From Benincasa hispida (Eukaryota; Streptophyta; Magnoliopsida; Cucurbitales; Cucurbitaceae), in NCBI RefSeq assembly GCF_009727055.1, contig NC_052359.1:7842418-7906417 (forward strand): DNA of 64,000 nucleotides, read 5' to 3'. Both the position numbers and the translations under genes were made by a program. Of the stretch, positions 1-64,000 are shown in pieces. Below the pieces are notes generated by a model. It searched no databases. It was not told the origin of the DNA and saw nothing but the letters and a program-made list of their open reading frames with translations. Numbering within the stretch: position 1 is the first letter of the stretch; the number at the start of each line of letters is the position of its first letter.

Positions 1-297
1 AGAGGAATGTCCTTCCATCCCTGGACCCATAACATCACATAATGTTCATGATGCCTATGACAGAGGACTAAGGCCAACGATAAGGCCAAAGTCTATATTC
101 TGGCAAGCTTAACTGAAGTCTTGATAAAAAAGTATGAGCCTATGATCACTGTACGCGAGATCATGGAGTTACTACATGAGATGTTTGGGCAATCGACCAC
201 ACATCTCAGGCATGAAGCTCTAAAGTTCATCTTCAACACTAGGATGAACGAGAGATCATTTGTTAGGGAGCATATCCTTATTTTGATAGTCCACTTT
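1..297 (+). pseudogene. Ty1/copia gag fragment
   Basis: This is the middle of a copia gag, the capsid-like protein that packages element RNA in cytoplasmic particles. The stretch from 121 reads REIMELLHEMFGQ followed by a basic helix and a REHIL motif, matching the better preserved gag at 24497-24856. The first ~110 bases, beginning with an EECP-like motif, are in another frame, so at least one frameshift separates the halves. The N-terminus lies outside the window. The C-terminal part, including the zinc knuckle, is cut off at 297, where an LTR beginning TGTTGGG starts. It is a dead fragment; the family assignment is firm, but the exact parent element is unknown. Confidence 0.8.
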
Positions 298-411
298 TGT
301 TGGGTTTGATGCCTTGAATCTTGTGGGTCATGTAGTTTGTAATTGTATTGTAAAAATATTTTATTTATTGAATAAAATATGAGATGTTTTATTCGACATT
401 TAGTAGTATTA
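298..411 (+). mobile_element. Copia LTR, 5' end (outer LTR, part 1)
   Basis: Begins TGTTGGGTTTGATGCC, the terminal sequence of this copia family (compare the inverted copy ending at 30890). It is interrupted at 411 by a nested LTR and resumes at 2436. It was inserted into, or recombined with, the gag fragment to its left. Confidence 0.75.
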
Positions 412-2435
412 TGAAAGAATACACAAGTATGCAACGAAAGCAAACAGAATCAATAAGCACTCTAATTACATTTAAATTGAGTTCTAAAACATGCATATTC
501 AAGTGGATTTCAAGTTATATACTTTTTGTGATGAAATCTTCAAATCCAAGTTGCTCTTCACTTCAATTCAGCTCCAAATCAGTCACGGAACCACCAAGAG
601 GTATTCTCTACAATTCTCAATCTTGAATTTGAGTGGTGGAACTCAGATTTGAGTAAATTTGTGAAAGTGTTCTTTTTGGGTTTGAAGAGGAGGAAGAAGA
701 AATAATAGAAAACTCTTTTTCCAACCACTTTCTCTTTCAATTCAAAGAGTTTTTATTCAATCCCACCATGCAAGCACTCTTCAGCATCCATAGCCAGCAG
801 CTGCTTGACAATTTCAAGTGGAATTCAGTGTGTGATTTGCATGATTCACACCTCATGTTTGGGTGTTCATGGGAAAAACCCACTAAACATCTAATTTCAA
901 AATTTCCAAATTTCCAATTGATTTCTTTTAACTAATTCTATAATTAATCAAAATTTGATTTAATTAATTCTCAATTAATCAATTTTAAAATTATGAAATC
1001 CAATTTCTTAAATTGAAATTAAAATTGGAATTTAATTTTATTTTTAGTTAATTAAACATATTTAATTAATTAATTAATTTAATATCAAATATTAAATTAA
1101 TTACATACCTAATTTTAAACATGAATCCTATTCATGTAACTAATATTTAAATCAACATTTAAATATTATAATCTCTCCAATTTCATCTAATTTCAACAAA
1201 TTAAACGTCAATTATATCGCATATAACTAAGCAAACCCTAATTTTATTTTGAACTAATTCAAACTCAAAACCCTAATTTCAATTTGAACATTTTCAAATT
1301 GAAGTACAAATTGAACAATTCAAATTGATATCATTCCAAATTCACTCAATTTAATAATTCAAGGTGTTCATGTTTTACGAGCTAGTAAAGGGACCTTATG
1401 GACCTACAGATCATGAGCTCCAACGATTAGATTAATTGACTAAACTCTTTAGACTGAATTAATCAGTATTTGTTAACTATCAAGTCACACCACTATAGCT
1501 CGATAGTTGCACTCTCCTCACTGTAGATATATTTGTGTCCACACGATATAACTATAACTAGTAAGTCGACCCTTCACAGGTTGTTTGTAATACCGACTGG
1601 GTCAATGTGCTGTTTTACCCTCAATATTATGTCTTGTTTCTTAAGTTCCAACTGATCATCTAATGAACAATTGATTTATGATCCAATCACTAAATCGGAT
1701 CCTTCTTGAGCCAGTGAGAGGGTGGGGCCCCTTATTCAAGGCCTGGATTCAGTACTTAAGAGAACAACCTTTCTCCTATCCCTAAACTGGGTAGGCGTGA
1801 ATTCCGTCTTGCACCCTATGTTCCCAGCTATTTACTCGATCTTACCCCTAAAATGAGAGCTTATTGAGCCGATGCTGTTGAGCCAACCCTCACCTATGCA
1901 AAACTAAGGATAATCCCGAATAAACATGAGTTCATAGTTAGCTTAGGATTAAGATTGAGTTACCTAGGTCATCTAAGTAAAATAGTCAGTCTTAAACAAT
2001 AAACAACGTTAAAAAGTAAGAGTGACTTATTTCTTGGTTCGATCTTATGAAAACTCATTGCATAGAACGCCCCCCTTCTCATGTCAATACATGAACGAAT
2101 TTGGATCGCTTCGTTTGTAGTATCTTTACAACAACTTGTAACAGCTACAGAGTACGGCCGCATCCAATAGTGTTACCAGAATAAGGTACCCAATCTTAAT
2201 CATGTACTATTGACCGTTTTGGCCATTTACTCGAACTTGATCCATCTTTATGTCTCTATATAAAGTTCAAGTATTCATTTAATAGCCATGGATCTTAGTT
2301 TATTGGATTTATACTTTATGGATGCAATTAATAGATTCAATACCTTTATTGAAGAAATGTTGAATAATATCTTTTATTGATAATAGAATATGTTTAATTT
2401 TACAAATTATGAGTTTTAGGACATAAAACCCAACA
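412..2435 (-). mobile_element. Solo copia LTR nested in another LTR
   Basis: About 2.0 kb with no coding sequence. On the minus strand it starts TGTTGGGTTTTATGTCC (right edge, 2435) and ends in CA at 412. It is flanked by TATTA (407-411) and CATTA (2436-2440), a 5-bp target-site duplication with one change. The host LTR reads on across the site, as the homologous copy around 30780-30800 shows. Inside are an AT-only block (about 1060-1110) and a GGGGCCCC palindrome (about 1726) shared with the other copia LTRs. A solo LTR is what remains after the two LTRs of an insertion recombine. Confidence 0.82.
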
Positions 2436-3048
2436 CATTAACCTACAAAACCAATAAACTAACATCCAAGGTTATCATCTGTAGCTTAAATATGTATGTA
2501 GAGACATACAGATAGATCATGTTTAAGTGATAACCTAAATGGTTTGTAGTAGATGGATAATGCCGGATACCTTATCCTGGTGACACTAAGAATACAACCT
2601 GCTTTGTAGATGTTATAATTGCTATAAAATGCTACAAATGGTCCGATCTTGATCATTCATATAGAGACATGTGAGTAGGGGTGTTCTATACAAAGAAGTT
2701 TGAATAAGATCGGACCATAAAATGACTAGTCTCATTATATAACACCGTTCATAATAGAGACTTACATTTCACTAAGATGACCATAGGTGACATGACCTGA
2801 ATCCTAAGTGAGTTGTGAACTCCTGCTTATGAACGCAGTCCTTTGATTTGTATGGGTGAGAGTGGTCAGATTGCCCACTCAATAAGCCTACCATTTTGGG
2901 GGTTCGTTTAATTGGGGAGTTGGGAATACAACTACACAAGACGAAATTCACTCCTTCCTTGATGTCGGGATAAGTAAATAAATTACTCCCTTACGGTAGA
3001 AGCAAGACGGAACACAATTATACAAGTCGAAATTCACTCCTTCCCAGA
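2436..3048 (+). mobile_element. Copia LTR, outer LTR part 2, 3' truncated
   Basis: Continuation of the LTR started at 298, homologous to the inverted fragment at 30436-30890. The last ~50 bases repeat a CGAAATTCACTCCTTCC segment already seen near 2943. The LTR then stops abruptly against minus-strand gag, so its 3' half is lost. No coding sequence. Confidence 0.7.
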
Positions 3049-3718
3049 TTTACTCTCAGAAGATGATTCTTTCTAGAGTTCCTCTTTGAGGTAGAAGCAA
3101 CATTTGCTTCTGCCTCTGAACCTTTATTTTTCAATAAAGATTCGTAAATCTGGAGTTCGTTGAGAAGAGTCATCAGGTTGTACTCTATCTTATCCATCAT
3201 AGCATTCGTTTTGAATTGAAAAAAGCTCTTCGGAAGAGACTGCATGATGAATCCAACTTGACTCTTCCCATTCATGACGGCTCCGTTCACTTCTGCAATA
3301 TTAAAGTGAACCATCATGTTCAAAACATGTTCCCTTACAGAGGTTCCTTTCTTCATTCTGTAGTGTAAACAAATTTAATTGCGTCATACATGACAGATAT
3401 GGACGGTTGTCCAAACAGGCCTTATAAAGACTTCATGATCACTCTTGCATTAGTTAACTTCTCGTGTTTCTTAGATAGTACATCAGATATACTGACTAAA
3501 ATATAAACCCGAGCCCTCTCATTAGCTTTGACCCATCTATCGTACGCATCTTGAACTGTTCAGTTTGTGTTGGGACTAGGGGTTGGAGGACACTCCTCTA
3601 TTAAAACGAATTGAAGATCATCTATTACTAATATCTTGTTGATATTCGATTTCCAAGTTTCGTAATTGTCGCCGTTAAGTTTTTCTGAAGCTAGCAGTTG
3701 TATAATTGATGTTGTCAT
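3049..3718 (-). pseudogene. Copia-1 gag, N-terminal two thirds
   Basis: Minus-strand copia gag. The start codon is at 3716-3718 and the opening residues read MTTSIIQLLASEKLNGDN, the usual start of this gag family. An EECP-like motif follows, then the segment HVLNMMVHFNIAEVNG. Frames change near 3360, where the first part (3718-3360) meets an open stretch from 3356. The serine/lysine-rich linker begins but the CCHC zinc knuckle is missing, because the sequence is cut near 3049 by a plus-strand LTR. Upstream lie a long leader and a tRNA-Met primer site, so this is the 5' end of the Copia-1 internal region. Gag would bind RNA and build the particle; this copy cannot. Confidence 0.8.
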
Positions 3719-5724
3719 TGCTGAAAAGTAAACAATTTATTAGTGAATTGATTAGCTCTAATTTTTAATCCAATTTATTAAGCAAATAATAATGTACCTA
3801 CACTCGTTGTTCTTTTGTTACGATAATTCAGTAAGTCAGAATAGCCCTTATCGAAGGGCATTTGACTACTCCTTCACTAAATCAAGACATTCTTGACTAA
3901 ATATTAATACCAGAACAACTTTATCCTTATATTACTTAGTTACCGTTTATTTGGTCAAGAACTTTACTAACACTTAGTAAGTCTTGTAAGTGTAAACCTG
4001 CCATTTTCAAATTACAGAGATCAGAATCAAACAAGACATCGAAGGAGAAACAATTGTTTGAAAAAAGACCTAAATAACTCCATCCATTTTTGGAGTTTAC
4101 GATGTTCCGAATCCTATGTTACAACCCTCCAAAGGGATCGTCGTGGTTAACGACTAGCTAGTGATGCCTAAAAACGACAATAGGCTCCACATAGAAATCT
4201 CACAATGTGACCTGATGGAAGAGACCATAGGACGTGTTGACACACACCTTTCACCCACTTACTATGAACTACTTCCCTTATTCACTTGGGTATTGACCCA
4301 TGCAAACACTTTCTGAAGGGAGGTTGCCCAAATAACAACTCGAAGTCGAGCATGGATCTCACGGTGTAAACTCTTAGGGACGTGAGGACTAAATAATATA
4401 TCTCATATATTATTAACTCCCACTGAAGTGTTCTATTTTATAAAAAATGGGTAATGACTTGGTTATCAACCGAATAATTTTATACAACCTAAGTCTAGGT
4501 AATTTTTCCTAGTATAACTCTTATATCGGGATTTAACCTATGATGTCTAGGTGAAAAACCAATTTTGTTACCTTACACCACTCACACATGCTCATAAAAC
4601 TAGGGCTATTGACTTAGATGCCAGTTTGATCTCCAGGTAGGAGGTGTTCCATAAACCATCAACTTAAGTACCCCCAACCTTAGACAAGATCTCCCCGGGT
4701 AAGTAAACAACTCTTGTTAACAAGTAATCAATCTATTTTAACTCTTAAAAAAATGATTGAATTGCATGGGTTAATCCTAGGTGAGCATACAATTTATCTT
4801 TGTTATAGATTTTAAAAGTTTAGGTTATTTTATAACAATTATAAAACCCTAGAACATTCATCTATAACATGCTTCCTTAATAAAAAATCATGCTTTGATA
4901 TGACACTTATATTAAATTATGAAAATCTAAGCATGCATACTATATACATCATCACACTTATAACATATAACAAATGCATGCCACATATTTATCCTATGGT
5001 GGGGTTTTTTAAAACTATATGCATACATATTAAAAACAATATCATACATCACATGCATAATACTTAAACAACACTAAAGTGGATCAGTTTTGACATTAAA
5101 ACAAACAAATAACTAAATTATTACATAAATCAGCAAGCAACTCCCTCAAACTGGAATCAAACCTTTTGAACCAACCCGAACAATCCAAAAACCACTCGAA
5201 CAGGCTCAAAAACTCTAAAAGACTAGGTTAAACCAGTCAAACCAGCTCAACCAAGTCGAATCAGATTGGTCAACACATGCAGGTCAGTCAATGACTGGAG
5301 CAACCGGGCGTGGGGGTTGGGACTCGAGTCGAGAAGCGGGTTAAGTACAGATGTCAGACAGGGCAAAGCCAGAGGCGTGCATGGGAGCTTCAATGAACCG
5401 GTCGGATCAACGGGCTGTGGGTTAGGTTCTCGAGTTTGGGAGGCTGAAACGGGTCGTGAGCCTTTTCTTCACCAATTCTCTCGGCAAACTTGAGTTCTAC
5501 CACTTTTTTTGAACAAATGAAGGCTTAATTGGACTCTAATGACTCCATAAAAAAATACAGACCTTTTGCAACATATTAATGCTCATATACATGTGAGTAA
5601 TTACAATTTCAACAACAAAATAATGAGAAAACAAATGCCAAAACCATAATGTATCCACTTTAGCCCACAAAGCATTCATCATATGAAAAACACCCACCAA
5701 ATGCAATAGAACGTTATAAGCATA
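3719..5724 (-). mobile_element. Copia-1 5' leader (about 2 kb, untranslated)
   Basis: Non-coding stretch between the primer site (5725) and gag (3718). It is related to the leaders of Copia-2 (21716-22385), Copia-3 (35784-36446 and 41966-43169) and Copia-4 (50902-51850). The best conserved part surrounds 4085-4145 (minus strand: CTTTGGAGGGTTGTAACATA). A GC-richer part at about 5160-5480 parallels 36110-36440. Short open frames here (for example 5266-5493 plus) have no family support. Confidence 0.7.
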
Positions 5725-5735
5725 CTCTGATACCA
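5725..5735 (-). promoter_or_regulatory. tRNA-Met primer-binding site of Copia-1
   Basis: On the minus strand this reads TGGTATCAGAG, complementary to the 3' end of plant initiator tRNA-Met, which primes minus-strand DNA synthesis. It sits two bases inside the LTR edge at 5738, the standard spacing. Confidence 0.9.
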
Positions 5736-5737
5736 AT

Positions 5738-7599
5738 TGATGGATAAAAAGAAGCATGCATAGCGGAAGTAATAGATTAATAACGCTCTAATTACAAGTA
5801 ATAAACAAGGATTAAGCATGCAAAAGGGTTAGAAATACAACCTTTGTAGTTTCCACAAGAATCTTCCTCTCTGTGAGTAATCGACACCACCAACGGTAAA
5901 TCCTCGCTATTCTTCGGTTGAAGAACATTGTTGTGGGACTGAATTTTTTGGTCAAAGGGAACTTCACTAAATAATTTGGAGAGTCAAAGAGAATTTGTGG
6001 AAAATTATGGTTAGATAATCAAGGAAGCATTAACCTTTTTCATTTGGAAAAACAAAACTATTTATAAACCAAACACATGCAAAATCTCTTCTTACATGGC
6101 CTCCACCTCAAACTCCATTAGCATGAAAAAGATGGGTGCCAAGCTTAGTATGATCCACTTCATAACTCACCTAGTTAGTGGAAAAATCCAACAATTGGAT
6201 TTTCCCACTAACTAATCTTTTATCAAAATAAATTTATAAAAAATCAATTTTTTTGACAAAATATGAAATACATTTTTCATATTTTAGAAATTATTTAAGT
6301 AAAATAATTTTAATTAAATAAAATAAAAATTTTAATATCACATATTAAATTGACTTTGACACCTAATTTTGATTAATCACATTAATCAATTTTTAAAACA
6401 CTTTCATGCTAATATTTTATTTAATATTAAATATACTCTCCAAAAGTAATTAATTATTATTTAACTGTAAAGTATATCTTATATAAAATATAATTTTTCC
6501 TAAATGTCGAATTTGAACATTCCAAATTCTCACTTTACCTAATTCTTCAATTTTGTCCGTAGTGAGCCAGCAAGGAGACCCGATGGACCTACAGATCATG
6601 GGCTCCAATGATTCGAGACTAACGGTCAAACTCTTTAACCTAGTTAATCAACATTCTCTAACTAACAGGACTGTCCATTATAGTCTGTAGTTACACTCCC
6701 CTCACTGTAGATATATTTTATGTCAATTTGTTATAAGCGTCATCATTAAGTTGATCCTTCACAGGTTGTTCGTAACCTCAGCTAGGTCAATTACCGTTTT
6801 ACCCCTAAGTTACATCTTTTCTCCTTAAGTACCATTGTCCCTTATGAAAAATTAATTTAGGATCTTAATCACTAAATCCATTCCCTCTCAGGCTAGCGAG
6901 AGGATGGGGCCCCCTGTTCAAGACCCAAGGTCAGCCTTTAAGGGAACTATCTTTCTACTATCCCTAAAATGGGTTGGAGTGAATTCCATCTTGCAAATTC
7001 TATGTCCCCAACTATCTACCTGGACTTATCCCTGAAATGGAAGACATTTTGAGCAGCGCTACTGAGCTTACCCTCACCTGTGTAGATCAAGGGACAATCC
7101 CGAATAAATAGGAGTTCATAGATAACTCAAGATTCAGATCAAGATATCTAGGTCATCAAGAAGTGAAATTAATCAGTGTTAATCGTAAACGGTGTTAATA
7201 CGTAACAATGATTATTTCGTGGTCAGTCTTACACAATCTCATTGTGTAGAACACCCCCGCTCACATGTCTTTACATAAATGAACCGATCACATCGTTTAT
7301 GACACTTTACAACATTTGTAACAATCATAAAGTTGGTCGTATTCAATAGTATCTCCAGAAATAAGTACCCAACTTAATCCAAGTACTATAGATTATTTAA
7401 GCTATTTTACTCGAACTTGATCCAGTTTATGTCTCCACATAAAGTCCAAGTATTCATTACAATAGTCAAGGGTTCGTAGTTTATTGGATTTAGAGTTATT
7501 AAACAATCAATTCCTTTTCATTTAACAACATTTGTCTGAATAAACTTCATATATGTTTACTGTTCACAAACTATGAGTTTTAGGATATACAACCGAACA
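5738..7599 (-). mobile_element. Copia-1 LTR, complete, between pol and leader
   Basis: 1862-bp LTR. On the minus strand it starts TGTTCGGTTGTATATCC at 7599 and ends in CA at 5738. It is preceded by a polypurine tract (7600-7610) and pol, and followed by a primer site, leader and gag. It is therefore a 3' LTR to one internal region and a 5' LTR to another. It carries the family AT-rich and GGGGCCCC blocks and a minus-strand TATA box at 6059-6066. No coding sequence. Confidence 0.85.
6059..6066 (-). promoter_or_regulatory. LTR TATA box
   Basis: Minus strand TATAAATA within a TTTATAAATAG context, about 320 bases from the LTR 3' end. This is a sensible place for the U3/R start of transcription. 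Confidence 0.5.
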
Positions 7600-8661
7600 A
7601 ACTCCCACTTGGACTAAAACTCCTAGTGGGTTACAACAAAGTTGAGTACTGTGAGAGAAATCTAAATATAATAAACTAGGGCATCCCACAGTCACTATTT
7701 CTCCCACTTACCCTATTTATTCTCCCCGTAGTCCTAAACTCTTCAGGTGACCCTCAAAATCTTAGTCGGGAGGGCCTTTGTAAATGGATTAACAATATTG
7801 TGCTAAGACGCTATCTCACAATAACGTCTTCTCTTAGCAGGTCTCTCTGATGAGATGATATTTGCGCTCAATATGTTTTCCGCGTTTATGGCTTCTAGGT
7901 TCTTTGGAGTTCGCTACTGCCCCACTATTTATCGCAATATAAAGTGATTGACAGATGCATGTCTGGAACAACTTCCAGATCAGTTAGGAGCTTCCTAAGC
8001 CATACTGCTTCCTTGGCTGTTTCACATGCAGCAATATATTCTGCTTTCATTGTGGAGTCTGCAATGCAACTCTGCTTAATACTTCTCTATACTATTGTTC
8101 CTCCATTTAGAGTGAACACCGATCCCGAAGTAGATCTCCTAGAGCCTATATCAGTCTTAAAATTGGAGTCAGTGTATCCTGTAAGGATCAAATCCTTATT
8201 TCCATATACCAGCACGTAGTTCCTCGTTCTCCTAAGATACTTGAGAAATTTTTTAATAGCATTCCAATGTGCATAACCAGGATTGGACTGATACCTACTG
8301 ACTTTTCCTACTGCAAAGCATATGTTTGGATGAGTACATAGCGTTGCATACATCTGATTTCTGACTGTTGTTGCATAGGGAACCCGTCTCATATCCTCAA
8401 CTTCTTGAGGTGTCTTAGGACATTGTTCCTTTGACAAATGTATTCCATTCCTAAAAGGTAAAAGACCCCTTTTGGAATCCTACATCTTAAACCTAGACAA
8501 CACCTTGTCTATATAAGATGTTTGAGACATAGCTAGCGTTCTATTCTTTCGGTTTCGAACTATTTGAATCTCAAGAACATACTGCGCCTTTCCTAGATCT
8601 TTCATCTAAAATTGGGTTGCTAGCCAATTTTTTATGTCAGTTAGGTATCCTACATTATTCC
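7600..8661 (-). pseudogene. Copia-1 pol: end of RT, RNase H, polypurine tract
   Basis: Minus-strand C-terminal pol. From 8661 downward come the end of reverse transcriptase (DIKNWLATQF, then QYVLEIQIVRNRKNRT) with an in-frame stop, then the long open piece 8437-8087. That piece has the copia connection and RNase H motifs PNICFAVG, LKYLRRTRNYVLVYG, GYTDSNF and STSGSVF. A further segment (8086-7940) holds DSTMKAEYIAACETAKEAVWL, and PRSHKRGKHIERKYH-like sequence lies near 7850-7900. RNase H would degrade the RNA of the RNA-DNA hybrid. The polypurine tract AAGTGGGAGTT (7600-7610, minus) touches the LTR. Stops and frameshifts make it inactive. It continues at 10102 beyond an inserted LTR. Confidence 0.85.
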
Positions 8662-10101
8662 TGATAGCTCTGAAAAAAACTATTATTCTTAGCTTAATTC
8701 GAGCTCGTTATCGAATTTTATGTGTTTATTTTTCTATTTTGTAGGTATCGAGTAATCAAGAGGTAGAATTAATCATTTGGTGAAGAACGAGATTAATTTT
8801 AAGCAATTTGGAGTTGATTTGAGCATCCAGGCTTTAAAGGAGTTGAAATTACCAAAATGTCATTGAGTTCCACCTAGTACAATCAGCCATTGAGTATTAT
8901 CGAGTACCATCATGTAAAAGGCTATCGAGTAATTGAGTAAAATGACATTGAGTATAATTGAGTACCATCAAGTAAAATTACCATCGAGTAAAATGCTACC
9001 GAGTAAACGAGCGTCGAGTTAATCGAGCATCGAGTATTGAGTAACCGAGCATCGAGTATTGAGTTTTTGATAGAATGCTCACCTTGCAATGCTCGGTGAT
9101 GTTCAACCTCACCACCGTTGCAACGTTTCCCTGATGCTCGTGGCCTTTCCTGTCGAGCATTGCAACACTGTGAAGATTTCAATAAATACTGCTCTTCGGC
9201 TTTAGGTCAAAACATCATGAACTTTGGAGGCGGGATTGATGGAGGCTGAAGTTAAACTTCATTCTTCTTCTATTTCCTTCAATTTGTAGTATCTTTAGGT
9301 TAGTTTTTCTCTTTGTTTTGGGTTGTAATTGATATATTGGAGGTTCATTTTTTATTTTTCTATGAATTGAGAGATAATTTCTTGTTAATTTCTTTGAACA
9401 AGAGCCTTATGTTTAATTCTTGAATGTTTTCTATCTGACAAATTATTTTATTGAAATTCTTGTATGCAAAATCATTCTAGCATATGCATATATTGATTGA
9501 TTTAGTTGCACGTATTAGGATCGCATGTGTGAAGTCTAGAATTTTTCTGACCAAATGTACGTATGCCCTAATATAATCTTTTCTAAATAAATCATGCTGT
9601 AAGATATGGCTTTTCGACTTGTAGTATGGTTCAACTATTGAACCCTTTCTTAATGCTTTTTAGTTTTAACTTGTATGTCGCTAAGAAGGAAAAGTTTTAA
9701 ATTGAATTAGGGCTGGTTTGGAATTTTATCGAATTTGACTAATTGGGCTATTAGATTTTGTAATAGGTGGAGGGGTTGACAGATTCAATGTAATTAATTG
9801 ATGCCTAATGAAAGAAATTGCATAGGAAACTCTCTCTTGCTCTAGAAATTAGATAGATCTCTATCCTAGATTAATTTACCCTTTTATTTCAATTTCACGC
9901 ATTTATCTTTTCCCACCAAGACCCTCCATTTATCACTCTAGTTAGAAAATTAACTTAACGAAACCAATCATGCTTCTTTGTGGATCGACTCGGACTTACC
10001 ACTATTGCTACATCTTTGTAGTGATAGGAGTAGTTCGGTATTATAAATTTTCTTTTGATGAAGTCTGAAGCTTATTAACGACGTAAGTTTCAGGCCTGTC
10101 A
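8662..10101 (+). mobile_element. Athila/Tat-type solo LTR inserted in Copia-1 RT
   Basis: 1440 bp starting TGATAGCTCTG and ending GGCCTGTCA, flanked by perfect 5-bp duplications ATTCC (8657-8661 and 10102-10106). Removing it rejoins the copia reverse transcriptase just after the YVDD region. It is homologous along its length to the LTR at 11965-13449. It contains a CGAGTA-rich minisatellite and a possible TATA (AATAAATA, 9180-9187). No coding sequence. Confidence 0.92.
8860..9070 (+). repeat. Degenerate CGAGTA minisatellite
   Basis: More than a dozen loosely spaced copies of (A/T)CGAGTA or TTGAGTA within ~210 bases, with irregular 10-25 base spacing. It lies inside the solo LTR and is absent at this length from the related LTR at 11965, so it expanded in this copy. 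Confidence 0.7.
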
Positions 10102-10851
10102 ATTCCCAATAAGTAGGATATCATCTACATACAAAACTAGAAATGCAAGTGGAGTTGAAGATCTTTTTGTATACACATAGTTCATCAATGTTCTGTTCAA
10201 GCTATAAGATTTGATCGCAACATCAAATCTTATATTCCAGGTTCTGGATGCCTGTTTCAATCCATAAATAGATCTATTCAGTTTGCAAAACTTCTGCTTC
10301 CGACCTTGTTCAATGAACCTTTCTGGTTGGACCATATAAATACTCTCTTTAAGATTGCCATTTAGAAAAGCAGTCTTGACATCCTATTTCATAATTATAA
10401 AAAGTGGCAATGGACAAGAGTATCCTTATTGATTTAATTATAGCAACAGGTGAGAAGGTTTCTTCATAGTCTACCCCTCAACCTGGGTATAACCCTTTGC
10501 TACTAACCGGGCTTTATAGATCTGTACCTTCGCCATATGGTCTCTTTTACTCTTGTAGATCCACTTACAACCGATAGGTCTTACCTTATCAGGTTTATCT
10601 ACAAGTTCCCAGACTGAATTAAAGTACATAGACTCTATTTCAAGGTTCATGGCTTTGATCCACTGATCTTGATCAACATCATCCACTGCTTGTTTATAAG
10701 TTAATGGATCCCCTAAGCCATCATCAGATATGGTGACTTAAGTTCAGTTAAACCCATATAGCGGTCAGGCTATCTTACAACCCTCCCACTACGTCGAGGC
10801 TCTCTCAACTCTTGAGTAAGATGTGATGGACCAAATGTCCTTGATCTATCC
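10102..10851 (-). pseudogene. Copia-1 pol: linker and first part of RT
   Basis: Minus-strand pol. From 10851 downward come the integrase-RT linker (RYMGLTET-like near 10750-10780) and the first RT block (10686-10471: ESMYFNSVWELVDKP, GCKWIYKSKRD, YKARLVAKGYTQ). Then comes RT core 10335-10099 with KLNRSIYGLKQASRTWN and the catalytic LYVDDILLIG at about 10115-10131. Frames differ between blocks. RT would copy element RNA into DNA. The sequence upstream of 10851 (integrase, protease) is replaced by the Tat-2 element. The downstream remainder is at 7600-8661. It is nearly identical in layout to Copia-5 at 63304-64000. Confidence 0.85.
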
Positions 10852-11964
10852 GCCATCCCATGCGCGATTATGTTTTTAGGGCAAGTTTTATGTTCGCTTG
10901 TTCTTTTCATTTTTAAGCTTTACTTGAGATACATTGGGGACAATGTAATTTTAGAGTTGGGGGTGGGGTACCTGTTGGGTAGTTTTATCTTAGCTCGGGG
11001 TCCTTGAGCGCTGTGCTCAGACTATGCTTTCTGTGCTTTGATTGTTTTGTTTGCTCTTTGCTCTGTTGTTATTATGATGCACTCTTTTTGTGATAAAATT
11101 TGCATGAAAGAATGTTAGGAAAGCATGATCATGATTTTTAGCCCAATTTTAAAAATTTTCTTTTCTTTCATGTATCTTTAAGTCATTTTTTTGCGAAATT
11201 AAAGTCTTGCATGCTTGGAATTTAGTTATCTGGTTTTTATTTTTGTTGTCACCCCGAAAGGTCTACCTTTGACATAGAAGTAACTTTACTTGTTTTAGAA
11301 CGAAACTAGATAAAGTGTATAAAATAGGGCTTATTGTGAATAAAAAAAGAGAAAAAGAAAGAAAAGCAAATTAGTTGCATTTAATAAAAAAAAGGCAATA
11401 AAAAGGTAGTAAAAAAAATGAGGCAATAGCTAGCTTGCTTGTTAAAAATAGTGTGTGTGAGTGCATAGATAGAGGTGAAAAGAGTTACCTCTACCATGTC
11501 TGGTAGGGCCCCACAGAAAAGAATGGATAGGTTCCCGATGGTGGGGTGTGAAATCTAACCCTCTAGGTAAAAGAAATGCCCTTCATGTTTTTTTTGTGTG
11601 TGTTTAGGCACCTTTGTTTTAGTGTTGCCCCCTTTTTTTTGTGAGTTTCATATGTCCAAGGTTGATAACTGAACTAGAGTAGGGGAAAATGGGATGAGGA
11701 CGCTATAAAACTTTTCCGGGCCGTGCAAGCTTAACTAACAAGACTCTAGGCCCACTCATGCATGAATAGATTAAGAATCATTCTTGAAATTGTGCTTCAT
11801 TGATTGATTGTAATTGAATTTCGTTCTTGATTGCAATCTTTATTCTAATTGACTGTTAAGACTGGAGTAGCAACTTTGCTATTAGAGCAAGCATGCGTTT
11901 CATGATTGTTTGATTGTGTGTTTTTACCTTGCTTGGGACGAGCAAGAATTAAGTTGGGGGTGTT
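10852..11964 (+). mobile_element. Tat-2 3' untranslated region and polypurine tract
   Basis: Non-coding, homologous to the minus-strand stretch 34200-33058. It contains the shared ACATTGGGGACAATGTA segment (about 10934), A-rich and T-rich runs, and ends with the Athila/Tat 3' signature: GACGAGCAAGAATTAAG then GTTGGGGGTGTT (11937-11964) touching the LTR. No ORF is supported here. It starts abruptly at a breakpoint with Copia-1 pol. Confidence 0.75.
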
Positions 11965-13449
11965 TGATAACTCTAAAAAAGAGCTATTATTCCTAGCTTA
12001 ATTCAGGTTTGTTATTGGATTTTATATGTTTATTGCCCTATTTTGTAGGTATCGAGCAATCAAGAGGTAGAATCGAGTATTTGGAGCTAAACGGGGTTAA
12101 TTTGAAACAAATTGGAGTCGATTTGAGCATCTGAACTTCAAAGGAGTAAAAAGACCAAAATGCTCCTACTTAAGCGTTGCAACACTCATCCTTTGCCCAG
12201 ATCCAACGCTTGCCTAACACCAGAAGATAGAATGTTGTGTGCAGGGCAGCATTGCGGCGCTTCGATTGGAGTAACATTACCCATGGCGTCAGCACACGCG
12301 TCTTCTTTGGCCCAAACACAGGGCAACATTGCAATGTTGTCCCTAGCGTTGCAATGCTACGATTTATTCTATAAATATCTCTCTTCACCCTTAGGTCAAA
12401 AGAAATGCGAAATTTGGAGGCTGAATTGATGGAGGCCGAGGTTAATCTTCATTCTTCTTATTTTCCCTTCAGATTTTAGTTTTTAGGTTACTTTTTTTCT
12501 TTTTATTTTGAGTTAATCAATGGATCAGATGTTTATCTCAGATTTTTCTGTGAATTAAGAGGTAATCTCTATCTAATTTCCTCGAGCAAGAGCCCTATGT
12601 CTAATCTATTGAGAATTATGTGATTAAATTTGATGTTTTTCAATTATATGTTTTCTTTGAATATTGGTGTAATTAGATTTGCATTTTATGGGTTGGATTG
12701 ACGATCTTATCATAATTGCATGTCTTTGCTAGTTAATTTTGAGCTCGCACGTTTCCTGTTGTTCGTCTATGCTTGAACTTACCCCAGTAGCAAAAGATTG
12801 GATGTGCATGCTTAGATTTATAAGCTGGTCTTGAATCTTGGTAAGACATGTTTAATCTAGATTCGAAGAATAACTTGATTAATTGAATATGGCTTTTCCT
12901 GTCATTTAATCGACATGATTGAATCCTCATTCTTAATGCATATGATTTTTAATTCTATATGACTATTGAGAATCCAGTAAGAGCATATAGTTTAATTAGG
13001 TTATGGTTCTTCTGACCTTAATTAATAATTAGGACGCTTGATTGTTTTTTATTTAATTAATGTTTGGCTTTTATAGAGATTAATTAAGTCGAATCGATTT
13101 AGTAGTTGTGCATGCATGGAATAGACTGTTTGTTTAATTATTAACTTCCATGATAGAAATTGCCTAGGAAACTCTCTCTTGTTCTAGAAATTAGACAGAC
13201 CTCTATCCTAGATTACATTTACTCTTTTATTTCAATTTCACGCATTTTCCTCTTCCATACCAAACCCCCTATTTACTGCTCTAGTTAGAAAATTGGCTTA
13301 ACGAAACAAATCGCGCTCCCCTGCAATCGACTTGGACTTACTATTGTTGCTATGTTTTAGTAGTAATAAGAGTAGCTCGATATTTACAAACTTTCTTTTG
13401 ACCCTTACGCTTTTGGGATTAAATGGTTCCCCAAAAACTTACTGTTACA
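11965..13449 (+). mobile_element. Tat-2 LTR, complete
   Basis: 1485-bp LTR starting TGATAACTCT and ending TTACA, preceded by a polypurine tract and followed by TGGCGCC, an Athila/Tat-type primer site. It contains GCGTTGCAA-type repeats (12160-12360) and a TATA box at 12369. It has the same family structure as 8662-10101 and the inverted 31769-33057. No coding sequence. Confidence 0.85.
12369..12378 (+). promoter_or_regulatory. LTR TATA box
   Basis: CTATAAATAT about 400 bases into the LTR, just downstream of the GTTGCAATG repeats. It is the likely start of genomic RNA synthesis for this LTR family. Confidence 0.5.
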
Positions 13450-13461
13450 ATGGCGCCATTG
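13448..13461. promoter_or_regulatory. Palindromic primer site shared by two tail-to-tail LTRs
   Basis: CAATGGCGCCATTG is a perfect palindrome. CA at 13448-13449 ends the plus LTR and TG at 13460-13461 begins (in plus coordinates) an inverted LTR end. The 10-bp core contains the TGGCGCC primer site in both orientations. Confidence 0.75.
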
Positions 13462-13570
13462 TCGTGGACGTCTTTTAATTCCAAAAGCCTATGGGTCAAA
13501 ATAACATTTGTAAATACCGAACTACTCCTATCACTACTAAAACGTAGCAAAGTGGTAAGTGGTAGGATCT
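13460..13570 (-). mobile_element. Inverted Athila/Tat LTR 3'-end fragment
   Basis: On the minus strand these ~110 bases (TTTAGTAGTGATAGGAGTAG, then CGGTATTTACAAATG) match the last part of the plus LTR (13345-13449). The two LTRs therefore meet 3' end to 3' end. The rest of this inverted LTR is missing. Confidence 0.65.
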
Positions 13571-14572
13571 GAGTTTACCATTGCCCATAAACCCTTGCTA
13601 CACAAATAATATTTATAAATCACCGAACGAACTACTTATAGGTAGTACGAGCAGCAAGTTCAGGGTCGAACCTCAAGGAAGTGCGGAAGATTAGTTCATT
13701 AAAGGGTGCTTTCAGTTAAAGTGGTAAATTAAGAGGGGGGGGGGTATTGTGGATTGGATAAGTCGAATTGCTAGAAAATAAAAGATAGAAATGCAATTAG
13801 AGGAAACGACCTTGCTTAGGGGAAATGGAATTGGCCAACGCAATTTTTGTTCATCGAGTTATTTAAATGCAATTTTAGTTTCTTGACTATGCCTAGTCCA
13901 ATTGATTGGAATCTCAATCAATGGTCTTAATTACCTAATTAATCAACATGCATAGAAAACGAATCTGCTCTATACAAATTAACAAATCGCATTAAGTTCT
14001 AGGGATAACGTTAGGATGAGTGTTCGACTTCCAATTGAAGGATCCCATTGAAGGGCCCTTGAGTGGAAGCAAAAAATCATCCCAAAATTCCCATTTTATA
14101 GAATTTAATTTTTATTATGCAATCAGACCCTCAATTCTGCACAACGGTTAGTTGTACACGTGTCTCAAATCCCCCGCTCTCGGTTGCTCAGTTGCATCTT
14201 TCAATCATAGGTTCACATGCGGTGTTTGTTTTTATGACGACATGGGGTTGAAGCATAGCTTTGGACCGACTGTCGCATTGCGCCGTTACTTCGGTAATCA
14301 TCTTTTCATGGTTGATCGACGGGTACAATGTGGCAGAGATGCATTAATTAGTTCCTCATGAGCCTTGACACAAGCGGTGACTTGGTCTCCTGCAAAATAG
14401 AGTAAAAGTTTGGCTTGTCTTCCATCTTTTTGGCGTTAGTGGTTGTAAGCGCAAGCATTTATAATTATTGTCATACTGGCTAATCTTTATACAATTGGCG
14501 CATAATTACTAACTTTTGGCCACAATATCTAGATAAGATGGCATCAATAACTTGTATTTCTACAAGTTATCA
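13571..14572 (-). mobile_element. Tat-1 3' LTR
   Basis: Minus-strand LTR beginning TGATAACTTGTA at 14572 with a perfect terminal hairpin, preceded (minus sense) by a polypurine tract with GGGGGTG. The 3' end near 13571 is approximate; the GTTCGACCCTGAACTTG segment typical of these LTR ends is at about 13650. A poly-G run lies at 13734-13742. Short open frames such as 14152-14361 have no family support. Confidence 0.7.
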
Positions 14573-15863
14573 ACACCCCCAAATTTAGATATGTGCTTGT
14601 CCTCAAACATATCTTCTACCAAGGCAATCATGCTCCATTCCTATCCTATATTTCTGCGATGATTGGTTCTATTCGAATGTTACACTTAGGCACATTATCT
14701 GACATCGTACTTTCCTTCTATCCTTGCTAATTCTTACAAGCCTTACTTTATTCTTCTATGTAACCAAATTCTGCTCAAAGACACTTTTCTAGTTTTCAAA
14801 AATAGAATGCATATCTCTTCTTTATCAAAATAACTTGATGTATTTATATACGATGAGCAAAATGTGCATCATTTATTCACTTAGAGACAGTTGGTCATGG
14901 TTACGCTCTTCGTTTTGGGCTTGTCCCCACGGGTGTCATGCGAACATCCAACTGCGGTTGTGTGCTAGTTCTAACTTTAACTCATGATAATCAGAGGAGT
15001 TGTCCCTTGCATTCTTTTTCTCCTTTTGGTTTATACTACATTGTTCTTGAAAACCTACCTTCGTTTTGGCTTGCTCCTACAGGTGTCATAACGAACATCT
15101 AACTACAAGTAGGCTTTCTTTCACAACTTAACTCTTATCAGGTTTGGAACAGTTTTGAAAATTTTCCCTTGCGCTGACATTGGAATTTTGCATAAATTAA
15201 ATATTTCTTTTTTATATTTATTTATTTATTTTTTAAAATGGAAATGGACGCATTTTCTTAATAAACGACATATTTCTGATTTCATCTGCTCAGATCTTCC
15301 CCACTCTTAAATTAAAGATGAGCAAGGTTCTCATTGCGTTGTTTGGATAAACTAGACAAACACTTAAAAGAAAATTTCAAAAAGAAGGTTTGAGCAGAAC
15401 TTTAAAAGATAAAAGGTAAAGTACTGCTAAACTAAGAATTAACTAAGTGTTAGTCAGAATTTACTAAGTATGGGAAATGTTTCTAAGTGTAAACATATAA
15501 TACATCATAGCAACGCAATGAAGATCGTAAAAATAAAGGATTAAGAACATAGCAAAAATTATCAAAGGAAGATAAAGAAAGAGGCACAGGCAAAGAGTAG
15601 AGTGAATTATGTACTTTGATTGTATTGACTATTAACAAATATGTGAATATATTACAAATGATCGCATTACAACAATTTCTATTGCCTGTACAAGAGTTAA
15701 AGAATTATGATTAACATACAAAATAATAACAGAATTGAATACAATTAAAGAATGGCCGCATAAAAACTTAAATGGAAGAACGAATAAAAACTAAGGTTGA
15801 GGAGGCAGGGGGATCTGGTGGAGGATATTGAGGTGGTGCATCAGAGCCATCGTCAAACATTAA
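14573..15863 (-). mobile_element. Tat-1 3' untranslated region and polypurine tract
   Basis: Non-coding. The LTR-proximal end on the minus strand reads GAGGACAAGCACATATC then AAATTTGGGGGTG, the Athila/Tat 3' signature. The remainder is AT-rich with paired CGTTTTGGCTTG(C/T)CC motifs (about 14918 and 15060). I see no gene in it. Confidence 0.65.
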
Positions 15864-18839
15864 TTACTGCCTTAGATGCGGAAGCACCATCGGACCATGC
15901 AGATAAGCGGTAAGAAAGTTGAAGTATTCTTGATTGCGCTCCGCTATTTGTCGTTGGTGTTGGAAGATCCTGTGCATACTGCGCTGGATATTGATGAGTG
16001 CTTCCCTTGAAGTTGTAGCACTACGATGAATCTCATCAATGCGCTCCATTGCTACCTCAAATCGATGGTTGAAGAAAGGGATGCTGCTGAGAGACAAGTT
16101 CTTGCTGTTGGCAAAGAGGGTTCTCATTTTAGCTAACTCAGCAGCCAAGGAGGTGGAAGATGGTTGTGCCTGCAATGTCTCGCCAGCACCGTTTTGGGGT
16201 TGGGCAGATGTGCCTTCACCCAAATCATATTGGTCATCAACTTGCAATGGTGGGATGTGGTGATGAAGTTATTGGTGAAGGTGGGGCTGCTAGGTTGAAT
16301 AGGGAAGTTAGGGACAAAAGAAAGGTTGGTAAGGGGGTCATGAAGAGGGGGAGGAGGTTTGCGTTGGAGGGCTTGAGATCTGATGACCAAGGGAAGAGGG
16401 TTTATGGGCTTTGGATCATGCGCTGGTGACTCATGAACCCTTTCTTTTCCCTTATCTTCTCTTTCGTCTTCTTTTTGTCTGGGTTCCTGCGGCGCATTCA
16501 AATCGATCGCAGGTCTTTTTACTGGCAGCTCTGGCAGTGTGGGGAATCTTTGAGCAGAATTTTGACGTTGATGAAGTTGTGGACCTCTGGCATGGGCTCC
16601 TCATTAATGCCTACATCCGCACTCAGGCATAAACTTAAGATGATCCATGAGAAGAGTACTAACCCCGCCCGTGTTATGCCCCACCAATCCTCTGATCTGC
16701 CCTGCGATCAACCTTTCCAACGTCAATAAGAACACTACGAGCAATACAATATGCGACCATCACCCGATTCCTTGATACAATTCTGTCATGCGTTGTTGGG
16801 ATCAGCCGTTTCTTGACCAGATAAACCCAGAGCCTTCCCTCCGGTAGCAAAGACTTAGACTCCAGAGTGCGGATGCCTTTAGGGGAGACTGTTCATCTTG
16901 TGCCTGGTTGCGCTAATACCCTCAGCGCATCTCTCATCATTTCTTCTGTAGGATCATTAATGATCTTGTTCTCTGGTGCATCAGGGTTGTCTCTCATCTG
17001 ATAAAGTTCATTGATGTTCTTTACGTTGAAGTGTATTGTCTCACCCTTAAAAGTCACTGCATCCCTATTTTCGTGTAGACGCCCGCGATAGAAGTCCTAC
17101 ACTACCTGAGGCACGATGATGGATGGCATTGACAGAACGTGTCCCAACCATGCTCCACAATGACGCTTGTGATGAGGTCAGGTAGTAGGGTGGGTGCAGG
17201 GTAGAAGCCCATCTCGATCAGCATGTCATCATTTTCCTTTCTTTTAGATGATTGCTTCTTGGCCGACACAGGCTCGCTGCTTTCTGCTACGACTTTGCCT
17301 TTTGCTTGTGCAAGGTAGGCTGCTTGCCTTAGTCTTTATTTCTGTTCATTGCGCTATTCCTCTTTCTCACGTTCAACGAGTTCTTTGCCCTTACTTTTAT
17401 ATAAGCACTTCTTGTTAGCTTCGCGTTTCCTCATCTTCTCTTCCAAAAGTAGTCTTTCCTCTTATTCTTTCTTCCTTCTTTCTTCTTCTTCTGCCTCTCT
17501 CTCTTCTCTCTTCTTCAAACTGCTCAGAGGCCAGGAATATGCACTGATCCTCCTCGCCCTTCCAGATCCCTTAAGTCTGGAAAACTTGTTATTACTTCGC
17601 ATCTTCTCAAATTCCAATCTTCTTCTTCGATTCCCCTCTGCGATGATGAGCTTGCCCTGCTCCATCTTTTTTTGCTTCTCTTCTTCTTCCCTTCTTCTTC
17701 TTTTCTCCTCTTCCAATGCTAACATTAAACGTTGAGGGTCGATGCTAGACCCTTGCGGCGCATTCTCCTTGTGACGCCGCATTAGGGGGGTTCCCTCTGT
17801 TTCTTCTCCTTCGTTCGTCGCAACCAATTGTGTTGCTTTAGGTTATGGCGGCTCCATCAATTGCATCATTTCCCCCTATCCTCCCTTATGAAGGTTGACT
17901 CTCCATCCTTCTCGGGGCTTGCAACCCTCTGCTTTGCTTTTTCTTCTTCTCTCAGGCGTCTCTTCTCCTTTCAGTGCAATCTTCTCTCTTCTTTCTCCTT
18001 TCTCCTCTTCTTCTTGGCCTCTTCATCTTCGTCATCATCCTTTTTCTATTTGTTCTTTCTTGACTTGTGATGATGCGACGAATCTGCCTTTCCAGCCTTC
18101 TTTCCTTTACTCTTCTTCTTCTTCTTGTCTTCCTTCTCGGCGTTGGCAGCTGCATTCTTCAATCTAGCTCTCTCTTCCTTCTCTGCCTCAGCTGCCTTCA
18201 ACACTTCCTTCTTGGCCTCTTCTAGCAGCACACTCCCTGTAACCTCCTCCATCACAATGTCAGGCATTATTAATGCTATATCCACTTCTCCGGCCTCTTC
18301 AACTACGATCTCATTTTCTTTTCTTTCAATGATCGCAATTTCCTCTTCTTCCATTTGTGGAAGCTCATAAAAAATCTTTGCGATGATGGTGGCCTCCGGA
18401 GCCTCCGGGACCAGAACATCATTCCCTTTTTCTTCTTCTTCAACCACCACTACTCCATCCTTTATTGCCTCATCTTCCACAACCATCGTCTCTTCCTCTG
18501 TAGGCAGTGGTTGGTTTATAACCCTGCCTCGGGCAGTCCACCTCTTTGCTCTAGAGTGATTAGGATGTTGCCAAACACCTCCGTATCGTCTCACCTCTTC
18601 CATTCACTTTCAGTGGAGACGGACGGTGCTGGCGTGGGCATGCTCTCAGTGCTTCCTCCCCTCTTAAACGCAGGAGGCCTAACGGCCAAAGGATTTCTCT
18701 GGGATCTTTCGGTGGATTTGGGGACAGTACGGGCTTGTGTGGTAAGCCTGCGACTGGCAGCCAGGAATGCTGCCTCTCGCATGGCTGCTTGGTCAAAGAT
18801 GGAAGGTGAAACAGGTTGGTTTGGTGTTTGGTCGGCCAT
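15864..18839 (-). pseudogene. Transposase_32-like 'putative plant transposon protein', broken
   Basis: Minus-strand gene of unknown function, recognised from the plant-only 'putative plant transposon protein domain' family. The likely start is 18839 (MADQTPNQPVS). Next come a Ser/Pro-rich N-terminus, a frameshift near 18600, an acidic then Lys-rich segment (18603-18046, ending KKKKKSKGKKAGK), and a Glu/Arg coiled coil (17827-17462, EEEKRRRREEEEKQKK). The conserved domain is at about 17260-16640 with DMLIEMGFYPAP, DFYRGRLHENRDAV, INELYQMRDNPDAP and LWVYLVKKRLIPTTHDR. The C-terminal tail (16501-15864) has ELAKMRTLFANSK and a Gln/His-rich helix. The domain holds in-frame stops (for example just before DFYRGR), so it is a pseudogene. 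It is co-oriented with gag at 19640-21093, and a TATA box lies ~120 bases upstream. Despite the name, no transposase activity is known to me. Confidence 0.75.
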
Positions 18840-19639
18840 TGAAACAGGTAGAATGTCTGGTAAACTTCGAGCTTTTGGGAGAAGAAAAGGTCCTGAAAGA
18901 AAAATGTTTAGGGTTCTGATTTGCTGGTAAATAATTTCCAAAGACGGAGAATGGGGTATTTATAGGTTGGGCCGTGGTGGAGCCCAATGCGATTTGTGCG
19001 GCGACTAACTTCGAGCATCTCAACAGGCGCGTCGTTCCTCCTCCTGCATTTATGGAATTTTTAGAAAAAACGTCCTTTCGTCTGCCAAGCCACAATTGCT
19101 TGGGTATATGAATCGGTTGGCCTTCTTTCCGAATTACCAGAAAAAATTTCTTTTATATTTTATTTGAATGGACGCATGATAAGGTATAACACATTATGTT
19201 CAATAACGCAACTGCATCTTTGCAGAGGACGGGCAACAACGCATATATCCTCGCAACACACCCCTCAACTCAATACAGTTGAGTTAGGTGAACACAATGC
19301 GTCCCTAGTTTGTTTGGGATGCATCCATTGTCATCTTGCTTTGTTGTTGTTAATTGTTTTATTATCATTATTTATATTTTACACATAATTTTTTTTTAAT
19401 CAGCGCAAGTGTTGTGACTTGCGGTGGTACATTTTGCTTTATTACTCAATCATTCACAATTTAAAGCATACGCACTGATTACAAACAAATAAAAAAAATT
19501 AAAGGCAGAAACAAATTAAATGCACAGAAGTAAATGAAGAATTAAATTCGAAGAGTCAAAATTTGAATTAAATGAGTCATTAAAACTAGATTCAGAAATT
19601 AAAGAGAGAGAATTCAATAAAGCAGAGTAAACGTAGTAT
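18840..19639 (-). other. Spacer between gag and the Transposase_32-like ORF
   Basis: About 800 bases with no protease, reverse transcriptase or integrase, where pol would be expected. The part near the ORF (18950-18990) has a minus-strand TATA box and TGGGCC/GGCCCA motifs. The part beyond 19160 is AT-rich and featureless to me. Confidence 0.55.
18957..18964 (-). promoter_or_regulatory. TATA box upstream of the Transposase_32-like ORF
   Basis: Minus strand TATAAATA in CCTATAAATACCCC, 118-125 bases before the ATG at 18839. TGGGCC/GGCCCA motifs (18968-18975 and near 18988) lie just upstream. The spacing suits a plant core promoter; activity is inferred. Confidence 0.5.
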
Positions 19640-21093
19640 TGAGATATGAACCTAAAATCGCGTTGTCTTTGATGATTGCAATCCACATCTCCGCAGGTTG
19701 TCAGGCTTGCTTGCTCAATGTCTTCACAGATATTGCTATTTCCCTATTGATCCCAGGGCTTCAGAATTGCTGGGCAGTGTTTCAGGTGTCCGACTTTTCA
19801 GCTCAGAGGCAAGCTGGCCCACTTGGATCTCCAGATTTCTTATAGAGGATGCCTGTGCTTGCATTACTGCATCATTCTTGTCCATGTACTGTTTCAGCAG
19901 CGTCTTTAACGATCCTCCCGAGGCATTAGATGCTGATGATGGTTACTGGTTATGCGGTCTTGATTGCCCCTGATATTGTTAAAATGGATGATTTCCTATG
20001 CTACCCCCGTGATGGTTCATTGGCCCCCCTTGGTTGGGATTGCTGCCCCAACCAATGTTAGGATGGCTCATCCAGCCCGGATTGTAGGTTTTGCTAAAGG
20101 GGTTGTTCTGGATAGCACACACTTACTAAAGATTCAATGGGCATCCTTCAACTCGTGAGCCTCTCCATAGTTGACGCAACCAATTGCGGCCACTTGAGCA
20201 GGCGTAGTGGGTTGCGCTGATTGTGGAGCAATGGCTCATTAATGGCCATTGATTTTAGGATCAAGGTTACCATGGCCATCTGGGTGGCCAATGTAGTCAT
20301 TGTCTCTGTAGGGATAATGGCTGTTTCAGCTTTTCTTCTATCGGCACCTCGGCCTCCGTATCCGTTATCTATCCAGTCATCTATATTCTGCGAGATGTGG
20401 TCAAGGATGACTTTGGCCTCCGTGTATGTCTTGTCCATAAAACCTCCTGCCACGGAGGCATCAGCAACAACCTGTGTTGCTCTGTTCAGGCCATTGTAGA
20501 ATGTTTTGATCAAAACACAATCGAGAATCCCGATATGCGTGCATTTTCAGCAATCTTCTGAATCGCACCCAGGCAGTGTTCAGGGTCTCATTCTCTTTTT
20601 GCTCAAATTTCAACACATCATTTCGTCTTCTTGCGTTGACAGCCGATGGGAAAAACTTCTTCATAAACCGCTTAACCAATTGCTCCCATGAAGTGATTTC
20701 ATTGGGCTCCAGTGAATAAGCCCACTTCTTAGCCTCATCCCTTAAGGTGTAAGGGAACAAATATAACCTAATATTCTCCAGGGTCACGCTAGGTAGGGAG
20801 AAATTGCCGCACATCTCGACGAAGCTGGTCAGGTTGGCATGTGGGTCTTCACCTTGCAGACCCTTAAACTGCCCTGCGTTCTGAATCATTTGTAACATGA
20901 CTGGCTTGATCTCAAAGCCCGCATTCTCCTTGACAGTTGGCCTTGAGATTCCAGGTGAAAAATCGTATAGGTTGGGTGCCGTATAATTTCGCATTGGGAT
21001 GCTGTGATCGGCAGCTAGGAATACGGGATCTTGGGCCGGTTGAAAAGCCCCTGGGTTTACCATTAGCACCGCATCGTTGTGATTATCTACCAT
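19640..21093 (-). pseudogene. Tat-1 Athila/Tat-type gag
   Basis: Minus-strand gag, the RNA-binding structural protein of a Ty3/gypsy element. The opening 210 codons (21093-20461) contain the retrotransposon gag core: LQMIQNAGQFKGLQGEDPHA, FVEMCGNFSLPSVT, LRLYLFPYTLRDEAKKWAYS-like sequence, and LVKRFMKKFFPSAVNARRRND. A frameshift near 20510 leads into TFYNGLNRATQVVADASVAG (20513-20148). The C-terminal half has the lineage hallmark TYNPGWMSHPNIGWG (about 20095-20035), then a coiled coil AQASSIRNLEIQVGQLASEL (about 19860-19800). This order is typical of Athila-like gag of roughly 480 residues. No protease or RT follows. The primer site is upstream at 21296. It is inactive because of the frameshift and scattered stops. 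Confidence 0.82.
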
Positions 21094-21295
21094 GCTGGCA
21101 GCTTTTTTTCATCGATTTCTGTTCTGGCGTATCCTCGCACGGAAGGTTCGCTCGACCTCAAGGTCAGCTATGAATTCTGGTTCAGCACCAGGATTCATAA
21201 ACCATCAGACTGCTCTCTTTGTTAAACAACCAGTACAATGAGATCTGTCCTGCAAAATACCAAAAACCATTCAAACAATAAACCGTTAGCTAGAT

Positions 21296-21313
21296 TCCCC
21301 GGCAATGGCGCCA
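21296..21313 (-). promoter_or_regulatory. Tat-1 primer-binding site
   Basis: The minus strand reads TGGCGCCATTGCCGGGGA, the primer site common in Athila/Tat elements (usually attributed to tRNA-Asp). It lies about six bases from the LTR edge at 21320. The 200 bases between it and gag are leader. Confidence 0.85.
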
Positions 21314-21319
21314 TAAACT

Positions 21320-21715
21320 TGTAACGCGTTTAGGATGTATGATATTAAGTGCTCATAATAATGCGATACTACTTATAGTTATGCGTTAATTTGGAATGTT
21401 CATGTAGTATGCTCTGCGTTGTCACAAGTTTCCTTACGATGGAACCAAGTGTAATTCCACCGCAAGTTTCTCGGTGTGATCCAAGGTCGAACACGGGGAA
21501 CTGGTGTCGGTTATTGTGGTATGTTCATGGTATATACGACCAGGTTTTGAATTCTTTATAAAGAAGTTTATACAGGTATGTAAATTGCAGTAAAATAAAG
21601 GAAAGCAGTAAAGATGCGATAAAACATAAAAATACAATAAACCTAAGCTAGATGTTACAAGATACAGACTTCATGTACAAGATACTAGGATTAAGGCTGG
21701 TGGTGAAGGTTGTGC
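21320..21715 (-). mobile_element. Tat-1 5' LTR, truncated
   Basis: Last ~400 bases of a minus-strand LTR ending CGCGTTACA. It contains GTTCGACCTTGGATCACACC and GGTGGAATTACACTTGG, motifs shared in degenerate form with the solo LTR end at 45350-45410. It is broken at about 21715 by Copia-2 leader sequence, so the target duplication is lost. Confidence 0.7.
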
Positions 21716-22385
21716 AAAATATACTTAAGTAAAAAAATACCCAAACACTTAGAACACTTCAGTGGGAGAGTAAGAATATATATGATATATCATTTTTAAC
21801 TCTCATATCCCTAAGAGTTCACACCATGAGATTCATGCTCGGCATTGTGTCGCTTTTACCGCGACTATTCCATTCGGAAAGTGTTTGAATGGGTCAATAT
21901 CAAGATGAATGGGGGAAGTAGTTCATAATAAGTGGGTGAAGGAAATGTGTCAACATATCCTATAGTCTCCTCCATTAGTTTGAACCGCGAGATTCTTATG
22001 TTTCGCTTGCTGTCATTTTTAGGCGGCATTAGCTAGTTGTTAAACACGACGATCCCTTCGGAGGGCTGTAACATAAAATTTGGAACAACCGAAACTTAGA
22101 AAATGAATAGGGTTTCATAATTCTGTCTTGAACATTGTCTTCCAATTCGGGGGCATATTCATACCGTTTTATGAAATCTGAAAATGGAGGGTCACACTTA
22201 CATGAGTTACTAAGTGTTAGTAAACTTTTGATGGAAAACGGTAACTAAATGACTATATGAATAAGAGTTATTCTGGATATAGTATTTGGTCAAGATTGTC
22301 TTGCTTCAGTAAATGAATATTTGACTACACCTCGGTAGTGTCTTTTATGACTCACTAAAGTATTGTTGCAAATAAATGAAGAAAT
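21716..22385 (+). mobile_element. Copia-2 leader, part 1
   Basis: Non-coding plus-strand leader homologous to 42660-43169 and, inverted, 51000-51500 and 3890-4450. The conserved GATCCCTTCGGAGGGCTGTAA is at about 22050. It is interrupted at 22386 by a solo LTR and resumes at 24316. The upstream LTR and primer site are lost at the 21715 breakpoint. Confidence 0.7.
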
Positions 22386-23574
22386 TGTTGGATTTTATGT
22401 CCTAAAACTCGCCGTTTGTAATATCATATTCTTGTTCAATAAAGGTGTTATTGAAAATCTTTAGTAAAATTAAATTCTATATTCATGAATCCAATAAACT
22501 AAAGATTTGAGGCTATTAAGTTTAAGTTTGAACTTTATGTAGTGACATAAATGTGGATCAAGTTCAAAGCCAAAATGGTCTATAGTATATGAATAAGGTT
22601 GGGCGGACACTATGGATGCGGCCCATTTTGTAGTTAGTACAAACGATGTGATCCTAAACTATTCATATGGAGACATGAAAGTGGCGGCATCCTATGTAAA
22701 GAGTAATAAGACTGAAACATGAAATAGTCAACTTTTACGTTTAAACGCCATTTTGTGTATAAAACTGACTATTTCGTTAATTGATGACCTATGTAACTTA
22801 ATATTAATCCTGAGCTAACTATGAACTCCTGTTCACTCGGAATTATCTTTAGATCTGCATAGGTGAGGGCAACTCATTATCGCTGGCCCAATAAGCCTCC
22901 CATTTCAGGGGTAAGATTAGGTGGATAGCTGGGAACATAGGGTGTAAGACGGAATTCAGTCCTACTCGTTATAGGGATAGTAGATAGGTTGTTCCCTTTA
23001 GTACTGAATTCAGGTCTTGAACAAGGGGCCCCACCATCTCCTTGGCTCGAGAGGGGTTCGTTTATAAGGTAGACCTTAAACCAATTGTTCATTAGAGGAT
23101 CAGTGGAACTTAAGGAACAAGATGTAGTCTAGGGGGTAAAATGGTTTTTATGACCTAGCCGAGATTACGAACAACCTGTGAAGGATTAGCTTACTAATCA
23201 TGGTTATATCATATGAACACAAATATATCTATAGTGAGGGGAGTGCAACTACGGGACTATAGTGGAATGACTTGTTAGTTAAAGAATGTTGATTAGCTCC
23301 ATCTAAAAGAGTTTAGCCAGCTAATCTCGGATCGTTGAAGCCCATGATCTATAGGTCCATTAGGTTCCCCTATTAGCTTATACGGAATAAGCTTAGAACA
23401 GTATGATAGAATAATTCGAATTTTTCGAATTAGGTGAAGAGAGAGAAACCGACAAGTATATGTGATATGGTGGTCGGTTTTCAGTTTAAGAGATACATCT
23501 TTAATGATTAAATGTGATTTAAATATTAAGAATATGAATACGTTCATATTCAGAAGCTCGAAAATAATGGAAAT

Positions 23575-23794
23575 GGTCAAAGATGTAAAAAGTCAAAGAA
23601 TTGACTTTTGACTTTGAAAAGTCAAAATTTGACCGGTTTTATATTTAAATGTGATTTGAATTTCGAGAAAATGAATACGGATTCATGCTCCGGAGGTCAA
23701 AATTAGTCAACATGGAAAAAATCATAAAAAATCAAAATGTTGACTTTTCGGTCAAAATTTGACTTTGACAAAATGACCATTTTACCCTTTGACT
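23575..23794. promoter_or_regulatory. Cluster of W-box cores in an LTR
   Basis: Thirteen TTGAC/GTCAA pentamers on the two strands in 220 bases, 160-380 bases upstream of the LTR TATA box. TTGAC(C/T) is the core bound by WRKY factors. Binding here is inferred. Confidence 0.5.
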
Positions 23795-23955
23795 AAAGTT
23801 AGTGGGAAAATCCAAACTTTTGTTGGATAATTCCACTAACAAGATAGTGGGCTAGGTGTTGGCTTATAGTAGAGACATCAAGGCCACTTAGATAGTTGAT
23901 TTTGAGGTTTTGGGTTTTTATGAATTTGTTTCATGCAATTTTTGCATGGTTTTTT

Positions 23956-23965
23956 CTATAAATTT
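23956..23965 (+). promoter_or_regulatory. LTR TATA box
   Basis: CTATAAATTT about 350 bases before the LTR end. It follows the TTGAC cluster, giving a conventional enhancer-to-TATA order. Confidence 0.5.
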
Positions 23966-24315
23966 GGGCTTTCAATTTGGATAGAGAACTTTTGATAATT
24001 TTGCAAAAATTAGTTTCTAAATTGGGCTGAAAAAACCCAACCCAAAAACCAATCCATCTCCTTTTTCCATCTCTTTCTCTTTCTCTCGGTTTCTTCATCC
24101 ATCGGCTCCCACAACCCGATTCTGAGTCCAAAGGATAGTAGGTCAGCTCTAGTGGTTGTTTGGTTCGTGTTTGGGCAGAGATAGAAGCGTTTTGGGAGCT
24201 TCAAAGGTTATATTGAAAAAAACCCTAATTAATCAATTTAGGGTTGTACGTTATTTTTGTGCAATTAGAGTAAAATTGGTCCTCAATTCCGCTGTGCATG
24301 CCTATTTTTCCCACA

Positions 24316-24394
24316 GAAATATGGGTACTTTAGTACTTTTGCTAAAATTGCATTTAGATACATAAGTCTAATAGAATTTTTTTAATTTTTAGCA
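24316..24394 (+). mobile_element. Copia-2 leader, part 2
   Basis: Leader sequence resuming after the solo LTR. It matches the leader segment immediately before gag in Copia-4 (50902-50990, inverted) and ends at the gag start codon. Confidence 0.7.
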
Positions 24395-25300
24395 ATGTCA
24401 AACTCGATTATACAACTACTAGCTTCCGATAAATTTAACGAAGAAGCGTACTCAAACTAGAACTCAAATATAAATACAATACTAGTCATTGACGATTTGA
24501 GGTTTGTTTTAACAGAGGAATGTCCTCATCTTCCCGATTCAAACACTAACTTAAATTTTTGGGAAATCTATGATAAATGGGTTCGGGTTAACGAGAAGGC
24601 CAGAACCTATATCTTAGCGAGCATATATGATGTTCTCAATAATAAGCATGAAGCCATGGTCACTGCACGTGAGATCATGGAATCGTTGCAAGAGATGTTT
24701 GGGCAACTGTCTTCCTCAATTCGACATGAAGCTATTAAATATGTCTATAACTCCCACATGAAAGAAGGGACCTCTATTAGAGAACATGTCCTAGACATGA
24801 TGGTCCACTTCAACCTTGTGGAAGCTCATGGCACTATCATAGATGAAAGAAGTTAAGTCAACATGATAATGGAATCTTTTTCAAAGAGCTTTCTAACATT
24901 TCGTACTAATATTGTAATGAATAAGATTGATTAAAATTTGACCACTCTTCTGAATGAACTATAGGCTTATCAATCCTTGATGAAAAACAAGGAAAATGAA
25001 ACAAATATTGTTTCACAAAAGAAATATCTAAAGGGATCTTCCTCTGGAACGAAACCTTCAGAGAAAAAGAAGTTTGTTTCTTCTTCAAAGGATAAGAGTA
25101 TCTAGATGAAGAAGAAAACACCTTACTAAAAAGAGGAAGAACAAAGCACCAAAAGGAAAATGTTTCCACTGCAATGAAGACGAGCATTAGAAACGCAATT
25201 GCCCTCAGTATCTTGCTGAAAAGAGAGCTGAAAAGGCAAAACAAGTTAAATTAGATTTACTTGTAATTGAAACATGTTTAGTGGAAAGTTCTCACTTAAC
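24395..25300 (+). pseudogene. Copia-2 gag
   Basis: Starts at the ATG at 24395, reading MSNSIIQLLASDKFNEE. An early stop follows, then the best preserved gag stretch of the window at 24497-24856 (VLTEECPHLPD, NEKARTYILASI, TAREIMESLQEMFGQLSSS, TSIREHVLDMMVHFN). After a stop come LLNEL-like helices, a Lys/Ser-rich linker and a CCHC knuckle near 25150-25205 (KCFHCNEDEH, stop, KRNCPQ). The Cys and His ligands survive but the Trp between them is a stop codon. Gag would coat element RNA through this knuckle. At least three stops and a frameshift near 25125 rule out function. The gene leads directly into protease. Confidence 0.85.
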
Positions 25301-26760
25301 CTAGATATTAGATTCAGACGCCACTAACCATATTTGAAGTTTTCTTTAGGAAACTAGTTCTTGGACTCAGCTTTCAGAGAATGAAATGACTTTCAAAGTG
25401 GGAATGTGTGAAGTTATTTCAGTAGAAGCAGTGGGAGGTGTCAAGTTATATTTTGGAGATTCTTTCATTTGGCTAGAAAATGTATATTATGTACCCAAAA
25501 TGAAAAGAAACTTAATCTCCATATCTTGTCTACTAGAAAATATGTATAAAGTAACCTTTGAAATCATGAAATGTTCATTTCTTCAAGAGGTTTTCATATT
25601 TGTTTTGCTAGACTTGAAAATAACTTGTATGTATTAAAACTAACTGAAGCAAAATCCAATTTAAATATAGAGATGTTTAAAATGACATAAACTCAAAATA
25701 AAAGACGAAAAATTTCTCCTAATGCCTATCTTTGGCACCTCAAACTTGGTCACATAAATCTCAACAAGATTGAGAGATTGGTAAAAAACGGTCATCTATA
25801 TCAGTTAGAAGACAATTCATTATCTTCATGTGAATCATATCTTGAAGAAAAAATGACTAAAAGGTCCTTTATTGGAAAATGTCTTTAAGCCAAAGAACCT
25901 CTAGAATTTATACATTCAAACCTTTATGGTCTGATGAATGTTAAAGCTCGAGGAGAATATGGGTATTTCGTCCATTTTTGTTGATAATTATTCGAGATAT
26001 GGCTATATTTACTTAATGAGTCACAAGTCTGAAACTCTTGAAAAGTTCAAAGAATTTAAGATGGAAGTTGAAAACTTATTAGGTAAAAGAATTAAAGCAC
26101 TTCGATCAGATCGAGGTGGTGAGTATATGGATTTATAGTTTCAGAACTATTTAGTAGACCATGAAATTTAATCTCAACGCACAGCACCTTGAACACCACA
26201 ACAAAATGGTGTTGCAGAAAGGAGAAATCGAACCTTGTTAGACATGGTTCATTCGATTATGAGTTATGCTCAGTTACCTTAATCCTTTTGGGGGTATACA
26301 GTACAAGCTACTATATATATTTTGAACATGGTTCCCTTAAAGAGTGTTTTAGGAACACTGTATGTGTTATGGAGAGGATGTAAAGGTAGTTTACGTCACT
26401 TCAAAATCTGGGGATGCTCGCACCCGTGTTGATGCAAAACCCTAAGAAATTGGAACGATGTTCAAAATTATGCCTATTTGTAGGATACCCTAAAGAAACA
26501 AAAGGTGGACTATTTTATGACCCTCAAGAAGATAAAGTATTTGTATCAACAAATGCTACATTCTTAGAAGAAGATCATATTAGGAATCATCAACCTCGCA
26601 GTAAACTAGTATTGAGTGAGATGACTAAAGAAACTGCAAATAAATCAACAAAAGTTATTGATCAAGTTGATCCATCAACAACACTTGTTGAACCATCATG
26701 TCCTTCTCAAGAGTTGAGAATGCCTCGTTGTAGTGGAAGGGTTTTTCATCAGCCTGACTA
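25301..26760 (+). pseudogene. Copia-2 pol: protease and integrase
   Basis: Plus strand. The protease active-site region reads LDSDATNHI (about 25307), where the family has D-S-G, so the catalytic triad is altered. The pre-integrase zinc region (25380-25870) keeps LENVYYVPKMKRNLISISCL and LWHLKLGHINLNKIERL, but one of the zinc cysteines is replaced (CESYLEE). The integrase core has FVDNYSRYGYIYL (about 25970-26010), with Asn where a catalytic Asp is usual, then LRSDRGGEYMDL (about 26098-26135) and, in another frame, QQNGVAERRNRTLLDM (about 26200-26250) with the catalytic Glu. The end (26414-26764) is the linker with KLCLFVGYPKETKGGLFYDP. Protease would mature the polyprotein and integrase would insert the DNA; neither can work here. 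Confidence 0.85.
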
Positions 26761-28373
26761 CTAAATGGCTTTAATAGAAACTCAGGTCATAATACCTGAT
26801 GATGGCTTAGAAGATCCATTGACCTTTAAGCAGGTAATAGAGGATGTTGATAGGGAATAATGGACAGAAGCCATGAACCTAAAAATGGAATCAATGTACT
26901 TCAATTATGTCTAGGAACTTGTAGATCAACTAGATGAAGTTAAACCTATTGGTTGCAAATGGATCTACAAGAGAAAACAAGACCAAACTGGCAAGGTGCA
27001 AACCTATAAATTCAGACTTGTGGCAAAAGGTTTTATCCAAAGAAAGGGGGTAAACTATGAAGAAACCTTCTCTCTTGTTGGCTTGATAAAATTTATAAGA
27101 ATACTTTTGTCCATTGCCACATATTATGAGTATGAAATATGGCAAATGGATGTCAAGACAACCTTTTTGAATGACCATCTTGATGAAAAAATTTTCATGT
27201 CTCAACCAGAAGGGTTCATTGAACAGGGTTAGGAACAAAAAGTTTGTAAGCTTAAAAGGTCCATTTATGGATTAAAACAAGCATCTAGATCCTGGAATAT
27301 AAGGTTTGATACTGCGATCAAATCTTATGGCTTTAAACAGAATGATGACGAACCTTGTTTTTACAAGAAGATAATCAACAAAACTAGAGCTTTCATGGTT
27401 CTTTATGTTGATGATATCTTGTTCATTAGGAATAAGACAAGTTTCCTTGCTAACGTAAAGAGATGGCTAGCATCATAATTCCAAATGAAAGATTTGGGGA
27501 TGCTCAATACGTTCTTCAGATCCAAATTGTTCGGAATCGCAAGAACAAAACCTTAGCGCTATCTCAAGCATCTTATATTGACAAGATGTTGTCAAGGTAT
27601 ATTATGCAAAATTCCAAAAAGGGAATGTTACCTTTTAGACATGGAATTCATTTGTCAAAGGAGCAGTGTCCTAAGACTCCTCAAGAAGTTGAAGAAATGA
27701 AAAGAATTCCATATGCATCAGCAATTGGGAATCTGATGTACACTATGTTGTGTACACGTCCTAACATATGCTTTGCGGTTGGAATTTTCAACAGGTTCCA
27801 GTCTAACCCTAGACACAGTCATTGGACTGCTGTTAAGAATATTCTTAAATATCTCCGGAGAATGAGAGAATATATGCTCGTGTATGAGCCTAAGGATTTG
27901 ATCCTTAAGAGATACACAGTTTCTGATTTTCAGATTGATGTAGATTCTAGGAAATCTACTTCAGGATCAGTTTTTACTCTTAACGAAGGAGCTATAGTAT
28001 GGAGAAGCATCCAACAGAGTTGTATCGTTGACTCCACGAAGGAAGCTGAATATGTAGCTGCATGTGAAGCAGTTAAATAAGCAATGTGGCTATGCAATTT
28101 CCTCACGGATTTGGAAGTAGTTCCAAACATGCATCTGCCTATCATCCTGCATTGTGATAACAGTTAAGCAGTTGCCAATTGGCAACAAAGGAACCGAGAA
28201 GCCATAAACGTGGAAAATACATCGAAAGAAAGTACCATCTCATCAGGGAGATAGTACACCGAGGAGACGTGATAGTCACGAAGATAGCCTCAGAAGATAA
28301 TCTTGCTGATCCATTTATGAAAGCCCTCTCGGCTAAAGTGTTTGAGGGCCACTTGGTCGGACGAGGACTATGA
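26761..28373 (+). pseudogene. Copia-2 pol: reverse transcriptase and RNase H
   Basis: Plus strand. RT blocks: MESMYFNYVWELVDQ (about 26885), GCKWIYKRKQDQ, RLVAKGFIQRKGVNYEETFS (27000-27070), WQMDVKTTFLND (about 27140), KLKRSIYGLKQASRSWN (about 27247), and the catalytic VLYVDDILFI (about 27400-27425), both Asp intact. After a frameshift near 27480 the open frame 27463-28080 carries the connection and RNase H: YIDKMLSRY, CPKTPQEVEEMKRIPYAS, RPNICFAVGIFNRFQ, LKYLRRMREYMLVY, KSTSGSVFTLNEGAIVW, DSTKEAEYVAACEAVK. The end (28179-28373) has PRSHKRGKYIERKYHLIREIVHRGD and SEDNLADPFMKALS. It has few stops relative to the rest, making it the longest conserved copia piece in the window. Confidence 0.88.
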
Positions 28374-28520
28374 ATTTCATAATCTTGAGCAAGTGGGAGA
28401 ATGTCAAGGGTATATAGATGCCCTAGTTTATTGTATTTTCTCTTTATTTTCTCAACATTGTAAACATTATATATTTGTATATATTTGCAACTTACTGGAG
28501 TATTAGTCCAAGTGGAAGAT
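28374..28520 (+). mobile_element. Copia-2 3' untranslated region with two polypurine tracts
   Basis: AAGTGGGAGAATG (about 28390) and AAGTGGAAGAT (28510-28520) are both polypurine-tract-like. The second touches the 3' LTR and is the functional type; the first sits where the coding region ends. Confidence 0.7.
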
Positions 28521-30435
28521 TGTTGGGAATGTCCTAAAACTCGCAGTTCGTAAATATTGACAACATAGTCTGTTTATCAATAAAAGTATTATTGAGTATT
28601 TCATTCAATAAATTGTTATCGATATTACATTCTATTATAAAAATCCAATAAATAAATCCATGGCTATAATATGAATACTTTAACTTTGTGTGGAGACATA
28701 AAAGTGGATCAAGTTTTAAGTCTATAGCCAAAATAGTCTATAAGTATATGGATGAAATTGGGTACCTCATCCTAGTGGCATTATTGGATGTGGTCCATTT
28801 TGTATACTGATACAAATGATGTGACCCCAAAATCATTCATGTAGAGACATGCGAGTGAAGGCATTCTATACTATGAGTTTGCTTAATACTAGACCTCGAA
28901 ATAGTCTTTTCTTGATAACAACCATTTACTGTTAAAACTGACTATTTTAAATTCCACGACTTGGGGTAACTTGATCTTAATCCTAAGCTAATTATAAACT
29001 CCTGTTTATTTGGGATTACCTTTGATCTGCATAAGTGAGAGTAGTCTAACAGCACTGCTCATAAGCCTCCCATTTTGGGGATAAGACCGAATAGATAGCT
29101 GAGGATATAGTTCTGCAAGATGGAATTCACTCCTACTCGACTTAGGGTTAGCAGATAGGTTGTTCTCTTAAGTGCTGATTCCTAGTCTTTAACAATGGGG
29201 CCCCGCCCTCTCATGATCGAGGGGGTCATGGTTTATTAGTTGGACTATAAACTAAATTGTTAAATAGAGGATCAGTGGGAGCTTAAGGAGCAAAATGTAT
29301 TTATAGAGGTAAAATGGTAATTTTGACCTAACTGTAAATATGAACGACCTGTGAATGATTGACTTACTGATTATAGTTAAAGTGGACAAAAATATATCTA
29401 CAGTGAGGAGAGTACAACTATTGAGCTATAGTGATATGTTTCGGTATTTAACAAATATTGATTAATTCGGTCTAAAGAGTTCAGACTATTAATCTTAAAT
29501 CGTTGGAGCTCATGATCTATCGGTTCATAAGGTCCCTGTATTAGCTCATAAAGTTATATCTTGGATTAGTAAATTGAGTGAATTTGAAATGTTCAAATTC
29601 AATTTAGAGTTAGATTAATTATATTCGATATAATTAAAACGTTTAATTTATCCAAATTGAACGTATTTAGAGAGATTAAAATATTTAAATATTGATTTAA
29701 ATATGAAATAACATGAATAGGATTCATGTATAAACTAGGTGTTTAATTAATTTAATATTTGATATTAAATAAATAAATAATTAATTAATTAAATTTATTT
29801 AATTAATTATTTAAATAAAATAAATTTAATTTAACTTTGTAAAATTCAAAATTTGTTTTGAATTGTTCGATTAAATTTATTTTTGATGAAAATTAAATAA
29901 AAACAAAATTGAATTTAGATTTTTTGAATCTAAATTAAAAAAATTGGAAATTCTACTTTAGTGGAGTTTTCCAAATTTTTCCAATGTTTGAGTGGTTATC
30001 CTCTTAACTAAACACCTAACCCACTCAAATTAAGTTCTTTGAGGTGTCAATGAGCTGAAGTTCAGTCACTTGCATGTATTACATGGTTAAATACTTCAGA
30101 ATTTTGAATGGGAAAAGGGAATGCAACTGATTTTCTAGAAATCTGCTTATCTCTCCAAACCCTTATTCCTTCTCAACCTAATTCACCTCAATTCATAGTT
30201 TCCACCTCTCAATCCGAGTTAAAGGATAGTAAAGAAGATTTTTGTGGTAGTTTGCTATGAATTTGAAGATCCAATTTTTGGAATTCAGCAGGAATTGAAG
30301 AGTTTTCATCAAAGGTAATATGCCCTAGAAACCCTCTCTTGACAGTTGTTTCAATGCATGTTTTTAAACTCAAATTAAGTGTTAGAGTGCTTATTGATTC
30401 TAATTTCTTTCGCTGCATGTTAGTTTACTCTATCA
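28521..30435 (+). mobile_element. Copia-2 3' LTR
   Basis: Starts TGTTGGGAATGTCC directly after a polypurine tract. It shares the family blocks: GGGGCCCC (29209), the conserved AACGACCTGTGAATG region (29343), and the AT-only block (29750-29830). The 3' end is put at the CA of TATCA (30435), within a base or so, because an inverted LTR fragment abuts it. No coding sequence. Confidence 0.75.
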
Positions 30436-30890
30436 CTATGGTCATCCTAGTGAAATGCAAGTCTCTATTATGAACGACGTTATATAATGAGACTAAACAT
30501 TTCGTGGTCTGGTCTTATACAAATTCCTTTGTATAGAATATCCTCGCTTTCATGTCTCCACAAGAATGATCAGGATCAAATCATTTGTTGCGCTTACAAA
30601 AATTGTAACACCTATAAAGCGGGTCATACTCGTAGTGTCACCAAGATAAGGTATCTAGCCTTATCCATCTACTATAGACCATTTAGGTTATCACTTAAAC
30701 ACGATCCACCCGTATGTCTCTACATACATGTTTAAGCTACAAGATAACCCTGGATGTTAGTTTATTGGTTTGTGGTTAATGTAACTAATTTTGAAAAAAA
30801 CATAAAATATTTTGTTATACAAATAAAATGTTTGTGCATTATAATTACAAACTATAGAACTCTATGAGATTTAGGGCATCAACCCCAACA
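30436..30890 (-). mobile_element. Copia LTR fragment, inverted
   Basis: On the minus strand it starts TGTTGGGGTTGATGCC at 30890 and matches the outer LTR at 298-411/2436-2810. The 3' three quarters are missing. It shows the uninterrupted form of the site where the 412-2435 solo LTR inserted. Confidence 0.75.
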
Positions 30891-31768
30891 CCAGCATCTA
30901 ATCAAACAATGTGGTTTCTCTATAGGTTGATAGGTGTAATACTATTCTTTTTAGGCGACAAATCTCAGGCCTAATGAATCGTAAGCCTAACTAACCTATT
31001 GCTTCTATTGAGATTAACCTATAATTAAATGTCACTTATTACAAGTTATCTCCAAGCATTCAAATTATACAACAAAATCATTGGGCATCAATCAACAATT
31101 AAATCATGCAATTCATAAACACAAAATTCAGATTGAAGCCCATAGACAAGAATAAAAAGATTACATTCAAACAAAACTCCTAAAAATTACATTGTTCAAA
31201 AATCCCCTAAACTAGTAAATAGCTAGAACTTACCTTCCCATGGAGAGGGAAGAGAAATCTCGGCATCGTTCCATTAATTACATGAGATGGGAAGAAAAAG
31301 AAAGAAAAATACAAGTGGAGAGGAGAGAAGAGAAGAAAATCGGTGTAGGAGCTGATTGGAGGTCGATTCCTTTTTGCCCTAAATCAAAGACAGATATATA
31401 TAGCAGTTGTCGCAGTGCCACGAATGCTGTGAGCCTCATGCATGCGTCTGTCTATCATAATCCGGAGTGTTGCAATGCTACGCTTCTCTATTTCTTCAAC
31501 ATCAATCAGATACTTCCTTGTAGTGTTGCGTAACGCTCGTTTGAGTGTTGTAACACTCCGTCTAGGGGCATTTTTATCCGTTCACGTCCTTTTGAAGCTC
31601 GGTTGCTCAAATTAGCTCCTAATTGCTCCAAATTAACCTCGAACAGCTCATAACAATGGATTCTACCTCCAAGATGCTTAATACCTGTAAAATCAATGAA
31701 AAAACAAATCAAACATAGTAACGACCTATAATTAAGAAGAGAAAAATAGCACATTTTCGGTGCTATTA
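30891..31768 (-). mobile_element. Athila/Tat LTR B, nested in LTR A, 3' truncated
   Basis: Minus-strand LTR starting TAATAGCACC at 31768 (consensus TGATAGC, first G changed) with a terminal hairpin of 8 paired bases. It resembles 11965-12440 but is diverged. It interrupts LTR A. A minus-strand TATA-like TATATATAG lies near 31395. The frame at 31240-31533 lies inside the LTR and has no family support. Confidence 0.65.
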
Positions 31769-33057
31769 GTAAGTGTGAGTCAATTCGCAGGGAAGCGCGA
31801 TTTGTTTTACTAAACCAATTTTCTAACTAGAGCGGTAAATGAGGGGGGTTTTGGTGTGGAAGAGATAAATGTGTGAAATTGAAATAAAAGGGTAAATGTA
31901 ATCTAGGATAGAGGTCTATTTAATTTTTACAGCAAGAGAGAGAGAGTTTCTCATGCAATTTCTATAATGGAAATTAACAATTAAACAAACATTCTATTCT
32001 ATGAATGCACGACTATTAAATCGATTCGACTTAACTAATCTCTACAAAGGCCGACAATCAATTAAATCAAAATCAATCAAGCGTCCTAATTATTAATTAA
32101 GGTTGGAAAGACCATACCCTAATTAAACCATATGCTCTTAATTCTACTAGGTTCTCAGCGATCATATAGAATTAAAAATCATATGCATTAAGAATGAGGA
32201 TTCAATTGCATCGATTAAATGTCAGAAAAAGCCATATTCAATTAACGAAATTATTCTTTGAATCTAGATGAAACATGCAATGCCAAAATTCAAAACCAGC
32301 CTATAAATCTAAGCATTCACATCCAATCTTTTGCTGGGGTAAGTTCAAGTGTAGACGAACAAAAGGAAACGTGCGAGCTTGAAATTAACTAGCAGAGACA
32401 TGCAATTATGATAGGGTCATCAGTCCAACACACAAATTCAAATCTAATTACATCAAGATTCAAAGAAAACATAGAATTGAAGAACATCACATTTATTCAC
32501 AAAAATCCCAAGAAATTAAACCTAGGACTCTTGCTCAAAGAAATTAGATAGAAATTACCTCTTAATTCATATACAAATCCGAGATAAATATCCGATCGAT
32601 TGATTACAACCCAAAATCAAAAGAAAAACTAACCTAAGATACTAAAATCTAAAGGGAAAATAAGAAGAATGAAGATCAACCTTTGTTTCATCAATTCAGC
32701 CTTCAAATTTAACATTTTTTTTGACCTAAGGGCATATAGATATATTTATAGAATAACTCGAAGCATTGCAATGCTGCCCTACACACCAACATTCTTTCTT
32801 CTGGTGTCAGGCAAGCATTGGACCTAGGGAAGGGATGAGTGTTGCAACACTGAAAGGGACATTTTGGTCTTTTTGCTCCTTTGAAGCCCGGATGCTCAAA
32901 TTGACTCTAATTTGCTTCAAATTAACCCCTTTTAGCTCTAAATACCCGGTTCTACCTCTTGATTGCTCGATACTTATAAAATAAGGCAATAAACACATAA
33001 AATCCAAAAACAAGCCTGAATTAAGCTAGGAATAATAGCTTTTTTTTAGAGCTATCA
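31769..33057 (-). mobile_element. Tat-3 3' LTR (LTR A)
   Basis: Minus-strand LTR starting TGATAGCTCT at 33057 with a hairpin at the terminus. It is closely homologous to 11965-13330. Its last ~120 bases are missing at the LTR B junction. No coding sequence. Confidence 0.75.
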
Positions 33058-34480
33058 ATCACCCCTAACTTAATTCTTGCTCATCTCGAGCAAGGTAAAT
33101 ACACACAATCAAACAATCATGAAACACATGCTTGCTCTAGTTGCAAAGTAGCTACTTCATTGTCAATAGTCAATTAGAATAAACATTGCAATCAAGAACG
33201 AAATACAATTACAATAAATCAATGAAGCACAATTTCAAGAATGATTCTTAATCTATTCTTGCATGAGTGAGTCTAGCGTCTTGCTAGTTAAGCTGCACAG
33301 CCCGGAAAAGTTTTATAAGGTTTTCATCCCGTTTTTCCCCACTCTGGCTCGGTTATCAACCTTGGACATACCAAACTTGCAAAAAAATGGGGGGGGGGGT
33401 GACAACAATAAATCAAGGGTGCCTAAACACACACACACAAAACATAAAGGATTTTACCTAGAGGGCTAGCTTTCACACCCTACCACTGGGAACCTATTCA
33501 TTATTTCCTCGCGGAGCCCTAATTAGACACAGCGAAGGTAGATCTTTTCACCTCTATCCATGCACTCAGACACACTATTTTTTATAGGCAAGCTAGCCAT
33601 TGCCTCATTTTTTTTATAATTTCTACTACCTTTCTATTGTTTTTTTTTAATAAATGCAACTAATTTGCTTTTCTTTCTTTTTATTTTTTTTTTCTACATA
33701 ATAGGCTTTATTTTATCCACATTGTCTAGTTTTACTCTAAAACAAGTAAGGTTACTCTTAAGTCAAAGTTGGAACTTTCGGGGTGACAACAAAAATACAA
33801 ACTAGATAATCCAATTCCAAGCATGCAAGGTTTTAATTTCACAAAACAATGACTTAAAGATTCAGGAGAGAAAAGAAAAAATTTAAAATTGGGCTAAAAA
33901 TCATGATCATGCTTTCCTAACATTCTTTCATGCAAATTTTATCATAGGAAGAGTGTGTCATAAAATATCATAATAACAACAAAGTAATGGAGCAAACAAA
34001 ACAATTAAAGCATATAAAGCATAGTCCGAGCACAACACTTAAGGACCCCAAGCTAAGATAAAACTACCCAATAGGTACCCCACCCCCAACTCTAAAATGA
34101 TACATTGTCCCCAATGTATCTCAAATAAAGCTCAAAAATGAAAAGAACATAGGAACAGAAAGCCTCCCCTAAAAACATAATCGCGCATGGGATGATAGTT
34201 GGGATACCACTCTCTTTGCTTTAGCCACTTTTTGTTGAAGCTTTGAAGAGGCTACAAAAAAAATAAAAATAAATAAATAAATAAAAGAAAAACAAAAGCA
34301 AAAGAAACCTACAAAACAAAAAAGAAGTTAGCAAAAACTAAAGGAAAGAAAACTACAAACTAACATAACCAAAAAAAAAAAAAAAAAAAAGAAAGAAAAA
34401 GAAAAATACTACCAAAGGCACAAGAAGGAAGGCTAGCCTCAATCAGAGTCTGGTGAGTCCGGTTCCCTCTAAAGGTCGCT
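33058..34480 (-). mobile_element. Tat-3 3' untranslated region and polypurine tract
   Basis: Inverted homologue of 10862-11964. The minus strand ends with GATGAGCAAGAATTAAG then TTAGGGGTGAT (33058-33085), the Athila/Tat 3' signature with one G lost from the purine run. It contains a poly-G tract (33388-33398 plus) and an A-rich block (34250-34410). I see no gene. Confidence 0.7.
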
Positions 34481-35029
34481 CTAGAAACCGATGATAGCGT
34501 AATAAAGACGGTTCTGCTCATAAATGTAATTTACCGTGCTTTCCATACGCCTCGCCCGACGAGCAGTCTCTTGACTCACTCTCAGGGACTCGGTAGCCAC
34601 CGTAAGGGCTTTAGTGGACATCCTCAAAGCCTGCTCCCCTAAAGGCTCCTCTGTTGGCACATCGTACTGATTTTGAGGATCAACATGGGGAAGCTCCTCT
34701 ATTGTGGGAATATCCTTGTCATCCCCATAGTCCTCGTCCTCTTGATCTACTCCACGCCCATGGAAGGTGGCCACTGATGACCTACAGATGGGCACCCGAC
34801 GCCTCATCCTCTCTTCATCATCAATGATCTCCACCTTGGAACTCCGACACAGCTTGGGAGCCCTAAGCTACTAGTGGTGGAGCAGTGTCCACAACGATGG
34901 ATCGAGGCCCTAAGACTCATCCTGCGTTAACACATCCCTTGAACGAAATAGTATAAGAGCTTGGCTTGGTCCTTGGTGATGTCAGTGAGGTGTAGCACTG
35001 ACATCAATTTGGAACATATAATTGAGATT
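34481..35029 (-). pseudogene. Tat-3 ORF, C-terminal fragment
   Basis: Minus-strand open piece of 117 codons (34834-34481), plus degenerate upstream sequence to 35029. It is acidic at first (QEDEDYGDDKD), then an amphipathic helical tail (ALTVATESLRVSQETARRARRMES, shown here only to indicate the helix, 34580-34510). It sits just 5' of a Tat 3' untranslated region. That matches the position and style (helical, Gln/Arg-rich tail) of the Transposase_32-like ORF tail in Tat-1, but I cannot show direct homology. It is truncated on its 5' side by the Copia-3 LTR, and its function is unknown. Confidence 0.45.
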
Positions 35030-35769
35030 AGTGTTGGATTTAATATTAAATTAAATTAATTAAATTGTTTAATTAATTACTTAATATTAATTTAATTTCA
35101 AATTGAATTAAAAGTCAAAATTGTTGATTAGGTAAAAAATGCTATGAAAGTCAAATTGTTGACTTTTGACTTTGAAAGTAAAAAAGTCAAATTTGTTGAC
35201 TTTGGACTTTGAGAGTCAAACTTTGACCTTTGACCAAGTTAGTGGAAAGATCTAACATTTGTGAGTGAGAAATGCCAACATTTGCATTGCTAAGTGTTGT
35301 CTTCAATTGAAGACACTTGCCTCACTAATTCCACTTTGAGTTAGTGGATTTTTTAGTGTCAAATTCTCATCAAACTCAAAGTTGCATGTGTTTGCATGAA
35401 ATGACTTTTAAAAGGAAGAGTTTAATGATTTTTAATCTTCTTGGCCAAGTGGAATTTTATGAGATTATTTGATAATCTCAACCCTTATTTTCTCTCAAAT
35501 ACTTAGCCTTTTCCTCTCCAAATTAGTCACTCATTGGATCCCACCATCCCTTTCTAAGGCTGGAGAATAGTCAGGAAGACTCTCATGGTGGTCCATGAAC
35601 TGTTTGTGAGGAGATTGGAATTGATTTGGAGAAGACTTGAGTCTATAAAAGTTTTATTTCTTCTATCCCTTTGTAGTTAATTTATTTGCATGCTTACTGT
35701 TTGAAATTAACCTAATTAAAGTACTTTAGATCCATTTTTCCTTTCACTGCGCTTATGTTCGTTTCATCA
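35030..35769 (+). mobile_element. Copia-3 5' LTR, 5' truncated
   Basis: Last ~740 bases of a copia LTR, ending CATCA two bases before a tRNA-Met primer site. It aligns closely with 56060-56834 (same TTGAC cluster, same splice-like leader), which marks that LTR as its 3' partner. The 5' part is lost against Tat-3. Confidence 0.8.
35113..35236. promoter_or_regulatory. W-box cluster in Copia-3 5' LTR
   Basis: Nine TTGAC/GTCAA pentamers in 124 bases, often paired as inverted repeats (GTCAAATTGTTGAC). It is conserved in the 3' LTR at 56180-56300. Confidence 0.5.
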
Positions 35770-35771
35770 AT

Positions 35772-35783
35772 TGGTATCAGAGC
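35772..35783 (+). promoter_or_regulatory. tRNA-Met primer-binding site of Copia-3
   Basis: TGGTATCAGAGC, a perfect complement of the plant initiator tRNA-Met 3' end, two bases after the LTR. Confidence 0.95.
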
Positions 35784-36446
35784 ATGCTTAAAGTACTCAA
35801 TTTTGGTTTTTTTTTTTGCATATGATGAGTATTTATTCATGTGATGAACGTTTGTACCATAGGGAATAATTTCGTTTTTGGCATCTAAATTCTCTCTTGG
35901 ATTGTAATAATTATTGTAATTACTTAGTGTTTTATGGGCTTTAACGTGTCGTGAAGGGCTGTAAATTTGCTAAAGTCGTTAGAGTTGTATTTAGGCTGTA
36001 ATTGCTCGGTTTCAGAAAGTGGACAACTTTAATTTTTTGATGAAGAAAATCTCACAGACTCGGAAAGCCCTTCTAGACCTGGTTCACGACCCATCACCCG
36101 ACTTAGAGTGGCGCTTGACCTGCGTAGTGAAGTTTGACGCGTGAAGTAACTCCAGACTTGATCACGACTCGTCGACCCAACCCGCGTCCATGCCAGCCCA
36201 ACTTCTCCCCGCGCAAGGATTCACTCCAGCCAACTCTTTGGTGACCCACGCCCCATTTGGAGCTCCAGTTAACCCGAACCTGACCTGTGCGTGCTCGATT
36301 TGGTAGTTCAGCTGGTCCAGATGGCCTAGATCGGTCTGGTTTGACCAATTTTGACTAGTTTTGGGTGGTTTTTTTAATTGGTTTTTGGGTTTTTGAAGCC
36401 GGTTCAAGCGTTTTACAAGCAGTTCGAGCTGGTTCAAAGTGTTTAG
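35784..36446 (+). mobile_element. Copia-3 leader, part 1
   Basis: Plus-strand non-coding leader with a GC-richer section (36060-36350) homologous to 5160-5480 of Copia-1 (inverted). It is interrupted at 36447 by a chromovirus and resumes at 41966. Open frames on the minus strand (36103-36437) are chance. Confidence 0.7.
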
Positions 36447-37263
36447 TGTGAACCCTGAACCCTAATTTCTCTACTTGAATATGTTCCCTACTGAGACCGA
36501 TGTGGTGAGTAGGTTGATGTGGAAATTAATGTATAATTGTGGAGAAAATGGGTGAAAAATTAGAAGAAAAGTGTGAATTTGAAAGCTCGACTCTTGGGGA
36601 AAACTTGGAAAATTTGGCTAAGTATAACCGATGCATTGGAAGCTAGAAATTTGACCAAGTGTTGTTCCATGCGTTGGCCTTGCTCATTTAGTGGTTATTT
36701 GGGCGTTGAAGGAAGCCAAAGTGTGGCCAAGAGAAACGCATGCGGCGGCCAATGTCTTGAGAGGTTAGAACAACACATGCGGCAGCCTCAAGTTGCATGG
36801 ACAAGGGCGCTGGGCGTTGGAGTTGCACACGATGGATGCGATGGATGCGACGATGGTATGTGGCGATGCTTTTCGATGGATGCAATGGATGCGGTAGTGC
36901 TACGCGATGGTATGCGGCAACACTATGCATTGGTGATGTGCTATGCGTTAGACATCCGAAGGCATGTGGGTGCATAGGACAAGCTTGTAGTATGCATTGA
37001 AAGAGTGTTGGTCATTATCCTAGTTGAGCGCATAGGGCAAAGGTAAGCCATTCAAGAGGAAAGGATATGCGGCCAAATATGAGCATTGTGAGCATCTATC
37101 ATATGTGACCAAGTTGCGTTAATTAGATGCACAAGGTAAGATTGAATGGACGCATGCGCCGATTGGTGGTGTCCGGACATAGGAATGTTGCGGCAATTGG
37201 ATGAGCGCATGTATGGTTAGATGAACGCATATGAGGTTAGATAGATGCATGCAAAGCTATTAT
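36447..37263 (+). mobile_element. Chromovirus 5' LTR, internally and 3' deleted
   Basis: Starts TGTGAACCCTGAACCC, like the 3' LTR at 39214, and aligns with its first ~900 bases by eye with only scattered differences. It lacks 129 bases of tandem repeat that are present in the misplaced copy at 37943-38256. It stops at about 37263, where it is fused straight to pol. The flank TTTAG (36442-36446) pairs with TTTGG after the 3' LTR. Confidence 0.8.
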
Positions 37264-39117
37264 CTATTTAGTGAAAGGTGCACTAATACATGAGTTGTAT
37301 AATGCTAAAGCAACATTATCAGTTGGTCAAACAGGAGGCTTACTAGCTTTATTTCAAGTACGTCCTACTCTCGTAGAAGATATTCTACGTGAACAGTTAA
37401 AGGATTCTGATCTTCAGAAGTTAGCTGAAGAAGTAGGTAAAGGTCTGAGGACGGACTACCAGTTAAGAGCAGACAAAGTGCTGTTAAAGGAAGGTAGGGT
37501 ATGTGTACCTAATAACTATCACTTAAACAGGCTATTTTGAAAGAGGCACATATTTTGACTTATGCTATGAATCCAGGTAGTACAAAGATGTACAGAACAT
37601 TAAAGAGATTGTACCAGTGGCCTGATATGAAAAGAGAAATAGCAGAGTATGTTAACAGGTGTTTAATATGTTAACAAGTTAAGCCAGAAAGATAGAGGCC
37701 AGCAGGATTGCTTAATCCACTCCCAGTACCAGAGTGGAAATGGGAGCATGTTACGATGGATTTCCTATTTGGGTTACCTAGGACACCAGCAAGCTATGAT
37801 GGTATATGGGTAATTGTGGATAGATTGACAAAGACAGCTAAGTTTTTACTTGTTAAAGTTACTTTTACCCTAGACCAATTAGCTAAGCTGTATGTTGATC
37901 GAATTGGTCTCTTATACACATCTAGATGTGTATAAGAGACAGCGCATGCGGCGGCCAATGTCTTGAGAGGTTAGAACAACACATGCGGCAGCCTCAAGTT
38001 GCATGGACAAGGGCGCTGGGCGTTGGAGTTGCACACGCTGGTTGATCAAGGAGCAATGTTACACAATGGAGGCATGCGATGATGCTACGTGATGGAGGCA
38101 TGCGGTGATGCTATGCAATGGAGGCATACGGTGATGCTGCGTGATGGTATGCGGCATTGCTACACGATGGATGCGATGGATGCGACGATGGTATGTGGCG
38201 ATGCTTTTCGATGGATGCAATGGATGCGGTAGTGCTACGCGATGGTATGCGGCAACNATGTTGATCGAATTGTGAGTCAGTTTGGGGCTCCATTTTCGAT
38301 TGTATCAGATCGAACTTCCAGGTTTACATCGAAGTTTTGGCCTAGCTTACAGAAAGCTATGGGTACCAAGTTATATTTTAGTACAGCTTTTCATCCACAG
38401 ACGGATGGTCAGTTCGAGCGGACGATTCAGACATTAAAAGACATGCTGAGAGCATGTGTATTGCAGTTCAAGGGCAGTTGGGATACGAATCTATCGTTAA
38501 TCGAATTTGCGTATAACAATAGTTACCATTCGAATATTGGAATGGCACCATATGAGGCACTATATGGAAGACCATGTAGAACTCCGATATGTTAGAATGA
38601 GGTCGGTGAAAGGAAATTACTAGGTCCAGAACTTGTTCAGCAAACATTAGACAGTGTTAAGATTATAAGAGATAATCTTAAGATAGCTCGAGACAGGAAA
38701 AAGAGTTATGCTGATAAGTGGAGAAGAGAATTGGAATTTGAAGTTGGTGATAAAGTATTTCTTAAGTTATCTCCGTGGAAAGGAATACTCAGTTTTGGTA
38801 GGAAAGGGAAGTTAAGCTCGAGATATATTGGACCTTACGAGATAATAGAAAGAGTTGGCCCAATGGCATATAGGTTGGATTTACCTCTAGAGTTATCTCG
38901 TATCCATGATGTGTTTCATGTGGCAATGCTTAAAAAGTATGTGCCAGATCCTACCCATGTGTTGCCTGAGCAACCAGTACAGTTAAAAGAGAACTTGTCT
39001 TACGAAGAAGAACCAGTGGAGATTCTTGACGGAAAAGAACAAGTCTTAAGGAATAAAACAATACCATTGATAAAGGTACAATGGCGGAACCATAAAATGG
39101 AAGAAGCAATATAGGAA
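37264..39117 (+). pseudogene. Chromovirus pol: integrase and C-terminal chromodomain-like region
   Basis: Plus-strand Ty3/gypsy pol missing gag, protease, RT and most of RNase H. In order: connection region (37271-37540, TGGLLALFQVRPTL); the HHCC zinc region (about 37545-37671) with its second His replaced by Asn (MNPGSTKMY); stops at 37672 and 37693; and integrase core with MDFLFGLP (about 37755), SDRTSRFTSKFW (about 38304) and HPQTDGQFERT (about 38393-38425), giving the D, D, E residues. Then come GKLSSRYIGPYEI (about 38807-38850), RIHDVFHVAMLKKYV, and a chromodomain-like end IPLIKVQWRNHK (about 39064-39100) closed by a stop where Trp is usual. Integrase inserts element DNA; the end would target chromatin. 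37907-38272 is an assembly insertion (see separate entry). Without it the integrase frame is continuous. Confidence 0.88.
37907..38272. other. Assembly artefact: Nextera mate-pair junction, misplaced LTR, N, duplicated edge
   Basis: 37907-37942 is the Tn5 mosaic end in both orientations back to back: the last 17 bases of CTGTCTCTTATACACATCT, then all of AGATGTGTATAAGAGACAG. This is the synthetic junction of Nextera mate-pair libraries. 37943-38256 is chromovirus LTR tandem repeat identical to 36737-36921 plus 129 extra bases. 38257 is the only N in the window. 38258-38272 repeats the 15 bases at 37892-37906. The whole insertion is 366 bases and removing it keeps the integrase frame. It is not biological. 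Confidence 0.96.
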
Positions 39118-39199
39118 GCTGAAGAGCAAATAAGAAATAAGAATCCGTAGTTGTTTAATTGACGGACTTGCAGCCAAATTTCGAGGATGAAATTTTCAT

Positions 39200-39213
39200 A
39201 AAAGGGAGGTAAA
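39200..39213 (+). promoter_or_regulatory. Chromovirus polypurine tract
   Basis: AAAAGGGAGGTAAA directly before the 3' LTR, preceded by CGAGGATGAAATTTT, the usual chromovirus 3' context. It primes plus-strand DNA synthesis. Confidence 0.88.
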
Positions 39214-39599
39214 TGTGAACCCTGAACCCTAATTTCTCTACTTGAGTATGTTCCCTATTGAGACCAGTGTGATGAGTAGGTTAATGTGGAAATTAATGTA
39301 TAATTATGGAGAAAAGGGGTGAAAAATTAGAAGAAAAGTGTGAATTTGAAAGCTTGACTCTTGGGGAAAACTTGGAAAATTTGGCTAAGTATAACCCACG
39401 CGTTGGAAGCTAGAAATTTGACTAAGTGTTGTTCCATGCATTGGCCTTGCTCATTTAGAGGTTATTTGGGCATTGAAGGAAGCCAAAGTGTGGCCAAGAG
39501 AAATGCATGCGGCAGCCAATGTCTTGAGAGATTAAAACAACGCATGCGGTAGTCTCAAGTTGCGCGGACAAGGGCGTTGGGCGTTGGAGTTACGCGCGC

Positions 39600-39800
39600 T
39601 GGTTGATCAAGGAGCAATGCTACGCGATGGAGGCATGCGGCGATGCTATGCGATGGAGGCATGCGACAATGCTACGCGATGGTATGTGACAATGCTACAC
39701 GATGGATGCGATGGATGCGGCGATGTTACGCGATGGTATGCGGCGGTGCTTTTCGATGGATGCGATGGATGTGGCAATGCTATGCGATGGTATGCGGAAA
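39600..39800 (+). repeat. GATGCTACGCGATGGAGGCAT minisatellite in the LTR
   Basis: Imperfect tandem copies of a ~24-36 base unit built from GATGC(T/G)A, GATGGAGGCATGCGG and GCGATGGTATG. Copy number differs between the 5' LTR (36829-36921), this LTR and the misplaced insert, so it is length-variable. Confidence 0.75.
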
Positions 39801-40349
39801 CACTATGTGTTGGTGATGTGCTATGCGTTGGACATCCGAAGGCATATGGGTGCATAGGACAAGCTTATAGTATGCGTTGAAAGAGTGTTGGTCATTATCC
39901 TAGTTGAGCGCATAGGGCAAAGGTAAGCCATGCAAGAGGAAAGGATATGCGGCCAAAGATGAGCCTTGCGAGCATCTAGCATATGTGACCAAGTTGCGTC
40001 AATTAGATGCACAAGGTAAGATTGAATGGACGCATGCACCGATTGGTAATGTCCGGACATAGGAATGTTGCGAAAATTGGCTGAGCGCATGTGTGGTTAG
40101 ATGAACATATATGAGGTTGGATAGACGCATGCAAGGTCGTCACCCGGACATGTGGCTTGTTGGGAAGAAATATTAAGCCTTAAGTAAATGAGGTGGATGC
40201 ACAAGAAGACATGCAAATTTAAGCATTTTGTGTTGGCTCAGGAAGAAGAAGACACCTTAGATTGCGGTGATTTGAGGGTTGCGTTGATAGTGTGGACTTG
40301 GACATGTGGCCAAGTAGGAGGTGTTGACCTTGGAGAGATTTTGGATGCT

Positions 40350-40357
40350 TATAAATA
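40350..40357 (+). promoter_or_regulatory. Chromovirus LTR TATA box
   Basis: TATAAATA in GCTTATAAATAGGGCC, about 1.1 kb into the LTR; likely element promoter. Confidence 0.55.
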
Positions 40358-41965
40358 GGGCCAAGGATTTCTCTTCAGATAATAATTCAAAAGACATTTA
40401 GAAGAGTGTGAAAGCTGATTAAACTATGCATTGATAGCAAATCTATGCATTGGTAATAAAACTACAAGAGGAGACGCAGTTAGACAGTGAAGTCTGGAAA
40501 TAGCATCAACTTGAGACGAGGAGTTCTCCCAGTATACTTGTGCGTTTAGAGTGATTTTAAAGCCACACGAAAGCTCCGCGAGTCTAGTTTTTAGGGTAGG
40601 GCTGCCTGAGAAGAAGCTCCAAGGTATCAGGCTGGAAACTGAGAAAAAACCAGAAGGGTCAAGTTGTTGGGTAAGCTTGAGCTAGTCTTGAAGATTTGAA
40701 GATTTCGGCCAAACCACGAGGAGTTCTAAGCTACGATTTTAAAGTGAGCTTCCTAAGATATTAGAGCATGTTTGTAGAAGGAAGTATCTCAAGATAAGGC
40801 TTATAACTATGAGTAATCTGAGCTTTAAATTGAATCTAGATTTTAGGGGTTCAAAAGGGAGCCTGAGGTAAACAAAGAACTTCTAGAGAGAAAAGTTCTT
40901 AGATGACCAAGGTGAGTGACTAAAATATTTACAATGTCTTAAAGAAACAATGTTTTAAAGAAAGATTATTCTCATGCCAGCTAATTTTACAAAGTAATTT
41001 CCAAGCAAACCATGAGTTATGATTCAAACGCATTCATGTATGAAAGTTTATTGAAAAACTATTTATGCGTGTTTAAATACACCCAGCATGCACTAATATC
41101 TTTTATGACATGTTTGCTATGCGTTATGCTTTACATGCTTTAAAGAGAAAAGTCATTTATGACTAGTTCTACTTGAAGCGCGATACTGAAGGACAGTTGA
41201 GAAGGTGTCCGAGTAGCTCGATACTGAAGGACAAGTTAAGAGAAGGTATTTGAGCAAAAGTACCTAAGATATGACGGTACTTAGTATGGCCTCGTGCACG
41301 TAGGTAGTTAAAGTCAGAGATTGAGCAAAAGGGTTCTCTCTTGACTAGCAGTTGACGTTGGGATTTAACCACAACAGAGTTATTCTCAACTAAGGAACAA
41401 TTTTAATGTTTTATGATAAAAGAAACTTTATATGCTTTATGCTTGGAAAATGTTTATACTGTAGTACAAGGTTACTGTAGAAGTTTATATTTCAGTTTAA
41501 TCTCTTTATTGAAACTTTTGCATGAGAATCGGTTTTCTTTTTTAAGTCACTCACTGGGCTAGCAAGCTCACCCCATTTTCAAATGTTTTCCTTTCACCCA
41601 GGTAGCGGTCAAATCCTCAGGAGATAGCTCTGCATCTGCTCTGCCACTAAAGGACAAAGATATTGTAACCCGTCTGTTAGGTGGTTACTGTAAATATTGT
41701 ACACATGTCACAGTTGTTCATTTAGGGACTAAGGTTTTGGGCATCGGGATTTGTGAAACTAGTAATGTAATTACTCTAAATATGTTGTGTTTTTAAACTT
41801 AATAAATTTGGCCTAAGAGGCATCCGCTGTATATGAATTTGTACATTGGTATCAGAGTTATTTCCGCAAGAGTTATTAGGCAGTAAGTGTCAAAAAAAGG
41901 GTTGATAACTGCTGTAGTCATGTCCTTTCCTAGGCTCAGAGAGTAGTCTGGGACAGGGTGTGTCA

Positions 41966-43169
41966 TTTGGAGGCAGTTCAAGACTGTTTTCTGTTTATTG
42001 CTGTAATTAGAATTTAGCTAGCTTAGTATGCCAAAATCGGTCCATTTTAAGTGTGTTTATTTAATATGCATTGTGTGAATGTATGAATTAAATAATTTAT
42101 TTATTTTTTGCATATTATATGCCATGTAGATTTAAAATCCCACCATAGGATAAACATGTAGCATGCTTTGCAAGTATGGTATAAAGGGTATAATATATAT
42201 TATGCATGTTTAAGGGTTTCTTAAGTTTAATATAAGTTTTATATTAAAAGTTTGAATGCCTTTGATGAATGTTATGGGTGCAAAACATGTCATTATTGTA
42301 TAAGTTGTTATAAAATTGAATTAGACATTAAAATCCATAACAGAGATAAGTTGCATGCTCACATAGATTAGCCACTTGTTTTAATATTTAAAATAGGTCA
42401 TTATTTTATAAAACCTAGGTTACAAACTCAATCGGTATATAATTGTCTAAGGCTGAGGGTACTTAAGTTGACGGTCTACGAAGCACCTCCTACCTGGGGA
42501 TTATGGTCAAATAATTGAGCATTGTTAACCAGTTTTATGAACACACGTGAGCGATGTGAGGTGTTAAAATTGGTTTATCACCTAGACATTGTAGGTTAAA
42601 TCCAATTATAAACATTATACTTGGATAAACCACATAAACTTAGGTTATTTAATAAGCTGGAACATTCCTAAGTAAAGATTTACCCAAATAATAAATAGAA
42701 CACTTTAATGGGAGATTAATAACATATACGATATGTTGTTCTTAGCTCTCATGTCCCTAAGATTTCACACCGTGAGATTCATGCAACGCCTCATGTCACC
42801 CTGGAAGTGACTCCACTCGAAAAATGTTTGCATGGGTCAATATCAAGGTGAATAGGGAAAGTAGTTCATAGTAAATGGGTGAAGGATATATGTCAACATG
42901 TCCTGTGGTCTCTTCCATTAGTTTGGACTGTGAGATTCCTATGTTGTGCTCGCTTGTCGACTTTATGCGATCTACACTAGTCGTTTTTACGGTGACTATC
43001 CCATCGGAGGGTTGTAACGTAGGATTCGGAACAACTCAAACTCTAGAAATGGATAGGATTTCTTAGATCGATTCCCAACCTTGACTCTCAAATTCGGTAG
43101 CATTGTTGGGGCTGTTAATATCTAAGATCTAATATGGAGGGGTACAGTTACATAATTACTAAGCGTTAA
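41966..43169 (+). mobile_element. Copia-3 leader, part 2
   Basis: The leader resumes with the segment that follows the insertion point in Copia-1 (compare 5110-4980 inverted: CCCCACCATAGGATAAA and 42141: CCCACCATAGGATAAAC). It includes the conserved block TCCCATCGGAGGGTTGTAAC (about 43000). It ends at 43169 against a second chromovirus LTR. No ORF here has family support, including 42875-43066. Confidence 0.75.
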
Positions 43170-43823
43170 TGTCACACCCCCTCCCGAGCCTTACCTCTCG
43201 AACCTGGAAGGAGGTGAGGACGGTAGATACCAGCATTTTATGATAGCTACTACCCATCTGAACCTTTTTCGCTTATTAAACTTTAAGTCAAGTAAATAAG
43301 CAACAATTACTTGGATAAACTTATTTTTATTACAAATAGAATAACGTTTATACAACTCCGAGACTTAACTACAAATGTCTATAATAACAACTTAAATCTG
43401 GAAGTGTGGTTGTGGCGTGGCAGACCTTGACCTGAGTAGCACTCTGGACCTCCATCATTTTCTACCTAGGAAGAAAACATGAAAGAAAAGAATGAGCTTC
43501 AAGAAGCCCAGTGAGTGACTTTACTTAAAACATAACTTTCATGCTTGGACTGGAAACTGGTAAAAGGAAACTGAATTGAAAACTAGCAATGCAAACATTC
43601 ATGTATAATATTTTTGGAACATAGCTGGTCTGGTCCTTAGTTGAGAAAGAACCGTTTTGTTCGATGTCTCAACCGTAAACCTGGCCTTTAAATAAATCTT
43701 TAAAAGAAAACTACACAAACTATATGGCACAACTTTTCAATAAACTTACTGAGTGCATCAAACTTGTAACCAAGCTTCTATAGTATAGACCAACTCCATA
43801 CTCCGAGGTAATGAGGTGGAACC
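43170..43823 (-). mobile_element. Chromovirus-2 LTR, 3' part
   Basis: Minus-strand LTR ending GGGGGTGTGACA (plus TGTCACACCCC at 43170), with AGCCCAGTGAGTGAC (about 43505) inverted relative to 41555. The flank GTTAA (43165-43169) is the likely left target duplication; its partner is lost. It is split by the solo LTR 43824-45483. Confidence 0.75.
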
Positions 43824-45483
43824 TGATAATGGGCAGAAATGCACGTTATCATAGTGCTAAGTTCTTAAACAATGCAGGCTTGCATTGATAAAACATGTTA
43901 AATTGCATCCAAAAAGCATTAAATTCATAATATTGCAGTCGCATGCGTTCATTGCATAGGAACAATTGATTTTTGTATTTTTTTGCAGAATATGCGTTGA
44001 CACAAGGCGGAAACTGCTATCATAGGAAATCATTGATCGAGCGCAGCATTACCACAAGGCTTTGCGGTGATCGTGTTTGCAAAAATTTGTTCAAGAAGGA
44101 TTGCTGTAACTTGGTCGGTGCAACATGGTGGGTGCATCTAGGTGAAAGGCTAATTAATCGCGATGGGATAGAAAGCTGATGATAGTCGAATCCGAATTAA
44201 TTTGACAGCCGCTAACGATAATACATTTAGCTTTTCGGTGAAAAATATCCGGCATATCAGTCAGGAAATTAAAGTCATCCTATCTATACAATCATGAGAG
44301 AGAAACCGCCGTTCACCATGGATGTTCTATAAATACTAAAGGCAACCTTCAGAAAAGGGGTTCGAAAATTCATACTTTCGGATCGCGCGTCTTTGTTCAT
44401 AGTTTTTCTTTCGTTTTAAGGTGAAGCAAGAGAAGAGTGGTGATGCCAGAGATCGCTCAGGGCACCTCGAGAGAAAACCTTGAGACATAGAAGCAAAGAG
44501 CGGGCCGACTCTCGCGAGAGCGAGATTATCTTTTGAACACTAGTAGAAAAATAGTGTAAAAACTTAGCAGCAAAAGATTGCTACTAGGCTCTTTATTCTA
44601 TACTTGCATTGTTATTTTGTACTTCATCTTTATATTTATACAACGAAAATTCTTATTCTACATCTGTTCACTCTCTTAGTATGCACAAGTAGCTAAACTA
44701 GTCGAATGGATTGAGAAGAACTAAGCTAACATGACCTAGGAAGTTCATTGCTTGCGATTATCTTATGTTATGTTGTGCCAAAAATCCCTTTAGAGCTACT
44801 CGAGAGAGAGTCTAAAGAAAGAACCTAAAACTCGAGAGAGCTAGGTTAGAATCTAGACTCAAGAGAGTAAGATTAGACCTGCATAAACAAGAGATGGGGA
44901 CTTAGAGATGAGCTCTGTTTGCCAACCTGAATCGCATGCATCCTAGAGATAGGTATGATATTATGTGGTCACCTTATTTGTGTGTGTGTCTTGTTGTCAT
45001 CACATAAATAAGAATAGAGGCTTATGTGTAGGTCCTATAGAATTATCGCATATATCGCGTGCGTTTTAGCCTTAGAAGCCGTGGCATTCGCATTGAGAGG
45101 TGGTGTACTATTGTATGCATGTTGCACGATCGCATAGCATGAACACATCCTAAGAAGTGTTAGCCGAAACTTTTCTCAACCCGTTCACCACATATTCATC
45201 GTATCTCCCATTTTATCAACTCTTTTCAAACTCCACCGTATTTTTTTTTATTTTTCATTAACGTAAACAACAACCTCAACAACTACTGATTTATTTGGCT
45301 ACCGCAAAGTTTTCTTAAAAATTACCAATGCAACCTATTTTCACAAGTCCCTGAGTTCGACCCTGGACTTACCAGGAAACTCAGTGGAGTTTACACTTGG
45401 ATTTCGCTGAGGAAACTTGAGTGCTCAACGTAATTTCATCATCGTATATCATCCATAATTCCACATCATAAAATCAAGCATCA
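43824..45483 (+). mobile_element. Athila/Tat-type solo LTR
   Basis: 1660 bp from TGATAATGGG to AAGCATCA, flanked by perfect duplications GAACC (43819-43823 and 45484-45488). It has a terminal hairpin with a GAAA loop, a TATA box at 44328 and a GTTCGACCCTGGACTTACC end motif (45356). No coding sequence; the small frame 43973-44179 is inside the LTR. Confidence 0.92.
44328..44337 (+). promoter_or_regulatory. LTR TATA box
   Basis: CTATAAATAC about 505 bases into the solo LTR. Confidence 0.5.
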
Positions 45484-47131
45484 GAACCATACTCACACCT
45501 TCATTTACTGAGGTGGAACCAACTTAACACACTCAGTCGTTGTGCTCATGTGGAACCAACTCAACGCATATCATTCGTCATATGTGCATACATAACTCTC
45601 AACTTGGAACTAGATCTAATGGTTTTGAAACATACTTTCAAAAACCATAACTTAAACATTCAAACAAGAGTTTTAAATAACTCAAAGTATAAAAACATAA
45701 TTACTAAAGCTTTGCTAAAAAGTCACTCACAGTCTTTGGGAAATCCTTTTAAGATACCCCTCCTTTGATGTTATTCCTTCGAACGCAAAGTCCTAGTAGG
45801 TGTTGAGTACTTAGCCAATTTCCTAGTCTTCAACTTGGCTATGCGACAACATCTTCACCATCTAGCCCTTCAAGCTGCTTGCTTGTTCAAAATTTCCTGA
45901 TTCAAATTATTCGTTTAATAACTTCATTTCCAGACCTTTCCTCAAGAAATTTCCTTCTACAAACCTGTTCATAATTGTCTTGAAATGCTTATCTTAAAAC
46001 TTGGGCTTCAAATTTCAACACAAGAGCTCAGAATCTTCAGATTTCTTCACCTTGCCTGCTGTCCCCAATTATGTGAACACCTCTAGGTTTCCTTCAATTT
46101 TGAGAACCCTTAACTTAGAATTTCCTCACAAAAGCCCTTATATATAAACTACACTCAATGTTTGAGATTTTGGCTTAAGAATCATCTAATTTGCACGGGT
46201 AGTTTGGGAGGACTTCTCGTTTGAACTTGGGTTACAGTCTGCCTTCAACGTCCAGACAACACCTGCATATTCTTCCTTCTTGATCAACGCATTGTCTTGC
46301 TATCAATGCATGCTATTCATGATCAACGCAAGGCTTTCTCCAAAATTTCCCTCAATTACTCTTCCTAACGTCTTTTTGAAGGGAATTTGTGATGAGAAGT
46401 GCTATTCCCCTTCAAGGTATTTATAGGCACCCAAACTTCTTCACAACTTGACACTTAGCTTGCATGGAGGGTCCATTTGTCCTTAACTAGGGATGCCAAT
46501 GCATGGCCCTTTTGAAGGTGGTCAACTTCAGTGTTTGTAGGCCTTCTCCTTGCTTCACATGTAGTCCACCTCCTACTTGCATGCTGACCATAGGTGGCCC
46601 TTCCTTGCTTGTCCAACACATGGGTTGACTTGATGTCAAACTCCCATCCTAGCTTGGTTTTCAGACGTCCCCCTCCTACTTAGACTTAGTCAAAATTCTC
46701 TTAAGTTGAGCCATGTACTGTACTTTGCTATCAACTTAAGTTGATCTTCCAAGGAAACTTGTTCCCAACGCATGATCCTTGGCTTGGATGCATGGCTTTG
46801 CTTTGATGCCACTAACATGTCTCCATACTTAGATTATAATATCCCTCAATTTTTCCCCATGTGTTTACCCTTGCCAAAATCCACTATCCGTACTAGTCCT
46901 ATGCGTCCTCTTGCCCTTGGTATGCGTTTGAAACTTTTTCATCTCCAACTATGGCTTTGACTTAGGTTAGCATACCATACTTAGCACTTTGGTTAGCTTC
47001 CTACTCACTATATGTGTCCACAATCTTCTAAAAGACAACCAAATTTTGAGCATACTATATGTCCACACCAACGCATAACACATACCAATGCTCACGTTAG
47101 ATAGCTCGTGTTAATGCTTACACAAACCTCT
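45484..47131 (-). mobile_element. Chromovirus-2 LTR, 5' part, truncated
   Basis: Continuation of the minus-strand LTR after the solo insertion. Minus-strand reading has GACATATAGTATGCTC and AACGCATACCAAGGGC segments in the style of the 39214 LTR. The LTR 5' terminus is missing; Copia-4 LTR begins at 47132. A long AT-moderate stretch with no gene. Confidence 0.6.
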
Positions 47132-49074
47132 TGTTGGATTCAGGAAGAAAGTAACGGAAGTAAAATAGGATCATTAAGCATTCTAATTCATTAATTTTGG
47201 CTTCAAATTAAGCATGCTCATAAACTAAAACCAGTGTTTGAACACTAACCTTTGAAGTACCTTTGATTCACGATCTTCAGTTGCAATTTCTTTTGATTTC
47301 TGCTTGTGAACCACGACAAGGCCTTCCCTACTATCCTCTTGGTGCCTTGGATTGAGTTGTGGGACTCAAAATAAGCTTGGATTAAGGGATAGGGAGAGAA
47401 GGTTTCTGGTTTTGACAATATGAAGAACAGTTCGTCAATCACTCTTTATCAACAAATTTCAATTGATTGCATGCCCTACTTCCACTAAGATTTCAAGTTT
47501 ATATTGCATGATTTTCGTGCAAAAAGAAAGCATGCATGGATTACATCAAATGCTTGAGAAATTTAGCTGAAATATATTGGAATTATGTGTGAGTTAGTTT
47601 GAAAGAAAGTGGGAAAATCCCTCTTTTGGGATTTTTCAATTTTCTTAATTATTCCAATTTTGAAACAAATTTTAAAATTACAAATTAATTTCAGTTTTTA
47701 ATTTTACATTTAAAACTGAAATTATATTAATGTTCAAAAATTAATTCAAAATTAAATTTTCTAATAAAATTAATAATTGATTAGACATTTTAATTAATTT
47801 TAATTAATTTAATATCAAATATTAAATTAATTAATCACCAATTCCACTATTATCATGAATCTCTATTCATGAATTTAATATTTAAATCATATTTAAACAT
47901 TAATTGATTCTCCAATTATTTTTAATTCCAAAATTAAACATGTAATTATATCACATATAATTATTAATTCTCTTAATTCTAATTTGAACATTTCAAATCA
48001 ACTTATCACACTACTCTAAGGCTAATCTGTTTGTGAGCTAGTAGGGGTCCTAGTGGATCTACATATCATGGGCTCCAACGATCCGAGATTAATTGGCTAA
48101 ATTCTTTATCCCGAATTAACCCCAATTCGTTAACTACTGGGTCACTCCACTAAAACACAGAGTTACACTCCTCTCACTGTAGATATATTGTGTCCAGTCA
48201 ATATAGCCATGATTAGTAAGTTAACCCTTCAAAAGTTGTTCGTAATAATGGCTGGGTCAAAAGGCTGTTTTATCGCCGAGATTACCTCTTGTTCCTTAAG
48301 TCCCATTGATCCTCTAATGAACAATTGGTTTGTGATCCATCATCAAACTAAGTCCTTCTCGAGCAAATTAGAGGGTAGGGCCCCTTGTTCAAGAATTAGA
48401 GTCAGTACTTAAAGGAACAACCTCTCTACTATCCCTAAAAGCAGGTAGGAGTGAATTCCATCTTGCACCCTATGTCCCCAGCTCTCTACCTAGTCTTACC
48501 CCTAAAATGGGAGGCTTATTGAGTCAGTGGTTTTGAGCCAACCCTCACTTATGCAAATCTAAGGATAATCCTGAATAAATAGGAGTTCATAGTTAGTTCA
48601 GGATTAAGGTCAAGTTACCTAGGTGATCGTTTTGAAATAGTCAGTCTTAAATAGTAAACAATGTTATAAAGTAAGAGTGATTTATTTTGTGGTCCGATCT
48701 TGTGCAAACCCATTGCATAGGATGCCCCCACTCCTCATGTCATCACATGTATGAATTAGGATCACTTCATCTGTAGCACTTTACAAATCCTTGTAACAAC
48801 TATAGAGTGGGCCACATTCAATAGTATTACCCGAATAAGACACCAAACCTTTATTCATATACTATAGATCATTTTGACTATTTACTCGAACCTGATCCAC
48901 TTTTATGTCTCCATATAAAGTTCAAGTACTCATGTAATAGTCATAGATCTTTTAATTTATTGGATTTATTTCTAAAACAAAATAAGCAATTCACATATTC
49001 AATAAGAACTTATTGAATTTTTAGAAAAATTTTATTGTTTATAAACCACGAGTTTTAGGATATAAAACCCAACA
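47132..49074 (-). mobile_element. Copia-4 3' LTR
   Basis: Minus strand starts TGTTGGGTTTTATATCC (49074) after a polypurine tract and ends GAATCCAACA (47132). It carries family blocks GGGGCCCT (about 48378), AAGTTGTTCG (48232) and the AT-only block (47780-47835). No primer site follows on its 3' side, so this is a true outer edge. Confidence 0.82.
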
Positions 49075-49989
49075 AACTCCCACTTGGACTAAAACTCCAA
49101 TGGTAACATATATACGAATATATAATACTAAGTTTTTGAGTTTTACGGAGAAATACAATAAACTAGGGCATCACATACCCATGGTTTGCCTTTAGGTATC
49201 ATATACTCATGGGTTTTTCTCCAACTTGCCATAGGTTATATACCTTGTAGTCCTAGTCTTACTAGAAGATTCTCAAACACTTTAGCCGAGAGAATCGTTG
49301 TAAACACGTTAGTATACAATTAAACTATATAGGGCATGCATCTTATTTTCACTAGATACTGTCATCAAGACTTGATGGCTTGAGTTTCTATTAAACCCAA
49401 ATAATGGCTAGGAAGTCATACATTCCTCCCACTACATCGAGGTACTCTCAACTCTTTGAGTAAGATGTATTTGACCTGTCCAAACATCTTTTGTTTACAG
49501 TGTCAATTTTGATCAATAACTCTTTATTGATATATATTTTGCTTTTATGGAACAATTTTCAAAACAATTAAGGCAACTAGATATAGAAAGTTTTCACTTG
49601 ATTTCATGTTTTATCAGAATAGCCCTAGAAATCTCAAGCTTTCTATACTCCTTACTTTGATCCAATCGAAGTGTGCTGGATTTTGTTTTACCTAACAAGC
49701 TTTATACACTTTGAACCTTTCAAGTGTTCTGAACATATAATTTAGGTTAAATAACTGTTTAGCTTTATTGTTTTCTAGCCGTTTAAATATCTGAATATTT
49801 ACAAATGGCTTTTAACTAGGTTGGTTCTAACAGAAGTTGCTTTACAATAGAACAAATAAAACTTTTACTAATAAACATTTCATTTATAACAAAAAAGTTT
49901 ATACAATATGTTCTTTAGAGAAAAAGATAAAATTACTTTCATTACAAAAAGTAAACAAGTTTATCTTCTGACATCAACTGCAACATCTC
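49075..49989 (-). mobile_element. Copia-4 internal remnant: polypurine tract, pol scraps
   Basis: Polypurine tract AAGTGGGAGTT at 49075-49085 (minus). About 49390-49490 corresponds to the integrase-RT linker (minus sense; compare 10745-10830), so RT and RNase H are deleted between it and the 3' end. 49500-49980 is AT-rich and I recognise nothing in it. Confidence 0.6.
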
Positions 49990-50901
49990 ACACTGGTCAT
50001 TTTGAGATATGCTTCTATATTCACAATCTGGAGTACTATCTCAAAGCAAGCAATCCTCAGGAACTAGTTTCCCTATTTTGCTATCTCTGCTATTTTCTCT
50101 GCAAGGTATTATGGGCAGTTTCTCTTCCAGTACCCTTCTTCACTACAGTGGAAACATTTTCCTTTATCTGCAGGATTTTCCTTGCCTTTTTTACTAGTAG
50201 GTTTATTTTTTTCCTTTCCTTTTGTTCTTTTTTACTAGAATAATTTTTTTTTTTGTGAAGAAGAAGCAATACCAGGCTTTTTAGAGGACGATCCCCTTTT
50301 CTTAGTTTACTTCTGATTCTAGTCCTTTAGCCCTCATCATGGTCTGGTAAGCCTATAGCTTATTGACAAGCATAGTCAAGTTATACTTTATTTTATTCAT
50401 CAATGGTTTCATATAGAATTGCAAGAAATTCTTCGGAAGAGATTCAAGAATAAAACCAACTTGGCTCTTCTCATCAGCGACAACAATGTTTACTTCTGCC
50501 ACGTTGAAATAGACTATAATGTCCAGGACATGTTCCCTAATAGAGGCCTCTTCTTTCATACGATAGATGTAAATGTATTTGATAGCAACATGCCTTAGGG
50601 AAAAGGACAGTTGTCTAAACATCCCACATAGAGATTCCATAATTTACCTGGTAGTACTCATGCTCTCATGTTTCTTGGCCAATACATCAGATATACTGGC
50701 AAGAATATAGACACAGACTTTCTTGTTAGCCCTGATCCATCTGTCGTATGCATCCCAAACAGGAATGGGAGGACACTCCTCTGTTAAAATGAACCGTAGG
50801 TCATCTATCACCAATATAGTATTTAGTTTTGTTTTCCACGTAACATAGTTATCCCTAGTAAGTTTATCAGAAGCCTATAGTTGTACTAAAGAACTCGTCA
50901 T
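49990..50901 (-). pseudogene. Copia-4 gag
   Basis: Minus-strand gag from the ATG at 50899-50901. The N-terminal part (50880-50650) is degenerate but keeps the EECPPIP-like and LASIYISDVLAKK-like regions. The open piece 50640-50353 reads MESLCGMFRQLSFSLRH, EASIREHVLDIIVYFN and SQVGFILESLPKNFLQF. Lower down is a Lys-rich linker and a zinc knuckle at about 50110-50165, KCFHCSEEGYWKRNCP, where Tyr has replaced the His ligand, so RNA binding through zinc would be lost. It is followed by AEKIAEIAK-like sequence and then loses homology near 49990. Its leader is upstream at 50902-51850. It is inactive (stops, ligand loss). Confidence 0.8.
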
Positions 50902-51854
50902 TCTGAAAATATAAACAAATTTATCAATGAATTGCTTTTTAATCCCAATCAAGATTTAGCAAAGTAAAAATGTACCCAAAATTTTCATTATTTTTGCTAC
51001 GATACTAAAGCAAGACATTCTTGACTAAATACTATCCCTAGAATAACTCATATTCTGATAGTTATTTAGCTACCGTTTTTGGTCAGAAATTACTAACACT
51101 TTAGTAATTTCATAAGTGAAACCCTCCATCTTTAGACCTCAGAAGTCGGCCTCAACGATGCTACTGAATTGGAAAGTCAAAGTTGAAAACGACCTAAGAA
51201 ATCCTATCCATTTCTGGAGTTTGAGTTGTTCCGAATCCTATGTTACAACCCTCCGAAGGGATAGTCGTTGTTAAAATGACTAGTGAGGCCGACGTAAAGA
51301 CGACAAGCAGGCACAACATAGGAATCTCACAGTCCAAACAAACAAAAGAGACCGTAGGACACGTTGACACATATCCTTCACCCACTTACTCTGAACTACT
51401 TCCCCTATTCATCTTGATATTGACTTATACAAACACTTTCCAAATGGGGAAGTCGAGGTTTATAATCGACACGAAGCATTGTATGGACCATAGACATGAG
51501 AGTTGAAATCAATATATCATATATTTGATTTTACATTGAACAACTTCTACTCATTCACCTTGATATTGACTTTTGCAAACACTTTCCTAATGGAGGTCAC
51601 TCCCAGGGTGACATGAAGCATCGCATGAATCTCGTGGTGTGAAACTCTTAGGATGTGAGAATGAAAATCAAAATTTCACTTTTGATTTTGCTGTGAATAA
51701 CTTCCCCTATTCACCACGATTCCTATTCATGTACTCACTTTCCGAATGGAGGTCATTTCTAGGGTGACACGAAGCGAAACATGTATCGAGATTGTGAACT
51801 CTTAAGGAAACGAGAGCTAAAAATGACATATCGCATATTTGTACTTTCGCTCAG
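50902..51854 (-). mobile_element. Copia-4 leader
   Basis: Non-coding leader with the conserved block CCCTTCGGAGGGTTGTAACA (about 51242, minus sense) and a threefold ~150-base tandem repeat (51405-51850). It is cut at 51854 by plus-strand pol of Copia-3; LTR and primer site are absent. Confidence 0.7.
51405..51850 (-). repeat. Three ~150-base tandem repeats in Copia-4 leader
   Basis: Units begin near 51405, 51550 and 51707. Each has TATTCA(C/T)C(T/A)(T/C)GAT, then AAACACTTTCC or CACTTTCCGAATGGAGG, a GGGTGACA(T/C)GAAGC segment, and a GTGAACTCTTA-like close. Other leaders (4260-4440, 21730-21930) have a single unit. Confidence 0.6.
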
Positions 51855-53260
51855 GAAACTAGTTCCTGGAGACAGCTTACAGAAGGCGAAATAACCTTTA
51901 AGGTAAGAATCGGGGAGGTTATTTTAGCTAAAGCAGTGAGAGATATAAAGTTATTCTTGGAGATAGACATTTTACTTGAAAATGTTTATTACATTCCTTC
52001 TATGAAAACGAATTTAATTTCTATCTCATGTTTGCTAGAACAAAATTACAAAGTTTCTTTTGAATATAATGAAATGTTCATTATTTCAAAAGGTAATAAA
52101 GTATGTTCGCAAATCTAGAGAATAACTTATATGTGTTAAAACCGACTAAGGTAGAAGCTGTTTTGAATAAAGGGATGTTTAAAACAGCTGAAACTTAAAA
52201 TACGAAACGAAAAATTTCTCCAAATGCCTATCTTTGGCACCTATGACTAGGTCACGTTAATCTCAATAGGATAGAGATTAGTTAAGAGTGAACTTTTAAA
52301 CTAGTTAGAAGATAGCTCTTTACCGCCATGTGAATCTATTCTTAAGGGCAAGATGACTAATGGGTCTTTTACTGTAAAAGGTCTTAGAGCCAAAGAACCC
52401 TTAGAGCTAGTACATTCAGATCTTTGTCGTCCGATGAACGTTTAAGCGAGAGGAGGGTATGGATATTTCATCAGCTTCATCGATGATTATTTAAGGAATG
52501 GCTACATTTACCTAATACATCATAAGTCCGGTACACTTGAAAAGTTCAAGGAATATAAGGCAGAGGTTGAGAACCAATTAAGTAAAAAGATTAAAACACT
52601 TCGATCAGATTGAGGTGGTGAGTACATGGACTTAAAATTCCAGGACTATTTGATAGAACACGGAATTTAGTCACAACTCACGACATTTGGCACACCTCAA
52701 CAAAATGGTGTTGCAGAAAGGAGAAATAGAACCCTATTAGACATGGTTCGTTCTATCATGAGTTATACCCAGTTGCCAAGTTCTTTTTGGGGACATGAAA
52801 CAAGGACTGCTATATATATTTTGAACATGGTTCCCTCGAAAAGTTTTCAGAAACACATTACATGTTACGAAGAGGACGTAAAGGTAGTTTACGTCACTTC
52901 AGGATTTGGGGTTGCCCAGAACATATGTTGGTACAAAACCCAAATAAATTGGAATGTTGTCCAAAGGTATGTCTATTTATAGGCTATCACAAAGAGACAA
53001 AAGGTGGTTATTTTTATGATTCTCAAGAAGATAAAATATTGGTATCGACAAATGTAACATTTCTAGAGGAAGACCACTTAATGAATCATCAACCTCAAAA
53101 TAAGCTAGTATTGAATGAGATGACCAGAGAAACTACAGATAGATCAACAAGAGTTGTTGATCGAGTAGGTCCTTCAACAAGAGTTGTTGATGAAACTGGT
53201 ACTTCACATCCTTCTCAAGAGTTAAGAATGCTTCGATGTAGTGGGAGGGTTATGTAACAG
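51855..53260 (+). pseudogene. Copia-3 pol: pre-integrase and integrase
   Basis: Plus strand, beginning abruptly inside the protease/pre-integrase region (TSSWRQLTEGEITF). The piece 51936-52118 has LLENVYYIPSMKTNLISIS. The pre-integrase zinc motif (about 52225-52340) is degenerate (LWHL, LGHVNLNRI). The integrase core has FIDDYLRNGYIYL (about 52477-52512), then LRSD with a stop replacing Arg in the next codon (about 52601-52613), then QQNGVAERRNRTLLDMV (about 52698-52748) with the catalytic Glu. The linker (52862-53257) has GCPEHMLVQNPNKLE, LFIGYHKETKGGYFYD and SQELRMLRCSGRV. Gag and most of protease are missing, replaced by inverted Copia-4 sequence. Integrase would splice element DNA into the chromosome; stops prevent this. 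Confidence 0.85.
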
Positions 53261-54865
53261 CCTGATCGGTACATGAGTTTAATCGAAACTCAGGTCATCA
53301 TACCTGTTGATGGCTTAGAGGATTCACTAACTTTTAAACAAGTAATGGGTGATATGGATAAAAACAATGGATAAAAGCCATGGACCTCGAAATGGAGTCA
53401 ATGTATTTCAATTCAGTCTGGGATCTTGTAGATCAACCAGAAGGGGTAAAACCCATTGGTTGCAAATTGATCTACAAGATAAAACGAGACCAAGCTGGTG
53501 AGGTACAAATCTACGAAGCTAGACTTGTGGCAAAATGGTTTACCCAAAAAGCGGGGGTGGAATAGTAAGAAACCTTCTCTCCGGTTGCCATGATCAAGTC
53601 TATTAGGATACTCTTCCATTGCCACTTTTGATGATTACGAAATCTGGAAAATGGATGTCAAGACAACTTTTTTGAATTTCTATCTCGAAGAGAGTATCTA
53701 TATGTTTCAACCAGAGGAGTTTATTGCACAGGGCCAAAAGCAAAACGTTTGCAAGCTTAGTAGATCCATTTATGGGCTAAAACAAGTGTAGAACATGACA
53801 TTTGATACTACGATCAAATCTTATGGCTTTGAACATAATGTTGACAAACCTTGTGTTTACAAAAAGATTGTCAACAAAATCGTAGCTTTTCTGGTTCTAT
53901 ATATTGATGATATTCTACTCATTGGGACTGGAGTAGAATTTCTAGCTGACACTAAGAAATGGCTAGCTACGCAATTCCAAATAAAGGATTTGGGAGGAGC
54001 ACAATATGTTCTTGGGATCCAAATCGTTTGGAATCTTAAGAACAGAACGATAGCCTTGTCTTAGGCATCTTATATAGACAAGATGCTGTCTCGATATAAA
54101 ATGCAAGATTCCAAGAAAGATATGTTGCCTTTCAGGCATGGAAATCATTTGTCTAAGGAATAGTGTCCTAAGACACCTCAAGAGGTTGAGGTTATGAGAC
54201 AAATTCCATATGCATCAGCAGTAGAGAGTTTAATGTATGCCATGTTGTGTACTCGTCCCAACATATGCTATGCAGTTGAAATTGTCAGTAGATATTAGTC
54301 CAATCCTAGATATGATCATTGAACCGCCGTTAAAAATATCCTCAAGTATCTTCGGAGAACGAAGGACTATATGCTCGTGTATGGTGTGAAGGATATGATC
54401 TTTACTAGATACACCGATTTTGACTTTCAGACAGATATAGATTATAGGAAATCTACTTCAGGGTCAGTATTCATTTTGAACGGAAGAGCTATAGTGTGAA
54501 GGAGTATCAAGCAAAGTTGTATTACTGACTCCACCATGGAAGCTGAGTATGTAGCTACCAGTGAAACAGCTAAAGAAGCAGTATGGCTCAAAAAGTTCTC
54601 GACTGATTTGGAAGTCGTTCCAAATATGCATCTGTCTATCACTCATTGTTGTGATAATAGTGGAACAGTTGCTAACTCAAAGGAATCTAGAAGCCATAAG
54701 TGTGGAAAACACATTGAGCACAAGTACCATCTCATCAGGGAGATCGTACACCGAGGAGACATGATTGTCATGCAGATTGCCTCTGAAGACAATTTGACTG
54801 ACCCATTTACAAAGGCATTCTCGGCTAACGTGATCAAGGTTCACCTAGTGAGACTAGGTTTCCAT
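53261..54865 (+). pseudogene. Copia-3 pol: reverse transcriptase and RNase H
   Basis: Plus strand. RT begins with MESMYFNSVWDLVDQPEG (about 53394), GCKLIYKIKRDQ and ARLVAKWFTQ (Gly to Trp), two stops near 53563, then MDVKTTFLNFYLEE (frame-shifted, about 53650). The open piece 53795-54064 has the catalytic VLYIDDILLI (about 53897-53925), ADTKKWLATQFQIKDLGGAQYVLGIQIVW. RNase H follows to 54865 with RPNICYAVEIVSRY, KYLRRTKDYMLVYG, KSTSGSVFILNG, DSTMEAEYVATSETAKEAVW and SHKCGKHIEHKYHLIREIVH. The 3' end is fused to an LTR that has lost its first ~60 bases and the polypurine tract. RT/RNase H would make element DNA; about ten stops make it a relic. Confidence 0.87.
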
Positions 54866-56834
54866 TATCAATAAAGATGTTATTGACGTTTATTTAATAA
54901 AACTGTTGTTGAATATGTAAATTGTACTTGTAAAGTCTAAATCCAATAACTAAAGATCCATGGCTATTATATGAATACATGACTTTATGTGGAGACATAA
55001 GAGTGGATCAAGTTCAATAAATAACCAAAACGGCCGATAGTATACGAATAAGGCTTGGTATCTTATTCTAATAACACTATCGGATTCGACCCACTCTATA
55101 GTTGTTACAATTTTTTGTAAAGTGCTACGAACGAAGTGATCATGATTCATTCATGTATTGACATGAGGAATGGGGGCGTCCTCTGCAATGAGTTTGCATA
55201 AGATCGAACCAAGAAATAAGTCACTCTTACTTTATAACGCTGTTTACTGTTTAAGACTGACTATTTCAAAGCGATGACGTAGGTAACTTGACCTTAATTC
55301 GAAGCTAACTATGAACTCCTATTTATTCAGAATTATCCTTATATTTGCATAGGTGAGGGTTGGCTCAACAGCGCCGACTTAATAAGCCTCCCATTTTAGG
55401 GGTAAGACCGAGTAGATAGCTGAGAACATAGGGTGCAAGACGAAATTCACTCCTACCCGCTTTTAGGGATAGTAGAGAGGTTGTTCCCTTAAGTGCTGAT
55501 TTCGAGACTTGAACAAGGGGCCCCACCTTCTCATTGGCCCAAGAGGGACTCAGTTTGATGATCAGATCACAAACCAATTGTTCATCAGAGGATTAGTGAG
55601 ACTTAAGAAGCAAGAGGTAATCTCGGGGGTAAAATAGTTTTTGACCCAACTATTATTACGAACAACCTGTGAAGGGTTAACTTACTAATCATGGTTATAT
55701 TGAGTGGGCACAATATTTCTACATTGAGAGGAGTGCAACTACTGGGCTTTAGTTGAGTGATCCGCAGTTAACAAATGGTGGTTAATTAGGTTAAAAATTT
55801 TAGCCAGTTAATCTTGTATTGTTGGAGCCTATGATCTGTTGGTCCATAAGGTTCCCTTACTAGCTCATATCAAACTAAACCTTAGAACAGTGTGACGAAC
55901 AAATTTAAAGTGTTCAAATTCAGTTTTTGGAGCAAAGCGTTAAATATATACAATATATTTAACCTAATCTTTAATTGTGAATTAAACAAAAAGAGAGAGA
56001 AAATAGGAGATATTTAAATAAGATTTAAATATCAAAATTATGAATAGGGATTCATAATAATTGGGAATAGTGTTGGATTTAATATTAAATTAAATTAATT
56101 AAATATTTAATATTAAATTACTTGTAAAATTAATTATTAGAATTAATTTTGAAATTAAATGGAATTGGTTGCATTAAAAGTCAAAATTGTTAACTAGGTA
56201 AAAAATGCAATGAAAGTCAAATTATTGACTTTTGACTTGAAAGTCAAAAAGTCAAATTTATTGACTTTGGACTTTGAGAGTCAAACTTTGACCTTTGACC
56301 AAGTTAGTGGAAATATCCAATATTTGTGAGTGGAAAATGCCAACATTTGCATTGCTAAGTGTTGTCTTCAATTGAAGACACTTGCCCCACTAGTCCCACT
56401 TTGAGTTAGTAGATTTTTTAGTGTCAAATTCTCATCAAACTCAAAAGTGCATGTTTTGCATGAAATAACTTTTGAAAGGAAGAGTTTAATGATTTTTAAT
56501 CTTCTTGGCCAAGTGGAATTTTATGAGATTATTTGATATTCTCAACCCTTATTTTTTTTCTCAAATACTTAGCATTTTTCTCTCCAAATTAGTCACTTAT
56601 CGGATCCCAATATCCCGATCTAAGGCTAGAGAATAGTCGAAAAGACTTTCATGGTGGTCTACGAACCTTCATGAGGAGATTGAAGCTAATTTGGAGAAAA
56701 CTTGAGTCTACAAAGGCTGTATTTCTTCTATCCCTTTGTAGGTAATTTATTTGCATGCTTATGCTTTGAAATTAACCTAATTAGAGTACTTTAGATCTGT
56801 TTTTCCTTCCGCTGCACTTATTTTCATTCCATCA
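54866..56834 (+). mobile_element. Copia-3 3' LTR, 5' tip deleted
   Basis: LTR lacking its TGTTGG start, ending CCATCA at 56834. Shares with 35030-35769 the TTGAC cluster, CTTGGCCAAGTGGAATTTTATG and the following leader-like end. GGGGCCCC is at 55517 and AACAACCTGTGAAGG at 55663. The flank after it (TTTTT) is chromovirus leader, so this is the outer edge of Copia-3. Confidence 0.8.
56180..56300. promoter_or_regulatory. W-box cluster in Copia-3 3' LTR
   Basis: Ten TTGAC/GTCAA pentamers in 121 bases, corresponding one for one with most of those at 35113-35236. Confidence 0.5.
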
Positions 56835-56969
56835 TTTTTCATAGAACATTCATTGATAAAACATACCCGGCGAGGACGAAGGATCCGTGAATAGGCCATA
56901 AGAGACATACATCCTGGACTTACATCGTAAATCGATCTACAAACCTAAAATTTAGGCTCTAATAACAAC
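56835..56969 (-). mobile_element. Chromovirus-3 leader and degenerate primer site
   Basis: Minus-strand internal start. TTGTTATTAGAGC (56956-56968) is the tRNA-Met site with two changes, next to the LTR edge at 56970. The remainder (CAGGATGTATGTCTCTTATG, then CTTCGTCCTCGCCGGG, minus sense) is leader, cut at 56834 by Copia-3. Confidence 0.7.
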
Positions 56970-58370
56970 TGTAACGACCTGACCTTTTGAGTACTCTGAC
57001 AAGGGTCGTTACTCATAAATACACATTTTAAACCCAAAAAATTTTGACCATTGAGGAAAATAAAATTCATTAAAACAATAAAGATAGTTTTTCCAAAATA
57101 AACTAGAGAACAAATAACAAATAATTAAAACCTTTGTTCAGGGCCCCTAAAAATATTTTCAAAGAAAACATTCAAAATAATAAAATGTTTTGTCTTACAT
57201 TAAAATCTAATTTCAAAATATTTAAATAACTAGAGACATAGACTGAGCGGAAGCAGTTTTCTTGTCCCATATGGCACGGTCACAGGTCCCTCTCACCAAT
57301 CTCTGGTCTGTTCTTGTCCTTACTTGAAAAAAAATAAAGGAGAAAGGATGAGTATAACAATACTCAGTAAGTGACCTACTACTAGGCCCTCTAGGTAACC
57401 TGTTAACTAGTTTATTTAGGCATCAGTGTATACCCATCATATCAGTTATGATGATCCTGAATGGTCAAATATCAGTCATAAATGTGATCCCGAAGGAATA
57501 CGCATCAATCATAGTGTGTATCTGAAAGATACACAAATCAGTCGTAACAAGAACCTGAAGGAACATGCATCAATCATAGTGTGTATCCCGAAGGTACACG
57601 AATTAGTCGTAACGTGAACTCAAAGGAACACGCATCAGTCATAGTGTGTAACTCGAAGGTACACGATCAGTCATAAATGTGCACATATACAGTCATATGT
57701 GTACATCTTCCTAGATAATAAAATCGAACAAGAGCACTATAACTTAACATGCATTAATTCTCATATAACTCCTGTGTTATATTTACAACCGTTTATCTTA
57801 GGGGTAAAATTATTAGTAATATCCTCAGTCAACTGTACATATCATCATGGTCTGAACAGTTCATTTAGTCAATATCATTAAATCATGCAGTTTAATTAGT
57901 CAGAAAAATTCACAGTCCAAATAGCCTAGAATAATCAGTCCAATGAGTCTAATCAGTCTCAAGAAAGCAGTCCAAGCAGTATAAAGTAAACAGTCCAAGT
58001 GGTAGAGACGACTGGTTCGAAGGCGAACCAGTTGAAAGTCACTTACCTCAAATTTAAGCCCAAACAAATTATCAATCCAAAGTCCTTTTTTCTTCAGTAA
58101 AATTCTTGAAACAATCCCTAAACATTAACCAAATTTAATTTCAACATCAGAGGCCAAATTTCAAACCAAAATACCCAAATAAAAAATAAATCCAAACAAA
58201 TCAAAATATTTATTTTCACCCAAAGTGTAGCTTGTTCTAAAAAATTTCTTCTAATCTCTCAAACAAATGCCCCAATCCACATTAATTTTTTAGCCCCAAT
58301 TTATCAAAATAACACCCAATATTTTAAGATAATTTAATGTAAAATTATCTAAAAAATTTGGGATGTTACA
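56970..58370 (-). mobile_element. Chromovirus-3 5' LTR, complete
   Basis: 1401 bp with inverted termini TGTAACGACC and GGGATGTTACA. It contains the ATACTCAGTAAGTGAC motif shared with 62484-63303 and a tandem block at 57470-57670. It is inserted in the hAT relic to the right (flank TCTAT, 58371-58375). No coding sequence. Confidence 0.8.
57470..57680. repeat. Tandem repeat in chromovirus-3 LTR
   Basis: Alternating units built on CATCA(A/G)TCATAGTGTGTAT, CCCGAAGGTACACGA and TCAGTCGTAAC; three to four copies of ~65-75 bases with 10-20 percent differences by eye. Confidence 0.7.
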
Positions 58371-60030
58371 TCTATAATATAGTAAAAGTAATTTTTTTTA
58401 AAAGAATTTTCAGGTGATCGTGTTTCTTCAATGTCAATATTCTCATCGAATTGTTTTTTTTTTCTTTGAATCATTCTTTTTTCACGAAATATTGGTTGTC
58501 TTTCCATATCAATTGCAATTTCTTTAGCTGAAATCATAACATCCATGAATCCGTTTTCTTTATATTTTTCTAAAAATGAAACTAAACCTTTCAAGTGATC
58601 TAAAGCAACATCAATATGCATATCTTTATGTTGTAAGACTTTAATTATAGAATTTACAACAAATAAGATATCATACCATATAGTCATGTCTAACAAGAAT
58701 TCAAAATTTTCAAATTCATAAGTAGCTAAACAATTAGCTTCACTTTTCACTTTAGATCTTCATTAGTTTCTCCTAATTTTAATAAAGCATTCCTTATTTG
58801 AGACAATTGGAATCTTATTGCTTTAACACTTTCAATTCGACTTTCCCATCGTTATGTGATCTAGCAAGAGTTTCCACCGCTTTGTAGACAAAGAAAATAA
58901 AGAATAAATACGTTGCACAACTTCAAAAAATGTCATAGCTTTATGACCTGAGCTAGCCATGTCAGAAAGTACTAGATTGAGATTATGACAACCACAATGT
59001 GTATAAAATGCACTAGAATTTATTTTTGTACACCTTATTTTTTCCCTTCATATTAGATCCATTGTCATATCCTTGTCCTCTTATATTCGATATATCAAGT
59101 TTAAGATCCTTAATTATGTTTATAAGCACATCAAATAAACTTTTTCCAGTGGTATCTTCAACTTTTAAAAATTCTAAAAAATATTCTTCTATTTTTATTG
59201 GACTTTTTGAAATATCAACACATCTCAATATAAGAGACATTTGTCCTTGATGACTTACGTTAGGTGTACAATCTAATATAACCGAAAATTATTTTGCTTC
59301 TTTAATTTTCTCAATAATTATATTTTTTATTTCAAGTCCTAATAGCTATATGAGTTCATTTTGTATATTATGTCCAAGAAAATAATAATGAATTTCATCA
59401 TTTTGAATATGATGAACATGTTCTTGCATTGTTAGATCAAACGGCAATCATTTCAATTAAGCTTAAAAAGTTCCCATAAGTTTCTTGATAAATTTTTTCA
59501 TTACTTCCTCGAAATGCTAAATTACTTTTAGGAAGATTGTTAACAACAACAATAATTTGTGTTAATACTTTATTCTAATGTTTTTTTCTTTGTTAATTAA
59601 TTCTTGAACATCATTGTCAATTGTTTTACTTGTTAACAATCTAATTTGTAAATCAACCCAAGCATTTATATTAGATATGTGTTCATTACTAGTTTCATGA
59701 ATTTTAAGCCGAGAACTGAGATTTTTCCAATCATTAACACCTTCATTAGCCAATTGAACTGTATTAGATTTAGTACCAAATAACTTACAAGAAAAACAAT
59801 AACCTTTGTCAAATTCTTTTGAGTAAACTAGCCAATTTCTATCATTTTTTTGCCATTAGATAATTTTTTAGTATAATGAATATTAGAAAAATTTATAGAA
59901 TTTTCATCTTTTCGAAAAATTAAATGACTTTCTCTAATAGGATATTTTTCTACCAATAAGTCAATTAATTTAGAATCAATATTTTCCCATCTTCCTGGAT
60001 CATATATATTGTAAGGGTCTTTTCAAATTT
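58371..60030 (-). pseudogene. hAT-like transposase relic (TTF zinc finger / DUF4371 type)
   Basis: Minus-strand remains of a domesticated-type hAT transposase, of the ZMYM1-like family common in plants. From 60030 downward: a DPGRW-like start of the TTF zinc-finger region, GYCFSCKLFGT (59774-59804) carrying two zinc cysteines, then WKNLSSRLKIHETSNEH (about 59730-59680). The DUF4371 core is broken by stops, with GQGYDNGSNMKG (59047-59080) and SLFDVLINIIKDL. A C-terminal part (58750-58349) has CLATYEFENFEFLLDMTIWYDILF and DVMISAKEIAIDMERQP. The final dimerisation region is lost at the chromovirus-3 LTR. Intact members would bind DNA and cut and paste hAT elements; this one has many stops and frameshifts. 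No terminal inverted repeats were found. Confidence 0.8.
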
Positions 60031-60759
60031 AATAAAAAGGCCCAAATTATTTACACTCAATAGCAAAATTCAAAAAGAACAAAAAATGGATGGAAGAAAG
60101 CACAGCCTAACATGTGAAATACCGAAAAATATCCCAGGCCACACAAAAAATCGTGACCCGCCCAATGATTAATCGGATTATCCAAAATCCTCTCGATACC
60201 CGTGTCTTCCATGTCTTTTTCTTGCAATGGCAATCGATAACCATCAATCGACCTCTATCTCCTCGGCTTCTCCCTCTTCCATTGCTTCACTTTCTTTTTC
60301 CCCTGACGCTACTTCATTTTTGGACTTTTTTTATTCCTCTTCCTCCATCCTACTACTTCATCTTCTTCTCCCATTGCTGCTTCTGATTTTTCAAGGTTAC
60401 AATCTATCATCAAATCCTTCAAGGTTATAATCATTCTCTTTTCTTTTAATTTCATTAATTCTTTTATTTAATCATACTTATTAAACATTATTGAACCTAA
60501 TTTTGTTTAACTAGATGGTAAGCAAAAAAATGGCAAAAGTTGTTGGAAGCAAAGGAAAAGGAAAGAAAATAATGAAAGCTGAATCATAAAAACAAACAAA
60601 TTTTTGAAGAGAAGAATAAGGTAAAACTAAAATAGATGATAACTTCAAATTCTTTATGTATCAATAGAACTTTAACATCAATACATACTTGTTGTGCATT
60701 ATGTCAACTATCTATCTAAGGAACTTTAGCAAAAACTTTAACATCAATCCATCTATTAT
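60031..60759. other. Unassigned repetitive DNA
   Basis: Begins with an A-rich TTTTCAAATTTAATAAAAAGG stretch that resembles MULE-type ends from memory, but I cannot find the opposite inverted repeat. A CT-rich section (60210-60440) gives low-complexity Ser/Leu frames without family support. I see no gene. Confidence 0.35.
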
Positions 60760-62150
60760 TGATAAATTTGAATTAAGATAGACAAAAATAGAATTCTATC
60801 TCTCTCAAATAGACAGTGATAGAGTCTATCACTGTATATCTGAGATAGACAGAGATAGAATACTATCCCTGTCTATCTGAGATAGATAGTGATAGAGTTC
60901 TATCATTGTCTATATGAGATAGAGAGAGATAGAATTCAATGGTAAACACTAATATCTGTTTCTATAGTTTCTATATCATTTGCACTCTATATTTATTTAG
61001 TTGAGTGGATCTATTATTAATAACTTTGAATGGATCTATTATTTACAACTTTGAATTAAGATAGGTAGAGATAGAGCACTATCTCTATCTATCTGAGATA
61101 GATAGTGATAGACTTCAATGGTAAACACTAATATCTATTTCTATAGTTTTTATATGGTTTGAACTCTATATTTTTTTAGTTGAGTGGATCTATTATTGAT
61201 AACTTTGAATTGAGATAGACAAAGATAGAGCACTATCTCTGTCTATCTTAGATAGACACTGATAGACTTCAATAGTAAACACTAATATCTATTTCTATAG
61301 TTTCTATATCGTTTGCACTTTATATTTTTTTTTAGTTAAGTGGATCTTTTATTGATAACTTTGAATTGAGATAGATAGAGATGGGATAGATAGTGATAGA
61401 GCACTATCTCTGTCTATCTCAGATAGATAGTGAGAAGACAATGATAGACTTCAATAGTAAACACTAATATTTGTTTCTATAATTTCTATATGGTTTGCAC
61501 TCTTTATTTGTTTAGTTGAGTGGATCTATTATTGATAACTTTGAATGGATCTATTATTGATAACTTTGAATTGAGATAGGTAGAGATAGAGCACTATCTC
61601 TGTCTATATGAGATAGATAGTGATAGACTTCAATGGTAAACACTAATATCTGTTTCTATAGTTTCTATATGGTTTGAACTCTATATTTGTTTAGTCGAGT
61701 GGATCTATTATTGATAAATTTGAATTGAGATAGACAAAGATAGAACACTATCTCTATTTATCTTAGATTGGCAGTGATAGAGTTCTATCATTGTCTATCT
61801 CAGATAGACAATGGTAGACTTTAATGGTAAATACTAATATCTATTTCAATAGTTTCTATGTCGTTTGCACTCCATATTTTTTTAGTTGAGTGGATCTATT
61901 ATTGATAATTTTGAATTGAGATAGACAAGGATGAGATAGACAGTGATAAAGCACTATCTCTGTCTATCTTAGATAGATAGTGAGATAGGCAGTGATAGAC
62001 TTTAATGGTAAATACTAATATTTGTTTCTATAGTTTCTATATGGTTTGTACTCTACATTTGTTTAGATGATTGTTATTATTGATAACTTTGATTTGAGAT
62101 AGACAGTGATAGAATATTATCTCATAGATATTGTCAAACATTATTGATAG
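60760..62150. repeat. Tandem array, ~155-190 base units with GATAGA palindromes
   Basis: About seven units, recognisable from GAGTGGATCTATTATTGATA at about 61001, 61181, 61336, 61516, 61697, 61886 and (degenerate) 62065. Each unit has GAGATAGACA(A/G)(A/T)GATAGA...CTATCTCTGTCTATCT hairpin-forming sequence, then AATGGTAAACACTAATATCT, TTTCTATAGTTTCTATATGG and a GCACTCTATATTTGTTTAG segment. The leading part (60760-60960) is the GATAGA portion alone, including CAGTGATAG/CTATCACTG (60814-60834). Confidence 0.85.
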
Positions 62151-62483
62151 TTATCTTAATAATTGTTGGTCTTATTCAAATTTTACTTTCTAACATATTA
62201 TTAATTATATTTTTTCAATAGGTGGAACATGAATTGATCATGGAAAATGAGAACAGAAACTTAAAAGTTACAGTCTACTTTATGTAGAGGTCTTAAATTT
62301 GATAAGAACAAAGTTAGATGACAATTTTTCCAAAAGTTTTAAATGGCCCATTTGGCCACTTTCTTAATATTAAAATGGCCAAACTACCCAACCAATTCCT
62401 CAACTACTTAGTAAGAAGACAATGCTATACAAAGAAGCCAAATGTCCTTGCATTTAACTTTAATGGCCATATAGCAGAATTTA
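62151..62483. other. Unassigned AT-rich DNA
   Basis: AT-rich flank of the tandem array, with TGGCC-containing motifs (62340-62400). No gene or terminal repeat seen. Confidence 0.3.
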
Positions 62484-63303
62484 TGTAACGACCTGATTCC
62501 CTAGGACTTAAGCTAGGTCGTTACTATAGACATGCATGAATGAAGTTCAAAACGACATCTTTTCATAGCTTGGTAAAAACCAAATAAATAATGTAAACTA
62601 AATAATTTCATTAAAACTAAATAACTGAAATTCAAGTAACAGGGTACCCACAAAACCATAAAACGAATATAGAAAACTTTCTTAAAAGTCTAAAATGCAA
62701 ATAACAAAACTGTGAGTTCTAAATGTCAAAACAAGAAATTAAAACATAGAAAAAATCTTGAAAACATGAGCGGAAGCATATGATTGGTCCAGTAGCTTGA
62801 TCATGGATTCCGCTTGTCATTCGTCAGTGCGTCCTTACCCTTACTTGAAAATAATAATCATGAGAAAAAATGTGTATAAAATACTCAGTAAGTAACCCCA
62901 CTACCAAGGCCAGGCTAAGCATCTTTGTCCTTTAGATGCCATCCTCTAGTGGAACATACATAATCCTTTAGTTGTCATAGAACGACAAATAAATGAGTAG
63001 TTGAATCCACCCTACCGTAGTTTAAAAGTACCCATAACATTTGGTGAATCTCGAAGAAAACAAAAACCTCTGGTGAAGTCCCGAAGACGCTCACACCTCT
63101 GGTGAATCCTGTAGGAAACACAAACCTTTGGTGGATCCCCAAGGAAACACAACCTCTAATGAATCCTGAAGGAAACACAACCTTTGATGAATCTCGAAGG
63201 AAACACAAACCTCTGGTGAACCCTGAAGGAGGTCACCACCTTTAGTGGGGATCTAACTATCGGTAAGGGTAATTGTTACTATCATAAATATCACATGCAT
63301 CAG
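62484..63303 (-). mobile_element. Chromovirus-4 LTR, truncated
   Basis: TGTAACGACCTG edge at 62484, then GGTCGTTACTAT, ATACTCAGTAAGT (62880) as in chromovirus-3. No primer site on its left, so this edge borders non-element DNA. Its other end is cut at about 63303 by Copia-5. Confidence 0.75.
63040..63250. repeat. ~30-base tandem repeat in chromovirus-4 LTR
   Basis: Six to seven imperfect copies of AACCTCTGGTGAATCC followed by CGAAGGAAACACA. The minus-strand frame through it (62975-63208) is a by-product of the repeat. Confidence 0.8.
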
Positions 63304-64000
63304 ACCATATAAATACTCTCTTACAGATCTCCATTTAGAAAGGAAATCTTGACATCCATTTGCCTAATTTTATAATTATAAAAAATGGCAATGGACAAGA
63401 GTATCCTGATTGATTTGATCATAGCAACAGGTGAGAAGGTTTCTTCATAATCCACCCCCTCAACCTAGGTATAACCCTTTGCTACTAACTGGGCTTTATA
63501 TGTCTGTACCTTCCCCGTATGGTCTCTTTTACACTTGTAGTCCACTTACAACCGATAGGTCTTACCTCATTAGGTTTATCTATAAGTTCTCAGACTGAAT
63601 TAAAGTACGTAGACTCTATTTCAAGGTCCATGACTTTGATCCACTAATCTCAATCAAAATCATCCATTGCCTATTTATGTGTTATTGGATCCTCTAAGCC
63701 ATTATCAGGTATGATACTTTGGTTTCAGTTAAACCCATATAGCGGTCAGGCTGTCTCACAACCCTTCCACTACGTTGGGGCTCTTTCAACTCTTGAGTAG
63801 GATGTGATGGACCAGACGTCCTTGATCTATCTACAACTCTTGTTGATGAGAAAGGCTGATCAATAACTTTTGTTGATTCGTTTGTAGCATTATTTGAAAT
63901 CTCTTCCAATACTAGTTTACTGTGGGGTTTATAATCTGAATTCTTCCTCTAGGAATGTGGCATTTGTCGATACAATTACCTTATCATCCTGAGGATTGTA
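63304..64000 (-). pseudogene. Copia-5 pol: integrase-RT linker and RT start, runs off window
   Basis: Minus strand, continuing beyond 64000. From the right: the linker (63909-63694) with STRVVDRSRTSGPSH, ELKEPQRSGRVVRQPDRYMG; then RT blocks ESTYFNSV-like, PIGCKW-like, ARLVAKGYTQ-like (63620-63450) and the TAFLNG-like region near 63340. Frames are interrupted, for example by a base loss near 63540 compared with the matching 10550 region. It is the closest relative of Copia-1 pol (10330-10851), and both stop at a similar place in the RT, here against the chromovirus-4 LTR. The domain is catalytically dead: no YVDD remains in the window. Confidence 0.82.

Follow-up and report, generated by a model that had tools for sequence, protein, structure and literature searches.

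An insertion in a cucurbit retrotransposon integrase, almost certainly a mis-filled scaffold gap carrying mate-pair adapter

Results

The sequence inserted at 37907-38257 into the integrase of an LTR retrotransposon is almost certainly an artefact of assembly, a scaffold gap that was mis-filled with sequence carrying a mate-pair adapter, and does not represent a biological feature. The window referred to throughout is the whole 64-kb stretch of DNA that was analysed. This reading, already put forward in an earlier note on the same DNA, accounts for adapter and LTR sequence as well as for the N and the repeat described below.

An exact copy of the 19-base Tn5 mosaic end, the sole one in the 64-kb window, is located at 37924-37942. 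Directly 5' of it, at 37905-37923, lies the reverse complement of the mosaic end with two mismatches, so that reverse complement and forward copy together make up the palindromic, unstranded junction adapter of mate-pair libraries (37905-37942), with 36 of the 38 bases identical to the ring adapter and the first two being genomic TG. The scan of the window matched the Tn5 mosaic-end junction that the earlier note had described at 37907-37942, and found no second copy of it at up to three mismatches. Chance similarity of the adapter and of the 15-base repeat is ruled out by the number of times that a given run of 36 bases is expected by chance on the two strands of 64 kb (~3e-17) and by the probability of one 15-mer occurring at two set places (~9e-10). 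None of the other adapters that we looked for in the window was present whole at up to one mismatch, whether TruSeq, Nextera i5/i7, P5 and P7 or the 454 linker, loxP, SMRTbell, one ONT adapter and an EcoP15I linker.

The Illumina Nextera Mate Pair kit presumably yields the identical 38-base junction. Biotinylated junction adapters are placed through tagmentation in the Nextera Mate Pair procedure (PMC6298255), and the exact 38-mer has also been printed as a biotin-labelled ring adapter that circularises fragments of ~4 kb before shearing, in a protocol where the DNA is sonicated and not tagmented (PMC7357533). Given this identity, and the description of Tn5 tagmentation with circularisation for PacBio (PMC11226609), the two mosaic ends could have been ligated in another protocol, such as Tn5 circularisation for long reads or the ring adapter, and not with the Nextera Mate Pair kit. 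By analogy this would seem rather improbable, as Nextera mate-pair libraries were used for three published cucurbit assemblies, of bitter gourd and watermelon (PMC5381343, PMC6835170, PMC10014564).

The adapter is followed by 314 bases of LTR sequence on the forward strand (37943-38256), which we take to be the opposite end of the fragment that was circularised and which consist of a 95-base block, 124 further bases and a second 95-base block. When compared with the rest of the window the first block (37943-38037) is exactly identical to 36737-36831 and the second (38162-38256) to 36827-36921, both on the same strand, and there is no opposite-strand match of the fill of at least 20 exact bases in the window. 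The equal length of the two blocks may be due to chance. Their probable source is the same element's 5' LTR, which is truncated (36447-37254, forward strand), as delimited by alignment to the 3' LTR (39214-40134, forward strand, as far as it is alignable with the 5' LTR). The first block begins 1206 bases downstream of its source at 36737, in agreement with the origin ~1.2 kb upstream given in the earlier note, but this origin does not cover the 124 of the 314 bases that are absent from the 5' LTR as assembled. The two matched blocks of the 5' LTR have ACACG in common, and the assembled 5' LTR therefore lacks its middle; a related middle is present in the 3' LTR, which is 78.6% identical to the fill over the alignment. 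At 36831-36832, the position of the ACACG repeat, the 124 bases found in the adapter-bearing fill are missing, which reflects either a collapse in assembly or a true difference between copies.

LTRs being repeated sequences, the LTR side of the artefact might instead derive from a different copy of the family, in which case no circle would have formed at this locus, and the 124 fill bases for which the assembled 5' LTR has no counterpart would be in keeping with such a source. We regard this as possible but doubtful, as all 190 of the 190 bases in the two blocks are identical to the 5' LTR of this element, whereas its own two LTRs, the sole yardstick of divergence, diverge by 6-7% across the blocks that match best, and as the matched source is nearby and on the same strand.

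Inside the insertion there is one N, as had been claimed, at 38257 (unstranded), and the window has no other; it is read as the remaining mark of a gap. It lies exactly between the fill and the right copy of a direct repeat on the forward strand, the left copy of which (37892-37906) is taken as the point where the left contig ends and the right copy (38258-38272) as the point where the right contig begins. The two copies are exact, as the earlier note had stated, and the identity is exactly 15 bases long because the adjoining base is the N; measured from 37907 to 38272 the insertion has the 366 bases given there.

An inserted stretch flanked by a direct repeat is also what a mobile element with Tn5-type ends and a 15-base target-site duplication would show. 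However, the palindrome is a synthetic adapter (PMC7357533), it is present at one end only and is then followed by the LTR of the same element, and the N is placed precisely at the boundary with the right repeat. Furthermore, the 38-mer occurs in none of 20,395 records from complete E. coli genomes, none of 50,697 phage records and only 5 of 72,556 plasmid records, where the same query and mode that gave the null result for E. coli did find it in the plasmid collection. A real insertion of this kind is hardly credible, and was rejected on the synthetic, one-ended palindrome and the placement of the N.

The insertion separates the two halves of an integrase core. On the forward strand, the zinc-binding part of the integrase is at 37516-37671 (PF17921, 6.2e-14) and the C-terminal part at 38596-39111 (PF24626, 4e-27), the latter matching proteins of Benincasa hispida (84%, the best relative) and Cucumis melo (78%) among the best 120 of 3835 matches, which makes a cucurbit host likely. 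For neither core half was a Pfam family found at E 0.001, and they were therefore compared with solved structures. The left half (37696-37905) aligns with residues 1156-1218 of Ty3 Gag-Pol (7q5b) and the right half (38260-38592) with residues 1223-1328, both on the forward strand; the query for the left half extended to 37932 and so included 9 adapter-encoded residues. The left alignment reaches residue 1218 at 37888-37890 and the right one starts with residue 1223 at 38269-38271, and when the 15-base repeat is counted once the four residues YVDR bridge 1218 to 1223 once. With the repeat counted once the halves are contiguous by homology to one relative, Ty3, and the contigs therefore overlapped, with no real gap between them. 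Residual N, repeated contig ends and contiguous flanks are thus all found together, as for a mis-filled negative gap.

Deleting the 366 bases restores the integrase frame, as the earlier note had proposed, but only locally, as stops outside the insert (TAA at 37672, TAG at 37693 and TAG at 38593) show that the element was already broken. With these stops the zinc-binding, core and C-terminal parts do not form an intact, open Ty3/gypsy integrase. From the sequence, a further stop in this frame at 39112 may be its natural end. On the other side, stops immediately before 37516 end the frame, and a different frame is open at 37301-37537, which we take to be part of the same protein as the integrase; no Pfam family was found for it. 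Within the insert the integrase frame runs into a TAA at 37933, inside the adapter. The warning that a gene model here would gain adapter-encoded residues is therefore borne out, but for only nine residues in this frame (GLLYTSRCV) before the stop. The alternative frame from 37907 translates to VSYTHLDVYKRQ, and no mention of the adapter-encoded peptide SYTHLDVYKRQ was found in the literature searched.

The match of the 5' LTR to the 3' LTR ends at 37254, only ~260 bases before the zinc-binding part. This interval (37254-37516) is therefore too short for gag, protease and reverse transcriptase, and the shortening represents either a true deletion or a second misassembly. Elsewhere in the window a Retrotransposon gag domain (PF03732, 5.8e-15) at 20464-21105 on the reverse strand is part of a different element, and a Retroviral polymerase SH3-like domain (PF25597, 2.9e-15) at 52802-53254 on the forward strand belongs to a separate retroelement fragment.

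The exact 38-mer was also found in 7 stretches of viral contigs and in at least 120 prokaryote genome stretches, from at least 19 assemblies as counted by eye via the accession prefix. Four of the loci (L032, L108, L122 and L127) are in chromosome-titled records (CP051244, CP017948 and CP051236), one of which is titled as a complete sequence. For comparison a set of 147 exact junctions in 120 loci was used, the loci coming from only 19 assemblies and being non-independent. Of the 119 loci with a length of 3000 bases or more (L120 being dropped), 43 have an N no further than 250 bases from their first junction, compared with 14.1 expected for random positions in the same loci; the 76 loci with no N inside this distance count against the reading as an artefact. 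Flanks were scored as recurring on their best match only, at a threshold of 60 bases and 97%. Right flanks were tested for 119 of the 147 junctions (17 dropped as short and 11 for another mosaic end), and 31 of these recur on the same strand, 24 upstream and 7 downstream, the latter counting against the artefact reading, with none on the opposite strand. Correspondingly, 23 of 122 left flanks (11 dropped as short and 14 for a mosaic end) recur on the same strand, 19 downstream and 4 upstream, again with none on the opposite strand. At a distance of at least 300 bases the numbers are 14 upstream and 5 downstream for the right flanks and 9 downstream and 3 upstream for the left. Shorter opposite-strand matches do occur, for example one of 53 bases in L013. 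Direct repeats of 10-64 bases adjoin 14 of the 145 junctions tested. Of the 147 junctions, 52 are inside a frame that extends over at least 100 codons from stop to stop and translates the adapter, and false residues can therefore enter gene models. In those parts of the literature on such adapters in assemblies and proteins that were searched, no report of this very artefact was found.

Discussion

In a circularised mate-pair fragment the right end is followed by the adapter and then by the left end, all on the same strand. At the present locus the sequence after the junction is found upstream on the same strand, as for two ends of one fragment, though its assignment to this LTR copy is by inference. 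It would seem likely that a genomic fragment of this element received mosaic-end adapters at both ends and was then circularised, such that the double mosaic end came to link its right end in the integrase (37906) with its left end in the LTR (36737), both ends coming from this copy, and that a read crossing the join of the circle stayed untrimmed. Two contigs with a true 15-base overlap would have been scaffolded as though separated by a gap, and gap filling would have carried the left contig across the adapter and on into LTR sequence without meeting the right contig, the unfinished fill leaving a single N behind and the overlap in duplicate. The steps probably took place in this order. GapFiller, for instance, extends the edges of a gap by k-mers and closes it only on an overlap together with a fitting length (PMC3446322).

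Several observations count against the artefact. The implied fragment, from 36737 to 37906, has 1170 bases in assembly coordinates, and would be longer if the lacking LTR bases or internal sequence belong there, giving an apparent ~1.2-1.3 kb; this falls below the range of 2-20 kb for the libraries in the cucurbit papers. Internal sequence absent from the assembly may have a bearing on this short apparent length. The two adapter bases at the left boundary that are absent here are present in 8 of the 8 viral-contig stretches that carry the inner 34-mer. Trimming of adaptors is reported in two cucurbit assembly papers, for bitter gourd (PMC5381343) and for Charleston Gray watermelon, where filling with GapCloser and Pilon followed the removal of the junction adaptors (PMC6835170).

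As an error of assembly the insertion tells us nothing new about plant biology, and flagging 37907-38257 as artefact matters for curation only. Opinion could go either way on a wider use, namely that the fill keeps 124 bases which the element's own 5' LTR lost through collapse during assembly, and that the geometry of such junctions would be usable genome-wide to locate negative gaps that were mis-filled and to gauge how much sequence is missing.

The host element resembles the Ty3/gypsy LTR retrotransposons of cucurbits in that its integrase parts match Ty3, Benincasa and Cucumis proteins, and differs in being a broken and internally shortened copy. With the untrimmed mate-pair junctions of public assemblies the insertion shares the 38-base palindrome, a setting in which nearby Ns are enriched, the same-strand recurrence of flanks and, for some of them, direct repeats. 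In contrast to those junctions two left bases are absent here, the host is a plant, and the 15-base repeat brackets the whole fill and not the adapter alone. The authors of Meraculous describe negative gaps, in which the overlap of two contigs is too short for a merger and they are scaffolded as neighbours (PMC3158087). Briefly overlapping contigs would here likewise have been scaffolded as neighbours, but with the difference that 351 bases, including the N, were inserted between them.
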